Positions 1 to 64,000 of a stretch of 64,000 nucleotides of DNA are shown piece after piece. This stretch comes from Deltaproteobacteria bacterium (lineage in GTDB: Bacteria > Desulfobacterota > GWC2-55-46 > DRQE01), in contig WGFM01000017.1 in NCBI GenBank assembly GCA_015492245.1, positions 102,693 through 166,692 on the forward strand, given 5' to 3'. The translations under genes and the position numbers were made by a program. How positions within the stretch are numbered: the first letter of the stretch is position 1; each line of letters starts with the position of its first letter. The notes beneath the pieces were generated by a model, which saw nothing but the letters and a program-made list of their open reading frames with translations, made no database searches and had not been told where the DNA came from.

Positions 1-438
1 CAGCTCCTCGAGTTTCTGGGCAACTATTGGATCATCGTTCGTGTAGGGTAGCACGGTGAACCCCTCTTCAAGCAGTATCTTCGCTGCCTCAAGGAGTGCC
101 CTGGTATCAGGGAAGAGGGTCTTCCTGTCCCCTATGACCTCAAGCTTTACAAGCTCTGTGCCCAGGGCCTCCCTTGCAAGGTGTGCAGTGCGAACGGCCT
201 CTTCAACGGTGTAGCAATCCGCGGTGTTCGGAAGTATGGTGTACCTTGTGGTATCTATATGTGCAAGAAGTGTGTCCTGCGGGTTCGCAAGGTCCACCCT
301 TCTTACGGCCACGGTAACCACCTCCGTGCCAGATGCCTCGAGGGCCTGCTTCATCACCTCGTTGGATGAATACTTGCCTGTGCCCACCATGAGGCGTGAA
401 GAAAACTCCCATTTGCCTATCCTGAGTCTATCATCCAT
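1..438 (-). CDS. thiG: Thiazole synthase ThiG, partial at window edge
   Basis: Minus-strand translation from ATG at 438 ([29 protein letters not shown]...) has the ThiG N-terminus; follows thiS. Confidence 0.9.
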
Positions 439-471
439 GGGACGGTATTCCTCCTTTCTCTCTATACTCTT

Positions 472-675
472 TTATCCGCCTCCTACCATGCGGACTATCT
501 CGACCCTGTCTCCCTCCTTGAGGGTGGTCAGATGGTGCTGGCTACGGGGCACTATCTCGCAGTTGAGCTCCACGGCAGTGCCCTGCTGTGGTATGTCAAG
601 ACCTTCAAGAAGTGTCTTCACAGTGGTGCCCTCTTCTACATCCATCGTCTTTCCATTCACCTGTATCTGTACCAT
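472..675 (-). CDS. thiS: Sulfur carrier protein ThiS
   Basis: Short beta-grasp protein MVQIQVNGKTMDVEEG... ending in Gly-Gly; between thiH-like and thiG. Confidence 0.92.
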   Translation of the reverse strand: MVQIQVNGKTMDVEEGTTVKTLLEGLDIPQQGTAVELNCEIVPRSQHHLTTLKEGDRVEIVRMVGGG

Positions 676-698
676 GAGTAACCCCCCTTGCAAGGTTC

Positions 699-2066
699 TT
701 ATAGATAAAGGTCTCTTCTGCCCTCTTCCAGCTCCTTGAGTTTTTTGAGCACATATTCTCTAACCCTTTCTTCCTTTATCTCTTCCAGTGCCCTTTTAAG
801 CGCGTTTTCGAAAGTCTCTTTCAGCCCATCGAGTTCTGCCTCGAGCATGTATTCTCTAAGCGTTATGATCGCATTTGCCTGGCAGAAGCCCTTCATAAGC
901 CCCTGCGATGTGATGGATGTAAATCGTCTACCCACTCTACCCACCCTGTAGCATGTGGCACAGAGGCTTGGCAGCCTGCCCTCTTCTATGACATCGAGCA
1001 TGACCTCAACAAGCCCTCTTTTATCGTCTGTCGAGAACTGCTCCAGGGTCTTTCCCCCCTGTCTGTATCCGCCGGGGTCTGTGCGCGAGGCCGCACTCAT
1101 CTGCGAGGCACCTGCCTTGAGAAGCTCCCTTCTCAACGAGGCACCCTCCCTCGTTGAGACCACAACCCCTGCTGTGGGCACACTCAATCTGTATATGGCG
1201 GCAATCTTTTTAAGCTCCTGGTCCGTAACACCGTATCTGGTGAGCCTTTGTTCTGTAAGCACCGCACCCCTTGCAGGCCTCATCCTTGGAATAGATATGG
1301 TGTGGGCATGGGTGCCATAGCTTCTGAAAAGATAGATGGAGTGCATGACAGTTGCGAGCACATCGAAGCGGTAATCATAAAGCCCCAGGAGTGCGCCTAT
1401 GCCCACATCGTCGAAGCCTGCCTCGATGGCCCTGTCCATAACCGTAAGGCGCCGGATGTAATCGCTCTTCGGCCCCTTTGGATGCATCTGCTTGTAGGTG
1501 GGCCTGTGGTATGTCTCCTGGAAGACCTGGAAGACCCCGTAGCCTGCCCTCTTGAGCTCCCTCAGGGCCTCCACCTCCATGGGCGGGGCGTTGAGATGCA
1601 CTATTCTTATACCTGTCTCTCTGTGTATTGCCCTTATGGCCTTTACAAGATAGTCCACCCCTGCCTCCGGGTCCTCGCCCACCACCAGAAGAAGCCTCTT
1701 GAAACCCATACCTTCAAGGGTCCTCGCCTCTTCCACCACCTCTTTTTCATCGAGCCGCCTTCTTGGCAGCTCCCTGTTGGGACTTCTGAACCCACAGTAC
1801 CTGCAGGAGTTCACACAGTGGTTCGAAAGATAAAGGGGTGCGAAAAGGACCACCCTGTCTCCAAAGACCTTTCTTTTGACCCTGTCTGCCCGCTCATAGA
1901 CAAGGCTCAAGTGTTCTGGTTCTGTAACATTCAGAAGCCTTACCACCTCATGGGGCACGATTCCACCAAGCCCCTGGGCCTTACCCAGTATGGCAAGGAG
2001 CTCCTCTCTCTCTGGCTCTTCCCTGTCCTCTATGAGCCTCAGTATCTCTTTTTCATCTATTATCAT
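699..2066 (-). CDS. Radical SAM tyrosine lyase, ThiH/HydG family (HydG-type C-terminal cluster motif)
   Basis: CVNSCRYC radical SAM motif; C-terminal CATC-X22-C; first gene after a TPP riboswitch, followed by thiS and thiG. Confidence 0.85.
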   Translation of the reverse strand: MIIDEKEILRLIEDREEPEREELLAILGKAQGLGGIVPHEVVRLLNVTEPEHLSLVYERADRVKRKVFGDRVVLFAPLYLSNHCVNSCRYCGFRSPNRELPRRRLDEKEVVEEARTLEGMGFKRLLLVVGEDPEAGVDYLVKAIRAIHRETGIRIVHLNAPPMEVEALRELKRAGYGVFQVFQETYHRPTYKQMHPKGPKSDYIRRLTVMDRAIEAGFDDVGIGALLGLYDYRFDVLATVMHSIYLFRSYGTHAHTISIPRMRPARGAVLTEQRLTRYGVTDQELKKIAAIYRLSVPTAGVVVSTREGASLRRELLKAGASQMSAASRTDPGGYRQGGKTLEQFSTDDKRGLVEVMLDVIEEGRLPSLCATCYRVGRVGRRFTSITSQGLMKGFCQANAIITLREYMLEAELDGLKETFENALKRALEEIKEERVREYVLKKLKELEEGRRDLYL

Positions 2067-2090
2067 CCTGTTTCTTCCCGAAATAGATAA

Positions 2091-2110
2091 GGCCGCCCAG
2101 CTGGGCGGCC
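2091..2110 (-). promoter_or_regulatory. Perfect 20-nt palindrome (GGCCGCCCAGCTGGGCGGCC) between TPP aptamer and first CDS; probable riboswitch expression platform
   Basis: Perfect inverted repeat 25 nt upstream of the ATG at 2066; minus strand continues TTATCTATTTC. Confidence 0.6.
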
Positions 2111-2159
2111 TCAAAGTGTGTCGATACGATTACCCTACGGCTCTCTAATGGTGAAGACA

Positions 2160-2270
2160 CTTTAAGCCCGACCGCTTCCCTACGCTGGCATTATCCAGAT
2201 CAGGTTCAAGGGGTCTTCCCTTACCCATGGGAACTCTCAGCCCCTCCACAGGGGCTCCCCCAGCAGCCTG
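2160..2270 (-). ncRNA. TPP (THI-box) riboswitch
   Basis: Minus strand contains CTGAGA ... ACCTGATCTGGATAATGCCAGCGTAGGGAA upstream of the thi genes. Confidence 0.95.
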
Positions 2271-2351
2271 GAAAATATACATGCTCCCTCAAAGATTAAG
2301 ATACCAGCAATCGACCATACTGTCAAGTGCTCTGGGATGGCGGGTGTAGCC

Positions 2352-5240
2352 TCAACCAGCCCTGAGCACAGGTTTCAGGTATCGGCCGGTATGGCTCCCC
2401 TTTGTTCTTGCGATCTTTTCTGGTGTGCCCTCGGCAACCACCGTGCCACCATGTTCGCCACCTTCTGGGCCAAGGTCTATTATGTGGTCTGCCGTCTTTA
2501 TGCAATCGAGGTTGTGCTCAACCACGATAACGGTGTTGCCTGCATCGACCAGTCTTCCGAGCACCGTAAGAAGCTTCTTTATATCGTCTGGATGGAGCCC
2601 TGTTGTGGGCTCATCGAGTATGTAGAGCACCCCGCCTTCCTCACCACCAAGAAGCTCACGGGCGATCTTAAGCCTCTGTGCCTCACCACCTGAAAGGGTC
2701 AGTGCAGATTGTCCAAGCCTCAAGTAGCCAAGGCCAACCTCCCGCAGAAGGGAGAGCCTCTTTACAAGATGTGGCAGCGGGGCAAAAAACCTGAATGCCT
2801 CGTCAAAGGTCATCTGCAATACATCGTATATGTTACGGTTGTTGTGTTTTATCTTGAGTATCTCGGGTTTGTATCTTCTGCCGTTACAGACACTGCAGTC
2901 TATGTATACATCTGGAAGAAAATACATCTCCACCTTCTCCACCCCCTCGCCCTTGCAGGCCTCACACCTTCCGCCAGGCACATTGAAGGAAAAGCTGCCT
3001 GCACCAATTCCCTGCTCTCTTGCTGGCCTCAAGGAGGCGAAGAAATGGCGTATATCGTCGAACCCACCCATGTAGGTTATGGGGTTGCTCCGCGGGGTCT
3101 TTCCTATGGGTTCCTGGTCTATAAGTCTTACATCCTGAAGGTGCTCCGCACCCTCTATCGAGTGGTATGGAAGGGGTCTGTCCGCCTTTATGCCGAACTT
3201 GAGGGCAAGGGCGTTGTAAAGGGTGTCCATAACGAGGCTGCTCTTGCCAGAGCCCGAAACCCCTGTAACGCAGATGAAGGTGTTGAGGGGAAACCTTACA
3301 TCCATCCCCTTAAGGTTGTTCCCTCTTGCCCCTCTTATTGTGAGTTCTTTTCCACTGCCCTTTCGCCTCCATCGTGGCACATTTATCTTGAGTTCTCCCC
3401 TGAGGTATCTTGCCGTGAGGGTGCTGGCAGCTCCCATGAAGTCCTTTCTGGGGCCGTTGTATACTATCCTTCCACCCATCTCTCCTGAGCCTGGGCCCAG
3501 CTCCACCATGTGATGGGCCTCTTTTATTATGGATTGATCATGCTCCACAATCACCACCGTGTTGCCCAGCCCCGATAGCCTTTTGAGCTGTCCAGTAAGC
3601 ATGGCCACATCCCTTGGATGAAGCCCTATGGAGGGCTCATCGAGTATGTAGAGCACCCCTGAAAGGGAGGAGGCAAGCTGGTTCGCAAGGGCCACCCTCT
3701 GGGCCTCCCCACCCGAAAGGGTGCGGGTAAGACGGTCAAGGGTTATGTAGCCAAGCCCTGTCTCTTCCAGAAAATCGAGCTTCAGGGTTATCTGCTTGAG
3801 CGCTTCCTTTGCTATCTCTCTTTCCACAGGGGTCAGCTCAAGGGTTTTGAAGAACCTTCTTGCCTCGCTCACCGTAAGGTGGTTTATCTCCGCTATGTTG
3901 AGCCCCCCGATGGTTACAAGAAGGGCCTTCTCCTTGAGCCTTGTGCCCCTGCAGGCAGGACACCTGAAGTGCCCCTTGTAGCGGGAGAGAAAGACCCTTA
4001 TGTGGAGCTTGTATCTTTTCGACTCCAAATATTCGAAGAACTCCTCCACCCCTTCGAAGTCCTCCGTGCCCCTGAACAGAAACTCCTTCTCTCTCTCAGA
4101 AAGTTCGCAGAACCTTTTGTCCAGGTCTATCCGGTATCTCTGTGCACATCTTTCCAGCTCTTCCTGCCACCAGCGGTAGGCAGGTTTTGTCCAGGGCTCA
4201 ATGGCACCTTCCCTCAGGGTGAGGGATTTATCTGGAACAATCTTGTCTTCGTCGTATTTGAGTACATTGCCAAAGCCCTTGCATTCAGGACATGCACCCA
4301 CAGGATGGTTGAAAGAGAAGAGTATGGGAGATGGGGTCTCAAGCTCTATATTGCATCTCGTGCATCTTAAAAGCCTTGAGAACCTAACAAGCCCTTCCTC
4401 CTCCACCCATACCCACATGTTTTCCCTGCCCTCACGAAAGGCTATCTCCACAGAGTCCGTAAGCCTCTGTTTTGTATCCTCCCCTGTGATGAGCCTGTCC
4501 ACAACCACATCTATTGTGCCAAGCCTTCTTATCTCCTCGATCGGTGGTTCCTCATAGCTTATGTCCATGACCCTTGATGTCCTTATTCTTACAAAACCCT
4601 TTTTCAATAGTTCATCTATGAGGGACTCTATGGCAGAGCCATCTCCATCCACCGGTATGGAGAATCCTATGTGAAGCCTTCTTCCCCTGTATTCTTTGAG
4701 AAGCCTGTAGACAACCCTGGTGGTATCCTGTGGGGTTACCTCCTTTTTGCATCCAGGGCAGTGGAGATTTCCAAGCCTTGCAAAGAGCACTCTCAGGTAG
4801 TCGTTAACCTCTGTTGCTGTGCCGACGGTAGAGCGGCTGGTGCGCACCGGGTTCTTCTGCTCTATGCTTATTGCAGGCCTTATGTTGTAGATTCTGTCCA
4901 CAAGGGGTCTTGCCATCCTCTCAAGAAAGAGCCTTGTGTATGTGGAAAGGGACTCCATGTAACGCCACCTGCCCTCTGCAAAGAGGGTGTCGAAGGCGAG
5001 CGACGATTTTCCAGACCCGCTTGGGCCAACGATGGCCGTGATTCTATCGTGGGGTATGGAGAGGGATATGTTCTTGAGGTTGTTCTGCCTGCACCCCTCT
5101 ATTAAAAGCTCATCCTTTACAGGTGGCAGGGGTGGTTCGGCGAAAGAAAGCTCTATCTTCTTTTTTACGCGCCCCATAAAAAGCCCTGAAATCCTCCGGT
5201 GAAAATACCTATTATAGCCTGTATCCACCATGAATGGCAA
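2352..5240 (-). CDS. uvrA: Excinuclease ABC subunit A (alternative start MGRVKKK at 5177)
   Basis: Two ABC ATPase modules (GPSGSGKSSL, LSGGEAQR twice), zinc-finger CXXC motifs, UvrA-wide similarity. Confidence 0.93.
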   Translation of the reverse strand: MPFMVDTGYNRYFHRRISGLFMGRVKKKIELSFAEPPLPPVKDELLIEGCRQNNLKNISLSIPHDRITAIVGPSGSGKSSLAFDTLFAEGRWRYMESLSTYTRLFLERMARPLVDRIYNIRPAISIEQKNPVRTSRSTVGTATEVNDYLRVLFARLGNLHCPGCKKEVTPQDTTRVVYRLLKEYRGRRLHIGFSIPVDGDGSAIESLIDELLKKGFVRIRTSRVMDISYEEPPIEEIRRLGTIDVVVDRLITGEDTKQRLTDSVEIAFREGRENMWVWVEEEGLVRFSRLLRCTRCNIELETPSPILFSFNHPVGACPECKGFGNVLKYDEDKIVPDKSLTLREGAIEPWTKPAYRWWQEELERCAQRYRIDLDKRFCELSEREKEFLFRGTEDFEGVEEFFEYLESKRYKLHIRVFLSRYKGHFRCPACRGTRLKEKALLVTIGGLNIAEINHLTVSEARRFFKTLELTPVEREIAKEALKQITLKLDFLEETGLGYITLDRLTRTLSGGEAQRVALANQLASSLSGVLYILDEPSIGLHPRDVAMLTGQLKRLSGLGNTVVIVEHDQSIIKEAHHMVELGPGSGEMGGRIVYNGPRKDFMGAASTLTARYLRGELKINVPRWRRKGSGKELTIRGARGNNLKGMDVRFPLNTFICVTGVSGSGKSSLVMDTLYNALALKFGIKADRPLPYHSIEGAEHLQDVRLIDQEPIGKTPRSNPITYMGGFDDIRHFFASLRPAREQGIGAGSFSFNVPGGRCEACKGEGVEKVEMYFLPDVYIDCSVCNGRRYKPEILKIKHNNRNIYDVLQMTFDEAFRFFAPLPHLVKRLSLLREVGLGYLRLGQSALTLSGGEAQRLKIARELLGGEEGGVLYILDEPTTGLHPDDIKKLLTVLGRLVDAGNTVIVVEHNLDCIKTADHIIDLGPEGGEHGGTVVAEGTPEKIARTKGSHTGRYLKPVLRAG

Positions 5241-5261
5241 CTATTCTGTAAGAAGAGTGCC

Positions 5262-5436
5262 TTGAGATACATCGCTAAGGTTGAAGACAACCCTTGCCTT
5301 CAGCGGAGATTTACGAAAGCTATCCTGCCAGAAGGGTTAGCTCCTCTTTCCAGAGGGCATTTCTGTTGAAACTCAGGCCGGAAAGGGCTGCCACAAGGAC
5401 AACCATCAAGGATAGTTCTGTAAGACCATATCTTAC
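5262..5436 (-). pseudogene. Decayed remnant of a TPR-containing polytopic membrane protein
   Basis: Minus-strand fragments RYGLTELSLMVVLVAALSGLSFNRNALWKEELTLLAG* and, in the next frame, FRKSPLKARVVFNL resemble the W(K/R)(D/E)E-TLW...KSP-KAR-NLG junction of such proteins; stop and frameshift between. Confidence 0.5.
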
Positions 5437-5610
5437 CGTATGGGTGTACATGGGTTTACATCTTTACCATCAAAGTGTGGCAAAGGGGAAAACAGGGTAT
5501 CACCGGGCTGTGGTTGCAAACATGGTTATCAGGATACCAGCCTGCGCGGGCCTTTTCAACACCCTGTAAGCTGTGGAGGTGGGCTGTGGCGGGAACACTG
5601 GCCTCTTTCC

Positions 5611-6651
5611 CTACTTGAGGGCGTCTTTTTCACTTTCGATTGTAAGATAGATTATCGCCTTAAGCCCTCTTTCGTCCTTTACCAGTGTACGTACATCCGG
5701 ACTGGGCAGGGTCTTTATAACGATGCTCTTTCCTGGTTCAGACTCCTCTATAAGCTTTATATCCCTGTAGGGCTCTTCTTTAAGCTCTATAGGGGTTTCT
5801 GAGCTGAACTCCACCATCCTTTCTGCCCCTGTGCCAGACAGGGTTCTTAAAAATTTTACCGGTGCGTTAAGTAGCTTGAGCCTTGTAGCATCAATGTGGC
5901 AAGAAAGTTTCTGCCCCTTGAGGTTTATCCTGTATGTCCAGTTTATCTCCCTTGCAGAGAACTCTATCCTGAAAGTATGGTGCTTCGAAATATTCGATGC
6001 AGGTCGCACCACCACAAATCCAAAAGGTGTGGAGGCTCTGGTATCTTTGGTTACAAATACCCTGTCTTCCCTGACTATGGCACCAGAATAGTTGCAGGCC
6101 CTTATACTGTAGAGTCCCTCGGGGTGGCCTGTCATGTCTATTGTGATCCTGTCTTCTTCGGACCCCAGTATTGTGCCAGAGACCACTCTGTCTTTTCTGT
6201 CGTATACAAAAATGGTGGATGCACCAGACCCCTCGGGGCTGTATTCGATAAACTTTCGAAATAGCCTTACCTGGCCCGAAAGCCTTCCGCTGTGGATGAT
6301 GATGGGGCCATCTCTGTCAATGGCAGACACATCACCGCTGTCAAATACGAATACACCCGTGGGGCGAACACTCTCAAGCTCCACATCTGTTATGTTCCAG
6401 AAAAAAGGATTGGCCAGAAGAACCCTGAAGACAAAGGCTGTATCTCTCTTCAACCTTACAGGGGGCTGCGGGTTATCACCCCTTTTTTCCACAACCCCTC
6501 CGCCAGGGCTCTCTCTGAACAGAAGCCCCTCTTCCCGAAGAACCCTGTGGCAGTCCTCTGTGGGCTCAAGCCTTATGCCGGAACAGAACCTGTCCCTGTA
6601 ATAGGCATGATGTGTCTCTATGGTGAGGACTCTGCCAGGATGATGGCTCAT
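5611..6651 (-). CDS. Uncharacterised 346-aa protein; N-terminus resembles a family found in contractile-injection/phage-tail-like loci
   Basis: Long ORF; N-terminal ETHHAYYRDRFCSGIRLEPTEDCHRVLREEGLLFRESPGG motif; family assignment from memory only. Confidence 0.55.
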   Translation of the reverse strand: MSHHPGRVLTIETHHAYYRDRFCSGIRLEPTEDCHRVLREEGLLFRESPGGGVVEKRGDNPQPPVRLKRDTAFVFRVLLANPFFWNITDVELESVRPTGVFVFDSGDVSAIDRDGPIIIHSGRLSGQVRLFRKFIEYSPEGSGASTIFVYDRKDRVVSGTILGSEEDRITIDMTGHPEGLYSIRACNYSGAIVREDRVFVTKDTRASTPFGFVVVRPASNISKHHTFRIEFSAREINWTYRINLKGQKLSCHIDATRLKLLNAPVKFLRTLSGTGAERMVEFSSETPIELKEEPYRDIKLIEESEPGKSIVIKTLPSPDVRTLVKDERGLKAIIYLTIESEKDALK

Positions 6652-6934
6652 CTCTTATAACGAGGCTGATACAGAAGAACACAGCAGCAATGAGAAACCC
6701 TATCTGCCCCCCAGACTTTGTTTAAATTGATAGCCATATGGTGAATCCGGTCAATAAAACATGGAATGTTTTTACCATTGTTTACACCATAATGTCAAGT
6801 CTAAAGTGTGTTGGCACACCTGTGAAGACATGGAGGTCGGCATATGGGGGTTACCGCAGGCAGGTCGGCCTGCAGCTGTTTTTTTGTCTCCAGGAGGCTC
6901 CATCCTTTCTTGACGCCCCCCGTGTGGGGGCATT

Positions 6935-8032
6935 TCAATCGTAATAGTCACCAAGAAGGTGGGTATTGCCCACATTCACCCTTTTTAGTCCCTGGGCAAG
7001 GGCTGCCCTCTTGCATCTTTCAGCATGCTTGCGGGAGGTTGGCGGAAGGTCCTTGAGGTGGTGTGAGGGATAGAAGGCGAGCAGTGAGTACGGTATATTC
7101 TGGTCTATCTCTGCTATGAATCGGGCTATGGCCTCTATCTCTTCTGTGTCCACATAGCCCGGCACAAGGAGTGTGCTTGCGGCAAGAAGAGGAGGCTCTC
7201 TTCGTCTCTTTACGAGCCCACCTATGTGGGAAAAGTTCTCGAAGGTTCTGCTGTTGGTAACCCCTGTAAGGGCCACATGGAGCTCTTCCGAATATGCCTT
7301 GAGGTCAAACTTCACTGTGCCACCTGTCCTGAGTGAGACATCCACCATCCTGACACACAGCTCCGTGGCCATGGAGCCGTTGGTCTCCCAGCATATCCTC
7401 AGTATGGGAAGCCTTTTTATCCTCTGTGCCGTCTCGCAGGCTCTCAAGGCATGGAGGATCTGGGGGGTTGGGTCTCCTCCGAAAAAACATATACAACTTG
7501 TCCTCTCATCCACGCAGCCGGCAAGGTCGTCGCTTCTTGTGTAGCGTTGCTCGAAGACCCCTTTCTTCCACTGCCAGTTCTGGCAGAAAAGGCAATCGAA
7601 GGTGCAGCTGTTGTAGAACACGGCAAGGTTTCTGTAGCCCCACTCACCATCCCTTTTCAGTGCATACTGTGGGTATCCACAGCCTGTGGTTGCCGCACAC
7701 ACCCATGCTGCCACACAGTTTGTGGGCAGTCCATCGTAATACCAGGTGAGGTTACCCCCTTCGAGGAGCCTATCCTCGTTATTAAGTCTTGCGCCGCAGT
7801 ATCCTCTTCTACCCTCTCCAATAACGCATCCGTTTACACAGAGGCCACACCTTATCCCTTCCTCGTCCCTGGGAGGCTCTTCAGGAAGGCCACTCAACCC
7901 CCTTGTTGCCCTGTGGACAGTCCTCAGGTGGCCAAGCACCTCGCTGTCGCCCCCCTTTATACAGCCTGCACACACACCAAGTGCCTCTGCTATAAGTGGT
8001 GAGCTTTTACTGCAGAAAAGACACCCTGCCAC
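6935..8032 (-). CDS. Radical SAM protein, PflA-like activating enzyme family
   Basis: N-terminal Cys motifs and CTFDCLFCQNW radical SAM signature. Confidence 0.8.
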   Translation of the reverse strand: MAGCLFCSKSSPLIAEALGVCAGCIKGGDSEVLGHLRTVHRATRGLSGLPEEPPRDEEGIRCGLCVNGCVIGEGRRGYCGARLNNEDRLLEGGNLTWYYDGLPTNCVAAWVCAATTGCGYPQYALKRDGEWGYRNLAVFYNSCTFDCLFCQNWQWKKGVFEQRYTRSDDLAGCVDERTSCICFFGGDPTPQILHALRACETAQRIKRLPILRICWETNGSMATELCVRMVDVSLRTGGTVKFDLKAYSEELHVALTGVTNSRTFENFSHIGGLVKRRREPPLLAASTLLVPGYVDTEEIEAIARFIAEIDQNIPYSLLAFYPSHHLKDLPPTSRKHAERCKRAALAQGLKRVNVGNTHLLGDYYD

Positions 8033-8095
8033 GGCCGCCCCCTTAAGCCTTTTGTATTGATTCGTCCCCTACCATATATTATAATCGATTTTAAC

Positions 8096-8623
8096 ATGGA
8101 AAAGTCGAAAATTTCAAAATTTCTTAAGGCCTTCTTTACAATCCACTGGGGGGGGCTCTTCCTCGCTGTTGCCCTTCTGCACCTTGCTGTGGGAAGCTAT
8201 TTTGCCTCCTACCTGATTCTACCCGAAAGGTTCGGCGTCCAGGCAGAGGGCACTGTGCTCGAAAAGAAGGCAGACAGGTTCCTGCGAAGGGGTGTTACAT
8301 ACACAATAGTATACTCCTTCACAGACAGCAATGGGAACACCATAAGGGACCAACGCATGGTTGCAAAGGAATTTTTCGAGAAAGTCAGGGCAGGGGATCC
8401 CATAAGGACGAGCTATATGAGTGTGTTCCCGGCATTCAACACCATTGAGGGGGTACTGGGGAGGATAAAAGTAGTTGTCCTGTTCTATGCCGGTGTGGTG
8501 CTCACGGTGCTGGCACTCCTTGTGCTCGGGGTGGAACTGAGAAAGATACGCGACAGCGAGCCCGACAACCTCTTCCTGCGGCTGGAAAAGATGAAGAAGG
8601 CAAGGGGTCATTCCTCTGGCTGA
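8096..8623 (+). CDS. DUF3592-like membrane protein
   Basis: Two hydrophobic segments flanking an extracytoplasmic domain (TYTIVYSFTDSNGNTIRD). Confidence 0.55.
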   Translation: MEKSKISKFLKAFFTIHWGGLFLAVALLHLAVGSYFASYLILPERFGVQAEGTVLEKKADRFLRRGVTYTIVYSFTDSNGNTIRDQRMVAKEFFEKVRAGDPIRTSYMSVFPAFNTIEGVLGRIKVVVLFYAGVVLTVLALLVLGVELRKIRDSEPDNLFLRLEKMKKARGHSSG

Positions 8624-9351
8624 TGCCTCCTCTCTATCCGGGTAAGGATTCCCCTCATCATGCTGACCTCCTTCTTCATAAGCGAGGTTCTGCCAAAGAG
8701 CTTGCGGAAGTTTCGCATAACACTTTCAAGAAGGAACTCGCCTTTTCTATCGGGGTCTCCATAGCCAAGAAGCCTCAGTGTCCTTTCAAGGTGCTCGTAC
8801 ATCCTTTCCACATCTTCCTTGTCGCAGGCAACTATTTTGTGCTCTGCCTTCCTCCCGCTCATCATGAAAAGGTTGTGGCAGACCACCATGACCGCATGGC
8901 TCAGATTGAGCGATGGATAATCTTCTGCAGAAGGTATCTCAAACAGCATATCGCAGCGTGAGAGCACAGGGTTTTCAAGCCCCCGGTCCTCCCTGCCGAA
9001 GAGGATGGCCACCCTGTTATTTCTGCTCCTGTCGTAGATTGTGGGCAGGGCCTCGTCCATTGTAAGAAGTGGCTCGCGAAACTTTCCCTTTCTTCTGGTG
9101 GTTCCTGCAACAAGCCTTACTCCCTCAAGGGCCTCTTCGATATTGCCGCAGATTCGTGCCTTGAGCAGAACATCCTTTGCCCTGCATGCCATCGAATAGG
9201 CATCGTCGTTTCTGAACTCTGCAGGGTTTAGGAGCACAAGGTTCTCGAACCCTGTGTTCTTGAGCACCCTTGCACAGCTACCCATGTTATGGGCACCCTG
9301 GGGCTCAACAAGCACTATGTCCACATACCTGAACTCGCTCAACCCCATCAA
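8608..9351 (-). CDS. SPOUT-class RNA methyltransferase, TrmJ-like
   Basis: VDIVLVEPQGAHNMGSCARVLKNTGF, FGREDRGLENPVLSRCD and IPSAEDYPSLNLSHAVMVVCHNL motifs. Confidence 0.85.
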   Translation of the reverse strand: MMGLSEFRYVDIVLVEPQGAHNMGSCARVLKNTGFENLVLLNPAEFRNDDAYSMACRAKDVLLKARICGNIEEALEGVRLVAGTTRRKGKFREPLLTMDEALPTIYDRSRNNRVAILFGREDRGLENPVLSRCDMLFEIPSAEDYPSLNLSHAVMVVCHNLFMMSGRKAEHKIVACDKEDVERMYEHLERTLRLLGYGDPDRKGEFLLESVMRNFRKLFGRTSLMKKEVSMMRGILTRIERRHQPEE

Positions 9352-10685
9352 ACCCTCTCAGCAATACTCCTTGCCACCACCACCCCGGAGGCTGCTGCCT
9401 GCACAATCCCCCTTGTGACACCTGCGCCATCGCCTGCTGCAAAGAGGTTTTCCCGCTCTGTCTCGAGCTCCCTTGTGAGCCTAAGCCTTAAGGAGTAGAA
9501 CTTGACCTCCACACCATAGAGAAGGGTGCCTGTGGCGTTTATCCCAGGGGCAATTCTGTCGAGTGCTCCGAGCATCTCGAGAATGTCGGTAAGGCACCTG
9601 TAGGGAAGCACAAAGGATAGGTCCCCGGGGGTTGCACCCTCAAGGGTTGGCTTGAGGGGATTACGCCTTATCCTCTCCGGGGTGGAGCGTCTTCCGTGCC
9701 TTAAATCCCCGAGCCTTTGAACCAGTATGTCTCCACCGAGTAGATTCGCAAGCCCCGCAAGGTATCTGCCGTAGGTATGGGGCTCGCGGAAGGGCTCGGT
9801 AAATGTAGTGGACACAAGGATTGCAAAGTTCGTGTTCTCTGTAAGCCTGTGGCTGTAGCTGTGCCCATTGACTGTGTAGAAGCCACGGTGTTTCTCCCTC
9901 ACAACCACCCCATGGGGGTTCATGCAGAAGGTTCTCACCTGGTCATCGAACAGTCTGGATGTGTAGACAAACTTTGCCTCGTGTGCCACATCTGTTATGT
10001 GGCTTAGGACCGAGGCAGGCACCTCAACCCTCACGCCCACATCCACAGGGTTTATTGCAGTAGAAAGCCCAAGCCCCTTTGCCACCCCTTCGAGCCAGTG
10101 TGCCCCGCTTCTGCCAGGGGCAAGCACAAGGAAGGGCGCGCAAAACTCCTTCCCATCGGCACACCTTACCCTCCAGAGCCCCCTTTCCTCTGTCAGCACA
10201 TCTTCTGCCTCCCTGTGGAAGGCCACATCCACCCTGCCTGAAAGTGTCTCCCTCAGGTTCTTGAGCACCTCGAGGCAGCGGTCTGTGCCTATGTGTCTTA
10301 TCCTGAAGGGTATGAACTTGAGCGCCACAGGGGCTGCGGCCTCCTCTATGTGCCTGAGCTCCTCTGTATCTGTGCCCTTGATCTCATCCGGGGCCCCCAT
10401 CTTGAGGAACACGCTGTCCACATACTCTATGAGCTCTTCGAGCCGGCCCTCTTCCACATACTCTTTGAGGAAGCCTCCCACCTCGGCCGAAAGGTTGAGC
10501 TTGCCATCGCTGAAGGCCCCTGCCCCACCCCAGCCGCTGAAAAGCTCCTCTCTTCTCCTCTCTGAAAGGTCTCCACCCTTCTCTATTATGAGCACACGGG
10601 CCATCTTCTTTCTTGAAAGCTCGTATGCACAGAATATACCGGCAGGGCCTGCCCCAACTATTATCACATCATGGCTCTCTGCCAC
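9348..10685 (-). CDS. FAD-dependent oxidoreductase (NAD(P)/FAD dehydrogenase-like)
   Basis: N-terminal VIIVGAGPAGIFCAYELSRK dinucleotide-binding motif, C-terminal FAAGDGAGVTRGIVQAAASG. Confidence 0.8.
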   Translation of the reverse strand: MAESHDVIIVGAGPAGIFCAYELSRKKMARVLIIEKGGDLSERRREELFSGWGGAGAFSDGKLNLSAEVGGFLKEYVEEGRLEELIEYVDSVFLKMGAPDEIKGTDTEELRHIEEAAAPVALKFIPFRIRHIGTDRCLEVLKNLRETLSGRVDVAFHREAEDVLTEERGLWRVRCADGKEFCAPFLVLAPGRSGAHWLEGVAKGLGLSTAINPVDVGVRVEVPASVLSHITDVAHEAKFVYTSRLFDDQVRTFCMNPHGVVVREKHRGFYTVNGHSYSHRLTENTNFAILVSTTFTEPFREPHTYGRYLAGLANLLGGDILVQRLGDLRHGRRSTPERIRRNPLKPTLEGATPGDLSFVLPYRCLTDILEMLGALDRIAPGINATGTLLYGVEVKFYSLRLRLTRELETERENLFAAGDGAGVTRGIVQAAASGVVVARSIAERV

Positions 10686-10761
10686 AGAAAGGCTCCTTGG
10701 TGTCTAATGAAAACATGCCTCACAAAAGTATATCAGAACAGCACTTAAAAGACCATTGGAA

Positions 10762-10800
10762 GAAAAAGGCCAGAGGCATAAAACCTATATACCTCTGGCC
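10762..10800 (-). terminator. Rho-independent terminator downstream of htpX
   Basis: Minus strand GGCCAGAGG-N15-CCTCTGGCC followed by TTTTTCTT. Confidence 0.8.
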
Positions 10801-10834
10801 ATGGGTTCTTGCAACCTGCCTTACGCTTTGTTGC

Positions 10835-11689
10835 CTATCTCGAAAGGGCCATCGCCTCGAGCCTCTTTATCCTCTCTTCAAGGGGTGGGTGTGTGCTGAA
10901 AAGTTTCACCACGGTGTCGCCACTCAAGGGGCTCACTATGAACATATGGGCTGTTGCCTCGTTCACATCCTGCATGGGTACGCGCTTGTTGTAGTAGCCC
11001 AGTTTGCGCAGTGCATCTGCAAGATAGAGGGGGTTGCCCACTATTTGTGCTCCGTCCTTGTCTGCCACAAACTCCCTCGACCTCGAGATGGCCATCTGTA
11101 TGAGCATGGCTGCTATGGGAGCTATTATGAGCATCACTATAAGGACAAAGGGGTTTGCTCCCTCCCTGCTGTCCCTTCCGCCGAACATGGAGAACCAGAG
11201 GGCCATGTGGGACAGATAGCTTATAGCACCTGCTATGGTTGCTGCTATGGTGGATATGAGCACATCCCTGTTCTTTATGTGGCTCAGCTCATGGGCTATA
11301 ACACCAGAGAGCTCTTCCCTTGAAAGAAGCCTCATTATACCCGATGTTACGGCAACTGCCGAGTGCTGTGGGTTTCTGCCTGTTGCAAAGGCATTGGGTG
11401 TCTCTGTGTGTATGATGTAGACCTTCGGCATGGGCAGCCCCGCCCTGCCAGTAAGCTCTCTTACCGTGCGGTAAAGTTCTGGTGCCTCGCTCTCTGTAAC
11501 CTGTTTTGCCCCGTACATTGCGAGCACTATCCTGTCACTGAACCAGTAGGAGCCAAAGTTCATTATACCGGCGAAGATAAGCCCTATTATGGCCCCCTGT
11601 CTTCCGCCTATGAGATCCCCAAGGAATATGAGTAACGCGGTTAGTGCCGCAAGAAATATTACTGTTCTAATATACCCCATGGTTTTCAT
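10835..11689 (-). CDS. htpX: Membrane zinc metalloprotease HtpX
   Basis: [11 protein letters not shown] motif, N-terminal TM segments, [13 protein letters not shown]-terminus. Confidence 0.93.
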
Positions 11690-11829
11690 CCCCTCCGGAT
11701 TTGTATTGTCATCATATCTAAATGATATGTAAAGCTGGCCCTGGTGTCAAGGGAAACCGACAAACAAAACTCTTGAACTTTACCGCTGGTGGTGATACAT
11801 TTAGATTCTAATGAAAAGGGGGTTGTGCT

Positions 11830-12243
11830 GTGGCAGGGGTAAACAAGGTAATCCTTATAGGCAATCTCGGGGCTGACCCGGAGATAAGATATACGCCTGG
11901 TGGTGTGGCAGTTGCAAACCTGAGGCTTGCCACCACAGAGAACTGGACCAACAAGGAGGGCCAGCGCGAGACCCGAACCGAGTGGCACAGGGTGGTGGCC
12001 TTCGGCAGACTCGCCGAGATATGCGGGGAACACCTCTCAAAGGGCAGGCAGATATTCATAGAGGGAAGGATCCAGACACGCCAGTGGGAGGACAGGGACG
12101 GCATCAAACGCTACACCACAGAAATTATAGCCACCACAATGCAGATGCTCGGTAGACCGGAAGACAGAAGTGCCCCGACCGCTGAAGACAAACCAGCAGG
12201 GGCAGAACCGGCCCCGTCAGAACCTGATGATATACCCTTCTAA
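11830..12243 (+). CDS. ssb: Single-stranded DNA-binding protein
   Basis: [25 protein letters not shown]... OB fold and acidic tip DDIPF. Confidence 0.96.
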
Positions 12244-12308
12244 CCATCTTTATGAGTGGCAGGCAGACCTCTGTTCATCCTTATAAACCTAATCTTGACT
12301 GAAGGGGG

Positions 12309-13328
12309 TTGTTCACGGAAGTGGGTAAAAAAGCAGAACTGGTGGCACCTGCTGGCAACCTCGCGTCCCTGAAGGCTGCGGCAGAGAACGGGGCAGACAG
12401 CGTCTATGTGGGCTTCAGAGACCAGACCAATGCCAGAAACTTCGAGGGGCTGAACTTCTCGGATCAGGACATAGAAGAGGGGCTTCGCTATCTCCACCAG
12501 AGGGGTAAAGGGCTCTACCTTGCCATAAATACCTTCCCACAGAAAGAGGACTTCCCACGCTGGCAGAAGGCTGTGGACAGGGCGGTCTCTTTCGGCGTGG
12601 ATGCAATAATACTTGCAGACCTGGGGGTACTCTCCTATGCACGCACCAGATACCCTCAACAGGAGATACACTTGAGCGTGCAGGCAAGCTCTTCGAACCA
12701 CGAGAGCATAAACTTCTACAAAAAACACTTCAACATAAAAAGGGTGATTCTTCCAAGGGTGGTAACCCTTGATGAGATAAGATACATACACCAGAATACA
12801 GATGTGGAGCTCGAGGTATTCGCCATAGGCGGGCTGTGTATAAACATAGAGGGAAGGTGTTTTCTCTCAAGCTTCGTTACCGGGGCATCCACCAATACAG
12901 AGGGGGCATGCTCGCCCTCAAGATTCGTGGAGTTCTCTACAGACGAGGGTGGCAACCTCTCGATACGGCTCAACGGCGTGCTCCTTAACAGGCTCTCACA
13001 GGGTGAGGCAAGCCCCTATCCCACCTGCTGTAAGGGTAGATACTTAATGCCCGACGGCACGATCAGCTATCCCATGGAAGAGCCCTCGAGCCTCAATGTG
13101 GTGGAGCTTCTGCCAGGGCTTCTGGAGGCAGGGGTGTGTGCCTTCAAGATAGAGGGCAGGCAGCGCACCAGGGCATACATAAAAGAGGTAACCCGCATAA
13201 TAAGCGAGGCGATAAGAGAATACGAGGCAAACCCCAACTCCTACAGGGTGAAAGAGGAGTGGCTCAACAGAGCAATAAGAACCTTCGAGGGCACAACCCA
13301 GACCCTCGCCTGCTACATGGAGAAGTAA
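12309..13328 (+). CDS. ubiU: U32-family protein, UbiU-like
   Basis: AELVAPAGNLASLKAAAENGADSVYVGF; Cys set GGLCINIEGRCFLSSFVTG...GACSPSRF...CCKGRY as in UbiU; TTG start. Confidence 0.85.
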   Translation: MFTEVGKKAELVAPAGNLASLKAAAENGADSVYVGFRDQTNARNFEGLNFSDQDIEEGLRYLHQRGKGLYLAINTFPQKEDFPRWQKAVDRAVSFGVDAIILADLGVLSYARTRYPQQEIHLSVQASSSNHESINFYKKHFNIKRVILPRVVTLDEIRYIHQNTDVELEVFAIGGLCINIEGRCFLSSFVTGASTNTEGACSPSRFVEFSTDEGGNLSIRLNGVLLNRLSQGEASPYPTCCKGRYLMPDGTISYPMEEPSSLNVVELLPGLLEAGVCAFKIEGRQRTRAYIKEVTRIISEAIREYEANPNSYRVKEEWLNRAIRTFEGTTQTLACYMEK

Positions 13329-13330
13329 CT

Positions 13331-14236
13331 ATGGAGCTTACCCTTGGACCAGTCCTTTTCAACTGGAAGAGAGAAGAACTCCTCAGGTTCTACAAGGCCG
13401 TTGCAGACAGCCCGGTGGATACAGTCTACATGGGCGAGGTTGTCTGCACAAAAAGACGCTCCCTCTCTGTAAGAGACATAGAGGATATTGCAGCCGCCTT
13501 GAGTAAAAGGGGGAAGAGGGTAATACTTTCCACCCCTGCCATAGTGGCCGGAAAGGAGGAACTCCGCTACATAGAGTCTCTCCTTGCCCTCCCATACCCT
13601 GTAGAGGCGAACGACATGAGTGTGGTGAACATGGCAGAGGGCAAAGAGCTCGTTAGTGGTCCCCACATCGAGGTCTACAACCATGTGGCTGTGGAGTTTC
13701 TCTCAACCCTCGGGATAAAGAGGGTGGTCTTCCCTGTGGAGCTTCCCGCAGAGACCATAAGGTATGTTATAGAAAAGACAGGCATCTATGGGGAAATCGT
13801 AGCCCAGGGAAAACTGCCCCTTGCATTCTCCTGGAGGTGTTATACCCTCAGGGCCCAGGGGCTTAAACGGAGGCACTGCCAGAACCAGTGCTCACGGTGG
13901 CCAGATGGTATGGATATAAAGACACTGGATGGTGAAAGGGTCTTCAACATAAACGGCACATCCATACTGAGCGCAAAACACCTGGCACTGGCAGAACTCG
14001 TAGAGGAGATAAGGGCCATGGGTATAAAGGCATTGAGGATATATCCCCACCACAGCCACACCCAGGGCACCATAGAACTCTACAGAAACGCCCTTGATGG
14101 CAGCATCTCCACAGAAGAGGCCATGGAAGGGCTACGCCGTCTTTACGGAGAGGATCTCGTAAACGGCTGGTTCTCTGGTGGGCCGGGCAAGGATTATCAC
14201 CACACATCAAAAATCCAGGAGGTAATGCGATGGTAG
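13331..14236 (+). CDS. ubiV: U32-family protein, UbiV-like
   Basis: LTLGPVLFNWKREELLRFYKAVADSPVDTVYMGEVVC and LPLAFSWRCYTLRAQGLKRRHCQNQC Cys set; adjacent to ubiU-like gene. Confidence 0.85.
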   Translation: MELTLGPVLFNWKREELLRFYKAVADSPVDTVYMGEVVCTKRRSLSVRDIEDIAAALSKRGKRVILSTPAIVAGKEELRYIESLLALPYPVEANDMSVVNMAEGKELVSGPHIEVYNHVAVEFLSTLGIKRVVFPVELPAETIRYVIEKTGIYGEIVAQGKLPLAFSWRCYTLRAQGLKRRHCQNQCSRWPDGMDIKTLDGERVFNINGTSILSAKHLALAELVEEIRAMGIKALRIYPHHSHTQGTIELYRNALDGSISTEEAMEGLRRLYGEDLVNGWFSGGPGKDYHHTSKIQEVMRW

Positions 14237-14634
14237 ACTTTATTGACAGGGCAATACTCATAGGGCTGGGCCTTGAGCAAAAGCTCAAGGAGCTCGTCTC
14301 CGAGCTCGAAAAGAAGGGTAAAGAGAGCAAGGGCAGGGAAGAGGGTGGCCGGGAGGCAGAGGGGCTTTCGGCAACACAGAGGTTCGAAAATGTTATGGTG
14401 GAGGATGTAACCAGGACCATAAGGGACATGCTATCTATACTCAAGGATGGCAAGGACAGGCTCACAGGTGCTATATCCTCCTCCACAGAGGACATTGCAG
14501 AAAAACTGAACCTTGCCACCCGTGAGGAGCTCGAGATAGTAAAAGAGATGGCTCAGGTTGCCCGTGAGAAGGTGGACGAGCTTGAGAAAAAGGTGGAGGC
14601 CCTGGAGAAGAAGACCAAAAAACACAAGGACTGA
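14230..14634 (+). CDS. Small coiled-coil protein with UbiK/BMFP-like C-terminus
   Basis: LATREELEIVKEMAQVAREKVDELEKKVEALEKK resembles UbiK (SREEFDVQ...REKLALLEQRISELE); between ubiV and ubiB. Confidence 0.6.
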   Translation: MVDFIDRAILIGLGLEQKLKELVSELEKKGKESKGREEGGREAEGLSATQRFENVMVEDVTRTIRDMLSILKDGKDRLTGAISSSTEDIAEKLNLATREELEIVKEMAQVAREKVDELEKKVEALEKKTKKHKD

Positions 14635-14655
14635 TCCCTCCAGAAGACTGCTGTT

Positions 14656-16329
14656 ATGACCCATGCCTTCAGAAACATAATGCGCCTCAACAGGATTATA
14701 ACCATCCTCGTTCGCTACGGGTTCGGATGGCTCGTTGCAGAGCTGCGTATTGTGCCCTTCTTCTCCTTCTTCAAGAGGCTGTTTACCTGGGGTAGGCCAG
14801 CCAGGGGGCTCTCTACCGAAGAGCGTATACGGTGTGTGCTCGAAGAGCTGGGGCCCACCTTCATAAAACTGGGCCAGGTTGCATCCACAAGGGCAGACAT
14901 ATTTCCGCCTGCCCTCATAGAGGAGCTGAAGAAACTCCAAGATGCAGTGCCTCCGGTGGGCTTTTCAGAGGTCAAGAAGGTCGTGGAAGGCTCTCTCAAG
15001 ATGCCCCTTAAGAAGGCATTCAGGGATTTCCAGAGAAAGCCTGTGGCCTCTGCCTCCATAGCGCAGGTGCATTACGCCGTGCTTCACGATGGCACAGAGG
15101 TGGCGGTAAAGGTAAAACGCCCCGATATAGAGAAGATTATAGATGCTGATCTTTCGGTAATGTTCTTTCTTGCAAGGCTCCTGTACAGGCACATACCTGC
15201 CTCAAGGCGCTACAGGCCCGTTGAGGTTGTTGAGGAGTTCTCCCGTGTGATACACAACGAGCTCGACCTCTCCATAGAGGGCTCCAACGCAACCATATTT
15301 GCCAGAATATTCAAGGATGACTCGACCGTCAAGATACCTGCCGTCTACTGGGGTTATACCACCCAGGATGTGCTCACCATGGAGAGAATAAGCGGCATAC
15401 CCCTTGATGAGGCGGAAAAAATCCGGAAGCAGGGGCTGGACATAAAAAAGATAGCAGAAAATGGCATAAGGGCATTCTTCAAACAGGTCTTCGACCACGG
15501 TATATTCCATGCAGACCTCCATCCTGGCAACATATTCACCACCGAAGAGGGTGTCATAGTCTATGTGGACTTCGGTATAGTTGGCAGGCTTGACAGAAGG
15601 CTTCGCTACTACCTTGCCACCATGCTCTTTTACCTTGTAAGGCAGGACTACCACAGGATGGCCATGTTGCACCGCGAGATGGGCCTTATAGGCAAGGATG
15701 TGGACATATTCGAGTTCGAGAACGCCCTGCGCGACATTGCAGAACCCATATTCGGCAAGACCCTCGAGGAGATAAACATATCCGCCCTTCTGATGAAGCT
15801 CATACAGACGGCAAGACGGTTCCGCATGAGGTTGCAGCCCAACCTTCTGCTCCTCCAACGCTCCATGGTCATAATGGAGGGGGTGGGCAGACAGATATAC
15901 CCGGAGATCAACATGTGGGAGGTCGCCAGGCCCCTCATATTCAGGTGGATGGTGAAGGAGAAACTCTCTCCAAAGGCATACCTCGAGAAGGGCAGGGAGT
16001 TCACAGAGGAGCTATCCTCCACATTGCTTGATCTGCCAGGACAGTTCCACACACTCCTTGCAACCACCATCAAGGATGAGCTCAGGCTGGGGTTCATACA
16101 CTATGGGCTTGAAGACCTCTCGCACAGTGTGAACAGTGCTGGCAAGAGCATCGCCCTGGGTGTGGTCATAATGTCCCTGGTGCTGGCCTCAACCCTTGTT
16201 ATGGTATACGAGAAGGGACCATCTCTTATGGGCATACCCTACCTGAGCCTTGCAGGCTTCATCCTTGCCATCATTATGGGAATACGGCTTGCCCTCACAG
16301 GCAGAGAGAAACACTGGGAGATGGAATAG
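14656..16329 (+). CDS. ubiB: ABC1/AarF-type atypical kinase UbiB
   Basis: GPTFIKLGQVASTRADIFP, KPVASASIAQVH, HADLHPGN motifs and C-terminal TM segments. Confidence 0.93.
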   Translation: MTHAFRNIMRLNRIITILVRYGFGWLVAELRIVPFFSFFKRLFTWGRPARGLSTEERIRCVLEELGPTFIKLGQVASTRADIFPPALIEELKKLQDAVPPVGFSEVKKVVEGSLKMPLKKAFRDFQRKPVASASIAQVHYAVLHDGTEVAVKVKRPDIEKIIDADLSVMFFLARLLYRHIPASRRYRPVEVVEEFSRVIHNELDLSIEGSNATIFARIFKDDSTVKIPAVYWGYTTQDVLTMERISGIPLDEAEKIRKQGLDIKKIAENGIRAFFKQVFDHGIFHADLHPGNIFTTEEGVIVYVDFGIVGRLDRRLRYYLATMLFYLVRQDYHRMAMLHREMGLIGKDVDIFEFENALRDIAEPIFGKTLEEINISALLMKLIQTARRFRMRLQPNLLLLQRSMVIMEGVGRQIYPEINMWEVARPLIFRWMVKEKLSPKAYLEKGREFTEELSSTLLDLPGQFHTLLATTIKDELRLGFIHYGLEDLSHSVNSAGKSIALGVVIMSLVLASTLVMVYEKGPSLMGIPYLSLAGFILAIIMGIRLALTGREKHWEME

Positions 16330-17079
16330 ATGGATAGAGAGAAAAGGACACACTTTGGATACAGCCTTGTGCCAGAAGAGGAAAAACAGGAAAAAGTTAA
16401 CAGGGTGTTCCACTCGGTAGCCCGAAAATACGACCTTATGAACGACCTCATGAGCCTCGGTATCCACAGGTTCTGGAAACAGGAGGTGGCCAGAAAGACA
16501 GGGCTTCGGTGTGGACAGAGTGCCATAGATGTGGCAGGAGGCACGGCAGATATTGCCATACTCCTTTCACAGCTTGTGGGTGAAAAGGGCAGGGTGGTCG
16601 TATACGACATAAACAAGGACATGCTCGAGATAGGTAGAAGGAAGTGCATAGACTCTGGGATAGTAAAACAGGTGGAGTTCGTCCAGGGTGATGCAGAAAA
16701 GATAAGCTTTCCTGACAATACATTCCACTGTGCAACCATAGGGTTCGGCATAAGGAATGTAACCCACATGGAGCGCGCACTCGGTGAGATGCACAGAGTG
16801 GTAAAACCCGGTGGAAGGGTGGTGTGCCTGGAGTTCTCTCATCCTGTAAATCCGCTGTTCGGAAAACTCTATGATATGTACTCCTTTACGGTCATACCAC
16901 TCCTTGGAGAGGTTGTAACAGGCAACCGTAGAGCCTATACCTACCTTGCAGAGAGCATACGAAAGTTTCCCACACAGGAAGAGTTCAAGAAGATGATGCT
17001 CGATGCAGGGCTTAAAAGGGTGAGATACTACAACCTCACAGGTGGTATAGCAGCAATACATGTGGGTGTGAAGACATGA
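16330..17079 (+). CDS. ubiE: Quinone C-methyltransferase UbiE/MenG
   Basis: FHSVARKYDLMNDLMSLGIHRFWK, DVAGGTADIA, FGIRNV motifs. Confidence 0.93.
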   Translation: MDREKRTHFGYSLVPEEEKQEKVNRVFHSVARKYDLMNDLMSLGIHRFWKQEVARKTGLRCGQSAIDVAGGTADIAILLSQLVGEKGRVVVYDINKDMLEIGRRKCIDSGIVKQVEFVQGDAEKISFPDNTFHCATIGFGIRNVTHMERALGEMHRVVKPGGRVVCLEFSHPVNPLFGKLYDMYSFTVIPLLGEVVTGNRRAYTYLAESIRKFPTQEEFKKMMLDAGLKRVRYYNLTGGIAAIHVGVKT

Positions 17080-17489
17080 GCCTTAAGGAAAGGCTTACAG
17101 AAGAACTCCTTAGACTCATCCATCCCTCTTTGAAGGTTCTGCCCCGCTGGCTCGAGGCGATAGGCGCGGGGGTGTTCATATCCACAGTGGTGGAGAGCCA
17201 TCCCACACTCAAAGAAGAGCTGAAAGATCTCTGTGGCAGGGTGTTTCTCTTCGAGGCAAGGGATATAGAAAAGAGCTTCTACCTCGTTATAGAAGAAGGT
17301 GGGATAAAGGTCCTGCCCCACTGGCCCGACCCCCCACATGTAACCATGCGTGGGGATATCAAGACCCTGTTAGAGCTCTTCACCGGCAGGGAGGATGCTG
17401 ACACGGTCTTCTTTTCCAGAAAACTGGAAATCTCAGGAGATACGGCCAGTGCGGTGCACCTTAAAAACATACTCGCCTCGCTCTACTGA
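17076..17489 (+). CDS. ubiT: SCP2-domain protein, UbiT-like
   Basis: C-terminal GREDADTVFFSRKLEISGDTASAVHLKNIL resembles UbiT (DPDTLFFQRRLVIEGDTELGLYVKNLMD); overlaps ubiE. Confidence 0.8.
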   Translation: MSLKERLTEELLRLIHPSLKVLPRWLEAIGAGVFISTVVESHPTLKEELKDLCGRVFLFEARDIEKSFYLVIEEGGIKVLPHWPDPPHVTMRGDIKTLLELFTGREDADTVFFSRKLEISGDTASAVHLKNILASLY

Positions 17490-17938
17490 GCCTTCTGATC
17501 AAAGACAATCTCCTTTATGTTTCTCGCAAATATCCTGTAGGTGCCAAAGCTTGTGGTTCCAAAGAGCCTTGCATCCTCGTCAAATGTTATGGCGACGGCC
17601 TCGCCTGTCCTGAGTGTAACCCTGAAGTCCACCATCCCCTCCGAAGAGCTGGACACAAAGACCACCTTTCTTACCTTCTCAAAGGGCACCGTTATAAGTG
17701 CCCTGCCCCTTCTACCCTTGAAATAGACCTCTCCCTCCCAGCTTATATTGTCGCATCTGGTGGTTACCCCCTGATCATCGGTTACAAGGGCGCTGAAGGA
17801 ACTCTCGGGTGTGGGCACCTCTCCCTCGAGACCTATGCCCATACCTGTAAGAAAAAACCACAGCCCCACAAGCACCAGGGCAGAAAAAACAGCCCTTACC
17901 ACAGAAAAACTCCCTCCTTCTTGCTTGATAATAAACAA
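17483..17938 (-). CDS. Hypothetical membrane-anchored/exported protein
   Basis: N-terminal hydrophobic segment VVRAVFSALVLVGLWFFLTGMGIGL. Confidence 0.5.
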   Translation of the reverse strand: MFIIKQEGGSFSVVRAVFSALVLVGLWFFLTGMGIGLEGEVPTPESSFSALVTDDQGVTTRCDNISWEGEVYFKGRRGRALITVPFEKVRKVVFVSSSSEGMVDFRVTLRTGEAVAITFDEDARLFGTTSFGTYRIFARNIKEIVFDQKAQ

Positions 17939-17983
17939 TTATGAGCCATAATATGAAAAAAAGTCAAGGAGTTCCAAAAAAAT

Positions 17984-18010
17984 TTGGCACTCTGGGGGCG
18001 AGAGTGCTAA
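17984..18010 (+). promoter_or_regulatory. CIRCE operator (HrcA site) upstream of groES
   Basis: TTGGCACTC-N9-GAGTGCTAA. Confidence 0.93.
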
Positions 18011-18017
18011 AAAGGTC

Positions 18018-18046
18018 TTGACAAAGCTGCAGGAGATTCTTATATT
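18018..18046 (+). promoter_or_regulatory. Sigma-70-type promoter of groESL
   Basis: TTGACA-N17-TATATT immediately downstream of CIRCE. Confidence 0.85.
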
Positions 18047-18103
18047 CAATAATACCAAGCCACGAAGAACCCCCAAAAAACTTCAAAAAAGGAGGTATGT
18101 TAT

Positions 18104-18394
18104 ATGAAGATCAAACCCCTTCATGACCGTGTAATTGTGAAAAGACTGGAGGAAGAGGAGAAGACAAAGGGTGGCATAATAATCCCCGATACCGCAAAGG
18201 AGACCCCTGTTGAGGGCAGGGTGGTGGCCGTCGGGCCTGGAAGAAAGGATGAGAACGGAAAGCTCATACCAATGGATGTGAAAGAGGGTGATAGGGTCAT
18301 ATTCAGCAAGTATGCTGGCACCGAGGTAAAACTTGAAGGCGAGGAATACCTCATAATGAGGGAAGAGGACATACTGGGTATAGTGGAGAGCTAA
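18104..18394 (+). CDS. groES: Co-chaperonin GroES
   Basis: [33 protein letters not shown]... Confidence 0.98.
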
Positions 18395-18430
18395 AACAAT
18401 CAAAGGTATCAAAATTTAAAAAATTTATAA

Positions 18431-20071
<1,641 letters not shown>

Positions 20072-20101
20072 GGGGGCCCTGTTTAAAGAGGCAACCAGAA
20101 A

Positions 20102-20136
20102 GGGGGTGGCACAGAATAGAGGTGCCGCCCTTTTTT
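20102..20136 (+). terminator. Rho-independent terminator after groEL
   Basis: GGGTGGCAC...GTGCCGCCC stem followed by TTTTTT. Confidence 0.85.
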
Positions 20137-20167
20137 GTGCTCAAAAGTGTTGTCCAGACATGAATCT

Positions 20168-20827
20168 ATGGAAGAGAAAAAGAGGATAGAAAGACTCATA
20201 GAGGGTGTAAAGAGGGAGCTTTCAGGGTTCAACATGCCCTATGTTACAGAGGTCTCTGAAAAGAGCCGCGATCCCTTCAGGGTGCTTGTAAGCTGCCTTT
20301 TAAGCCTGAGGACCAAGGATGAGGTTACCGCCCCTGCATCCGAAAGGCTTTTCAAAAGGGGAGCCACGCCAGAGGCACTCTGCGCCCTTCCTCTAAAGAC
20401 CATAGAGCGGCTCATATACCCTGTGGGCTTCTATCGGGTTAAGGCAAGAAACATAAAGGCTGTCTGTAGAGAACTCATAGAAAGATACGACTCAAAAGTG
20501 CCCGACAGGGTGGAAGAGCTTTTAAAACTCAGGGGCGTGGGTAGAAAGACCGCAACCCTTGTTGTATCCATGGGTTATGGTAGACCTGCCATATGTGTGG
20601 ATACCCATGTGCACAGGATAACCAACCGCTGGGGGGTAGTCTCTACCAGCACACCACACAAGACAGAGCTTTCGCTCTACAGGGTGGTGCCAGAAAGATA
20701 CTGGATAGAGCTCAACACCCTGCTTGTTGCCTTCGGCCAGAATGTGTGTAAACCCATCTCCCCACACTGCTCGATCTGTGGCATCCAGAGATACTGTCGG
20801 CGCATAGGGGTTGGAAAGAGCCGATAG
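20168..20827 (+). CDS. nth: Endonuclease III
   Basis: HhH LLKLRGVGRKTATLV, catalytic VDTHVHRI, C-terminal CX6CX2CX5C FeS motif. Confidence 0.93.
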   Translation: MEEKKRIERLIEGVKRELSGFNMPYVTEVSEKSRDPFRVLVSCLLSLRTKDEVTAPASERLFKRGATPEALCALPLKTIERLIYPVGFYRVKARNIKAVCRELIERYDSKVPDRVEELLKLRGVGRKTATLVVSMGYGRPAICVDTHVHRITNRWGVVSTSTPHKTELSLYRVVPERYWIELNTLLVAFGQNVCKPISPHCSICGIQRYCRRIGVGKSR

Positions 20828-20931
20828 GATGACCTTCAGAGAACTCTTTTAGCCCTTAAGCCCTGTGGCTGTGCAGGCTCCATCCAAGCTGCTTGCCCCA
20901 CAAGGAGCTTTCTGTTATAATTATATACGCT

Positions 20932-21207
20932 ATGGGAAGGCCACTCTCCATACTGTTACTCATACTTTTTCTGACACTTTCTTACTCGGTGGCCCTCGCT
21001 CATCATCACGATGATGGCCATGTCCACCAAGACTGTATTCTCTGTGTGTACAGTTCCCACAGCCCGGCCCTCAACAACCAGGCGAACCCCCTCACTTCGG
21101 TAATCGCAAGACATGGTATCAACTCCTCCCCTGTCTTTACAGAAGACCGGCTCCTACTTCCATCCTTCGATGCAACAGGTTTTCTGAAACGCGCTCCTCC
21201 TTTATAG
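20932..21207 (+). CDS. Small secreted His-rich protein (DUF2946-like)
   Basis: Signal peptide followed by AHHHDDGHVHQDCILC; upstream of metal-uptake genes. Confidence 0.55.
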   Translation: MGRPLSILLLILFLTLSYSVALAHHHDDGHVHQDCILCVYSSHSPALNNQANPLTSVIARHGINSSPVFTEDRLLLPSFDATGFLKRAPPL

Positions 21208-21272
21208 CCTCTCCGTTCATACCTGTGGTTGCACGCTAACAAAACAGTGTGCTCTCACCGTATAACCATCAA

Positions 21273-21350
21273 CACATGCATGGTATGCATTGTGAAGATG
21301 AGGGTGTATGGGCTACCAGGGCCATCGTACCCTGTTGATACCATCTTCAC
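21273..21350 (+). promoter_or_regulatory. Structured leader of the metal-uptake operon (near-palindrome plus nested stem)
   Basis: CACATGCAT-GGT-ATGCATTGTG, then GTGAAGATG/CATCTTCAC enclosing AGGGT/ACCCT and ATGG/CCAT; ends 39 nt before the start codon. Confidence 0.5.
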
Positions 21351-21389
21351 GACGCAGAGATGTTCCATATTTCATAAAGGGAGGAAGCC

Positions 21390-22628
21390 ATGAAGACAGC
21401 ACTGGCCCTGCTTATAACACTGGCAATCCTTGTCTCCACCGCATTTGCCAGAAGCCAGGAGGGAAGGGATGTCCCGGCTGCTGCTGGCCTGAAGGGGCCT
21501 GGGAAGAGAAAGGCCCTTAACATCATGAATCCTGCCATAAGCCTGGTCCTCGATACATTCTACTACAGCACCAGCCTCTCAGCCGATGAGCTTGAGGCAA
21601 GAGAGATACCTGGCTACCGCACCTTCCACGAGGAAGACCACGGCCATGCACACGGTGAGGCCGAAAAGGGGTTCAACCTCAGAAACGCTGAGTTGAGCTT
21701 TCTTGCCCCCGCAGACCCATACTTCAACATCTACATCACAATCCCTGTAAGCGAGACCGGCACCGAACTTGAGGAGGCCTACTTCGTTACCACCTCATTG
21801 CCTGCGGGGCTCCAGATAAAGGGAGGGAAGTTTCGAAGCGGCTTTGGCAGGTTCAACGCCTTTCATCAGCATGCCCGAAACTTTGTGGACCCACCCCTTC
21901 CCTACCGTGCATTCCTTGGTGATGAAGGGCTCATAGAAAAGGGTATTCAGGTTACATATCTTCCTGAGCTACCTGTCTATACACTTATGGGCATGGAGGT
22001 CCTCCAGGGAAGTAACGAGGTGCTCTTCTCTGATGGGACCAAAGATGGTCCCCATGCCTACGGGGGCTTTGTGAAGACATCGGTAGACCTTACAGAACAG
22101 AGCACCATACTTTTCGGTGTGTCCGTTGTGTATGGGAATACAAAGACCTCTTCCATCGAGCATGATAGCGAGCTTGACGGCAACTCCACCATCTACGGGG
22201 CTGAATTCACCTACAAGTGGAAACCCTCCAGAGACAGAAGCCTTATATTCCAGGGCGAATACATGCTGAGAGACCAAACAGGGGACTACACAGAAGATGC
22301 CACCGTGCCCACCCCTCCAGAGAGACTCGAAAGGAGCCAGGACGGGCTATACCTTCAGGCACTCTACCAGTCTGGCAGGTGGAGGGCCGGGGCAAGATAC
22401 GGTGTGCTCGGTATCCTTGAGGACGACTTTATCCTCTCAGGCACACCCAAGGACCTCGGCTCCACTCCCTACAGGGTTACAGGAAGCCTTGAGTTTGTTC
22501 CCACAGAGTTCTCACTAATAAGGCTACAGTACAACCATGACAGGTCAGCAAGAGGTGGAAAGGAAAACAACGAACTGTTTCTACAGTTCATACTGAGCAT
22601 CGGGGCCCACGGTGCCCATACCTTCTAA
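21390..22628 (+). CDS. Outer-membrane beta-barrel protein, probable zinc-associated porin-like
   Basis: Signal peptide, His-rich EEDHGHAHGEAEKG segment, alternating beta strands; followed by znuA/znuB-like genes. Confidence 0.65.
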   Translation: MKTALALLITLAILVSTAFARSQEGRDVPAAAGLKGPGKRKALNIMNPAISLVLDTFYYSTSLSADELEAREIPGYRTFHEEDHGHAHGEAEKGFNLRNAELSFLAPADPYFNIYITIPVSETGTELEEAYFVTTSLPAGLQIKGGKFRSGFGRFNAFHQHARNFVDPPLPYRAFLGDEGLIEKGIQVTYLPELPVYTLMGMEVLQGSNEVLFSDGTKDGPHAYGGFVKTSVDLTEQSTILFGVSVVYGNTKTSSIEHDSELDGNSTIYGAEFTYKWKPSRDRSLIFQGEYMLRDQTGDYTEDATVPTPPERLERSQDGLYLQALYQSGRWRAGARYGVLGILEDDFILSGTPKDLGSTPYRVTGSLEFVPTEFSLIRLQYNHDRSARGGKENNELFLQFILSIGAHGAHTF

Positions 22629-22641
22629 AGGAGGCAGGTTT

Positions 22642-23538
22642 ATGTTGAGGCTTTTGTGTATACTTTCACTTCTGCTCCTTGCCGGGCCAGTATATGCCAA
22701 GGTGAACATAGTGGCAACACTGCCATGGATAGGAAGCCTGGCAAAGGATATCGGTAGAGACAGGGTAGAGGTGAGTGTTCTTGTAAGACCCTCTCATGAT
22801 CCCCATTATGTGGAGGCAAGGCCAAGCATGATACTCGCCTTAAGGAAGACCCACATCCTTCTGTATAATGGTCTTGATCTTGAAGCAGGCTATCTACAGG
22901 TCCTTGTAGAGTCATCCAGAAACCCCAGAGTCCAGCCAGGTATGCCCGGTAATGTGGACTGTTCCAGATTCATCGAGGCGATAGGAAAAGAAGAGAATGT
23001 AGATAGAGCTATGGGAGACATACATCCCCTGGGCAACCCGCACTACCATTTTTCTCCAGACAATATCCTCAGGGTGGCAGAGGGCATTGCCACAGCCCTC
23101 GCAGGTATTGATGTCCAGAATGGGGCATATTATAAAGCCAATCTCGATGCCTTCAGAAAAAGGCTGAAGAAGAAACAGAAAGAATGGTTCAAACTACCTG
23201 TAAGGGGCAAAAGATTCATAGCCTTCCACAGGCTCTTCGAATATCTGGCCAGAGATTTCGGCTTCGAGATAATAGGCTACATAGAGCCAAGGCCTGGCAT
23301 ACCCCCCTCGACAGCTCATCTTCAACGGCTTGCAGGGCTCATAGAACAGGAAAACCCTGATGCCATTCTAATAACCACTAATTACGGAAGAAGGGAGGCC
23401 CGCTGGTTGTCCCAGAGGACAGGGGTAAAGACCATTGTGGTTCCCCATGAGGTGGGGGCAGCCATGCCCAAAGGAAGCACCGAGGACTGGTTTGGTTTCA
23501 TGGACAGGGTCCTCGGGGCCATAGGGGAAATAAAGTGA
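22642..23538 (+). CDS. Metal ABC transporter substrate-binding protein (ZnuA-like)
   Basis: Signal peptide; VVATLPWIGSLAKDIG-type start, SHDPHYVEARPS, HPLGNPHYHFSP metal-ligand motifs. Confidence 0.85.
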   Translation: MLRLLCILSLLLLAGPVYAKVNIVATLPWIGSLAKDIGRDRVEVSVLVRPSHDPHYVEARPSMILALRKTHILLYNGLDLEAGYLQVLVESSRNPRVQPGMPGNVDCSRFIEAIGKEENVDRAMGDIHPLGNPHYHFSPDNILRVAEGIATALAGIDVQNGAYYKANLDAFRKRLKKKQKEWFKLPVRGKRFIAFHRLFEYLARDFGFEIIGYIEPRPGIPPSTAHLQRLAGLIEQENPDAILITTNYGRREARWLSQRTGVKTIVVPHEVGAAMPKGSTEDWFGFMDRVLGAIGEIK

Positions 23539-24350
23539 TGGAAGCTCTCGGCTTTCTTGTATATCCCTTTCTGGCCTGTGTATTGTTGATACTCATACAC
23601 ACCTACTTTGGTATCCACATACTTGAGCGTGGAATCATATTCGTAGACCTCTGTCTTGCCCAGTTCATAGGGCTGGGTATGGCCCTTTCGTTGCTTATGG
23701 GATACGATGCCGGAGACAACTATCTCTTCTCGTTCATATCTGCGGTCCTGGGTGCTTCAATCCTCACGCTGTCCAGGCCTATCGCCAAGGTTACAAATAT
23801 AGAGGCATTCATCGGCACACTGTATGTCTTCTCCCTGTCCGCCTCCATCCTCGTCCTCGACCGCTCCCCACAGGGGCTCGAGGAGTTCAAGGCCATTCTG
23901 AACGGCAACATTCTGTGGACAGACCGGTGGGACCTCTTCCACACCTTTATACTGTATTGCCTTGTTGGGGGAGTCCATATCGTTCTGAGCAAAAGGTTCT
24001 TTGACCTTTCGCGCAGTGGCAGGGGTGGGATGGCCTGGGAGTTCCTCTTCTTCCTCGGTTTCGCCATAGTCCTGGTAAGCTCTGTCAGGCTTGCAGGGAT
24101 ACTCCAGGTCTTCTCCTTCCTGCTCATCCCTGCCCTCATTGGAAGACTCTATACGCATGAACCATTAAAGATACTCGTCGTTGGATGGACGATCGGAATC
24201 CTGGCAAGCCTTCTGGGTATAACGGTGTCCTACTTATCGGACCTACCAACATCGCCTGTAATAGTTCTATCTCTGTGTCTTGTCTTCTTTACACTTCTCC
24301 TGCTTAAGGGCCTATGGCGTCATACCCCATCTATTATACGAAAGAGATGA
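23535..24350 (+). CDS. Metal ABC transporter permease (ZnuB-like)
   Basis: Polytopic; GIHILERGIIFVDLCLAQFIGLGMALSLLMG and GILQVFSFLLIPALIGRL motifs of the family. Confidence 0.85.
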   Translation: MMEALGFLVYPFLACVLLILIHTYFGIHILERGIIFVDLCLAQFIGLGMALSLLMGYDAGDNYLFSFISAVLGASILTLSRPIAKVTNIEAFIGTLYVFSLSASILVLDRSPQGLEEFKAILNGNILWTDRWDLFHTFILYCLVGGVHIVLSKRFFDLSRSGRGGMAWEFLFFLGFAIVLVSSVRLAGILQVFSFLLIPALIGRLYTHEPLKILVVGWTIGILASLLGITVSYLSDLPTSPVIVLSLCLVFFTLLLLKGLWRHTPSIIRKR

Positions 24351-24434
24351 CCCTGGGGCATGGGTGTCTGTTGTGAGGGCCACAGATTGAGCCCCTCTTT
24401 ATCGGTTGTACATGAAAACGCCCTCACACCGTAC

Positions 24435-24463
24435 TTGCCAAACACCCTGTTTGGTGGTATATT
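24435..24463 (+). promoter_or_regulatory. Promoter with overlapping palindromic operator upstream of the selenoprotein gene
   Basis: TTGCCA-N17-TATATT with CCAAACA-CCC-TGTTTGG (24438-24454) between -35 and -10. Confidence 0.6.
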
Positions 24464-24505
24464 TGAATAGATTTGGTTAAAATCCTTAAAAAAGGAGGTG
24501 GCTAT

Positions 24506-24739
24506 ATGTCGCCAAAGGTTCTGATCTTCGGCAAGGATACCTGACCATACACCACCGCAGCCCGTGAGGACTATGCGAAAAGAGGTTACGAGGTAGAATA
24601 CATAAATGTGGTTACAGACCCGGCTGGCAAGGAGCAGATGCTTCGCTACAGTGGTGAAAGCAGGGTGCCTGTTATTGTGGAGAGGGTGGGCAACGATGTG
24701 CATGTAAGTGTGGGATTCGGTGGCACGTGAGGGGTCTAA
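24506..24739 (+). CDS. Glutaredoxin-like selenoprotein (UXX-star type) with two in-frame UGA codons
   Basis: AAGGAGGTG SD, ATG 24506, UGA at 24542 and 24728 in frame, TAA at 24737; MSPKVLIFGKDTUPYTTAAREDYAKRGYEVEYINVVTDPAGKEQMLRYSGESRVPVIVERVGNDVHVSVGFGGTUGV*. Confidence 0.87.
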
Positions 24740-24747
24740 AGCGGGCA

Positions 24748-24766
24748 GGCCGTAAGGTTTACGGCC
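24748..24766 (+). promoter_or_regulatory. Putative bacterial SECIS hairpin for the C-terminal UGA
   Basis: GGCCGTAA-GGT-TTACGGCC; perfect 8-bp stem, loop GGU, 25 nt from UGA to loop. Confidence 0.75.
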
Positions 24767-24826
24767 AGAGGGTTTCAAAAACAATGGCGTTTCTTTAAAG
24801 ATGTTTGTCTTTCATCTACAGGGGAT

Positions 24827-24851
24827 AGATGCGGGGAATCACCCCGCATCT
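24827..24851 (+). terminator. Terminator-like hairpin between the selenoprotein gene and ndk
   Basis: AGATGCGGGG-AATCA-CCCCGCATCT perfect 10-bp stem; weak T tract. Confidence 0.6.
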
Positions 24852-24889
24852 TGAATTTCGCAACCAAAGGAGGTTAACCAGAAAGAACC

Positions 24890-25312
24890 ATGGCAGAAAG
24901 GACACTCTCTATAGTAAAACCAGATGGGGTGAGGAAGAATCTCGTTGGAGAGGTCATTAAACGCTTCGAAGAAGAAGCCCTTAAGGTGGTAGCACTAAAG
25001 ATGGCCCACCTCACAAAAGACCAGGCACAGGGGTTCTACCATGTGCACAGAGAAAGACCCTTCTTCGATAGCCTTACCACCTTCATGAGCTCTGGCCCGG
25101 TGGTGTTGATGGTGCTCGAGGGCGATGGAGCCATAAAAAAGGTAAGAAAAATAATGGGTGCCACAAACCCTTCAGATGCAGAGCCAGGCACAATAAGGAA
25201 GGATTTTGCAGACTCCATAGAGGAGAATATAGTGCATGGCTCGGACTCACCTGAAAACGCAGGGTTCGAGATAAACTACTTTTTCAACGCCCTGGAGATA
25301 TTCGGCAGGTAA
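24890..25312 (+). CDS. ndk: Nucleoside diphosphate kinase
   Basis: [27 protein letters not shown]..., [12 protein letters not shown]. Confidence 0.97.
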
Positions 25313-25315
25313 ACC

Positions 25316-26206
25316 ATGGAGAGCATAGAAAACCTGAAAAGCCATTACGGCTTTACCCAGCAGGATGTAGAGAATCTTAAGAGCCTCCTGCCCGTCATGT
25401 CAGGCTACAGACAGGCCTTTGTGGAGGAGTTCTACGACTACATAAAGGATTTTGAAAATACCCCGAGGTTTCTCAAGGACGAGCAGGTCATAAGAAAACA
25501 TCAGGATGCCATCGGCAAGTGGTTCATGGAGCTGTTTTCAGGAGAGTATGGTTACCCCTACTTTCGTGAACTCGAAAGGGTGGGCATGGCACATGTCAAG
25601 ATAAACCTTCCCGCCCACTATGTGAACGCAGCGATGCACTTTGTGAAATGCTACATAGATGACATCCTGAATCGTGAAATAAAAGACGACCAGGAGCTTG
25701 TCCATATAAAGAGGTCTGTGGATAAAATTCTCGATATAAACCTCGATGTCTTCACCTGTTCCTACATAGAGGAAGAAAAAAGGGTCATCTTCATTTCCCA
25801 GAAGGTGGAGACCTATCTGGTGGGCTTTGCGAGAAGATTCTCCTATGGACTGAATCTGGTGCTGATGCTGGGACTGGTCCTGCTCGGCGTGCTTGTAATG
25901 GGGCTCTTTGCCTATGACCTGACCCATGTGTTCGATGGTGACATAGAAAAGGGGCTTCTGGCAACCCTTGGTTCACTGCTGATGCTCTGGGTTGTCATAG
26001 AGTTGATGGACACGGAGGTGCAGCATCTAAAGGGCAAGAAGTTCGCCATAAAGGTCTTCATAAGTGTTGCCCTTGTGGCTGTCATAAGAAAGATACTCAT
26101 AACTACCCTCTCAACAGAGACAGCCATAGGACAGCAAGTATCCCTCGTCTTTGCGGTGGCTGTGCTTGGTGTGTTATACTGGCTCATATCAAGGGTAGAA
26201 GATTGA
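25316..26206 (+). CDS. Protoglobin-domain sensor fused to PsiE-like membrane domain
   Basis: N-terminal helical globin fold (GMAHVKINLPAHYVNAAM proximal His region), C-terminal four-TM PsiE-like region. Confidence 0.75.
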   Translation: MESIENLKSHYGFTQQDVENLKSLLPVMSGYRQAFVEEFYDYIKDFENTPRFLKDEQVIRKHQDAIGKWFMELFSGEYGYPYFRELERVGMAHVKINLPAHYVNAAMHFVKCYIDDILNREIKDDQELVHIKRSVDKILDINLDVFTCSYIEEEKRVIFISQKVETYLVGFARRFSYGLNLVLMLGLVLLGVLVMGLFAYDLTHVFDGDIEKGLLATLGSLLMLWVVIELMDTEVQHLKGKKFAIKVFISVALVAVIRKILITTLSTETAIGQQVSLVFAVAVLGVLYWLISRVED

Positions 26207-26226
26207 GCCCCCAGGAACTCATCGTT

Positions 26227-26647
26227 ATGTCTTTTAAACCAACCATCAAAGACCTCATAGACTTCTCAAAAGAAGAGAGCTCATGGCGATCGATACGGTG
26301 GCCCCCTCAAGGGGCAACGCAGCCCTACTGCTGGCTCGGGAAAGGTGGTTCCGGGGCTTGCAGATGAAGAAGCTTCCAAGGCTCGTAGGTTGTTCTCAGC
26401 TTCTTGTCTCGTGGTGATGCACACAGACCGGCAGAGCCTTTGAGGGGAGCAGGGTGCAAGGTAAACCTTGTCCCCCCATCAACCCCTTCGATGGGTGCCG
26501 GTTTATGCCACCAGATGGGCATTCTATCGAAAGGTTCCACCGTCTGCTCAAGGGCCATGGACTTACGGTGCTTGTAAGAAAGAGCAGGGGCAGAGATATG
26601 CTCGCCGCATGTGGCCAGCCCGGCACAAAAGTGGATAAAACCTCTTG
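26227..26647 (+). pseudogene. rlmN: Decayed 23S rRNA methyltransferase RlmN (core deleted, frameshifted)
   Basis: Start MSFKPTIKDLIDFSKEE..., then DEEASKARRLFSA, KVNLVP and, in another frame, INPFDGCRFMPPDGHSIERFHRLLKGHGLTVLVRKSRGRDMLAACGQ = RlmN C-terminus; no radical SAM CxxxCxxC core. Confidence 0.75.
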
Positions 26648-26710
26648 ACCCATGCTGGGTGTAATGTTAAAAATTATCTTTTGAATAAACCAGAACAAGG
26701 AGTACTCGTT

Positions 26711-27571
26711 ATGGCAGAAAGAACCATAGGCATAATAGGCGGCAGTGGGCTTTACGAGGTGGAAGGGCTCGAGGATGTAAAAGAGGTGGAGGTTGAAACC
26801 CCCTTTGGCGCACCATCTGATGCCTACATTACCGGAAGGCTTGGTGATGCACGGCTTGTGTTTCTACCAAGACACGGCAGGGGCCACCGCATACCTCCCA
26901 CGGACATAAACTATCGTGCCAACATATATGGCATGAAAAAACTCGGGGTGGAGTGGATAATATCTGTGTCTGCCGTGGGAAGCATGAAAGAGGAGATAAG
27001 GCCCGGCCATGTTGTAATAGTAGACCAGTTCTTCGACAGGACAACGAAGAGGCATTCCACATTCTTCTCTTCCGGCATGGTGGGGCATGTGGAGTTTGCA
27101 GAGCCTGTATGTGGCGGGCTTTCGGCAACCCTCTACGAGGCAGCCCTGAAGGCAGGGGCCACGGTGCATCGTGGTGGCACATACATATGCATAGAGGGGC
27201 CCCAGTTTTCGACCAGGGCAGAGAGCCTCATCTACCGAAGCTGGGGAGTGGATGTTATAGGGATGACCAACATTCCAGAGGCAAAACTCGCCAGAGAGGC
27301 CGAGATATGCTACTCTACTGTGGCGCTCTCAACAGATTACGATTGCTGGCACGACACGGAAGAGAGTGTCTCTGTGGACATGATACTCGAAACCCTTAAG
27401 AAGAATGTATCCCTTGCAAAGGAAATCATAAAGAACGCCATACCTTCTATAACACATCCCAGGGAGTGCAGGTGTGCAGGGGCACTTGAATACGCCATAG
27501 TTACGGCAAGGGAAGCCATTCCTGAAGAGCTGAAAAAAGACCTTGCACCCATTGTAGGAAAATACCTTTAA
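26711..27571 (+). CDS. mtnP: S-methyl-5'-thioadenosine phosphorylase
   Basis: IGIIGGSGLYEVEGLEDV, FLPRHGRGHRIPP, TDYDCWH motifs. Confidence 0.92.
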   Translation: MAERTIGIIGGSGLYEVEGLEDVKEVEVETPFGAPSDAYITGRLGDARLVFLPRHGRGHRIPPTDINYRANIYGMKKLGVEWIISVSAVGSMKEEIRPGHVVIVDQFFDRTTKRHSTFFSSGMVGHVEFAEPVCGGLSATLYEAALKAGATVHRGGTYICIEGPQFSTRAESLIYRSWGVDVIGMTNIPEAKLAREAEICYSTVALSTDYDCWHDTEESVSVDMILETLKKNVSLAKEIIKNAIPSITHPRECRCAGALEYAIVTAREAIPEELKKDLAPIVGKYL

Positions 27572-27589
27572 AAGGAGCCAGGGAAGAAT

Positions 27590-28498
27590 ATGGATATAGT
27601 TGTTGTAGGCTCTGTTGCCTTCGATACGGTTGAGACCCCTTTTGGCAATGCCCACGAGGTTCTCGGAGGCAGTGCCACATACTTTTCCCTCTCGGCAAGT
27701 TTCTTCTCAAAGGTGGGAATGGTGGCAGTGGTTGGTCAGGACTTTCCGGATGAACACCTTGAGATGCTGGGGGAAAAGGGTATAGACACAGCTGGTGTGG
27801 AGAAAAAAACAGGGGAGACATTCCGCTGGAAGGGTAGATACGACTATGATCTCAACCAGGCGCATACCCTCGAGACCCACTTGAATGTATTCGAGCACTT
27901 CAACCCTGCCCTTCCAGACCCGTACAGAAAGGCCCCCTTTGTGTTTCTGGCCAACATAGACCCTGCCCTGCAACTGAAAGTGCTCGAACAGATAGAGGCA
28001 CCAAGGCTGGTGGCATGTGATACCATGAACTTCTGGATAGAGGGCAAGCCCTCTGAGTTGAGGGAAGTGCTCAAAAGGGTGGAACTCTTTGTGATAAACG
28101 AGGCAGAGGCAAGGGAATTTGCCGGGGAACCAGGCCTCGTAAAGGCTGCAAGGAAGATAATGGATTGCGGTCCGAGGATACTCATAATAAAACGGGGTGA
28201 ATACGGAGCCCTCATGTTCAACGGCTCTTCTGTATTCAGTGCACCTGCCTATCCACTGGAGGATGTGTTCGACCCGACAGGCGCAGGCGACAGCTTTGCA
28301 GGCGGGCTCATGGGCTATCTGGCATATACAAATGACCTGAGTGAGCAGAATATCAGAAAGGCCATAGTCATGGGCAGTGTTATGGCATCCTTCAATGTGG
28401 AGGACTTCAGCCTCAACCGCCTTTGCTCCATATCCTGCGACGACATAAGGGCTCGCTACACAGAGTTCAAACGATTGACCTACTTCGAGGATGTGTGA
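27590..28498 (+). CDS. PfkB-family carbohydrate/nucleoside kinase
   Basis: VVVGSVAFDTVETPFG N-terminus and DPTGAGDSFAGGLMGYL signature. Confidence 0.88.
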   Translation: MDIVVVGSVAFDTVETPFGNAHEVLGGSATYFSLSASFFSKVGMVAVVGQDFPDEHLEMLGEKGIDTAGVEKKTGETFRWKGRYDYDLNQAHTLETHLNVFEHFNPALPDPYRKAPFVFLANIDPALQLKVLEQIEAPRLVACDTMNFWIEGKPSELREVLKRVELFVINEAEAREFAGEPGLVKAARKIMDCGPRILIIKRGEYGALMFNGSSVFSAPAYPLEDVFDPTGAGDSFAGGLMGYLAYTNDLSEQNIRKAIVMGSVMASFNVEDFSLNRLCSISCDDIRARYTEFKRLTYFEDV

Positions 28499-28515
28499 TA
28501 TAAAGTCTATTCAGG

Positions 28516-29274
28516 GTGTTTGATATGATGAGAAACATTTTTGTAGCCATGGTGGTCTCCCTCCTTCTGGTCTCCTGCGCCACCATGCCAGAGGAAAAGC
28601 GGAAAGAAACCGCTGACATACACTATCGAATGGGCTCAGTCTACTTTGCGGAAAGAAACTATACCCCTGCCCTGGAAGAACTGCTCAAGGCCGTAAAACT
28701 CTATCCCAACAACCCCGAATACCACAATCTTCTCGGGTTGATATATGGTGCCAAGAGGCTCTATGACGGTGCACAGACCCACTTCAGGCTTGCCATAAAG
28801 CTCAAGCCCGACTTTTCCGAGGCGCATACCAACCTGGGAGCCCTGCTACTCGAGTTGAATGAGTGGGACAGGGCCATACCACACTTTTACATAGCGGTAA
28901 AAAACCCTCTGTACAAAACCCCGGAGCTTGCCTACAACAACCTTGGATGGGCCTATTACAACAAGAAAGACTACAGCAAGGCGCTTGGGAGCCTCAAGAA
29001 GGCCATAGAGGCCAATCCCAGATACTTTATGGCCTACTATAATATGGGGCTTGCCTATGAGCGTCTCGGCAGGCTCGATGAGGCCGAAATCGCCCTGAAA
29101 AAGGCGCTGAACCTTTCCCCAGGGTTCGTGGATGGCTATTACAGCCTTGGCCATGTGCTCGTAAAGAAGAAGGACCGAAAAGGTGCGCTCGAGGCATTCC
29201 AGAAGGTGGTGGAGCTGGCCCCCCTGAGTGAGAAGGCAAAGAGTGCAAAGGAATACATGGAACTGATCAAATAA
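28516..29274 (+). CDS. TPR lipoprotein (PilF/PilW-like)
   Basis: Lipobox LVSCAT and multiple TPR units. Confidence 0.75.
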   Translation: MFDMMRNIFVAMVVSLLLVSCATMPEEKRKETADIHYRMGSVYFAERNYTPALEELLKAVKLYPNNPEYHNLLGLIYGAKRLYDGAQTHFRLAIKLKPDFSEAHTNLGALLLELNEWDRAIPHFYIAVKNPLYKTPELAYNNLGWAYYNKKDYSKALGSLKKAIEANPRYFMAYYNMGLAYERLGRLDEAEIALKKALNLSPGFVDGYYSLGHVLVKKKDRKGALEAFQKVVELAPLSEKAKSAKEYMELIK

Positions 29275-29285
29275 GACGAGTAACC

Positions 29286-30028
29286 ATGGAGACACCTGGC
29301 GGATACCTTAAGAGAGAACGAGAGATGCGTGGCATCGCCCTTGAGGATGTGGCAGGGGCCATAAGGCTCTCTGCAAAACAACTTGAGGCCATCGAGGCAA
29401 ACGAGTACCACAAACTCCCCCATCCTGTATATGTAAAGGGCTTCATAAGGGCATACGCCAGATACCTGGGGCTCGATGAGAACGATGCGGTCCTGAGATT
29501 CGAGGCATACTGGCAGGACATCGATAAAGAAAGCCCCCTCATATTTGTGCCAGAAGAAGAATCTCTGCCTGCAGAAAGGGAAAGACCCCGAACACCCTAC
29601 ATGGTTGCGGCAGTATCCGCTGGGCTGGCTCTCTTTATTATAGCCATATACCTCATCCTGTCTTCCGGTGTGCCAGAAGAGAAGACAGGTAAACCCCATA
29701 AGCAGGTGTCTGCCATGAAGGATGCTACCTCTTCGCTGACAGAGCTGCCTCCACCTCCACCGAGCCCTGTGCCACTGGCCACAACACCCTATAGTCTGGA
29801 CATCCATGCTAAAGGCACCACCTGGATAAAGGCACAGATAGACGAGAAGGAGCCCTTCGAGGTGTTGCTCCGCGAAGGTGAGCATGTGCGCTGGAGGGCA
29901 AACAGGGTTTTTTTTTGATCATAGGAAATGCAGGTGGCGTGGACCTTGTGTTCAACGGCAGAAGGCTTGAAAGCCTGGGGGAAGTGGGAGAGGTGGTAAG
30001 ACTCAGGCTTCCAGAAGACAAGAATTGA
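29286..30028 (+). CDS. RodZ-like HTH/DUF4115 protein interrupted by a -1 frameshift at T9
   Basis: N-terminal HTH_25 GGYLKREREMRGIALEDVAGAIRLS, TM, then -1 frame after T9 gives LIIGNAGGVDLVFNGRRLESLGEVGEVVRLRLPEDKN*. Confidence 0.8.
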
Positions 30029-30052
30029 ATAACCCATAAAAGGAGGACCACT

Positions 30053-30769
30053 GTGGAGACCATTATAAGATGCAGAAGATGTGGTAAGAAGATGGATTCC
30101 CGCCGTATAGACGACTACAAGGTGCAGTTCAGCTGCAGCTGTGGGTTTTCAGAATACAGGCCTGCTCCCTCTGCAACAAAGGCCATAAACCCCCATTACT
30201 CACAGGAAAGCCTGCTCAACCTCAAGTTCGACACCTCGGGGGAACTCTACTTCGAGGTCCAGAGGGCAGACCGTGAGAAGATGGAAATCATAACCCTCAA
30301 AGAAATCAGCATGCTCGCCTCATCCGATTATCCGCTGGACGAGGTCCTGAAGGATGTGTGTGAGAAGACCGCCAGAAGGCTCGGTGTGGACATATGCTCC
30401 ATATACCTCTGGGATGGCGAACAGATGGTCCTGAGGGCAACCTACGGGCTCTCACAAAAGGCCGTGGGAAAGGCAAAACTCAAGATAGGCGAGGGAATAA
30501 CAGGCACCGCCGTTAAGGAGAGAAGACCCATCCTGGTGCCGGATGTCTCACAGGACCCACGATATTGCTATTTCCCGGAGACCAAGGAGGAACAGTACAG
30601 GATAAAGACCATGTACTCCTACCCCATATTCTCAGAAGACGAACCCTTCGGTGTCCTCAATGCCCAGACCGTGTCCATAAAGGACTTCCAGGAAGACGAA
30701 CTGAACTTCATCTCCATAGTTGCCAACATGATACTCGGTGCTGTAAAGATGAGGGCAGAGAAGAAATAA
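30053..30769 (+). CDS. GAF-domain protein with N-terminal zinc-ribbon-like Cys motif
   Basis: IIRCRRCGKK...FSCSCGF then GAF domain; GTG start. Confidence 0.75.
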   Translation: METIIRCRRCGKKMDSRRIDDYKVQFSCSCGFSEYRPAPSATKAINPHYSQESLLNLKFDTSGELYFEVQRADREKMEIITLKEISMLASSDYPLDEVLKDVCEKTARRLGVDICSIYLWDGEQMVLRATYGLSQKAVGKAKLKIGEGITGTAVKERRPILVPDVSQDPRYCYFPETKEEQYRIKTMYSYPIFSEDEPFGVLNAQTVSIKDFQEDELNFISIVANMILGAVKMRAEKK

Positions 30770-30917
30770 CCTGCCTCAAACACAATAACCACAAAAAGGG
30801 GGTGGCCTTAACCCTGAAAACCGGGGAGGGCCTTCTATGGCAGCCAGCCCCTTAACCTTTCTGAACCCGCATCATTAACCATGGAAAACCCGGTGGCAGG
30901 GGGCTACCTGTTGTGAA

Positions 30918-31655
30918 TCAATAGGCGTAGAGATTGCCGTAGGGTCTCATGGTTACGGGTATGAGCTTTATAAAGGGTTTCTTGATTACATCCTCGAGCT
31001 TAAGGCCAAGGTCATCACAGTATTCTTTGAGGAGTCTTTCCAGTTCCTTCATGTCCCCCTCATCGGGCTCCACTATTCCCACCTCTTTTCCACACCGTAT
31101 CTTTTCCACCTCTCCCCTCAGGAATATCCTTCCACCGTGCATGCCTGTGCCTATGTAGTCCCTTGCTATGGGGTTGCCGGACTCCTCGAGGTCGAGTACT
31201 ACGAGCACCCCGCCTGCCATGTATTCGCCGAGGAAGTCTCCTGCGGTCCCCCCGCAGATTATCACTGGCACCTGGCGTTTGTAGCCCTTCATGTGTATAC
31301 CAACGCGGTAGCCCACATCCCCGAGTATGTGGAGCCTTCCACCACGCATACCGTAGCCGAGCACATCTCCTGCGTGTCCATGGACCACCACCTTGCCACT
31401 GTTCATGGTGTTTCCTATGTTGTCCTGTGCGTTGCCCTTAACTATTATGGTTGGCCCATCCATGAATGCGGCAAGGTCGTTTCCGGGTACCCCTTCTATT
31501 ATTATCCTTACATCCTTTGCCCGCAGGCCATCGCCTATGTAGTACTGGCCGTTCACACCCTTAAGGAGTATCTCCTTTTCGCCCTTTGCGATAACATCCC
31601 TTATCATCTGGTTGAGCTCTCTGTAGTATATGCCCCTTGCATCTATCTCGTACAT
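30918..31655 (-). CDS. Glutamate synthase GXGXG (alpha-subunit C-terminal) domain protein
   Basis: Repeated GxxxG beta-helix (NTMNSGKVVVHGHAGDVLGYGMRGGRLHILGDVG). Confidence 0.85.
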   Translation of the reverse strand: MYEIDARGIYYRELNQMIRDVIAKGEKEILLKGVNGQYYIGDGLRAKDVRIIIEGVPGNDLAAFMDGPTIIVKGNAQDNIGNTMNSGKVVVHGHAGDVLGYGMRGGRLHILGDVGYRVGIHMKGYKRQVPVIICGGTAGDFLGEYMAGGVLVVLDLEESGNPIARDYIGTGMHGGRIFLRGEVEKIRCGKEVGIVEPDEGDMKELERLLKEYCDDLGLKLEDVIKKPFIKLIPVTMRPYGNLYAY

Positions 31656-31678
31656 AAGCCTTCTCCGGTAGTGCTTTT

Positions 31679-33187
31679 TTATCTTCCTGCGGGTTTTACC
31701 CCGAGTATATCCAGCGTGTGTACATCCAGTTCCACGGCCCGTAGCCTCTCGCGGCTACCCCTCAGGCTCTCTATGGCGTTGAGCCCAAGGGCCCCCAGTA
31801 TCTCCTTTAGCTCGTGGCTCCATGCGTGTATAAGGTTCATGAGCCTTTCTGCATAGACCTCTGGATCAAGCCTTACGGTAAGCTCCGGGCGCTGGGTGGT
31901 TATACCCCATGAGCAGTTTCCTGTGTAGCACTTACCACACACTGTGCAGCCCATGGTTATAAGGGCTGCCGTGCCTATGGCGACCGCATCTGCTCCAAGT
32001 GCTATGGCCTTTGCAGCATCTGCAGCACCCCTTATTCCGCCTGCAGCTATGATGGATGCCTGGTTCCTTATGCCTTCCTGGCGGAGCCTGTCATCCACCG
32101 CTGCTATGGCATACTCTATGGGTATACCCAGGTGGTCCCTTATGACGGTGGGTGCCGCACCTGTGCCCCCACGGAATCCATCAAGATAGACCATGTCTGC
32201 ACCTGCCCTCACAATACCAGAGGCTATGGCTGCCACATTGTGCACCGTGGCTATCTTGACAGAGACGGGTTTGTACCCCGTTGCCTCCTTTATGGCATAG
32301 ATGAGCTGGCGCAGGTCCTCTATGGAATATATGTCGTGCTGGGGTGCTGGTGAGAGTGCATCGGTCCCTATGGGTATCATGCGGGTCCTCGCCACCTCCT
32401 GGGGTATCTTCTCACCTGGCAGGTGTCCCCCTATTCCGGGTTTTGCGCCCTGGCCGATCTTTATCTCCACTGCCACGCCTGCGTTGAGGTAATCTGGATT
32501 CACTCCAAATCGGCCTGAAGCGACCTGCACAATAATATTGGATGTATAGGGCTTGAGGTCCTCATGTAGCCCGCCCTCGCCCGTGTTCATAAGTATTCCA
32601 CTCTCCTTTGCAGCCATGGCGAGCACCTTCTGGGCATTGAGGCTTATTGAACCATAGGACATGGGCGAGAATACAAAGGGTGCCTCAAGCCTTATCTGTG
32701 GTGGCAGTTTCTCCTTGAGCCTGGGCATACCATCGGGACCCACCCCTACCTCCACCTTATCCGGTTTTCTGCCCAGATAGGTCCGAAGCTCCATGGGCTC
32801 ACGCAGGGGATCTATAGAGGGGTTTGTAACCTGGCAGGCATCGAGCAACAGGTGATCAAATATTATGGGCTGCTCCCTGTCGCTACCCATGCCAGTAAGA
32901 GGCATACCACCGGTTTCTGCCTGCTTCTTTATATTCCTTATATGGTTGTAAGACCAGTACGCGTTGGGGCGAAACCTTGTGGGGTTGTCCCGTATCTCTA
33001 TGGCCTCAACGGGGCAGTAGTGGTAGCACCTCAGGCACTTAACACACCTTGCCGTGTCTATGAGCACCCTGTCTCCACCCCAGGAATAGACACCCCACCC
33101 ACAGTTCTGGATGCATCGCTTGCATCTTATGCACTTGTCCGTATCTATGGCTGCCAGAAACTCTGGTGGTGCAAGACTTTTGAACAT
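31679..33187 (-). CDS. Glutamate synthase FMN-binding catalytic subunit with N-terminal ferredoxin domain
   Basis: CIRCKRCIQNCGWG, CVKCLRCYHYCPVEAI and PGIGGHLPGEKI, DGFRGGTGAAPTVIRDHLGIP, CTVCGKCYTGNCSWGI motifs. Confidence 0.9.
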   Translation of the reverse strand: MFKSLAPPEFLAAIDTDKCIRCKRCIQNCGWGVYSWGGDRVLIDTARCVKCLRCYHYCPVEAIEIRDNPTRFRPNAYWSYNHIRNIKKQAETGGMPLTGMGSDREQPIIFDHLLLDACQVTNPSIDPLREPMELRTYLGRKPDKVEVGVGPDGMPRLKEKLPPQIRLEAPFVFSPMSYGSISLNAQKVLAMAAKESGILMNTGEGGLHEDLKPYTSNIIVQVASGRFGVNPDYLNAGVAVEIKIGQGAKPGIGGHLPGEKIPQEVARTRMIPIGTDALSPAPQHDIYSIEDLRQLIYAIKEATGYKPVSVKIATVHNVAAIASGIVRAGADMVYLDGFRGGTGAAPTVIRDHLGIPIEYAIAAVDDRLRQEGIRNQASIIAAGGIRGAADAAKAIALGADAVAIGTAALITMGCTVCGKCYTGNCSWGITTQRPELTVRLDPEVYAERLMNLIHAWSHELKEILGALGLNAIESLRGSRERLRAVELDVHTLDILGVKPAGR

Positions 33188-33299
33188 CTCTAAAATCCCT
33201 CCTTTATGCTTAAAGGGAGAGCGAATAGAAAGAATCCGCCTCTACCAAAATGTTCCAAATATTAGAGATAAGAGCCTGAAGATGCTGTCCCAGCGCAGT

Positions 33300-34376
33300 T
33301 TATGTTTCCAGTTCCACTATAACAGGCTCTCCAGCCCTTGGTGTCCATACCCTGTCAGGCTGGCTGCATATCTCCCTTATCGCTGACTCCTCGCTCGCCA
33401 TATAGACGATGTCGTCCTTCGTGGCTGCCACAAGGGGCCTCAACTTTATCCTGTCGTTTATCCCAACAAGCCCCCCGGAATGGCCAAAGAGTATGGAGAA
33501 TGGTCCGTTCAAGAGTGCACTTCCATATACAAGCCTGAGGGCTGTGTAGAGCTCTTTCTGTTCACCATCCAAGAGCTCTATATCCTTCCAGAAAGGTGCT
33601 GCAAGGGCTGTGCATGCGGTCTTTATATCGAGTCCGTGTCTTCTTATGAGAAGGTCGAGAAGATATGCGGCAACCTCTGTATCTGTAAGAAGGGTGAGCT
33701 TGTAGCCGAACATCTCGAGATAACGCTTGTTTATGCCGTAGGAGGAAATCTCTCCGTTATGCACTATGGACCAGTCAAGAAGGGTGAAGGGGTGTGCCCC
33801 GCCCCACCATCCAGGGGTGTTGGTGGGGAAACGGGTATGGCCTGTCCATATATAGCCCTCGTACTCTTCTATACGGTAAAACTCTGCAATGTCGCGTGGT
33901 TCACCCACACCCTTGAATGCACCCATGTTCTTGCCCGAGCTGAACACATAGGCCCCCTCTACCTCTGAGTTTATCTTCATGACTGTTCTTACGACAAAAT
34001 CGTCCTCGCTCAGGTCCCCGTAGAGCCTCTCTTTTTTCGGCCTTACAAAGTAACGCATAAGGTTCGGGGCTATGACTATGGCCCTTACAGGGGCTGTGGG
34101 TATCTCCTCCATCTTCTCTACAGTGTAGTTCTCTTTCATGTATTCTTCGGTCTCCCGCCGGCTCATGGGATCGTCGTACATAACATGGAAGGCGTAGAAG
34201 TCTGCAAAATCAGGGTATATGCCGTATGCGGCAAACCCTGCCCCCAGGCCGTTACCCCTGTCGTTCATAAGACACAGGGACCTCTTGATTTCTACACCGC
34301 TTATCCTCTGTCTTTTCTTACTTATAATGCCTGTAAGTCCACATCCAGAAATGTCTTTCGTAAAGTTGTAGCTCAT
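33300..34376 (-). CDS. Glutamate synthase glutamine amidotransferase (class II) subunit
   Basis: CGLTGIISKK after N-terminal extension; WTGHTRFPTNTPGWWGGAHPFTLLDWSIVHNGEISS. Confidence 0.88.
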   Translation of the reverse strand: MSYNFTKDISGCGLTGIISKKRQRISGVEIKRSLCLMNDRGNGLGAGFAAYGIYPDFADFYAFHVMYDDPMSRRETEEYMKENYTVEKMEEIPTAPVRAIVIAPNLMRYFVRPKKERLYGDLSEDDFVVRTVMKINSEVEGAYVFSSGKNMGAFKGVGEPRDIAEFYRIEEYEGYIWTGHTRFPTNTPGWWGGAHPFTLLDWSIVHNGEISSYGINKRYLEMFGYKLTLLTDTEVAAYLLDLLIRRHGLDIKTACTALAAPFWKDIELLDGEQKELYTALRLVYGSALLNGPFSILFGHSGGLVGINDRIKLRPLVAATKDDIVYMASEESAIREICSQPDRVWTPRAGEPVIVELET

Positions 34377-34840
34377 CTTTCTGCCTCACCACCTTTTTTC
34401 TCCTGTGCCTTGCGCTCCCTGTATATGGCAAGAAGCCTTAAGAACTCCTCTTTACCGGATGGCCTTGGCTCCGGCAGTCCCAGCCTCTTACGCTGTCCCA
34501 TGGCGGGCTCTCCAAGGCGGCCTGTCTTTATGAACATATCCCAGCCCCTTTTGACCTGTGCCGGGTGTATCCCCTTCTTGGTCGCAAGAAGCCTCATGGT
34601 TGTCATGGCGTTCTCGAACCCGTAGTGCTGGAAGCACAGCTCTAAACACTGGTGGCACTCGAGGCACTGCCATATGTGTTCGGAGTGGAGCCACCTTTCG
34701 AACCCTCCCTCAAGAATGTCCTTTATGACGGCCCTGGGGTCGTACCCCTCTATATACAGGCAGGATGGGCACACATTGTAACATGCACCACAGTCTGCAC
34801 ACTTCCTTAAAAGGTTGAAATCGAGATGCTCCTCTATCAT
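34373..34840 (-). CDS. HdrC-like 2[4Fe-4S] protein
   Basis: CADCGACYNVCP and CLECHQCLELCF; overlaps the HdrB-like gene. Confidence 0.8.
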   Translation of the reverse strand: MIEEHLDFNLLRKCADCGACYNVCPSCLYIEGYDPRAVIKDILEGGFERWLHSEHIWQCLECHQCLELCFQHYGFENAMTTMRLLATKKGIHPAQVKRGWDMFIKTGRLGEPAMGQRKRLGLPEPRPSGKEEFLRLLAIYRERKAQEKKGGEAER

Positions 34841-35787
34841 CAGATGAATGCCCCTTCCTCTTTTAGCTCCTCTTCAAGTCTCTTTTCTGTATCCCTTGCG
34901 GCATTAAGCCTCTCCCATTTTTCGAGAAATCCATCCACACTTATCCTGTGCTGACCGAGGCCCAGCTCCTCGGGGCTGCAGCCCATGGCAAGCCCCAGGA
35001 GGTCCGTAAAGTAGAGCACGGGTATACCGAAGGACTCGCCATCTTTCTCCATGAGGAACTGGTTGTTGTCGAACTGCAGGAAACAGGAGGGACAGCACAG
35101 AACCATCGCATCCACCCCGAGGGAGTTAAGCTCCCTCAACTTCACCCGTGCCATCTGCAGTGCTGTGGGGTGCTGGTCCACCCTGTCGAGCCCCTGCCCG
35201 CAGCAGGTGAGCTTTGTCATATAGTTGACACTCTCTCCACCGAGCCAGCCTATGAGGGCATCGAACTTTTTTGGCTCCAGAGGGTCATCGTTTTTCAGTG
35301 CATGGTATGGCCTCATCATGTGGCATCCATAGTGGATTGCGAACCTCATCCCCCTGAAGTCCCTCTTTGTCGCACCCTTTATCCTGAAGGCACCCACCTT
35401 GTCGTGGAAGAACGGCACCAGATGGTTCAGCCCTGCACTACCTGTAAAACGCCTGCCCACCTCCTTGAGCATGGAGTTTACCTCTTCTTTTTTGCGGTGG
35501 TCCACATGGAGCTCTCCCTTTATGGTTGCAAGGTTCGATATGCAACCTGTACAGGGGCTTACAAGGTCGAGGCCTTGCTCATCCACTATGGCAATGTTGC
35601 GTGCCCCTGTGAGAACCCAGAGCCCGTGGTCTATGTTGTTTATGAGGGACTTTTCCGGACAACATGTGAACCCATCACACTCTGTCCACGGTAGCCCCAT
35701 GCGCTCAAGCACCACCCTCACAGATTTTTCAATAAAAGGAAACCTTGCGGGTATCGTACAGCCCCAGAATACTGCAAACTCCTTCAT
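34840..35787 (-). CDS. HdrB-like CCG-domain protein
   Basis: Two complete CCG motifs (TCCPEK...CTGC and TCCGQG...CCPSC). Confidence 0.82.
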   Translation of the reverse strand: MKEFAVFWGCTIPARFPFIEKSVRVVLERMGLPWTECDGFTCCPEKSLINNIDHGLWVLTGARNIAIVDEQGLDLVSPCTGCISNLATIKGELHVDHRKKEEVNSMLKEVGRRFTGSAGLNHLVPFFHDKVGAFRIKGATKRDFRGMRFAIHYGCHMMRPYHALKNDDPLEPKKFDALIGWLGGESVNYMTKLTCCGQGLDRVDQHPTALQMARVKLRELNSLGVDAMVLCCPSCFLQFDNNQFLMEKDGESFGIPVLYFTDLLGLAMGCSPEELGLGQHRISVDGFLEKWERLNAARDTEKRLEEELKEEGAFI

Positions 35788-35883
35788 ATATCGCTTCCTC
35801 GTTTTATTGTTATAACAGATGCAGGGCACGGCCCCCCTGCCCGAAGCAAAAGGGACCGCAAATAGCGACTATAATCTTATGGT

Positions 35884-36072
35884 TTAGGCAGGCACGCAAG
35901 CGTCCACAGGACACACCTCTGCACACTTCGGTGTGTCGTAATACCCCTTACACTCAATACATTTCTCCGGGTCTATTATGTAGATCGGATCCCCCTCTGT
36001 TATAGCCTCCACCGGGCACTCGGGCTCGCATACCCCGCAGGCAACACAGTCTTCGGTAATCTTTAAAGCCAA
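35884..36072 (-). CDS. 2[4Fe-4S] ferredoxin
   Basis: CVACGVCEPECP and CIECKGYYDTPKCAEVCP. Confidence 0.92.
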   Translation of the reverse strand: MALKITEDCVACGVCEPECPVEAITEGDPIYIIDPEKCIECKGYYDTPKCAEVCPVDACVPA

Positions 36073-36097
36073 GGAATCTCACCACCTTTCTTCATAT

Positions 36098-36112
36098 TGT
36101 ATACTGTATACA
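36098..36112 (-). promoter_or_regulatory. 15-bp palindromic operator TGTATAC-A-GTATACA upstream of the ferredoxin-Hdr-GltS operon
   Basis: Perfect dyad about one central base, downstream of the predicted promoter. Confidence 0.6.
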
Positions 36113-36127
36113 GGATAGAACGAATCA

Positions 36128-36156
36128 ATCATATCGTATTTTATATCGAAACTCAA
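36128..36156 (-). promoter_or_regulatory. Sigma-70-type promoter of the ferredoxin-Hdr-GltS operon
   Basis: Minus strand TTGAGT-N17-TATGAT. Confidence 0.65.
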
Positions 36157-36196
36157 GATTTTTTTCATAACATTTGTTAAGTTTACGCCTGGATCT

Positions 36197-37618
36197 TCAG
36201 GAAAGGTTCAACACCATGAGTTTGAGTTCTGTCATCTCCTCCATGGCGTATCTTACCCCTTCTTTACCGAACCCGCTCTTTTTCACCCCTCCATAGGGCA
36301 TGTGGTCTACCCTGTAGGTGGGTATGTCGTTTATTATGAGTCCACCCACCTCAAGCTCTCTGAAGGCCCTGTGGGCGCGGTTTATGTCTCTGGTAAAGAT
36401 GCCTGCCTGAAGCCCGTAGGCAGAATTGTTCACCATGGAGAGGGCCTCATCGAAGTCCTCGAACCTTTCTGCCACAACCACTGGGCCGAAGACCTCCTCA
36501 CAGCAGACCTTCATCTCCGGGCTTGTGCCTGTAATCACTGTGGGCTCGAAGAGGTTTCCCTCTCTCCTGCCTCCTGTAAGGACCTCTGCCCCGGCCTCTC
36601 TGGCCTCGTCAACCCAGCTTTCAATCCTTCGTGCCGCATCCTCGTTTATAAGTGGGCCCGCATCGGTGGATTCATCAAGTGGGTCTCCGAGCTTGAGAGA
36701 GGATGTCTCCTCAAGGAGTGCTTCCACGAACCTGTCGAAGATGGTGTGGTCTACATACACCCGCTGCAGGGATATGCAGACCTGTCCTGCGTAGCTGAAG
36801 GCACCTGTAACAGAACGCTTTACGGCGAACTCAACATCCGAAGATTCATCCACCACCAGGGCGGCATTGCCACCGAGCTCAAGGGTTACCCTTGGGGTGG
36901 CGGAGACCTTGAGGAGCTTAAAGCCCACCTGTGCGCTACCAGTGAAGGTGAGTTTTTTTATGCGCTCATCTCCCACGAACCTTTCTGTAACCTCTGGCTC
37001 TGCAGGAAGCACGCTGAGGGCACCCTCTGGCAGGCCTGCGGCAAGGGCCACCTCTGCAAGGAGGAGCGAGGTAAGCGGGGTCTTTGGAGCAGGTTTCACT
37101 ATTATTGGATTTCCGCTTGCAAGGGCCGGTGAGACCTTGTGTGCCACAAGGTTCAGGGGGAAGTTGAAGGGGGTTATACCGAGGACAGGCCCCACCCCCA
37201 TGGGCACAACCATGCCCACCCTGTTCTCAGACCCCTCGATGGTATCGAGGGGGATGAGCTCTCCCTCGAGCCTCTTTGCCTCTTCAGAGCCTATACGGAA
37301 GGTGTTGATCCCACGCCTTACCTCTGTGCGTGCATCCTTGAGGGGTTTTCCTGCCTCTTCGGCTATGGTGCGGGCAAAGTCTTCGGCCCTCTCGCTTATG
37401 GCCTCTGCTATCCTGTGGAGCCACTCTGCCCTCTGGTAGCTGGGTAGGGCCTGCATCTTTTTGTGGGCTGCTACTGCCTTCTCCATGGCCTCTTCAAACT
37501 CATCAGGGCCTGCAAGGTAGGTAACCCCGCAGAGGGAGCCATCATAGGGGCTCTTCACCTCGAGGACCCTGTCCGTCTTCTTCCATCTGCCTGCAACAAG
37601 TATGGGGTAGTCTTTCAT
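36197..37618 (-). CDS. NAD(P)-dependent aldehyde dehydrogenase
   Basis: GITPFNFPLNLVAHKVSPALASGNPIIVKPA, LELGGNAALVVDE, GQVCISLQRV motifs. Confidence 0.9.
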   Translation of the reverse strand: MKDYPILVAGRWKKTDRVLEVKSPYDGSLCGVTYLAGPDEFEEAMEKAVAAHKKMQALPSYQRAEWLHRIAEAISERAEDFARTIAEEAGKPLKDARTEVRRGINTFRIGSEEAKRLEGELIPLDTIEGSENRVGMVVPMGVGPVLGITPFNFPLNLVAHKVSPALASGNPIIVKPAPKTPLTSLLLAEVALAAGLPEGALSVLPAEPEVTERFVGDERIKKLTFTGSAQVGFKLLKVSATPRVTLELGGNAALVVDESSDVEFAVKRSVTGAFSYAGQVCISLQRVYVDHTIFDRFVEALLEETSSLKLGDPLDESTDAGPLINEDAARRIESWVDEAREAGAEVLTGGRREGNLFEPTVITGTSPEMKVCCEEVFGPVVVAERFEDFDEALSMVNNSAYGLQAGIFTRDINRAHRAFRELEVGGLIINDIPTYRVDHMPYGGVKKSGFGKEGVRYAMEEMTELKLMVLNLS

Positions 37619-37745
37619 GGAAAAAATCCTCTCCTCTGCCTTCTCTTTACTTAACAGAAAAGCCACCTGCAGTCAATGCCAAGATGGCGGGGTTTTCTGT
37701 TGTGGGGTTGGTAACAGGGCCCAAAACATGGTATAATGTAAAAAA

Positions 37746-39419
37746 ATGTTTTCTGGAGGACAGGGTAGGACTTCTTTGATACAGGGAAATACCACAGGGC
37801 TTAAATCGAGCCAGCTTCGCAGGCTCGAGCGTATATACAGAAGGCGCATACCCTCGGGGCTTCTTATAACACAGGACCTCGGCAGATACCTTACCGCACT
37901 ATCGGCTGAGATAGGCCGTCAGATAGGTATCATAGTGGCAAGAGAGGGCTCGGTAGAGAGTGTCATAGTGGGCGATGAGCGGGAAATCGTCATACCAGCA
38001 CTCGATGACTATCCCCTGGGAAGAAGGCCCCTGAGGGGGGTGCGCTGTATACACACACATCTGAAGGATGAACCCCTCTCACAGGACGACCTCACAGACC
38101 TTGCGCTCCTAAGGCTCGACATGATGAGTGCCATAGGCGTGGGTGAAGGGGGGCTACCTGCACACATATACTCTGCACACCTTGTGCCTCTGAATCCAGA
38201 GGGCAAACTCTACCATATGGAACAACCCTGCTGGTTCCACAGCCTCAAAGAGGAGGGCCTTGGCGAGTTCCTCTCTGCCCTTGAAGAGGAGATGGGCAGA
38301 CTCATCCTCCGTGATGTGGAAGAAGGGGAGGAGAGGGCGATCCTTGTAAGTGTGGGCACATGCCCCAGGGAGGTGCAGGCAGACTCGGTCTCAGAGCTTC
38401 GTGCCCTTGCAGAGACCAGCGGTGTAAATGTTGTGGATGTGGTCCTGCAGAGGCCCAAGAGGATAAACCCCAAGTACCTTGTTGGAGAGGGAAAGATAAA
38501 GGAGATTGTAATAAAGGGGCTTCAGAAGGGTGCCACAATGTTGATATTCGACAGGGAGCTGTCTCCCACCCAGGTAAGAGAGCTTGGCAGGATAACAGAA
38601 CTCAAGGTCATAGACCGCACCCAGCTGATTCTCGACATATTCGCAAGAAGGGCACTCTCCAGGGACGGTAAGGTGCAGGTGGAGCTTGCCCAGCTTCGCT
38701 ATCTTCTGCCCAAGCTTACAGGAAAGGGCACGGCCCTCTCCCGGCTTGCCGGTGGTATAGGCGGCAGGGGACCCGGAGAGACCAAGCTCGAGATAGACCG
38801 CAGAAGGGTGCTCAAACGCATCGCCCACCTTGAAAGAGAGCTTGAGGGGCTGAAAAAGGGAAGGCTTCAGCGCCGTAAAAGGAGGGTGCGGGCTGGCATA
38901 CCCATAGTATCCATTGTGGGCTATACGAATGCTGGAAAGAGTACCCTCCTTAATGCCCTTACCCACAGCTCAACCCTCGTGGAGGACAAACTCTTTGCCA
39001 CACTCGATACGGCAACAAGAAGGCTTCGCTTTCCAGAAGAGAGGGAATGCCTCATAACCGATACGGTGGGCTTCATTCAGGACCTTCCGGCAGAACTCAA
39101 GAAGGCATTCCGTGCAACCCTTGAGGAGATGGAGGATGCAGACCTTCTGATACACCTTGTGGACACAAGCCATCCAAGGTTTCAGAACCACATAGAGGCT
39201 GTGGAAAGGATACTCGAAGAGATAGGGCTACTTTCCATACCAAGGCTTCTTGTGTTCAACAAGATAGACCTTGTGGAACCCCCCATAGTGGAGAATCTCT
39301 CGAAAAGATACAGGGCAATACCCATATCGGCAAGAGACAAAAATACCCTCAAGAGGCTTCTTGAGGGTATAGAGGAAAGACTCTGGAAAGAAGACCATGG
39401 TGCCATGGCCATAAGGTAG
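37746..39419 (+). CDS. hflX: GTPase HflX
   Basis: GGIGGRGPGETKLEIDRR, VGYTNAGKSTLLNALT, DTVGFIQDLP. Confidence 0.93.
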   Translation: MFSGGQGRTSLIQGNTTGLKSSQLRRLERIYRRRIPSGLLITQDLGRYLTALSAEIGRQIGIIVAREGSVESVIVGDEREIVIPALDDYPLGRRPLRGVRCIHTHLKDEPLSQDDLTDLALLRLDMMSAIGVGEGGLPAHIYSAHLVPLNPEGKLYHMEQPCWFHSLKEEGLGEFLSALEEEMGRLILRDVEEGEERAILVSVGTCPREVQADSVSELRALAETSGVNVVDVVLQRPKRINPKYLVGEGKIKEIVIKGLQKGATMLIFDRELSPTQVRELGRITELKVIDRTQLILDIFARRALSRDGKVQVELAQLRYLLPKLTGKGTALSRLAGGIGGRGPGETKLEIDRRRVLKRIAHLERELEGLKKGRLQRRKRRVRAGIPIVSIVGYTNAGKSTLLNALTHSSTLVEDKLFATLDTATRRLRFPEERECLITDTVGFIQDLPAELKKAFRATLEEMEDADLLIHLVDTSHPRFQNHIEAVERILEEIGLLSIPRLLVFNKIDLVEPPIVENLSKRYRAIPISARDKNTLKRLLEGIEERLWKEDHGAMAIR

Positions 39420-39424
39420 GGGGC

Positions 39425-39796
39425 TTACCACCTGTAGCCCACCACATCCACCACGGTGAGGCGTTCTTCCCTGTTGGTCCTTGAGTCGTGTATCTTTATG
39501 TTTTTAACCAGCACATCGCCCTCTTCCCTGTAGTTGTCTCCGTAGTATTCTGTGGTTGAAGAGCCCAACCCATAGGCAGCACCAAGAAGCACTCCCACGG
39601 CAGCACCTGTCGGTATGTAGCCAAGGTTGTTGTCCGGGTCATCCGAGAGTGCCATCACCGCTGCTCCAACTATTGCACCTATGATACCACCATAGATGGA
39701 ATCGTGGAGGGTCTTCTCCATAACATCCTGTGCTGCGGCTGGCAGGGTGTAAAGAAAGAGGAAAATCAAGAGAATAGCAACGGCCTTTTTAACCAC
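39425..39796 (-). CDS. Small exported glycine-zipper protein
   Basis: Signal peptide and Gly-zipper region YGGIIGAIVGAAVMA...AAVGVLLGAAYGLG. Confidence 0.55.
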   Translation of the reverse strand: MVKKAVAILLIFLFLYTLPAAAQDVMEKTLHDSIYGGIIGAIVGAAVMALSDDPDNNLGYIPTGAAVGVLLGAAYGLGSSTTEYYGDNYREEGDVLVKNIKIHDSRTNREERLTVVDVVGYRW

Positions 39797-39886
39797 CTCT
39801 CTCTCCTTTCATGGAAATTTGGGTTCTGTCCTAATTATACCTTCAGGGGACGGGTTGTTCAAGTGTTTTGTTGGACGGCTGTAGTA

Positions 39887-39973
39887 TGGTGCCGGAGGTG
39901 GGGATCGAACCCACACGGCACGGATGCCACGGGATTTTGAGTCCCGCGCGTCTTCCAGTTCCGCCACTCCGGC
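39887..39973 (-). tRNA. tRNA-Leu(CAA), CCA encoded
   Basis: Minus strand GCCGGAGTGGCGGAACTGG...CGGGACTCAAAATCCCG...GGTTCGATCCCCACCTCCGGCACCA; class II variable arm. Confidence 0.96.
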
Positions 39974-40084
39974 TACGAAGAGGAACCCCCTCCTTAATTC
40001 CTTTACCACAGCACCATGGGAAGGTCAAGAAGATGTGGCCTCATCCTGTCTTCAAAGCATCCCTCCATGCTCTGGCAATTTCCC

Positions 40085-40113
40085 TTGTAAAGCAGGTTAA
40101 ATTTATTTAGAAT
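40085..40113 (+). promoter_or_regulatory. Candidate promoter for the chemosensory operon
   Basis: TTGTAA-N17-TAGAAT upstream of 40151 ORF. Confidence 0.5.
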
Positions 40114-40150
40114 ATTTAATCTAATACGATTATTCCGGAGTATTCTGGCT

Positions 40151-41803
40151 ATGAGTGTTGAGGGCTTTTTTGGTCCCAACGAAGACAGCCTTGTGGACAT
40201 GGTCCAGATGTGGGGACTTGCAAAGACCACAGGGGTACTCTCTGTTAAAAGCGGCGGGGACACAGGAGAGATGCACTTCCAGGAAGGCCGCATAGTATGG
40301 GCAAAGGCAGGCCCCTACCTTAAGGATGAGGATGCCGTCTTCCACATACTGGCCATGGAAGAGGGCAGGTTCCGTTTCGTAAACACAGGGGATATACGGC
40401 TCAACGGCAGGCTCAACAATTCCTACCAGGAACTCATCATGGAGGCCATGCGAAGGCTTGACCACCTCAAGGCCGAAAAAAAGAGCCTGAAGGAGAAGGC
40501 AGGCCTCATACCTTACATACCCAGGGGTGTCTCCATTTCAACCCTCACAGAAGAGGAACGCATATTCCTGGGGCTTGTGGATGGCAAGAAGAATCTTCAG
40601 AAGGTGTTCAACAACTGCGGGCTCGGTGTGTACAAGAGCTTCGAGGTCTTCAGTGGACTGCAATCTCGTGGGCTCCTGGGTCTCAGAAAAGTAAGGGTAC
40701 TGGTGGTAGATGACCAGAAGATGTGGCGCGATGTGATAGCAGGCATGCTCTCACAGGAGGCCTGCTTCGAGGTGGTTGCCACCGCTGAAGACGGTATAGA
40801 TGCGCTGGAAAAGCTCTCGAGCCTCAAGCCAGATGTTATGACACTTGATCTGCAGATGCCACGGCTCGACGGCATAAAGACACTCTACTGGATGATGAGC
40901 GGGGGATACGACATCCTCTTGAAATCACGCTACAATATAGCCATAGAGGATACCTACCGCTGTCCTGTGGTGGTCATCAGTGCGGTGGCCAAGAAGATGG
41001 CGCCCGAAACCCTCGAGGCCCTCATGGGTGGGGCAACAGGCTATATAACAAAGCCCTCGAGGCTTCTGCCAGAAAGCCTCGAGCAACAGCGGGAACTCAT
41101 AGCAAAGACCGTCCTTATGGCAAGCCAGGTAGACCTTATAAAGACAAGAAGGATAAGAACCTACAACATAGAGCAAAAAACCACACCCGCAGAGAACACC
41201 AGAAAGCTTGTATGTGTGGGGGCCTCCATGGTGGGAGGGCTCACCTCTCTCATGCAGCTTGTGCCCAGGCTTCCGGCCGACCTGGATGCCGCTCTTTTCG
41301 TCCTGGTGGATGACCTCTACTCCGAGGACCACACAAGAAGCTTTGCAGAGTTCCTCGACAGACACAGCAAGATAAAGGTCGAGTGTGCCACCAGACCCAT
41401 GCTCCTTAAAAGGGGCTGTGTGTACCTTGTGCCAGCAGACAGAAAAGTAATGTTTGGACTCACGAAGATGGGCAACAAGTTCCTTACTGCTTTCAAGATA
41501 ACCTCAACGAGAAAGAATGGCCAGATAGACAGGGCATTCCGCCCCCTTGACGAGATGCTCTTCGCAGCGCTCAAGTGCAGGGGGTTCGACAAAAGGATAG
41601 GCGTGGTGCTTGCAGGAGATGGCACAGACGGAAAGCTTGGCTTTCTCGAGATGGTAAAAGCGGGTGAGCAGGTCTTCGTGCAGGATTTTTACTCCTCGCT
41701 TAATCCCATCAAGCCAGAGAATGTTGCCATCACAGGGGTGGCTCGTATTGTGCCACTTGACGGGATGGTAAGAAACATCGTGCTCGAGATGGGAAGGAGC
41801 TGA
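40151..41803 (+). CDS. DUF4388 + REC + CheB-like methylesterase domain protein
   Basis: N-terminal DUF4388-like region, REC (VLVVDDQ...TLDLQMPRLDGI), C-terminal CheB-like fold with altered active site. Confidence 0.8.
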   Translation: MSVEGFFGPNEDSLVDMVQMWGLAKTTGVLSVKSGGDTGEMHFQEGRIVWAKAGPYLKDEDAVFHILAMEEGRFRFVNTGDIRLNGRLNNSYQELIMEAMRRLDHLKAEKKSLKEKAGLIPYIPRGVSISTLTEEERIFLGLVDGKKNLQKVFNNCGLGVYKSFEVFSGLQSRGLLGLRKVRVLVVDDQKMWRDVIAGMLSQEACFEVVATAEDGIDALEKLSSLKPDVMTLDLQMPRLDGIKTLYWMMSGGYDILLKSRYNIAIEDTYRCPVVVISAVAKKMAPETLEALMGGATGYITKPSRLLPESLEQQRELIAKTVLMASQVDLIKTRRIRTYNIEQKTTPAENTRKLVCVGASMVGGLTSLMQLVPRLPADLDAALFVLVDDLYSEDHTRSFAEFLDRHSKIKVECATRPMLLKRGCVYLVPADRKVMFGLTKMGNKFLTAFKITSTRKNGQIDRAFRPLDEMLFAALKCRGFDKRIGVVLAGDGTDGKLGFLEMVKAGEQVFVQDFYSSLNPIKPENVAITGVARIVPLDGMVRNIVLEMGRS

Positions 41804-41811
41804 AAAGGGCC

Positions 41812-44223
41812 ATGGATTTCTCAGGGTTCGGATACTCCCAGGAGGACTTCCGGGAGGAGGCAAAGGAGCTTCTCTCGAAGGCAGAGGAGATACTCTCTTC
41901 TCTCTCAAACAACCCTCTTGACAAGACAAGGTTCAACGCACTGTTTCGCACCATACATTCCCTTAAGGGCTCTGCCTCCTATGTGGGTCTGGCAGAGGTG
42001 GGTGCGTTTGCACATCTCTACGAAAGCCTCCTTGCAGGCGTAAGAGACGGTAAATACCCGCTGGACAAAAGAGAGACCATGAACCTTCTCGTAGGGGCAA
42101 GGGACTTCCTTGAAGACCTCATATTCCAGCCAGAAGGACTTACCATAGACAACTCTACCGACGACCCCTTCAAAAGGATACAGCGCACACTGGCGCAGAA
42201 GAGTCCTGCCGAAAGAGACAGGAAGAGGGAAGGGCTCGATGCAACGACGCCTCAACCTGCAGAACCATCTCCACAGAAGCCTCCGCCACAGAGCCTCCAG
42301 GAGGACACACCACCTGACCCGGAAGAGATGGACGAGACAGAGGTCATAAGGTTTTCCATATACTCCATGATGGAAAACATGGATAGCCTCCTTAAAGAAG
42401 GGGCAGAAGGGAAGGCCCTGCTTCGGGTATTTAAAAGGCTGGAAGAAACTCTTCTGTGGGTCTTTGGAGACGATGCACCCCAGCTAACCGTGCAGGCAGA
42501 GGAACTCGTCTCTTTCCTTGCCCAGACAACCCTTGATGAGAAGGGCATGCATCAGCTCGAAAAGGGTTTTCAGGAACTCAAAAGGGGTGTCAAAAAGGGG
42601 TTGCAATCTCTTGGTATAGAACCACCAGAGGTTATGGAAGAGGCACCACCAGAAAAACCACAGCCTGCAGAAATACCCGAGGCCACAGAAGAGAAGAAGG
42701 AGCCAGTGGTAGAGGAGGTGGCAGGTGTCCATGAGGAAGAAACCCGGGGGATGTCAAGAGATGAGATAGTGCGTATAACAGCCATAAGGAATCTCGAGCT
42801 TCTACGCAATGCCCTGGCCGGGGATGATGCCTCCAGGGAGCCTGCAGAGAGGGCCCTTAAGCGGCTCAAGGAGCTCACCTCCTGGGCACTTGAGGATAAC
42901 GAACAGATACCTTCCATAATAATCCCCATGGAGACCCTTCTTAAAAGGATCAGCGAAAGGGATGTGTGTGAAGAGCTTAAGAGAAGGGCAGAAAAGCTGG
43001 ATGCAGCCATGATGGCACTGATAGAGGGCAAAAGCCCATCAGGGGTAGCCCGGGAAGAGCCCACAGGGGAGTGGTTCTCCCATGCCCCTGTTAATATAAG
43101 AAGGGTTGAGACCTCGAGAGCTGGCAAGACGGCTCGCTCTCCAACCATGAGGATACGCACAGATGACCTCGAGTCCCTCATCTCCACGGTGGGCAGGATA
43201 AAGGGGCTTGACCCCGAAGAGTTCGAGGACCTGCAGCTACAGGCCCTGCAGCTGAGGATGGTGCCTGTTGGTGAGATATTCGGCAGATTCCGCAAGATCA
43301 TAAGGGACATCTCTCGAGAGCTTGGAAAACCCATAAGACTCGATGTCCGCGGGGAAGAGGTGAAGATTGACAAGCTCATAGCAGACCGGCTGTATGAGCC
43401 ACTTTTACACCTTGTGAGAAATGCCGCAAGCCATGGCATGGAACCCGTAGAGGAGAGAAGGGCTTCTGGCAAACCAGAAGAAGGCACCATAAGGCTGCAT
43501 GCCTACCAGGAGGGTGGGCACATATCCATAGAGGTCTCGGACGATGGCCGTGGCATACCTGTGGAAAGGGTGCGCCAGAAGGCCATTGAGACGGGGCTCG
43601 TTACAGAGAAAGACCTCGGTGAGCTCTCGGTGCGAAAGGCCCTCGAGTTCATCTTCATGCCAGGCTTTTCCACCAAGGATGATGCCGACACCCTCTCCGG
43701 CAGGGGCGTGGGGCTCGATGTGGTAAGAGATACAGTATCCACCCTGCATGGAAGTATCACCGTGGATACCAGGGAGGGCAAGGGTGCCACTTTCAAGCTT
43801 GAACTACCACTTACACTTGCCATAATAAAGGCGATGATAATCGAGCAGGGAGGCGCAAAGATAGCAATACCTGTTGCAGCAGTGGACAGAGTCATAGCCC
43901 TTTCGACGAGCGTGCTCCACAAAACAGGGCTTCTCAAGAGGGCAAGGACCAGGCTCATAGTAGCCGGTGAGAAACAACCCCTTAGGGTGGTAAACCTCTC
44001 CAGGGAGTTTGGACTGGAACAGACAGGGGACGAACACTGCCTTGTGATAATAAGGGGTGGTGGCAAAAGGGTGGGGCTTCTGGTAGACTCCATTGCAGGC
44101 AGACACCCTCTAACGGTAAAACCACTGGACATGTTCTCCGAGACGAGGTATTTCTCCAGCGCCTCACTAATAGGTGAAGAGGTGGTGTTGATATTGAATG
44201 TTCCGGGGCTTGTTGCAGCATAG
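41812..44223 (+). CDS. cheA: CheA-type chemotaxis histidine kinase
   Basis: Hpt TIHSLKGSASYVG, HLVRNAASHGMEP, GRGVGLDVV, C-terminal CheW-like P5 domain. Confidence 0.93.
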   Translation: MDFSGFGYSQEDFREEAKELLSKAEEILSSLSNNPLDKTRFNALFRTIHSLKGSASYVGLAEVGAFAHLYESLLAGVRDGKYPLDKRETMNLLVGARDFLEDLIFQPEGLTIDNSTDDPFKRIQRTLAQKSPAERDRKREGLDATTPQPAEPSPQKPPPQSLQEDTPPDPEEMDETEVIRFSIYSMMENMDSLLKEGAEGKALLRVFKRLEETLLWVFGDDAPQLTVQAEELVSFLAQTTLDEKGMHQLEKGFQELKRGVKKGLQSLGIEPPEVMEEAPPEKPQPAEIPEATEEKKEPVVEEVAGVHEEETRGMSRDEIVRITAIRNLELLRNALAGDDASREPAERALKRLKELTSWALEDNEQIPSIIIPMETLLKRISERDVCEELKRRAEKLDAAMMALIEGKSPSGVAREEPTGEWFSHAPVNIRRVETSRAGKTARSPTMRIRTDDLESLISTVGRIKGLDPEEFEDLQLQALQLRMVPVGEIFGRFRKIIRDISRELGKPIRLDVRGEEVKIDKLIADRLYEPLLHLVRNAASHGMEPVEERRASGKPEEGTIRLHAYQEGGHISIEVSDDGRGIPVERVRQKAIETGLVTEKDLGELSVRKALEFIFMPGFSTKDDADTLSGRGVGLDVVRDTVSTLHGSITVDTREGKGATFKLELPLTLAIIKAMIIEQGGAKIAIPVAAVDRVIALSTSVLHKTGLLKRARTRLIVAGEKQPLRVVNLSREFGLEQTGDEHCLVIIRGGGKRVGLLVDSIAGRHPLTVKPLDMFSETRYFSSASLIGEEVVLILNVPGLVAA

Positions 44224-44263
44224 CCCTGGAACCAAAGAGCCCTAACAAGGAGGCATAAGGACG

Positions 44264-44641
44264 ATGAAAAAGAAGATCCTTACCCTGGATGATCAGGAAT
44301 CGATGAGAAATGTGTTTCTCTTCACACTCAAAAAGGCCTTCGATGTAACCGTTACCTCCACAGCAGAAGAGACCATAGAGAAGGCAAGGACCGAACCCTT
44401 TGACTTCATGCTCATAGACATCCTGCTCGATACAGACAGGCTGGACGGCATAGATGTTGCCCTTGAGCTTGAGCGGGCAGGGATAAACACGCCCTATGGT
44501 TTTCTTACCTCCCTTGTGGAAGAAAACATCGAGGAAGGCCAGCGAGAACGCATAAGGATGCTCAAGAACCTCAAGTTCTACCAGACAAAACCCATTGACC
44601 CGACCGAGCTTATAAACAAGATAAAGAGTATAACCGGGTAG
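44264..44641 (+). CDS. CheY-like response regulator
   Basis: REC fold: ILTLDDQ, MLIDILLDTDRLDGI, FYQTKP. Confidence 0.88.
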   Translation: MKKKILTLDDQESMRNVFLFTLKKAFDVTVTSTAEETIEKARTEPFDFMLIDILLDTDRLDGIDVALELERAGINTPYGFLTSLVEENIEEGQRERIRMLKNLKFYQTKPIDPTELINKIKSITG

Positions 44642-45094
44642 ATGGCTGGCATAAAGGTTATCACATTCAGCGTAAGCGGCAGACACCTTGCCCTGCCCAC
44701 AAAGAATGTAAAGGAAATCCTGAGAAGCGACAGGTATCTTAAGCCCCTTTTCTACAACCAGTCCGGGGTGCTCAAAGGGGTTATGGAGCTCGAGGGGCAG
44801 ATGGTCTCGGTGCTCAACACCCCCTTTATACTGGATATACAGGAAAATGGCAGGGAACCCATAATCCTTGTCTGCAGGGAAAGGGGTATGGACAGGGCTG
44901 TGGGGCTTGTGGTCTCTTCAGTGGATGGTATAAGAACACTGGACCCCTCGATTACAAGAAAAGAACTCCACGGCCTTAACCTTAAAGGAGACTTCTGGGC
45001 AGGGGTCTTCAAGGGGCCGGGAGGTAAAAACATACTGCTCATAGAGCTTGGCAGGTTTCTTATTGCTGCCCTCCAAAAGATAAAAGGAGGATAG
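44642..45094 (+). CDS. CheW-like coupling protein
   Basis: FSVSGRHLALPTKNVKEIL... CheW fold, adjacent to cheA. Confidence 0.85.
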   Translation: MAGIKVITFSVSGRHLALPTKNVKEILRSDRYLKPLFYNQSGVLKGVMELEGQMVSVLNTPFILDIQENGREPIILVCRERGMDRAVGLVVSSVDGIRTLDPSITRKELHGLNLKGDFWAGVFKGPGGKNILLIELGRFLIAALQKIKGG

Positions 45095-45098
45095 GTGT

Positions 45099-46982
45099 AT
45101 GGGAAGAACCCCTGGTAAGGTGCTGGGAAGGACATCCAGGTTGAGTGTGGAGAAACTTACAAGGAACTTCTACCTCTTAACGGTTGCCTGTTTCGTAGTG
45201 GGTATCATAACCTACACGGTGGTAAGTGGTATATGGGAAGAGGTCTCAACCACGAAGGAGAAGACCATCCCGCAACTGCTCAAGACAGAACAGACCATTA
45301 CAGAGATAGAACGAATACGGTATGATCTGAAACCACCCCTTAAAGAGGATGCCATAAAGCTGGTGGAAAAGAAGAACCTGGTTCTGAAGAGCAGGCTTTC
45401 GGCCATCGAGGCCTTTCTGGAGGAGGGGGGCTACACATCTGCTGCAGATACCATCAGGGGGCTTTCTTCCAGTTATTTCGGTGCCTTTACCGGTAATAAC
45501 CTCTCTGAAGAAGATGCCCTCTCTTCACTTTCTGCCCTTACAAAAAAGCTTACCCTGGTTAAAGGGCTTCTAAATGAACAGATTGAGCAGGAATTCGCCT
45601 CGACAGAGGGTATGGTGAACTGGGCGGTGCTCGTCGTGCTGGGCCTGACTGCAGCAGCGATAGTGGGGATGGTGCTCACAGGAATGGTGCTCACAGGTGT
45701 CATAGGCAAGCCTGTAGCCGAGGTGGCCGAAAGCCTTGCTGTAAGCTCAAAGGATATTGAGGGTATTTCTGAACAGATAATAAGGGGGGCAAAGACACAG
45801 GCAGAGTTCATAAGCGCTGCAACTAAGGACCTGGAAGGGATGATGACAACCATAGTAAGGGGCAATATCTCCAGGAGTGTGGAAAAACAGGCCCAGATAG
45901 CCCGCACATTTGCAGGTTTTCTAAAACAGTTCGTGGAGAGAACCTCTGCAGAGATAGCCATGGGCATGATGGGTGTGCTCCAGCACTCAAGGGATGCAAG
46001 GGGTGGGGTGGACGAGTTCCTGAAAGAACTCGAGACCGTGGAAAAGAACATCAAACGAGAAGAGGCCGCCATAAACGACATAGTGGCAGCACTGAAAGGT
46101 ATCGTTGCAACGAACAACAGGATAAAGAAGATGGCCTCAAGCTCAACAGAGGCGGTTGGCAGGGCAACAGAGGCCGTTGCCACAGGAGAAGAGAGCATGA
46201 GCCGAATATCCTCGAAGCTCGAGGCAATAAGAAGGGCCTCTGAAAATGTAAGAAATATTACCGAATCACTTGCAAGGATAACCGAGGATATAAAGATACT
46301 GGCCCTCAACATGTCGCTCAAGGTGGAAGATATTAGAGACGATACGGGCAAGTCCTATGGATTCGAGGCAATGAGCGCAAGGGTGCAGGAACTCGCCCAG
46401 GAGGTGGAGGGGCTCCTTACAAGATCCAACGAGATGATAATACCAACCATCGAGGCCATAGAGGATGTAAGCGATGAGGCTGTCCAGGCCCGAACCCTTG
46501 TAAACAGGGTGGCAGAGACCATAAAGGTGGCTGCCGAAGAGAGCAGGGCCATATCCACAGCCATGGACAAACAGGCCGTGGAGATAGACCGCATAGAGGT
46601 GGAGGCCGAAAACCTCAAAATAAGTGCAGGAAACACCACACAGGCGGTGGAAGCACAGGTGGCACTGGCACAGGAGGTAAACACAATGCTCAGAGAATCT
46701 GAAATACTTGTGGATAATGTCAGCGCTCTTACCAAAGAGGCATCTGACAACGCAAGGAAGGTGAACTCAATGATGCAGGAGCTCAAGCAGACACTCAAAA
46801 AGGTGGAAGAGGGCACAGGGGTGCTTACAAAAAGAGGCTCGGAGCTTACCGGCGCATTCAATACCATAGATGAGCAGACCTCTACCAACCTCACCATGGC
46901 AGAAAGACTCAAGGATGTGGTGGCTCGACTCAAAGAGGTGGCCCAGAGGCTTTCCACAGTGGTCAAGGGTGGAGAAGGATGA
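45099..46982 (+). CDS. MCP-like chemoreceptor with divergent signalling tip
   Basis: N-terminal TM, long coiled coil, ITEDIKILALNMSLKVEDIRDD in place of the canonical hairpin tip. Confidence 0.75.
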   Translation: MGRTPGKVLGRTSRLSVEKLTRNFYLLTVACFVVGIITYTVVSGIWEEVSTTKEKTIPQLLKTEQTITEIERIRYDLKPPLKEDAIKLVEKKNLVLKSRLSAIEAFLEEGGYTSAADTIRGLSSSYFGAFTGNNLSEEDALSSLSALTKKLTLVKGLLNEQIEQEFASTEGMVNWAVLVVLGLTAAAIVGMVLTGMVLTGVIGKPVAEVAESLAVSSKDIEGISEQIIRGAKTQAEFISAATKDLEGMMTTIVRGNISRSVEKQAQIARTFAGFLKQFVERTSAEIAMGMMGVLQHSRDARGGVDEFLKELETVEKNIKREEAAINDIVAALKGIVATNNRIKKMASSSTEAVGRATEAVATGEESMSRISSKLEAIRRASENVRNITESLARITEDIKILALNMSLKVEDIRDDTGKSYGFEAMSARVQELAQEVEGLLTRSNEMIIPTIEAIEDVSDEAVQARTLVNRVAETIKVAAEESRAISTAMDKQAVEIDRIEVEAENLKISAGNTTQAVEAQVALAQEVNTMLRESEILVDNVSALTKEASDNARKVNSMMQELKQTLKKVEEGTGVLTKRGSELTGAFNTIDEQTSTNLTMAERLKDVVARLKEVAQRLSTVVKGGEG

Positions 46983-47033
46983 CCCCTCTTGTTTGTAGAA
47001 TATGAAAAATCTTTTTTAGAAGCCTGACACTTC

Positions 47034-47714
47034 TTGAAAAAGACCTGCTACAAAGACCCTGCCAGTGCGAGAAGAGTGGCAGAAAGGCTGCAGATTGAAC
47101 TGGCAAAGAGGATACGGCTTGCACCCCTCGAAAAGCCTCCCCGTTATGTTGCCGGTGTGGATTGTGCCTTCATTGAGGACATGATAATAGCCGTGGCAAC
47201 GGTCTTCAGGGTGCCTGAGCTCGTGTGTGTCGAACAGAGATGGCTCACCACGGAGACAGACTTCCCATACATACCAGGGCTTCTCTCCTTCAGAGAGGGG
47301 CCCGCCCTCGTCTCTGTCATAAAAAGGCTCTCCATAAGGCCTGATGCAATACTCTTCGATGGACAGGGCACTGCCCATCCCAGAAGGATGGGTATAGCAA
47401 CACACATGGGTATACTGCTTGATGTGCCCACCATAGGGTGTGCAAAATCACGGCTTGTGGGCACCCACCAGGAGCCTCCAGACCACAGGTTCGCACACAC
47501 ACCGCTTGTATACAGGGGAAGAGTGGTGGGTGCGGTTTTGAGAACAAGAAAGGGCGTGCACCCCATATTCGTCTCACCAGGACACAGGATAACCCTCGAG
47601 GATGCCCTCAGGGTGGTAACCCTCTGTGTGGGTAAATACAGACTGCCAGAACCCGTGCGAAGGGCAGACCTTCTGTCGAAAAGGCTGCGAAGAGAATTGG
47701 ACTCATCAGGTTGA
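47034..47714 (+). CDS. nfi: Endonuclease V
   Basis: VAGVDCAF, YIPGLLSFREGPAL, DGQGTAHPRRMGIATHMGI, GCAKSRL. Confidence 0.93.
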   Translation: MKKTCYKDPASARRVAERLQIELAKRIRLAPLEKPPRYVAGVDCAFIEDMIIAVATVFRVPELVCVEQRWLTTETDFPYIPGLLSFREGPALVSVIKRLSIRPDAILFDGQGTAHPRRMGIATHMGILLDVPTIGCAKSRLVGTHQEPPDHRFAHTPLVYRGRVVGAVLRTRKGVHPIFVSPGHRITLEDALRVVTLCVGKYRLPEPVRRADLLSKRLRRELDSSG

Positions 47715-47762
47715 CCTTGCCAGGTAGCTGATATAACATCTAAGTGTTATGGAGTTGAAGAA

Positions 47763-48794
47763 TTGAGAAAGACACTCTTAACAGCAGGTCTTGGTCTGGT
47801 GGTGCTGGGTGTGGCCCTCTATCTTCTCCTTTCAGAAGAACCCACCATCGGGTATATAGGGACCACCGGGGTTGTGGAACTCAAGGAGGTGGAACTTGCC
47901 CCGCAGCGGGGTGGCAGGATTATATGGCTGTGCTGCGAAGAGGCAGAAAGTGTAAGCAGGGGTATGCCTGTCCTGAGGCTCGATGATACAAAGCTAAGGG
48001 CACAGCTGAGAGAGGCGGCCTCCCGCATAGAGGAACTTAAGATAAATATGGAGGCAGCCCGTAAGGAGCTCGAGGCCACAGGCTCTCTTGTTGACTCCCT
48101 GAGTGCAGCCCTGAGGGGGACGGATGAAGAGATAGGGCGGGCACAAACCCTTCTTGAAGACGCCGGAAAGGATTTCCACCGTATACAGACACTCTACAAA
48201 GATGGCATAGCCACTGAAAAGGAGCTCGATACCGCAAGAACGAAAAAAGAGGTGCTCCAAAAGGATGTGGCGATACTTCGGCGAAAGAAGGAAAGGCTTC
48301 TGGCAGAAAGAGAGGCAAAAACAAGAGAGCTTGAGGCCCAGAGGCTGCGCATAAGGTCCATGGGGGCAGCCCTCCACAAGGCCAGTGCACAGAGAGAGCT
48401 TGTCATGGCACAGCTTAAAGAGCTTGAGGTCTTCTCCCCTGTAAACGGGGTTGTGGTATACAGGGCCTTCGAGGTGGGCGAGGTTGTGCCACCTGCAACC
48501 CCCGTATACACAGTGCACGATAGAAGCCGCATCTGGGTAAGGGTGGATATAGAAGAGACCATTGTAGGTAGAGTCCGTCTGCACTCAAAGGCCCTTGTAA
48601 CCCTGCCAGCCATGCCTGAAGAACCCTTCGAGGCAGAGGTTACAGAGATAACACCCCTTGCAGGGTTTGCAACCCAGAGGGATGTAAAACGGGGTAGACC
48701 CGATATAAGGACCTTCAGGGTGAAACTCTCCATAACCAGGGGCACCAAGGAGCTCCTTAAACACGGAATGACCGCAAATGTGAGGATATTCTAA
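47763..48794 (+). CDS. HlyD/EmrA-family membrane fusion protein
   Basis: N-terminal TM, coiled coil, ELEVFSPVNGVVVYRAFEVGEVV lipoyl-like motif. Confidence 0.85.
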   Translation: MRKTLLTAGLGLVVLGVALYLLLSEEPTIGYIGTTGVVELKEVELAPQRGGRIIWLCCEEAESVSRGMPVLRLDDTKLRAQLREAASRIEELKINMEAARKELEATGSLVDSLSAALRGTDEEIGRAQTLLEDAGKDFHRIQTLYKDGIATEKELDTARTKKEVLQKDVAILRRKKERLLAEREAKTRELEAQRLRIRSMGAALHKASAQRELVMAQLKELEVFSPVNGVVVYRAFEVGEVVPPATPVYTVHDRSRIWVRVDIEETIVGRVRLHSKALVTLPAMPEEPFEAEVTEITPLAGFATQRDVKRGRPDIRTFRVKLSITRGTKELLKHGMTANVRIF

Positions 48795-48798
48795 CGCC

Positions 48799-49809
48799 AT
48801 GGAGGATGTGGCTGCCATAGAGACACGCTCCCTTGTAAAGAGGTTTGGCAACATAGAGGCCCTTAAGGGTGTGGACATAAGGCTCGAGAGGGGAGAGTTC
48901 TTCGGGCTTCTTGGGCCAAACGGGGCAGGCAAGACCACACTCATAAGGATACTCACCACCCTTTTAATGCCCACAAGCGGTGAGGCGTGGCTCTACGGCT
49001 ACCATGTGGTAAAAGAGTGTGCCAGGGTCAGACACCTTATAGGTGTGGTGCCCCAGGCCACAACCTGTGATCTCGACCTCACGGCACGGGAGAACCTGGA
49101 CATCTACGGCAGGTTCTACGGATTGGCCAAGAAGGAGAGAACTGAACAGATAGACTATCTTCTTAAGATGATAGGGCTTGAGGAACGCTCTGAAGACCTG
49201 GTTGCGACCTACTCGGGTGGGATGCGCCGAAGGCTCGAGGTTGCCAGGGCCCTGGTTCACCGTCCATCGCTACTCATACTCGATGAGCCCACCCTGGGAC
49301 TCGACCCGCAGAGCCGTTATATGGTATGGAGGCTCCTCAAAAGGCTCAAGGACGATTACTCTCTTACCATACTTCTTACCACCCATTACATGGAAGAGGC
49401 AGAGGCACTGTGCTCACAGGTGGCCATAATAGACCATGGAAAGATAATAGCCGTGGACACCGTGGAGGGGCTGAAAAAGAGCGTGCACGAACGGGATAAA
49501 GTGGAACTCCGCCTGGAGGCTCCGGCCGGGGTAGACCCTGTTACAACAGTGAGAACGCTCGAAGGGGTGAAGGATGCAGGCCTTAAAGAGGGCTTGCTTA
49601 CCGTAACGGTGGAGAACAGCCAGCGGGGGCTTCCCGCCATATTCGAGGCACTCCGCAAAAAGGATGTGAAGATACAGGAGGTGAGGACCACACATCTGAC
49701 ACTCGAAGATGTGTTCATCCATTATACCGGCAGACCCGTAAGGGACGAGGAGACCAGAAAGGTGAGCTTCTTCATAGGTGCAGGGGTGCCAAGAAAGTGG
49801 GGTAGATAG
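48799..49809 (+). CDS. ABC transporter ATP-binding protein (ABC-2 type)
   Basis: LLGPNGAGKTTLIRILTTLL, YSGGMRRRLEVARAL, LILDEPTLGLDP. Confidence 0.93.
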   Translation: MEDVAAIETRSLVKRFGNIEALKGVDIRLERGEFFGLLGPNGAGKTTLIRILTTLLMPTSGEAWLYGYHVVKECARVRHLIGVVPQATTCDLDLTARENLDIYGRFYGLAKKERTEQIDYLLKMIGLEERSEDLVATYSGGMRRRLEVARALVHRPSLLILDEPTLGLDPQSRYMVWRLLKRLKDDYSLTILLTTHYMEEAEALCSQVAIIDHGKIIAVDTVEGLKKSVHERDKVELRLEAPAGVDPVTTVRTLEGVKDAGLKEGLLTVTVENSQRGLPAIFEALRKKDVKIQEVRTTHLTLEDVFIHYTGRPVRDEETRKVSFFIGAGVPRKWGR

Positions 49810-49814
49810 AACCT

Positions 49815-50936
49815 GTGCGCCGTCTTATTGCCATAATAGAACGTGACTTGAGAAAGTTCCTGCGCAACCCCCTTGTAATGGTGGTAAGCATAGTCATGCC
49901 CATCATATATCTGCTCATACTTGGCAACTCCTTTCTGGGTGAGCTGAAGCACCTGCCCGTAGCGATCATAGACCGCGATGGCGGTAGTTTCGCAGAGAGG
50001 GTGATCGAAAACCTCGAGGCAATCGAGCGAGGGCCTTCCACCATTGCCACTTACAGGGTGAGCTCAGAGGGTGAGGCCATGAGGGGGCTTAAAGAAGGGC
50101 TCTTCAAGGCCGTGGTTATAATACCACAGGGATTCTCGAAACACCTTGTAAAAAGAGGAAGCGCAGAGGTGGGGCTTTTTGTGGACAACACCGATGTGGT
50201 CTCTGCAAACACGCTGAAAACAGCCCTTCTTTCTGCACTGGGCTCCACCGCAGAAGGGTTCATAGCCGTAAGAGAGAGGGCCGAAGGGGTCAGGGTAAGA
50301 ACCATCGAGGTGCATCCAAAGATAGACTATGACCAGACCCTCATCCCCGGGGTGGTCATAATGGCCATATTCCTCGGTGCACTCACCACCGGGGTCTTCA
50401 ACATTGTCATGGACAGGTTCCTTGGCACCGATGAGAGCCTCCTTCTCACCCCCCTTACAAGGACGGACATAGTCGGGGGGCTGGTTATAAGCGGGCTTGT
50501 TATTACCACGGTGCTCGCCCTTGTGGTGCTTGTTTTGAGTTCACTCATATCGGGCATATATCTGTGGAACACCTTGAGCCCCAGCGGGTTTGTGGGTGTG
50601 GTCTTCATAGTGATGCTTTCCACACTTTCCCTTCAGGGGCTTCTGTTCATAATCCTCGGCAGGGCAGACCATCCAAGGGTGGTGGGTGTGCTCGGTGGGT
50701 TCCTCAATGTCATACTCTTCTTTCCAAGTGGTGCGGTGTATCCGGTGGAAAGCTTCCCCTATCTTTTGAGGCTCTTTGCATGGGTGAACCCAGAGACCTA
50801 TTCGGTGCATGCACTCAAGGCTGTGCTCTTTAAAGGGGCAGGGCTTGGCGCCATAAAAGGGGATATACTCTTTCTATCGGTATTCGCCCTGTTTACCATA
50901 GCCGTTGCAATCGCCACATTCAAGAGGGAGCTGTGA
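49815..50936 (+). CDS. ABC-2 type transporter permease
   Basis: Six-TM ABC-2 architecture, next to the ATPase. Confidence 0.9.
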   Translation: MRRLIAIIERDLRKFLRNPLVMVVSIVMPIIYLLILGNSFLGELKHLPVAIIDRDGGSFAERVIENLEAIERGPSTIATYRVSSEGEAMRGLKEGLFKAVVIIPQGFSKHLVKRGSAEVGLFVDNTDVVSANTLKTALLSALGSTAEGFIAVRERAEGVRVRTIEVHPKIDYDQTLIPGVVIMAIFLGALTTGVFNIVMDRFLGTDESLLLTPLTRTDIVGGLVISGLVITTVLALVVLVLSSLISGIYLWNTLSPSGFVGVVFIVMLSTLSLQGLLFIILGRADHPRVVGVLGGFLNVILFFPSGAVYPVESFPYLLRLFAWVNPETYSVHALKAVLFKGAGLGAIKGDILFLSVFALFTIAVAIATFKREL

Positions 50937-51661
50937 AGAAAAAGGGAACCCTTCTTGTAGGCACCTCGGGCTGGGTGTACGAACACTGGCGGGGGGTGTT
51001 CTATCCCGAAGGGCTGCCACACCAGGGGTGGCTCCCCTTCTACATGGAACACTTCGATACGGTGGAGATAAACAACACCTTCTACCAGTTGCCCTCTGTG
51101 GAGACATTCAAGGGCTGGCACAGGGCTGCAAAGAAGGGGTTCGTATATTCGGTGAAGGCAAGCCGTTATATAACACATATGAAAAAACTCTCAAAGCCTG
51201 AAAGGCCGCTCTCTCTTTTCATGGAGAGGGCCCTTCTTCTCGAGGAAAACCTGGGGCCCATACTCTTTCAGTTACCCCCACGGTGGCATGCAAACACTGC
51301 AAGGCTTGAAGAGTTCACCGAAAGGCTGCCATCCGGACAGAGGTTCGTCTTCGAGTTCAGGGATAAAAGCTGGTTCTCCAGAGAGGTCTACCAGGTGCTG
51401 GAAAAAAGAGGCATGGGGCTATGCCTCTACCACATGCCAGGGTTCACAACCCCTCTGGTCGTTACCGCAGGGTTTGTCTACATAAGGTTTCACGGCTCTG
51501 GCACACTGTATGGTGGAAGATACGAAAGGGGCTTCCTCAAGGGGTGGGCGACGACCATACAGGGGTTCCTCAAAGAGGGGCTCGATGTCTATGTATATTT
51601 CAACAACGATGCCCTTGGCAATGCCGTTGTAAACGCCATGGAGCTGAAGGAGCTCTGCTGA
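50933..51661 (+). CDS. DUF72-family protein
   Basis: VGTSGWVYEHWRGVFYPEGLP, VEINNTFYQLPS, FVYIRFHGSG. Confidence 0.9.
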   Translation: MKKKGTLLVGTSGWVYEHWRGVFYPEGLPHQGWLPFYMEHFDTVEINNTFYQLPSVETFKGWHRAAKKGFVYSVKASRYITHMKKLSKPERPLSLFMERALLLEENLGPILFQLPPRWHANTARLEEFTERLPSGQRFVFEFRDKSWFSREVYQVLEKRGMGLCLYHMPGFTTPLVVTAGFVYIRFHGSGTLYGGRYERGFLKGWATTIQGFLKEGLDVYVYFNNDALGNAVVNAMELKELC

Positions 51662-51727
51662 AAGGGGCTTTATTTTCTCTCTGTTTTAATGTATCATATC
51701 AACTGGTTTATCTTCTGGAGTGATTCT

Positions 51728-52873
51728 ATGGGAAAAAGGGCCTTAAAGAGTGGTGTTTTGAGCTCTCAGGAGCTTAAAAGGGCTGTGGAACAGGGTATAA
51801 TAAGGGCAGACCCCGGGGTTGAAGAGCGCCAGATACAACCCGCCAGCATGGACCTGAGGTGTGGCCCAAAGGTGTTCAGGCTCATATCGAGCTTCCTGCC
51901 TGAAAGTGCGCCCGTGCTCGACAGACTCCATACCCCTGACATCTATGGTTCTGACCTTGTGATGTATGAGATGGACATATCACAGGGTGGCATCCTCGAG
52001 AAGGGAAGCGTGTACCTCATACCCCTCATGGAGGAACTAAACCTTCCGGCTGATATAGATGGCAAGGCAAACCCGAAGTCCACAACGGGCCGACTCGACA
52101 TCTTCGCCCGTGTCATAACGGACAACAACCCGCGGTTCGATGAGGTGCCCCCGGGCTACAGGGGTAGACTGTTTGTCGAGGTGTTGCCGAGGTCTTTCAC
52201 CATAAAGATAAAGGCCGGGGTGAGCCTTGTGCAGTTAAGGCTTCGAAGGGGCGAGGCAGTCCTTAAGGACACCTCTTTGCGCAGGCTCAACAGCCGTTAC
52301 TCTCTTCTCTACGATGGCTCGAAGGCCCTTGCAAACAGAGAGGTAAGAATATCCAATGGACTCTTCATGGGTGTCGACCTTGTGGGTGAGGACAGTAGCG
52401 GTATAATAGGCTATAAATCGAAGAAGAACAGCCATGTGGTAGACCTCACACGGGTGGGCTACTACAATGCCGAGGACTTCTGGGAACCAATCTACAGAAA
52501 CTCGAAGGACACCCTGATACTCGAGCCCGAAGAGTTCTACATACTGGCCTCTAAGGAGAGGATACGGGTGCCCTCGGGTTATGCCGCAGAGATGGTTCCC
52601 TATGAGGTGGGCTCGGGAGAGCTGAGAACCCATTACGCAGGTTTTTTCGACCCGGGATTCGGATACGGCTCTGGTGGCAAGCTAAAGGGCACAAAGGCCG
52701 TGCTCGAGGTAAGGGCACACGATGTGCCCTTCATGGTGGTGCATGGGCAGACCTTCTGTAAACTGTTCTTCGAAAAGATGAGCACCTTGCCAGAGAAGGT
52801 ATACGGGCCAAAGATAGGCTCATCCTACCAGTACCAGACCATAAGCCTTAGCAAACAGTTCAAAAGGGGTTGA
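51728..52873 (+). CDS. dcd: 2'-deoxycytidine 5'-triphosphate deaminase (long form)
   Basis: QIQPASMDLRCG, KANPKSTTGRLDIF, FDPGFGYG. Confidence 0.88.
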   Translation: MGKRALKSGVLSSQELKRAVEQGIIRADPGVEERQIQPASMDLRCGPKVFRLISSFLPESAPVLDRLHTPDIYGSDLVMYEMDISQGGILEKGSVYLIPLMEELNLPADIDGKANPKSTTGRLDIFARVITDNNPRFDEVPPGYRGRLFVEVLPRSFTIKIKAGVSLVQLRLRRGEAVLKDTSLRRLNSRYSLLYDGSKALANREVRISNGLFMGVDLVGEDSSGIIGYKSKKNSHVVDLTRVGYYNAEDFWEPIYRNSKDTLILEPEEFYILASKERIRVPSGYAAEMVPYEVGSGELRTHYAGFFDPGFGYGSGGKLKGTKAVLEVRAHDVPFMVVHGQTFCKLFFEKMSTLPEKVYGPKIGSSYQYQTISLSKQFKRG

Positions 52874-52882
52874 TAAGGACCC

Positions 52883-54985
52883 ATGGCAAACCCCAGGGAG
52901 AAGAAAAGAGGCCTGTACTCGGAGATAACGGGGATAGCCTTCTTTGCACTGTTTCTGCTTTCAGGGGCAAGCCTTGTAGTGTATCACACAGGGCCTGAGA
53001 ACTGGGTGGGTATTGTGGGAAACAATGTGTCCATGGTGTTGTTCGTTCTGATGGGCTATACGGCCTATGTGTTTCCCCTTCTGTTTCTGCTCTTAAGTTA
53101 CTTCTTTCTCTTCAAAGAAGGCCTGTCTTTCAAGCTCTCCATGTTTCTGGGGCTGTGTGTGTTCGTAGTGGCAAGCTCGGGGCTGTTATCCCTTTTGGAT
53201 AATGGCATGTCCGCAGGTGGTATCATGGGAGACCTTGCCACAAGGTATATGGAGCCCTACCTTGGTGTCCTGGGCACACTTATAGTGCTGGGCTCTGTGT
53301 GGCTCATAGCCATAAGGCTTACCACCGGCATCTCTCTTGTAAGCTTTGTCGAAAGGCTGCTCGGGGTGTCCACAGCCATCTTCAGGGCCGCAGGCTGGCT
53401 TGTCTCCAGGCTCTTTGCAGGAAAGAAGGCCAACACAAGGCCTGTAAGGAAACCCTCTTCGGCACCTGCCATAGTTACTGCAGAGCCTCATAGAGAGAAG
53501 GCAAAGAAGGAAAAGGAGCCCCCTGAGAAGACCCAGCAGGAGTTCAGGTTCGTCCACAAAGAGGGTAGTTTTACGCTGCCACCTCTGTCATTTCTTGACC
53601 CTGTTCCAGAGAGAAAATACCAGCTCGACAAAGAGGCCCTCATAAAGAACTCGAGGATACTGGAGAAGAAACTGCGCGACTTCGGTGTGGAAGGCCGGGT
53701 GGTGGAGGTTCGTCCAGGCCCGGTCATAACTGTCTACGAGTTCGAGCCAGCCCCTGGCATAAAGGTGGGTAGAATAGTGAGCCTCTCGGATGACCTTGCC
53801 CTTGCCATGCGCTCTACCTCCATAAGGATACTCGCGCCCATACCCGGAAAGGCCGTGGTCGGTATAGAGGTGCCCAACCCTGTGAGAGAAAAGATACTCC
53901 TGCGAGAGATACTCGAAAGTCCTGCCTACAAAGACAGCCCATCGAGGCTCACCCTTGCCCTGGGAAAAGACGGCTCAGGGATGCCCTTTGTGGCAGACCT
54001 TAAGAAGATGCCCCACCTTCTTATAGCAGGCTCCACAGGGGCAGGCAAAAGTGTATCCGTAAATGCAATGATACTGAGTATACTCTACAAGGCAACCCCT
54101 GAGGATGTAAGGCTCCTCCTTGTAGACCCGAAGATGCTCGAGCTCTCCTCCTACGAGGGCATACCGCACCTTCTCACCCCCGTGGTAACCAGCCCCAAGA
54201 GGGCCTCGGTGATGCTTAAGGGCATGGTATCAGAGATGGAGCGAAGATACAGCCTTCTGACCCAGAAAGGGGCGAGAAACATAGACGGCTACAACGAGCT
54301 TGTAGAAAAAGGGGGAAACCCTGAGGAGAAGAGACTGCCCTACATAGTGGTGGTCATAGACGAGCTTGCAGACCTTATGATGACCGCTGGAAAGGAGGTG
54401 GAGGACTCTCTTGTAAGGCTCTCGCAGATGGCAAGGGCCTCTGGCATTCACCTTATAGTGGCCACCCAGAGGCCCTCGGTGGATGTTATAACAGGGCTTA
54501 TAAAGAGCAATTTCCCTGCAAGGCTCTCCTTCCAGGTGCCCTCCAGAACAGACTCGCGCACCATACTGGATACCTCCGGGGCAGAGAGCCTCCTTGGCGA
54601 GGGAGACATGCTCTTCCTGCCACCGGGCTCACCAAAGCTGCACCGTGTCCACGGGGTGTTCGTCTCCGAAAGGGAGATAAAGAAGGTTACAGACTTCCTT
54701 AAAAGACAGGAAAGACCTGCCTATGAGGAAATACTCACAAAGAAGACCGTAAGCAAGATAGAGGAAGAGGAGGAGCTCGGTGAAGAGTTCATCAAGAGAT
54801 ACAACGATGCGGTAAGGCTCGCCATGGAGATGGACATGATTTCCACCTCCTATATACAGAGAAGGCTCAGAGTGGGCTACAACACCGCAGCCCGCATAAT
54901 AGAGAAGATGGAGGAAGAGGGCATAGTGGGCCCCCAGCAGGGTAGCCGCCCCAGGGAGGTGTTGAAAAAGAGGCTTGAAGAATGA
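52883..54985 (+). CDS. ftsK: DNA translocase FtsK/SpoIIIE
   Basis: N-terminal TMs, GSTGAGKSVSVNAMI Walker A, C-terminal gamma winged helix. Confidence 0.95.
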   Translation: MANPREKKRGLYSEITGIAFFALFLLSGASLVVYHTGPENWVGIVGNNVSMVLFVLMGYTAYVFPLLFLLLSYFFLFKEGLSFKLSMFLGLCVFVVASSGLLSLLDNGMSAGGIMGDLATRYMEPYLGVLGTLIVLGSVWLIAIRLTTGISLVSFVERLLGVSTAIFRAAGWLVSRLFAGKKANTRPVRKPSSAPAIVTAEPHREKAKKEKEPPEKTQQEFRFVHKEGSFTLPPLSFLDPVPERKYQLDKEALIKNSRILEKKLRDFGVEGRVVEVRPGPVITVYEFEPAPGIKVGRIVSLSDDLALAMRSTSIRILAPIPGKAVVGIEVPNPVREKILLREILESPAYKDSPSRLTLALGKDGSGMPFVADLKKMPHLLIAGSTGAGKSVSVNAMILSILYKATPEDVRLLLVDPKMLELSSYEGIPHLLTPVVTSPKRASVMLKGMVSEMERRYSLLTQKGARNIDGYNELVEKGGNPEEKRLPYIVVVIDELADLMMTAGKEVEDSLVRLSQMARASGIHLIVATQRPSVDVITGLIKSNFPARLSFQVPSRTDSRTILDTSGAESLLGEGDMLFLPPGSPKLHRVHGVFVSEREIKKVTDFLKRQERPAYEEILTKKTVSKIEEEEELGEEFIKRYNDAVRLAMEMDMISTSYIQRRLRVGYNTAARIIEKMEEEGIVGPQQGSRPREVLKKRLEE

Positions 54986-55623
54986 AGAAGAAAAGGACCA
55001 TCCCATACCTTCTTGTGCTGATACTCTGTCTGCCCACCCTCGGCCAGACCGAAGAGCTCAAAACCATACTTACAGGACTTTCCCGCAAATACTCCCATAT
55101 TAAGACCTTCTCTGGAGAGTTCTTTCAGGAGACCACCCACCCTGCCATAAAGAAGAAGAGCCTTTCACAGGGAAAGCTCCTCTTCAAGCGCCCGAACATG
55201 TTTCGCTGGTTGATGCTGAACCCGCCGGGCGAAGAGGTCATAAGCGATGGCACAACCCTGTGGATATACCAGCCAGAGCTCTCACAGACCATAAAGACCT
55301 CTACGCAGAGGGGTATGCCGGCACTGGTTGTAAGGCTTATAGGCTCGCTACAGAACATAGAAAGGGATTTTTCTGTGGAATACATGGGAGAGGTGGACAA
55401 CACCGTAGCCCTCGAGCTGCGCCCGAAAGAAGAGATGGGGCCTGTGACAAGGCTCACACTCTTTGTTGACAGTAAAGAACTTACTGTGGTAAAGATTGAA
55501 ATCAAAGAGGAGTTTGGGAGAACCACTTCCATAAGATTCACCCGGCTGGCCCTCAACCCCATACTGGACGACTCCCTCTTTCAGTACAAACCAGGGCCAG
55601 GAGTAACGGTTGTGGAGCCATGA
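54982..55623 (+). CDS. lolA: Outer-membrane lipoprotein carrier LolA
   Basis: Signal peptide; FSGEFFQETTHP, RPNMFRWLMLNPPGEEVISDGTTLWIYQPELSQ. Confidence 0.88.
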   Translation: MKKKRTIPYLLVLILCLPTLGQTEELKTILTGLSRKYSHIKTFSGEFFQETTHPAIKKKSLSQGKLLFKRPNMFRWLMLNPPGEEVISDGTTLWIYQPELSQTIKTSTQRGMPALVVRLIGSLQNIERDFSVEYMGEVDNTVALELRPKEEMGPVTRLTLFVDSKELTVVKIEIKEEFGRTTSIRFTRLALNPILDDSLFQYKPGPGVTVVEP

Positions 55624-56411
55624 GGTATCTGTGTCTACCATACATAGTTCTTCTCTTCTTCCTTCTGGCACTACCTCTTGAGGTGTTCTCAGAGGATTAC
55701 GAGCCCGTGGGCTGGGTTACAGAGGTATCAGGCGTTGCCACTGTGGCGGGCCCCGAGGAAGAACCATCTACGGTGGAGAGGGGCACGGAAATCTATATAA
55801 GCGATACCATCGAGACAGGACCATCCGGCTCTGTAACCATGGAGCTTCAGGATGGCTCGGCAATAAGGGTTGGCGAAGACAGCACACTCAAGGTGGTAGA
55901 CTTCCTCTATAGAGAGGAAAGGGGGATGAACCGCTCCTTTTTCAAGCTCCTTAAAGGAAGTGTGCGTGGTATGCTCAACAGCCTCTTCGGAGAGGACTCT
56001 GAGATGAGTTTTGAGACCCCCACATCGATTGCAGGTGTTAAGGGGAGTGACCTGCTCGTCTGGATAGAGGATGGCCACACACTCGTTGCCCTCAACGAGG
56101 GGCGGGGCTTTGTGCGCCACAGGGATACACGCTTTCCAGGGGTTGTGTGGCTGAAACGGGGCTGGATGATAAAGGTTGCAAAGGGGCTGCCACCGGGCAA
56201 ACCCTTCCTCGTGCCACCACACATCAAAAAACGGATACTTAAGTTCCAGATAAAACGGCATCGAGAGCTTATAAAGAAACTCAAAAAGCTCAAGAAACTT
56301 AAAAGAAAGAGGCTCCTGAAAAGACCCCACCTGCCGCCTGTCCCACCACCTTTTAAAAGACCTGTTAAAAGGCCAGGCCCTCCGCATAAACCCGGGCCAC
56401 ACCACAGGTAG
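55620..56411 (+). CDS. FecR-domain exported protein with Lys/Arg/Pro/His-rich C-terminal tail
   Basis: Signal peptide, FecR repeat (GSVTMELQDGSAIRVGEDSTLKV), tail KKLKKLKKLKRKRLLKRPHLPPVPPPFKRPVKRPGPPHKPGPHHR. Confidence 0.8.
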   Translation: MRYLCLPYIVLLFFLLALPLEVFSEDYEPVGWVTEVSGVATVAGPEEEPSTVERGTEIYISDTIETGPSGSVTMELQDGSAIRVGEDSTLKVVDFLYREERGMNRSFFKLLKGSVRGMLNSLFGEDSEMSFETPTSIAGVKGSDLLVWIEDGHTLVALNEGRGFVRHRDTRFPGVVWLKRGWMIKVAKGLPPGKPFLVPPHIKKRILKFQIKRHRELIKKLKKLKKLKRKRLLKRPHLPPVPPPFKRPVKRPGPPHKPGPHHR

Positions 56412-56420
56412 CAGTATGCT

Positions 56421-57269
56421 ATGAAGACTGAATGGCTTGAAGTCGTTGCAAAGGGCGATAAAAGGGGGCAGGAGGTTGCCAGCGCCATCCTCATAGAGGC
56501 AGGCAGCCCCGGGGTGGAAGAAGTAGAAGAGGGCATGCTTCGTGCCTTCTTAAGGCCTGTGCCAGAGGATGGCCTCAGGGGGCTTGAAAGAAGGCTCTCA
56601 CTTATAGGCTGGTCCTTCGAGGCAAGACCCTTCAGGGATAAAGACTGGCTTGAGGAGTGGAAAAGGTTCCTGAGGCCTGTCCGCATAAGGCCCCTTTTTG
56701 TCCACCATGGCTTTGCCCATACCCATATACCCCATGGTTGCATCCCTGTGGAGATAGAACCCTCCATGGCCTTCGGCACAGGCACACATGCCTCGACAAG
56801 GCTTTCTCTTAAGGCACTTGTGTGGCTTCTCTTAAGAAGGGAGAGGCTCTTTACAGGCAAAAAGGAGATTTCCCTGCTCGATGTGGGCACAGGCTCTGGC
56901 ATACTGGCCATGGCAGCAAGCAAGCTCGGTGCAGAAAGGGTGGTGGCAACCGATATAGATGGTGTTGCCCTCAAGAAGGCCAGAAGGAATGCAAGAAAAA
57001 ATAAGACCCCTGTAAGGATTACAGGAAGGTCTCTTTCAGAGATAAGGGGTGGCTTTTCAGTGGTAGTTGCAAATATAATAAAAGAGAGCCTTCTTTCCCT
57101 GTCAGAGGGGCTTGTGGCCAGGACCATGAAAGGGGGCTACCTGGTCCTATCGGGCCTGTTGAGGGAAGACGAGGCAGAAGTGCTCAAGCGGTTCAGGGAG
57201 CTTTCCCTTTCACCTGAAAAGAGGTTTGTTCTAAAAGAATGGGTGGCACTTGTGATGAAAAGACCGTGA
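56421..57269 (+). CDS. prmA: Ribosomal protein L11 methyltransferase
   Basis: AFGTGTHASTRL and LLDVGTGSGILAMAASKLGA motifs. Confidence 0.93.
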   Translation: MKTEWLEVVAKGDKRGQEVASAILIEAGSPGVEEVEEGMLRAFLRPVPEDGLRGLERRLSLIGWSFEARPFRDKDWLEEWKRFLRPVRIRPLFVHHGFAHTHIPHGCIPVEIEPSMAFGTGTHASTRLSLKALVWLLLRRERLFTGKKEISLLDVGTGSGILAMAASKLGAERVVATDIDGVALKKARRNARKNKTPVRITGRSLSEIRGGFSVVVANIIKESLLSLSEGLVARTMKGGYLVLSGLLREDEAEVLKRFRELSLSPEKRFVLKEWVALVMKRP

Positions 57270-58000
57270 GGAGGTTTTTTACCCCCCTTATAGACACAGT
57301 GCGTGGCGTGGCAACCATAGAGAAAGAGGAGTTCCGGCACTTAAAAGGGGTGCTGCGGCTCGAAACAGGTTGCAGGGTGCGTGTGTTCGATGGCAGGGGC
57401 AGGGAGTTCACAGGCACCATAGAGGAGCTCTCCCGCCTGTCTGCACTGGTGAGGCTCGAAGAAGAGGTGGAAAACACCACAGAAAGCCCCCTTGAGATAA
57501 CCCTGCTTCAGGCACTCCTCAAGGGGGACAAAAACGCCCTTGTGGTGCAGAAGGCAACAGAGCTTGGGGTAAAGAGGATAGTGCTCTTTACCACAGAGAG
57601 AACCCTTCCAGACCTTACGGCTGAAAAGACAGAACGCCTTAGAGAAAGGCTCGAGAAGGTCTCCATGGAAAGCCTCAAGCAATGTGGCAGAACCTCTGTG
57701 CCAGAGATACTCATAAAGGGGTTCAAGGAGGCCCTCGTTGCGGGTGGCTCTGTGCCACTTAAACTCCTGTTCCACGAAAGGGCGACCGGATCCCTCAAAG
57801 AGGTCCTTACAGGGCACAGCACCTGCAGGGCCCTGACCCTGGGGGTGGGCCCTGAAGGAGGATTCTCTCAGGAAGAGGTGGCACTTGCAGAAAAGATGGG
57901 CTACCTTGCCGTAAGGTGTGCCCCACGGGTGCTGAGGGCAGAGACCACCGGTATCGTGGCCACAGCCCTCCTCCAGTACGCACTGGGAGACATGGGCTGA
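57266..58000 (+). CDS. rsmE: 16S rRNA m3U1498 methyltransferase (GTG start likely)
   Basis: VQKATELGVKRIVLFTTERT, LGVGPEGGFSQEEV, RVLRAETTGIVATALLQ. Confidence 0.92.
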   Translation: MRRFFTPLIDTVRGVATIEKEEFRHLKGVLRLETGCRVRVFDGRGREFTGTIEELSRLSALVRLEEEVENTTESPLEITLLQALLKGDKNALVVQKATELGVKRIVLFTTERTLPDLTAEKTERLRERLEKVSMESLKQCGRTSVPEILIKGFKEALVAGGSVPLKLLFHERATGSLKEVLTGHSTCRALTLGVGPEGGFSQEEVALAEKMGYLAVRCAPRVLRAETTGIVATALLQYALGDMG

Positions 58001-58057
58001 AGGGGGAGTTTTTTACTTGAAAAACCCTTCTGTTCTGGTAAATTGATATATCCTCCA

Positions 58058-60226
58058 ATGGCCAAGGAACTTCTGTTAGAGATAGGCTCCGAGGAGCTTC
58101 CTGCCCGCTTCATCGAAGAGGGCCGAAGGGGGCTTGGAGGGCTTATTAAAGAAAGGCTTGAGGCATGCGGCCTCGAGTTTGCCCGCATCTACACCCTTGC
58201 CACCCCCAGAAGGCTTACAGCCGTTGTGGAAGGGCTCTCGGAAAGAGAGCCCGATAGAACGGTGGAACTCAAGGGGCCTGCAAAACGGGCCGCCTACGAC
58301 CCCCGGGGAAGACCCACAAAGGCACTTGAGGGGTTCATGCGCTCACAGGGGCTTGAAGAGAAAGACCTTCAGGTGGTGGAAACCCCGAAGGGTGAATACA
58401 TATACGGCATGAAAGAGCTGAAGGGTAGACCCACAGACTCGATTCTGCCAGAGATACTGTCAGATGTGGTGTCCTCTCTTTCCTTTCCAAAGACCATGCG
58501 CTGGAAAGACCTCACCATAAGATACCCCAGGCCCATGCACTGGCTGCTTGCCATATATGGGGGGAAGGTGGTGGACTTCTGCTTCGGGCCTGTGCGGGCC
58601 TCCAACAGAACCAGGGGGCACAGGTTCATGGCACCTGAAGAGTTCTGTGTGGACAGTGTGGAGGCCTACATCGAAGGGCTTGAGGAAAGATTCGTGGTGG
58701 TCTCTCCTGAAAGACGCAGAGAGCTTATAGTTGAGAAGATGAGAGAACTTGTAGAAAAGGCAGGGGGACTCCCCCTTGAAGACCCTGCCCTCCTTGATGA
58801 GGTGGTAAACCTTGTGGAATATCCCGTGGTGATATTGGGTGGGTTCGACCATGGGTTTCTGTCCATGCCAGAAGAGGTGGTTATAAACGCCATGCGGGAG
58901 CACCAGAGATACTTTGGCATCAATGGCCCTGATGGCACACTTATGCCCCTGTTCATAACCGTTGCAAACACCCCTGGAGACACAGACACCATAAGAAGGG
59001 GTAACGAGCGGGTCCTCCGAGCCAGGCTCAACGATGCGCAGTTCTACTATGAAAGGGATAAGAAGGTAAGCCCTGTCCAGAGGGTGGAAGAACTCAAGGG
59101 TGTGGTATTCCAGGCAAAACTCGGCACATCCTACCAGAAGACAGAACGATTCACCCGCCTTGCCCTGTTCCTGGCAGAAAGGCTCGATTTTGCCGAGCCA
59201 CCTCTTGAAAGGCCATCCCCACAGGACTTTCTTACCGAAAGGTTCAACCCCGCAGGGCTTGATAAGAGGGGTGTTTCTGAAAAAGAGCTCAACTACATCA
59301 TAACAGGCAGGGCCTGTATGCTCGCAAAGAGTGATCTTACAAGTGGTATGGTAGGAGAGTTTCCAGCACTTCAGGGTATAATGGGCAGAGAATACGCCCG
59401 CCTTCACGGAGAGATACCCCTGGTATACAACGCCATATACGAACACTACCTTCCACAACATGCAGGCGACAGGCTTCCATCAACCCATGTGGCAAGCCTC
59501 GTGAGCATTGCAGACAGGCTCGATACCATAGTGGGCTGCTTTGCCACAGGGGTTGAACCCACAGGCACACAGGACCCCTACGGGCTCAGACGCCTTGCCC
59601 TCGGCATAATAGCCATAGTGCTGGAGAAGGGCTACAGGGTAGGGCTCGATGTGCTCGTGGAAAAGAGCGCCGAGCTTCTGGCCGAAAGACTCTCTTTCGA
59701 TAGAGAAAAGACCATCTCCGGGGTGCTCGAGTTCTTCAAGGAGAGGCTTCGCCAGAGGCTTCTTTCCCAGGGGCTATCCCATGACTCTGTGGAGGCAGTG
59801 CTCTCAACTCCATGGTTCGATATGGTGGATACAGTGGAAAGGATAAAGGCCCTTGAGGGGTTCAAGACACACCCTGCCTTTGCAGAACTCATAGTGGCAT
59901 TCAAGAGGGTATCCAACATACTGAAAGGGGTAAGCCCCAAGGACAGGCCCGATGAGACACTCTTTGCAGAAGAGCCCGAAAGAGAGCTCTTCAAGAAGGC
60001 AGAAGAGCTAAGACCTGTGCTCAAAAGACTCTCTGAAGAGGCCAACTACAGAGAGCTCTTTGCAACCCTGGCAGGTATAAAAGAGGTGGTGGATAGTTTC
60101 TTCGACGGGGTAAAGGTGATGGCAGAGGATGAAAGGATCAGAGAGAACAGGCTTGCACTCCTCAACCATGTGAGGTCTCTCTACATAGAGATAGCCGACC
60201 TTTCAAGGATTACCCTGCAGATATAG
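58058..60226 (+). CDS. glyS: Glycine-tRNA ligase beta subunit
   Basis: MAKELLLEIGSEELPARFI..., full-length; glyQ not in window. Confidence 0.96.
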   Translation: MAKELLLEIGSEELPARFIEEGRRGLGGLIKERLEACGLEFARIYTLATPRRLTAVVEGLSEREPDRTVELKGPAKRAAYDPRGRPTKALEGFMRSQGLEEKDLQVVETPKGEYIYGMKELKGRPTDSILPEILSDVVSSLSFPKTMRWKDLTIRYPRPMHWLLAIYGGKVVDFCFGPVRASNRTRGHRFMAPEEFCVDSVEAYIEGLEERFVVVSPERRRELIVEKMRELVEKAGGLPLEDPALLDEVVNLVEYPVVILGGFDHGFLSMPEEVVINAMREHQRYFGINGPDGTLMPLFITVANTPGDTDTIRRGNERVLRARLNDAQFYYERDKKVSPVQRVEELKGVVFQAKLGTSYQKTERFTRLALFLAERLDFAEPPLERPSPQDFLTERFNPAGLDKRGVSEKELNYIITGRACMLAKSDLTSGMVGEFPALQGIMGREYARLHGEIPLVYNAIYEHYLPQHAGDRLPSTHVASLVSIADRLDTIVGCFATGVEPTGTQDPYGLRRLALGIIAIVLEKGYRVGLDVLVEKSAELLAERLSFDREKTISGVLEFFKERLRQRLLSQGLSHDSVEAVLSTPWFDMVDTVERIKALEGFKTHPAFAELIVAFKRVSNILKGVSPKDRPDETLFAEEPERELFKKAEELRPVLKRLSEEANYRELFATLAGIKEVVDSFFDGVKVMAEDERIRENRLALLNHVRSLYIEIADLSRITLQI

Positions 60227-60292
60227 CAGGCCCGTTGGCCTTTGAACCACTGGAACGGTATGTTCCTGGCAGCCACCTGTGGTGTGGAGGGC

Positions 60293-61690
60293 CTATTTGC
60301 CTATACAGAAGGTGCTGAAGATCCTGTCCAGTATATCCTCTGTTGCGGTCTGGCCTGTAAGCTCACCAAGCCTTTCCAGCGCCCACCGAAGCTCCACACA
60401 CAGGATCTCCCTTGGCTCGCCCCTTTCGGCACACCCCCTTGCCCTTTCAAGCCCCTCGAGGCACCTTCTGAGTGCATCCCGGTGTCTTACAGAGACTATG
60501 AGCTCTAACGGCTCTGCCCCTTCTCTTTCTGCACATACCTCTTCATAGATGGCCTCCTCGAGCCCCTCGATGCCCTCTTCTCTTGCTGCAGAGATGAATA
60601 CCACCCGGAACCCATTGAAAAGCTCTCCTATCTCTCGGGCCACATCGTCTCTGTCTTCCACCAGGTCCATCTTGTTTGCCACAACTATGAAGCCCTTGTC
60701 CCGAAGCTCTTCTTTGAGGGCTAAAAGCACCGAAAGGTCTTCTCCGAGCCCTCCTTCCATGGATGCATCGGTTACAAACAGTGTCAGCTCTGCCCTCTCT
60801 GCCCGCCTTTTTGCCCTGTCTATACCCATGGCCTCTACGGGGTCTTCTGCCCGGCGAAGCCCGGCTGTATCCACAAGCCTTATGGGCAACCCCCTCATGG
60901 ATACCACCTCCTCTATAAAGTCCCGTGTGGTCCCGGGCTGTGGGGTTACTATGGCGCGTTCTTCCTTAAGGAGGATATTGAGAAGGGTGGATTTTCCCAC
61001 ATTGGGTCTACCAAGGATTACCACGCTCACCCCCTCTTTGAGTGCATGGCCTTCCCTGAAGGTGGCAAGAAGTGCCCCCACCTCTCTTTCCACAGAGGAG
61101 ACCCTTTTGAGAAGCTCTTCGGTTGGGAGTGTTTCTATCTCCTCTTCTGCAAAGTCGAGCTCTGCCTCACACGCTGCGGCAAGCTCCATGAGGGTGTCTT
61201 TGATCTCCTCTATCTTCGAAGACAGCCTGCCCTCGAGCCTTCCCCTTGCGCTCTGTGCCGCCCTCTCTGTCTTTGCCCTTATGAGGTCTATGACGGCCTC
61301 TGCCTGGAGAAGGTCCAGCTTTCCGTTTATGAACGCCCTCTTTGTGAACTCCCCGGGTTCTGCTGGCCTGGCTCCCAGCGAGACAAGTGCCTGGACTATC
61401 TCCTCCAGCACCACCATGCTTCCATGGGCGTAGAGCTCCACCACATCCTCGCCCGTGAAGGAGCGGGGGGCCTTCATGTAGACCATGTATCCATCGTCTA
61501 TCGTGTTGCCCTGGGGGTCCTTCATGGTGCCGTAGTAGAGCCTCTGGGGGGTGTGGCGTGCCCGTAAGCTTCGGGGGCTGAAGACCCCTTTAGCCATGGA
61601 GAGGGCATCCCTTCCCGAAAGCCTCACCACCCCTATGGCTCCTTCGCCCACAGGGGTGGAGATGGCTACTATCGTGTCTTTCGGGTTCAT
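60293..61690 (-). CDS. mnmE: tRNA modification GTPase MnmE
   Basis: DTIVAISTPVGEGAIGVVRLSG, GRPNVGKSTLLN, C-terminal CIGK. Confidence 0.97.
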   Translation of the reverse strand: MNPKDTIVAISTPVGEGAIGVVRLSGRDALSMAKGVFSPRSLRARHTPQRLYYGTMKDPQGNTIDDGYMVYMKAPRSFTGEDVVELYAHGSMVVLEEIVQALVSLGARPAEPGEFTKRAFINGKLDLLQAEAVIDLIRAKTERAAQSARGRLEGRLSSKIEEIKDTLMELAAACEAELDFAEEEIETLPTEELLKRVSSVEREVGALLATFREGHALKEGVSVVILGRPNVGKSTLLNILLKEERAIVTPQPGTTRDFIEEVVSMRGLPIRLVDTAGLRRAEDPVEAMGIDRAKRRAERAELTLFVTDASMEGGLGEDLSVLLALKEELRDKGFIVVANKMDLVEDRDDVAREIGELFNGFRVVFISAAREEGIEGLEEAIYEEVCAEREGAEPLELIVSVRHRDALRRCLEGLERARGCAERGEPREILCVELRWALERLGELTGQTATEDILDRIFSTFCIGK

Positions 61691-61698
61691 GGGGCTGT

Positions 61699-63315
61699 TC
61701 AGGCCTTTGCTTTACCTGTCTCCTTGTATAACTGATACTGCTGGGCTATGGAGAGAATGTTGTTTACAAGCCAGTAGAGAACCAGCCCCGAAGGAAATGA
61801 CATGAACACAAAGGTAAGGACCACCGGCATTATGAGCATTATCTTTGCCTGTGTTGGATCCATCGTGGTGGGTGTCATCTTCTGCTGGATGAACATGCTT
61901 ATGCCCATGAGTACAGGGGTTATGTAATATGGGTCCTGTGCAGAAAGGTCCTGTATCCAGAGCATGAACGGGGCATGACGCAACTCTATGGCAACAGAGA
62001 GAAGCTCGTACAGACCGACAAACACAGGGAGCTGCAGCAATATGGGTAGACAACCGCTTACAGGGTTTATCCTGTAGCGCTTGTATAGCTCGTAGAGTTC
62101 CTTGTTCATTCGCTCACGGTCGTTCTTGTATTTTTCCCTTATGGCAAGCATCTGGGGCTGTATCTCCTGCATCTTGCGCATCGATGTAAGGCTGTGCTTT
62201 GTAAGGGGATAGAACAACAGCTTTATCACCACTGTAAGGAGTATTATGGCTATACCGTAGTTTTTTACATACCGCTCGAAGAAGTTGAGAACCACAAGAA
62301 GAGGCCTTGCTATCAGAGAGAACAGGCCAAACTCTATTGCCTCATCGAGCCCCCTGCCCATCGCGATAAGCCTGTCATACTCCTTTGGCCCCAAATAGGC
62401 GGTAAAACCTGTAAGTGTCTGGTGGGTGGGTTCAAGCTCAATGGTTTTTCCAAAGCTGACCTTTCCAGAGTACTGGGCAACAACGGTGCTCTCCCAGAAG
62501 GTATCCCTGTTGTCCTCCGGGATGATTGCAAGTAGAAAATACTTGTCCTCCACCCCTATCCACTCGGGACTTCCCTTGCCCATCTCTATGGTTGTCTCAG
62601 GGTCCTGGCGTTTTGTCTTGCCGTCTATCCTTCTTAAAGGGCCATGGTGAAAGTAGCTGTCTTCCACCACAAACTTGCCTGACAACTCGTTGAGAACCGT
62701 GCCTCTCAGGTTCTCATCCCTGCCGTTTGTAACCTTCAGTTCCACATCTATGGTGTAGTTGTCAGAGGAGAAGACATACCTTTTTTCAACCATTGTGCCA
62801 TCCCTGCTCTGCCACTTAAGGGTAAGCTCTCCTTTTTTCCCCTCTTCTACCCTTAGAGAATCCGCAGGGATCGTAAAGGCCGGTATCTCTGGAAGCCCGC
62901 TTACCTTGAACCTCGTCATAAGGGGGTATATGCCTTCAACAGGGTTCACGATATTTGCAGGCCCTGAGTTCTCTTCTATGGTCTTCCTGTAGTGTTTGAG
63001 CCTGAAGCTCTTTATACCGCCGCCGTAGCTGCTCAGCACAGCCGTGTAAAGAGGGGTATCGATGGTTACGAGCCTCTCCTCGACCTCTGGTGGCAGAGAA
63101 GGTGCTGGAGGGGGTTCTTTCGTTTCGGTTTTTGCAGTGGTTGTTGTCTTTTTCGTCTCCTCTTTCTTTGCAACTGGTTGTTCCTGTGTTGTCTCTTCCT
63201 GTCTTGTTGCAGGTGTTTCGATGCCAAGGTATTCCAACAGTTTTGGATAGAAGATTATCACAAGAAACGAAAGAACCATTGCTATTATGAGTCTCTTCCT
63301 GTCGTTCTCAAACAT
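61699..63315 (-). CDS. yidC: Membrane protein insertase YidC
   Basis: N-terminal TM, periplasmic domain, LLFYPLTKHSLTSMRKMQEIQPQM. Confidence 0.97.
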   Translation of the reverse strand: MFENDRKRLIIAMVLSFLVIIFYPKLLEYLGIETPATRQEETTQEQPVAKKEETKKTTTTAKTETKEPPPAPSLPPEVEERLVTIDTPLYTAVLSSYGGGIKSFRLKHYRKTIEENSGPANIVNPVEGIYPLMTRFKVSGLPEIPAFTIPADSLRVEEGKKGELTLKWQSRDGTMVEKRYVFSSDNYTIDVELKVTNGRDENLRGTVLNELSGKFVVEDSYFHHGPLRRIDGKTKRQDPETTIEMGKGSPEWIGVEDKYFLLAIIPEDNRDTFWESTVVAQYSGKVSFGKTIELEPTHQTLTGFTAYLGPKEYDRLIAMGRGLDEAIEFGLFSLIARPLLVVLNFFERYVKNYGIAIILLTVVIKLLFYPLTKHSLTSMRKMQEIQPQMLAIREKYKNDRERMNKELYELYKRYRINPVSGCLPILLQLPVFVGLYELLSVAIELRHAPFMLWIQDLSAQDPYYITPVLMGISMFIQQKMTPTTMDPTQAKIMLIMPVVLTFVFMSFPSGLVLYWLVNNILSIAQQYQLYKETGKAKA

Positions 63316-63547
63316 CTTTATGTCGTTCCTTTCTTTCTGGTATGGGGTCATAGCCTCCCGGGTCAAGGGGATGACACCTTAAAACCCTCTTCATGGCAAG
63401 AAAGGCCCCCTTTAGTGCACCATGTCTGTCTATGGACATCCTTGCATAGTCAGAGCAGGAGGGATAAAACCTGCAGCTCGGTGGCAGAAGCGGAGATATT
63501 AAAAACTTGTATGCCCCGAGTATGGCCTTCAAAAACTCCTTCATCAT
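63308..63547 (-). CDS. yidD: Membrane protein insertion efficiency factor YidD
   Basis: AYKFLISPLLPPSCRFYPSCSDYA...CHPLDPGGYDPIP. Confidence 0.96.
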   Translation of the reverse strand: MMKEFLKAILGAYKFLISPLLPPSCRFYPSCSDYARMSIDRHGALKGAFLAMKRVLRCHPLDPGGYDPIPERKERHKDV

Positions 63548-63897
63548 CTCTTCACAGATTCATTGAAAAGACCGCAAAGCTCTTTTCTTACATTCTGATA
63601 ATTCTTGTCATCAATGTTTATACCCTTTTTTACGGATATAACTATATCGGAGGAAGTTGGGAAGAGGTCTTTATTGAGTCTGAAGAACTCCCTTAAAAGC
63701 CTTTTTATCCTGTTTCTCTTTACAGCTCCTCCCACATGCGCACCAACCGAAAGTCCAAACCTTCTCTGGCCAGTGTTGTTTGGCACTATATATATAACAA
63801 AGTTTCTTGTGGAGTATCTTCTTCCCTCTTTTCTTACCCTTATAAAGTCACTGTTTTTTTTAAGCCGTTCTTTTTTTGTAAACCTCTGGGCCTTCAA
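63544..63897 (-). CDS. rnpA: Ribonuclease P protein component
   Basis: FGLSVGAHVGGAVKRNRIKRLLREFFR. Confidence 0.96.
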   Translation of the reverse strand: MKAQRFTKKERLKKNSDFIRVRKEGRRYSTRNFVIYIVPNNTGQRRFGLSVGAHVGGAVKRNRIKRLLREFFRLNKDLFPTSSDIVISVKKGINIDDKNYQNVRKELCGLFNESVKR

Positions 63898-63902
63898 TTT
63901 TT

Positions 63903-64000
63903 CTATTTACCGCCGGTGATTACGGCAAGGCGCTTTCTTCCCTTTGCCCTTCTTCTTTTAAGAATAGCCCTTCCTCCAGCAGTCTCCATCCTTTTACGGA
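63903..64000 (-). CDS. rpmH: 50S ribosomal protein L34, partial
   Basis: Minus strand ...RKRMETAGGRAILKRRRAKGRKRLAVITGGK*. Confidence 0.93.
   Translation of the reverse strand, partial: RKRMETAGGRAILKRRRAKGRKRLAVITGGK

What the first reader, a model, noticed from the sequence alone, without database searches (positions are those of the whole stretch)
699..2066. Thiamine-operon ThiH carries the HydG-type CX2CX22C C-terminal cluster motif
Seen: CATCYRVGRVGRRFTSITSQGLMKGFC = C-X2-C-X22-C, the auxiliary cluster spacing of HydG, which makes CO/CN- from tyrosine. Yet the gene sits behind a TPP riboswitch directly before thiS and thiG, the place of ThiH, which yields dehydroglycine and lacks that cluster. 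Either a HydG-derived ThiH or a bifunctional tyrosine lyase.
Basis: partly seen in the sequence, partly recalled or inferred. Interest (0 to 1): 0.65.

Follow-up and report, generated by a model that had tools for sequence, protein, structure and literature searches.

The report
HydG-type tyrosine lyase in thiamine operon
The gene that should make the thiamine precursor in this bacterium is not the textbook enzyme ThiH but a relative of HydG, the enzyme that makes carbon monoxide and cyanide for hydrogenases; its whole lineage uses it in vitamin B1 operons with HydG's second iron-sulfur site kept intact, and databases would misname it as a hydrogenase maturase.

Summary
Window 699-2066 (-) encodes a 455-aa radical SAM protein with C-X2-C-X22-C (residues 369/372/395) at the aligned HydG auxiliary-cluster positions, behind a TPP riboswitch and upstream of thiS-thiG (then lgt-thiE-thiC outside the window). 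It passes the HydG model (396.9 bits, cut-off 312) and fails ThiH (306, cut-off 380).

It is not a one-off. In 59 related genomes the same protein precedes thiS-thiG wherever contigs allow, and is missing together with thiG. More members occur in Moorella and in Nitrospirota-, Deferribacterota- and Myxococcota-labelled assemblies. They form one clade (98/97) apart from ThiH. All 52 keep the three Cys; the 35 treed keep the second-site His and every tyrosine-site residue, but replaced several HydG-invariant residues at the auxiliary-cluster end of the barrel.

The own genome has no HydE, HydF, HydA, second HydG, ThiH or ThiO. Moorella, which has HydF, carries a separate second HydG.

Best reading: a HydG-type 2-iminoacetate synthase feeding ThiG, with a retained, retuned second Fe-S site of unknown role. 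A role in [FeFe]-hydrogenase maturation is not supported. Nested in HydG or sister to it: unresolved.

Side lead outside the window: HypC-HydE fusions plus HydG in genomes lacking HypF.

The parts
2298..2326 (-). promoter-like site TTGACA-17-TATCTT upstream of the riboswitch
   Evidence: 10 of 12 matches; consensus match only
2160..2271 (-). TPP riboswitch aptamer (RF00059)
   Evidence: 81.5 bits, gathering score 54.3
2088..2113 (-). terminator-like hairpin between aptamer and start codon, probable expression platform
   Evidence: 11 pairs, 8 G-C; function inferred
699..2066 (-). HydG-type radical SAM tyrosine lyase in the thiH position (455 aa)
1794..1817 (-). radical SAM cluster motif C-X3-C-X2-C (residues 84, 88, 91)
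   Evidence: sequence
1302..1310 (-). His253-Ala254-His255; His255 aligns with the invariant His of HydG GPHTIS; His253 is common in the thi clade and absent in hydrogenase-type HydG
882..962 (-). auxiliary-cluster motif C-X2-C-X22-C (residues 369, 372, 395)
472..675 (-). thiS, sulfur carrier protein
   Evidence: TIGR01683 80.2 bits, cut-off 37.45
1..438 (-). thiG, thiazole synthase (continues outside the window; then lgt, thiE, thiC)
   Evidence: (PF05690)

Best explanation
The gene encodes a HydG-type 2-iminoacetate (dehydroglycine) synthase that does ThiH's job. The N-terminal [4Fe-4S] cluster cleaves SAM, the 5'-deoxyadenosyl radical attacks L-tyrosine, the Calpha-Cbeta bond breaks to p-cresol and dehydroglycine, and dehydroglycine goes to ThiG, which joins it with ThiS thiocarboxylate and DXP to make the thiazole of thiamine; the operon is switched off by TPP through the riboswitch. 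The C-terminal domain and its three-Cys cluster site are kept by selection, but the barrel residues that face it have changed from the HydG pattern, so it most likely no longer builds the Fe(CO)2(CN)Cys synthon; it may hold or gate dehydroglycine, or hold the ThiG-binding surface. Shown here: sequence family, motif, operon, riboswitch, genome-wide absence of hydrogenase maturation genes, conservation pattern. Established for ThiH and HydG elsewhere: the tyrosine chemistry. Inferred: delivery to ThiG by this protein, presence of the second cluster, and its role.
For: HydG profile match over cut-off and ThiH under it; model pLDDT 93, TM 0.95 to 4wcx. Tyrosine-site residues T305, R306, R312, S324, S327 (TcThiH T299, R300, R306, S318, S321, described as conserved in ThiH and HydG in PMC9046217) are invariant in 35 of 35 thi-clade proteins. 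TPP riboswitch at 24 of 25 thi loci scanned; in the exception the gene begins at the contig end. thiS-thiG neighbours. ThiG and the gene occur together in 51 of 59 genomes and are both missing in 4; the four mismatches fit genes cut off at contig ends (Fisher p 0.0005, not corrected for kinship). No classical ThiH and no ThiO over cut-off in the own genome or relatives. No HydA, HydE, HydF in the own genome. G019 (99% complete) has the gene, no HydF and no [NiFe]-hydrogenase large subunit. Moorella mulderi keeps one thi copy and one hyd copy plus HydF.
Against: No biochemistry. ThiG needs only dehydroglycine, so the strict retention of the cluster ligands (three Cys and His255 unchanged over about 20 changes per column of tree length) is not explained by the ThiH role alone. 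A few genomes with the gene are incomplete, so some absences are soft.
Confidence: 0.82

Rival explanations
1. Bifunctional enzyme: it also makes CO/CN or the Fe(CO)2(CN) synthon for a hydrogenase.
For: All three cluster Cys and the second-site His are kept. The own genome has an Mvh-like [NiFe]-hydrogenase, and the CO source of anaerobic [NiFe] maturation is poorly known (own knowledge).
Against: No HydA/HydE/HydF; G019 has the gene and no hydrogenase over cut-off; the own genome has standard HypF; genomes that use HydG for a hydrogenase have a second HydG; HydG-invariant second-site residues R155, N157, T178, P254, T299 are replaced; TPP-controlled expression.
Confidence: 0.08
2. A HydG still making CO/CN that merely sits in a thiamine operon, or has some third role, while dehydroglycine for ThiG comes from elsewhere.
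For: HydG model equivalog score; cluster ligands kept.
Against: No ThiH or ThiO in the own genome; the operon position is kept across 37 genera and several phylum labels, and loss goes with thiG.
Confidence: 0.05
3. A classical ThiH that gained a look-alike Cys motif by convergence.
For: The operon context is ThiH's. With distant HydE as root, grouping of the thi clade with ThiH is not formally rejected (AU p 0.35).
Against: The whole C-terminal domain, not only the Cys, matches HydG; identity about 41% to HydG and 35% to ThiH; position 159 is Asn as in most HydG, not the ThiH Glu; the thi clade is separate from ThiH with 98-100 support for each.
Confidence: 0.05

Closest known systems
HydG, [FeFe]-hydrogenase H-cluster maturase (TIGR03955; PDB 4wcx, 4rtb)
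   Same: Full-length match, same fold, both cluster motifs, second-site His, tyrosine-binding residues.
   Different: thi operon under a TPP riboswitch; no HydE/HydF/HydA in the genome; replaced HydG-invariant residues R155I, N157H, T178V, G253H, P254A, Y298T, T299A (window numbering), at the ends of strands b4-b7 that face the auxiliary cluster; lacks the 4-residue insertion of hydrogenase-type HydG before strand b4.
ThiH, 2-iminoacetate synthase (TIGR02351; PDB 7pd1)
   Same: Operon place, riboswitch, partner genes, radical SAM barrel and tyrosine-site residues; inferred reaction.
   Different: Below the ThiH cut-off; extra C-terminal domain of about 90 residues with a cluster motif; Asn in place of Glu158; separate clade.
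ThiO, glycine oxidase (aerobic route to dehydroglycine)
   Same: Would supply the same product to ThiG.
   Different: Unrelated flavoprotein; not found over cut-off in the own genome or any of 59 relatives.
HypC-HydE fusion with HydG in related genomes
   Same: HydG paralogue present in some of the same genomes.
   Different: Other branches of the HydG tree, hydrogenase context, all HydG-invariant residues kept in all but one member.

Membership tests
ThiH (TIGR02351) | score over curated cut-off 380 bits | tested here: not met
   306 bits
ThiH (TIGR02351) | no C-terminal auxiliary-cluster domain | tested here: not met
   C-terminal domain with C-X2-C-X22-C; the six ThiH sequences lack it
ThiH (TIGR02351) | Glu at TcThiH position 158 | tested here: not met
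   Asn159 in window protein and all 35 thi-clade proteins; Glu in 6 of 6 ThiH
ThiH (TIGR02351) | linked to thiS-thiG and TPP riboswitch | tested here: met
ThiH (TIGR02351) | tyrosine to dehydroglycine, delivery to ThiG | not testable with these tools
   substrate-site residues intact; needs complementation and assay
HydG (TIGR03955) | score over curated cut-off 312 bits | tested here: met
   396.9 bits
HydG (TIGR03955) | auxiliary-cluster C-X2-C-X22-C and conserved second-site His | tested here: met
   Cys369, 372, 395 and His255; cluster itself not shown. That this His binds the dangler iron is from own knowledge of the HydG structure
HydG (TIGR03955) | residues invariant in hydrogenase-type HydG (R155, N157, T178, G253; P254 and T299 nearly so) | tested here: not met
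   I, H, V, H, A, A in the window protein
HydG (TIGR03955) | occurs with HydE, HydF and [FeFe]-hydrogenase | tested here: not met
   none in the own genome, HydF in none of 59 relatives
HydG (TIGR03955) | produces CO and CN- | not testable with these tools
   -

The most novel reading that the evidence does not exclude
The second Fe-S site does real chemistry in thiamine synthesis, for example binding dehydroglycine at its site-differentiated iron and handing it to ThiG, so that this clade is an aux-cluster-dependent 2-iminoacetate synthase and possibly the link from which CO/CN-making HydG arose (thi clade sister to, not nested in, HydG).
Probability: 0.25. Interest if true: 0.75.

Novelty: new variant of a known kind. 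Interest (0 to 1): 0.55.

Why it matters
It shows that HydG-type proteins have a lineage dedicated to vitamin B1 synthesis, so the HydG annotation model cannot be read as evidence of [FeFe]-hydrogenase maturation: 48 of 59 related genomes pass the HydG cut-off and none passes the HydF cut-off. It offers a natural pair for asking what turns a dehydroglycine-releasing tyrosine lyase into a CO/CN-making one: same fold, same cluster ligands, a short list of switched residues at the second site, and organisms such as Moorella that carry both versions. It also bears on whether HydG's second site arose in a hydrogenase or in a thiamine context.

Tried and rejected
Second ThiH, HydG or ThiO elsewhere in the own genome: none. 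[FeFe]-hydrogenase machinery in own genome: none. Convergent Cys motif: rejected by whole-domain homology. Relic domain: not favoured, since ligands are invariant over about 20 changes per column. First tree used ORFs with untranslated upstream residues and a rough alignment; its long branches were an artefact and it was replaced by trimmed sequences. A NosL outgroup gave a 6-unit branch and false attraction; dropped. Rooting with HydE left the order of ThiH, thi and hyd clades unresolved. Key HydG structure papers (PMC4321296, PMC4711877, PMC9154046) are not held, so the assignment of His255 as dangler-iron ligand rests on own knowledge. No paper held describes a HydG-type ThiH; only the open-licence part of the literature was searched. 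The Glu/Asp that PMC9046217 places at TcThiH position 128 in HydG was seen here in only 7 of 46 hydrogenase-type HydG, so it was not used as a marker.

Full report
OBSERVATION. The gene lies on the minus strand, 699-2066, 455 aa, ATG start. Its upstream region carries a promoter-like site (2326-2298), a TPP riboswitch (2271-2160, 81.5 bits) and a terminator-like hairpin (2113-2088) before the start codon. Downstream are thiS and thiG, then lgt, thiE and thiC outside the window. The protein contains C-X3-C-X2-C at residues 84-91 and C-X2-C-X22-C at 369-395. The second motif aligns with the auxiliary-cluster Cys of crystallised HydG.

FAMILY. NCBIfam TIGR03955 (HydG) scores 396.9 bits, cut-off 312.15; TIGR02351 (ThiH) 306, cut-off 380. 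The nearest solved proteins are HydG 4wcx (394 bits) and 4rtb (340), then ThiH 7pd1 (185). An AlphaFold model (27-row alignment, pLDDT 93.3, pTM 0.93) superposes on HydG 4wcx over its whole length (TM 0.95, 1.6 A) and on ThiH over the barrel only (query TM 0.70).

NOT A ONE-OFF. A survey of 59 related genomes (37 genera) found a HydG-type gene over cut-off in 48. Reading the neighbourhoods showed two kinds: one always followed by thiS-thiG, and a second kind next to a HydE. The thi kind also occurs in Moorella mulderi and in assemblies labelled Nitrospiraceae, Deferribacteres, Deltaproteobacteria (Myxococcota in the taxonomy) and uncultured bacterium. TPP riboswitches precede 24 of 25 thi loci scanned; in the remaining one the gene begins at the contig end. 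The gene and ThiG occur together in 51 of 59 genomes and are both absent in 4. In G021 and G040 thiG lies close to the contig start; in G008 and G017 the HydG-type gene lies at a contig edge, so the partner would fall off. Fisher p is 0.0005, without correction for kinship.

NO HYDROGENASE ROLE FOUND. The own genome (rated 100% complete) has no [FeFe]-hydrogenase domain, no HydE or HydF over cut-off, no second HydG or ThiH and no ThiO over cut-off. HydF is over cut-off in none of 59 relatives. Among the five more distant carriers, three have a single HydG-type gene and no HydF; Moorella and one metagenome assembly have HydF and additional HydG copies. G019, 99% complete, has the thi-type gene with neither HydF nor a [NiFe]-hydrogenase large subunit. 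So bifunctionality for an [FeFe]-hydrogenase is not supported, and hydrogenase service in general is not required for keeping the gene.

TREE. In an 87-row tree, 35 thi-operon proteins form one clade (98/97) and six ThiH another (100/100). The thi clade sits among or beside 46 hydrogenase-type and unassigned HydG. A tree in which hydrogenase-type HydG are one clade fits equally well (AU p 0.53; 0.30 with a HydE root), so 'HydG-derived' and 'sister of HydG' both stand. With the HydE root, even thi plus ThiH is not formally rejected (p 0.35), though the shared C-terminal domain and higher identity (about 41% to HydG, 35% to ThiH) argue against it.

RESIDUES. In all 35 thi-clade proteins the three auxiliary Cys, His255, the SAM Cys and the tyrosine-site residues T305, R306, R312, S324 and S327 are invariant. 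These last match TcThiH T299, R300, R306, S318, S321, described as the tyrosine phenolate and amino/carboxylate site shared by ThiH and HydG (PMC9046217). Tree length inside the clade is about 20 changes per column, so the cluster ligands are under selection. In contrast, residues invariant or nearly so in hydrogenase-type HydG are replaced: R155 to I, N157 to H, T178 to V, P254 to A, Y298-T299 to S/T-A, and G253 to H in most. In the model these lie at the first residues of, or just before, strands b4 (155-159), b5 (179-180), b6 (256-258) and b7 (300-303), the end of the barrel away from the SAM cluster. HydG's second cluster lies at the bottom of the barrel cavity, about 2.4 nm from the first (PMC6212873). 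The early-branching members (Moorella, L090, L091) still have G253-P254 but already have I155, H157 and V178. The pattern fits a kept but retuned second site. That these residues touch the cluster is inferred from strand position, not measured.

MECHANISM. Shown: family, operon, regulation, genome content, conservation. Established for relatives: SAM cleavage, tyrosine Calpha-Cbeta scission to p-cresol and dehydroglycine (ThiH and HydG), use of dehydroglycine by ThiG (ThiH) or its conversion to CO and CN- at the auxiliary cluster (HydG) (PMC9046217, PMC6212873, PMC11736057). Inferred: this protein supplies dehydroglycine to ThiG. The role of its second cluster is the open point: holding or gating dehydroglycine, structural support for a ThiG contact, or chemistry not yet known.

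NOVELTY. No paper in the held library describes a HydG-type enzyme in the ThiH role. ProPhylo (PMC3226654) noted that ThiH and HydG profiles are confused by homology, but not this clade. I rate it a new variant of a known kind.

SIDE LEAD. The hydrogenase-type HydG found in seven relatives (G006, G022, G034, G037, G041, G049, G052), one Nitrospirae assembly (L095) and one Micrarchaeota archaeon (L161) each follow a HypC-HydE fusion. In G006, G037, G052 and L095 a [NiFe]-hydrogenase large-subunit gene is within the fetched stretch. HydF is not over cut-off in any of these genomes. All seven relatives also lack HypF, which 42 of the other 52 have (counting fragments; Fisher p 6e-5 overall and 7e-6 among genomes with a [NiFe] large subunit, kinship not corrected). 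Five other genomes with a [NiFe] large subunit also lack HypF without this cluster. The pattern suggests that HydG and HydE supply the CO/CN-bearing iron for a [NiFe]-hydrogenase through HypC in place of HypE/HypF. It lies outside the window; HypE and HypD were not searched.

Noticed in passing
L079 5897-8796 (G037), L080, L081, L082, L083, L066, L195, L095, L161: HypC fused to HydE, directly followed by HydG, in nine genomes including a Micrarchaeota archaeon; no HydF over cut-off; in G006, G037, G052 and L095 near a [NiFe]-hydrogenase large subunit. All seven such genomes among the 59 relatives lack HypF, which 42 of the other 52 have. Suggests HydG/HydE-based supply of the Fe-CO/CN unit of [NiFe]-hydrogenase. 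Possibly more novel than the finding itself.
   Followed up: partly
L079 1751-3364 and the matching places in G009, G010, G011, G013, G056, G057: [NiFe]-hydrogenase large-subunit matches with in-frame TGA codons (one or two), consistent with selenocysteine-containing [NiFeSe] enzymes.
   Followed up: no
L113, L114, L129, L136, L144, L148, L163: A HydG subclade (Bacteroidota, Planctomycetota and others) in which the tyrosine-site residues equivalent to ThiH T299 and S318 are Ala and Asp: substrate binding may differ from standard HydG although HydF/HydA neighbours are present in several.
   Followed up: no
L164 13570-14343 (-), just outside the window: lgt (prolipoprotein diacylglyceryl transferase) sits inside the thi operon between thiG and thiE.
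   Followed up: no
L089, L094, L101, L171: Four hydrogenase-type HydG have Glu at the position where ThiH has Glu158 and other HydG have Asn.
   Followed up: no
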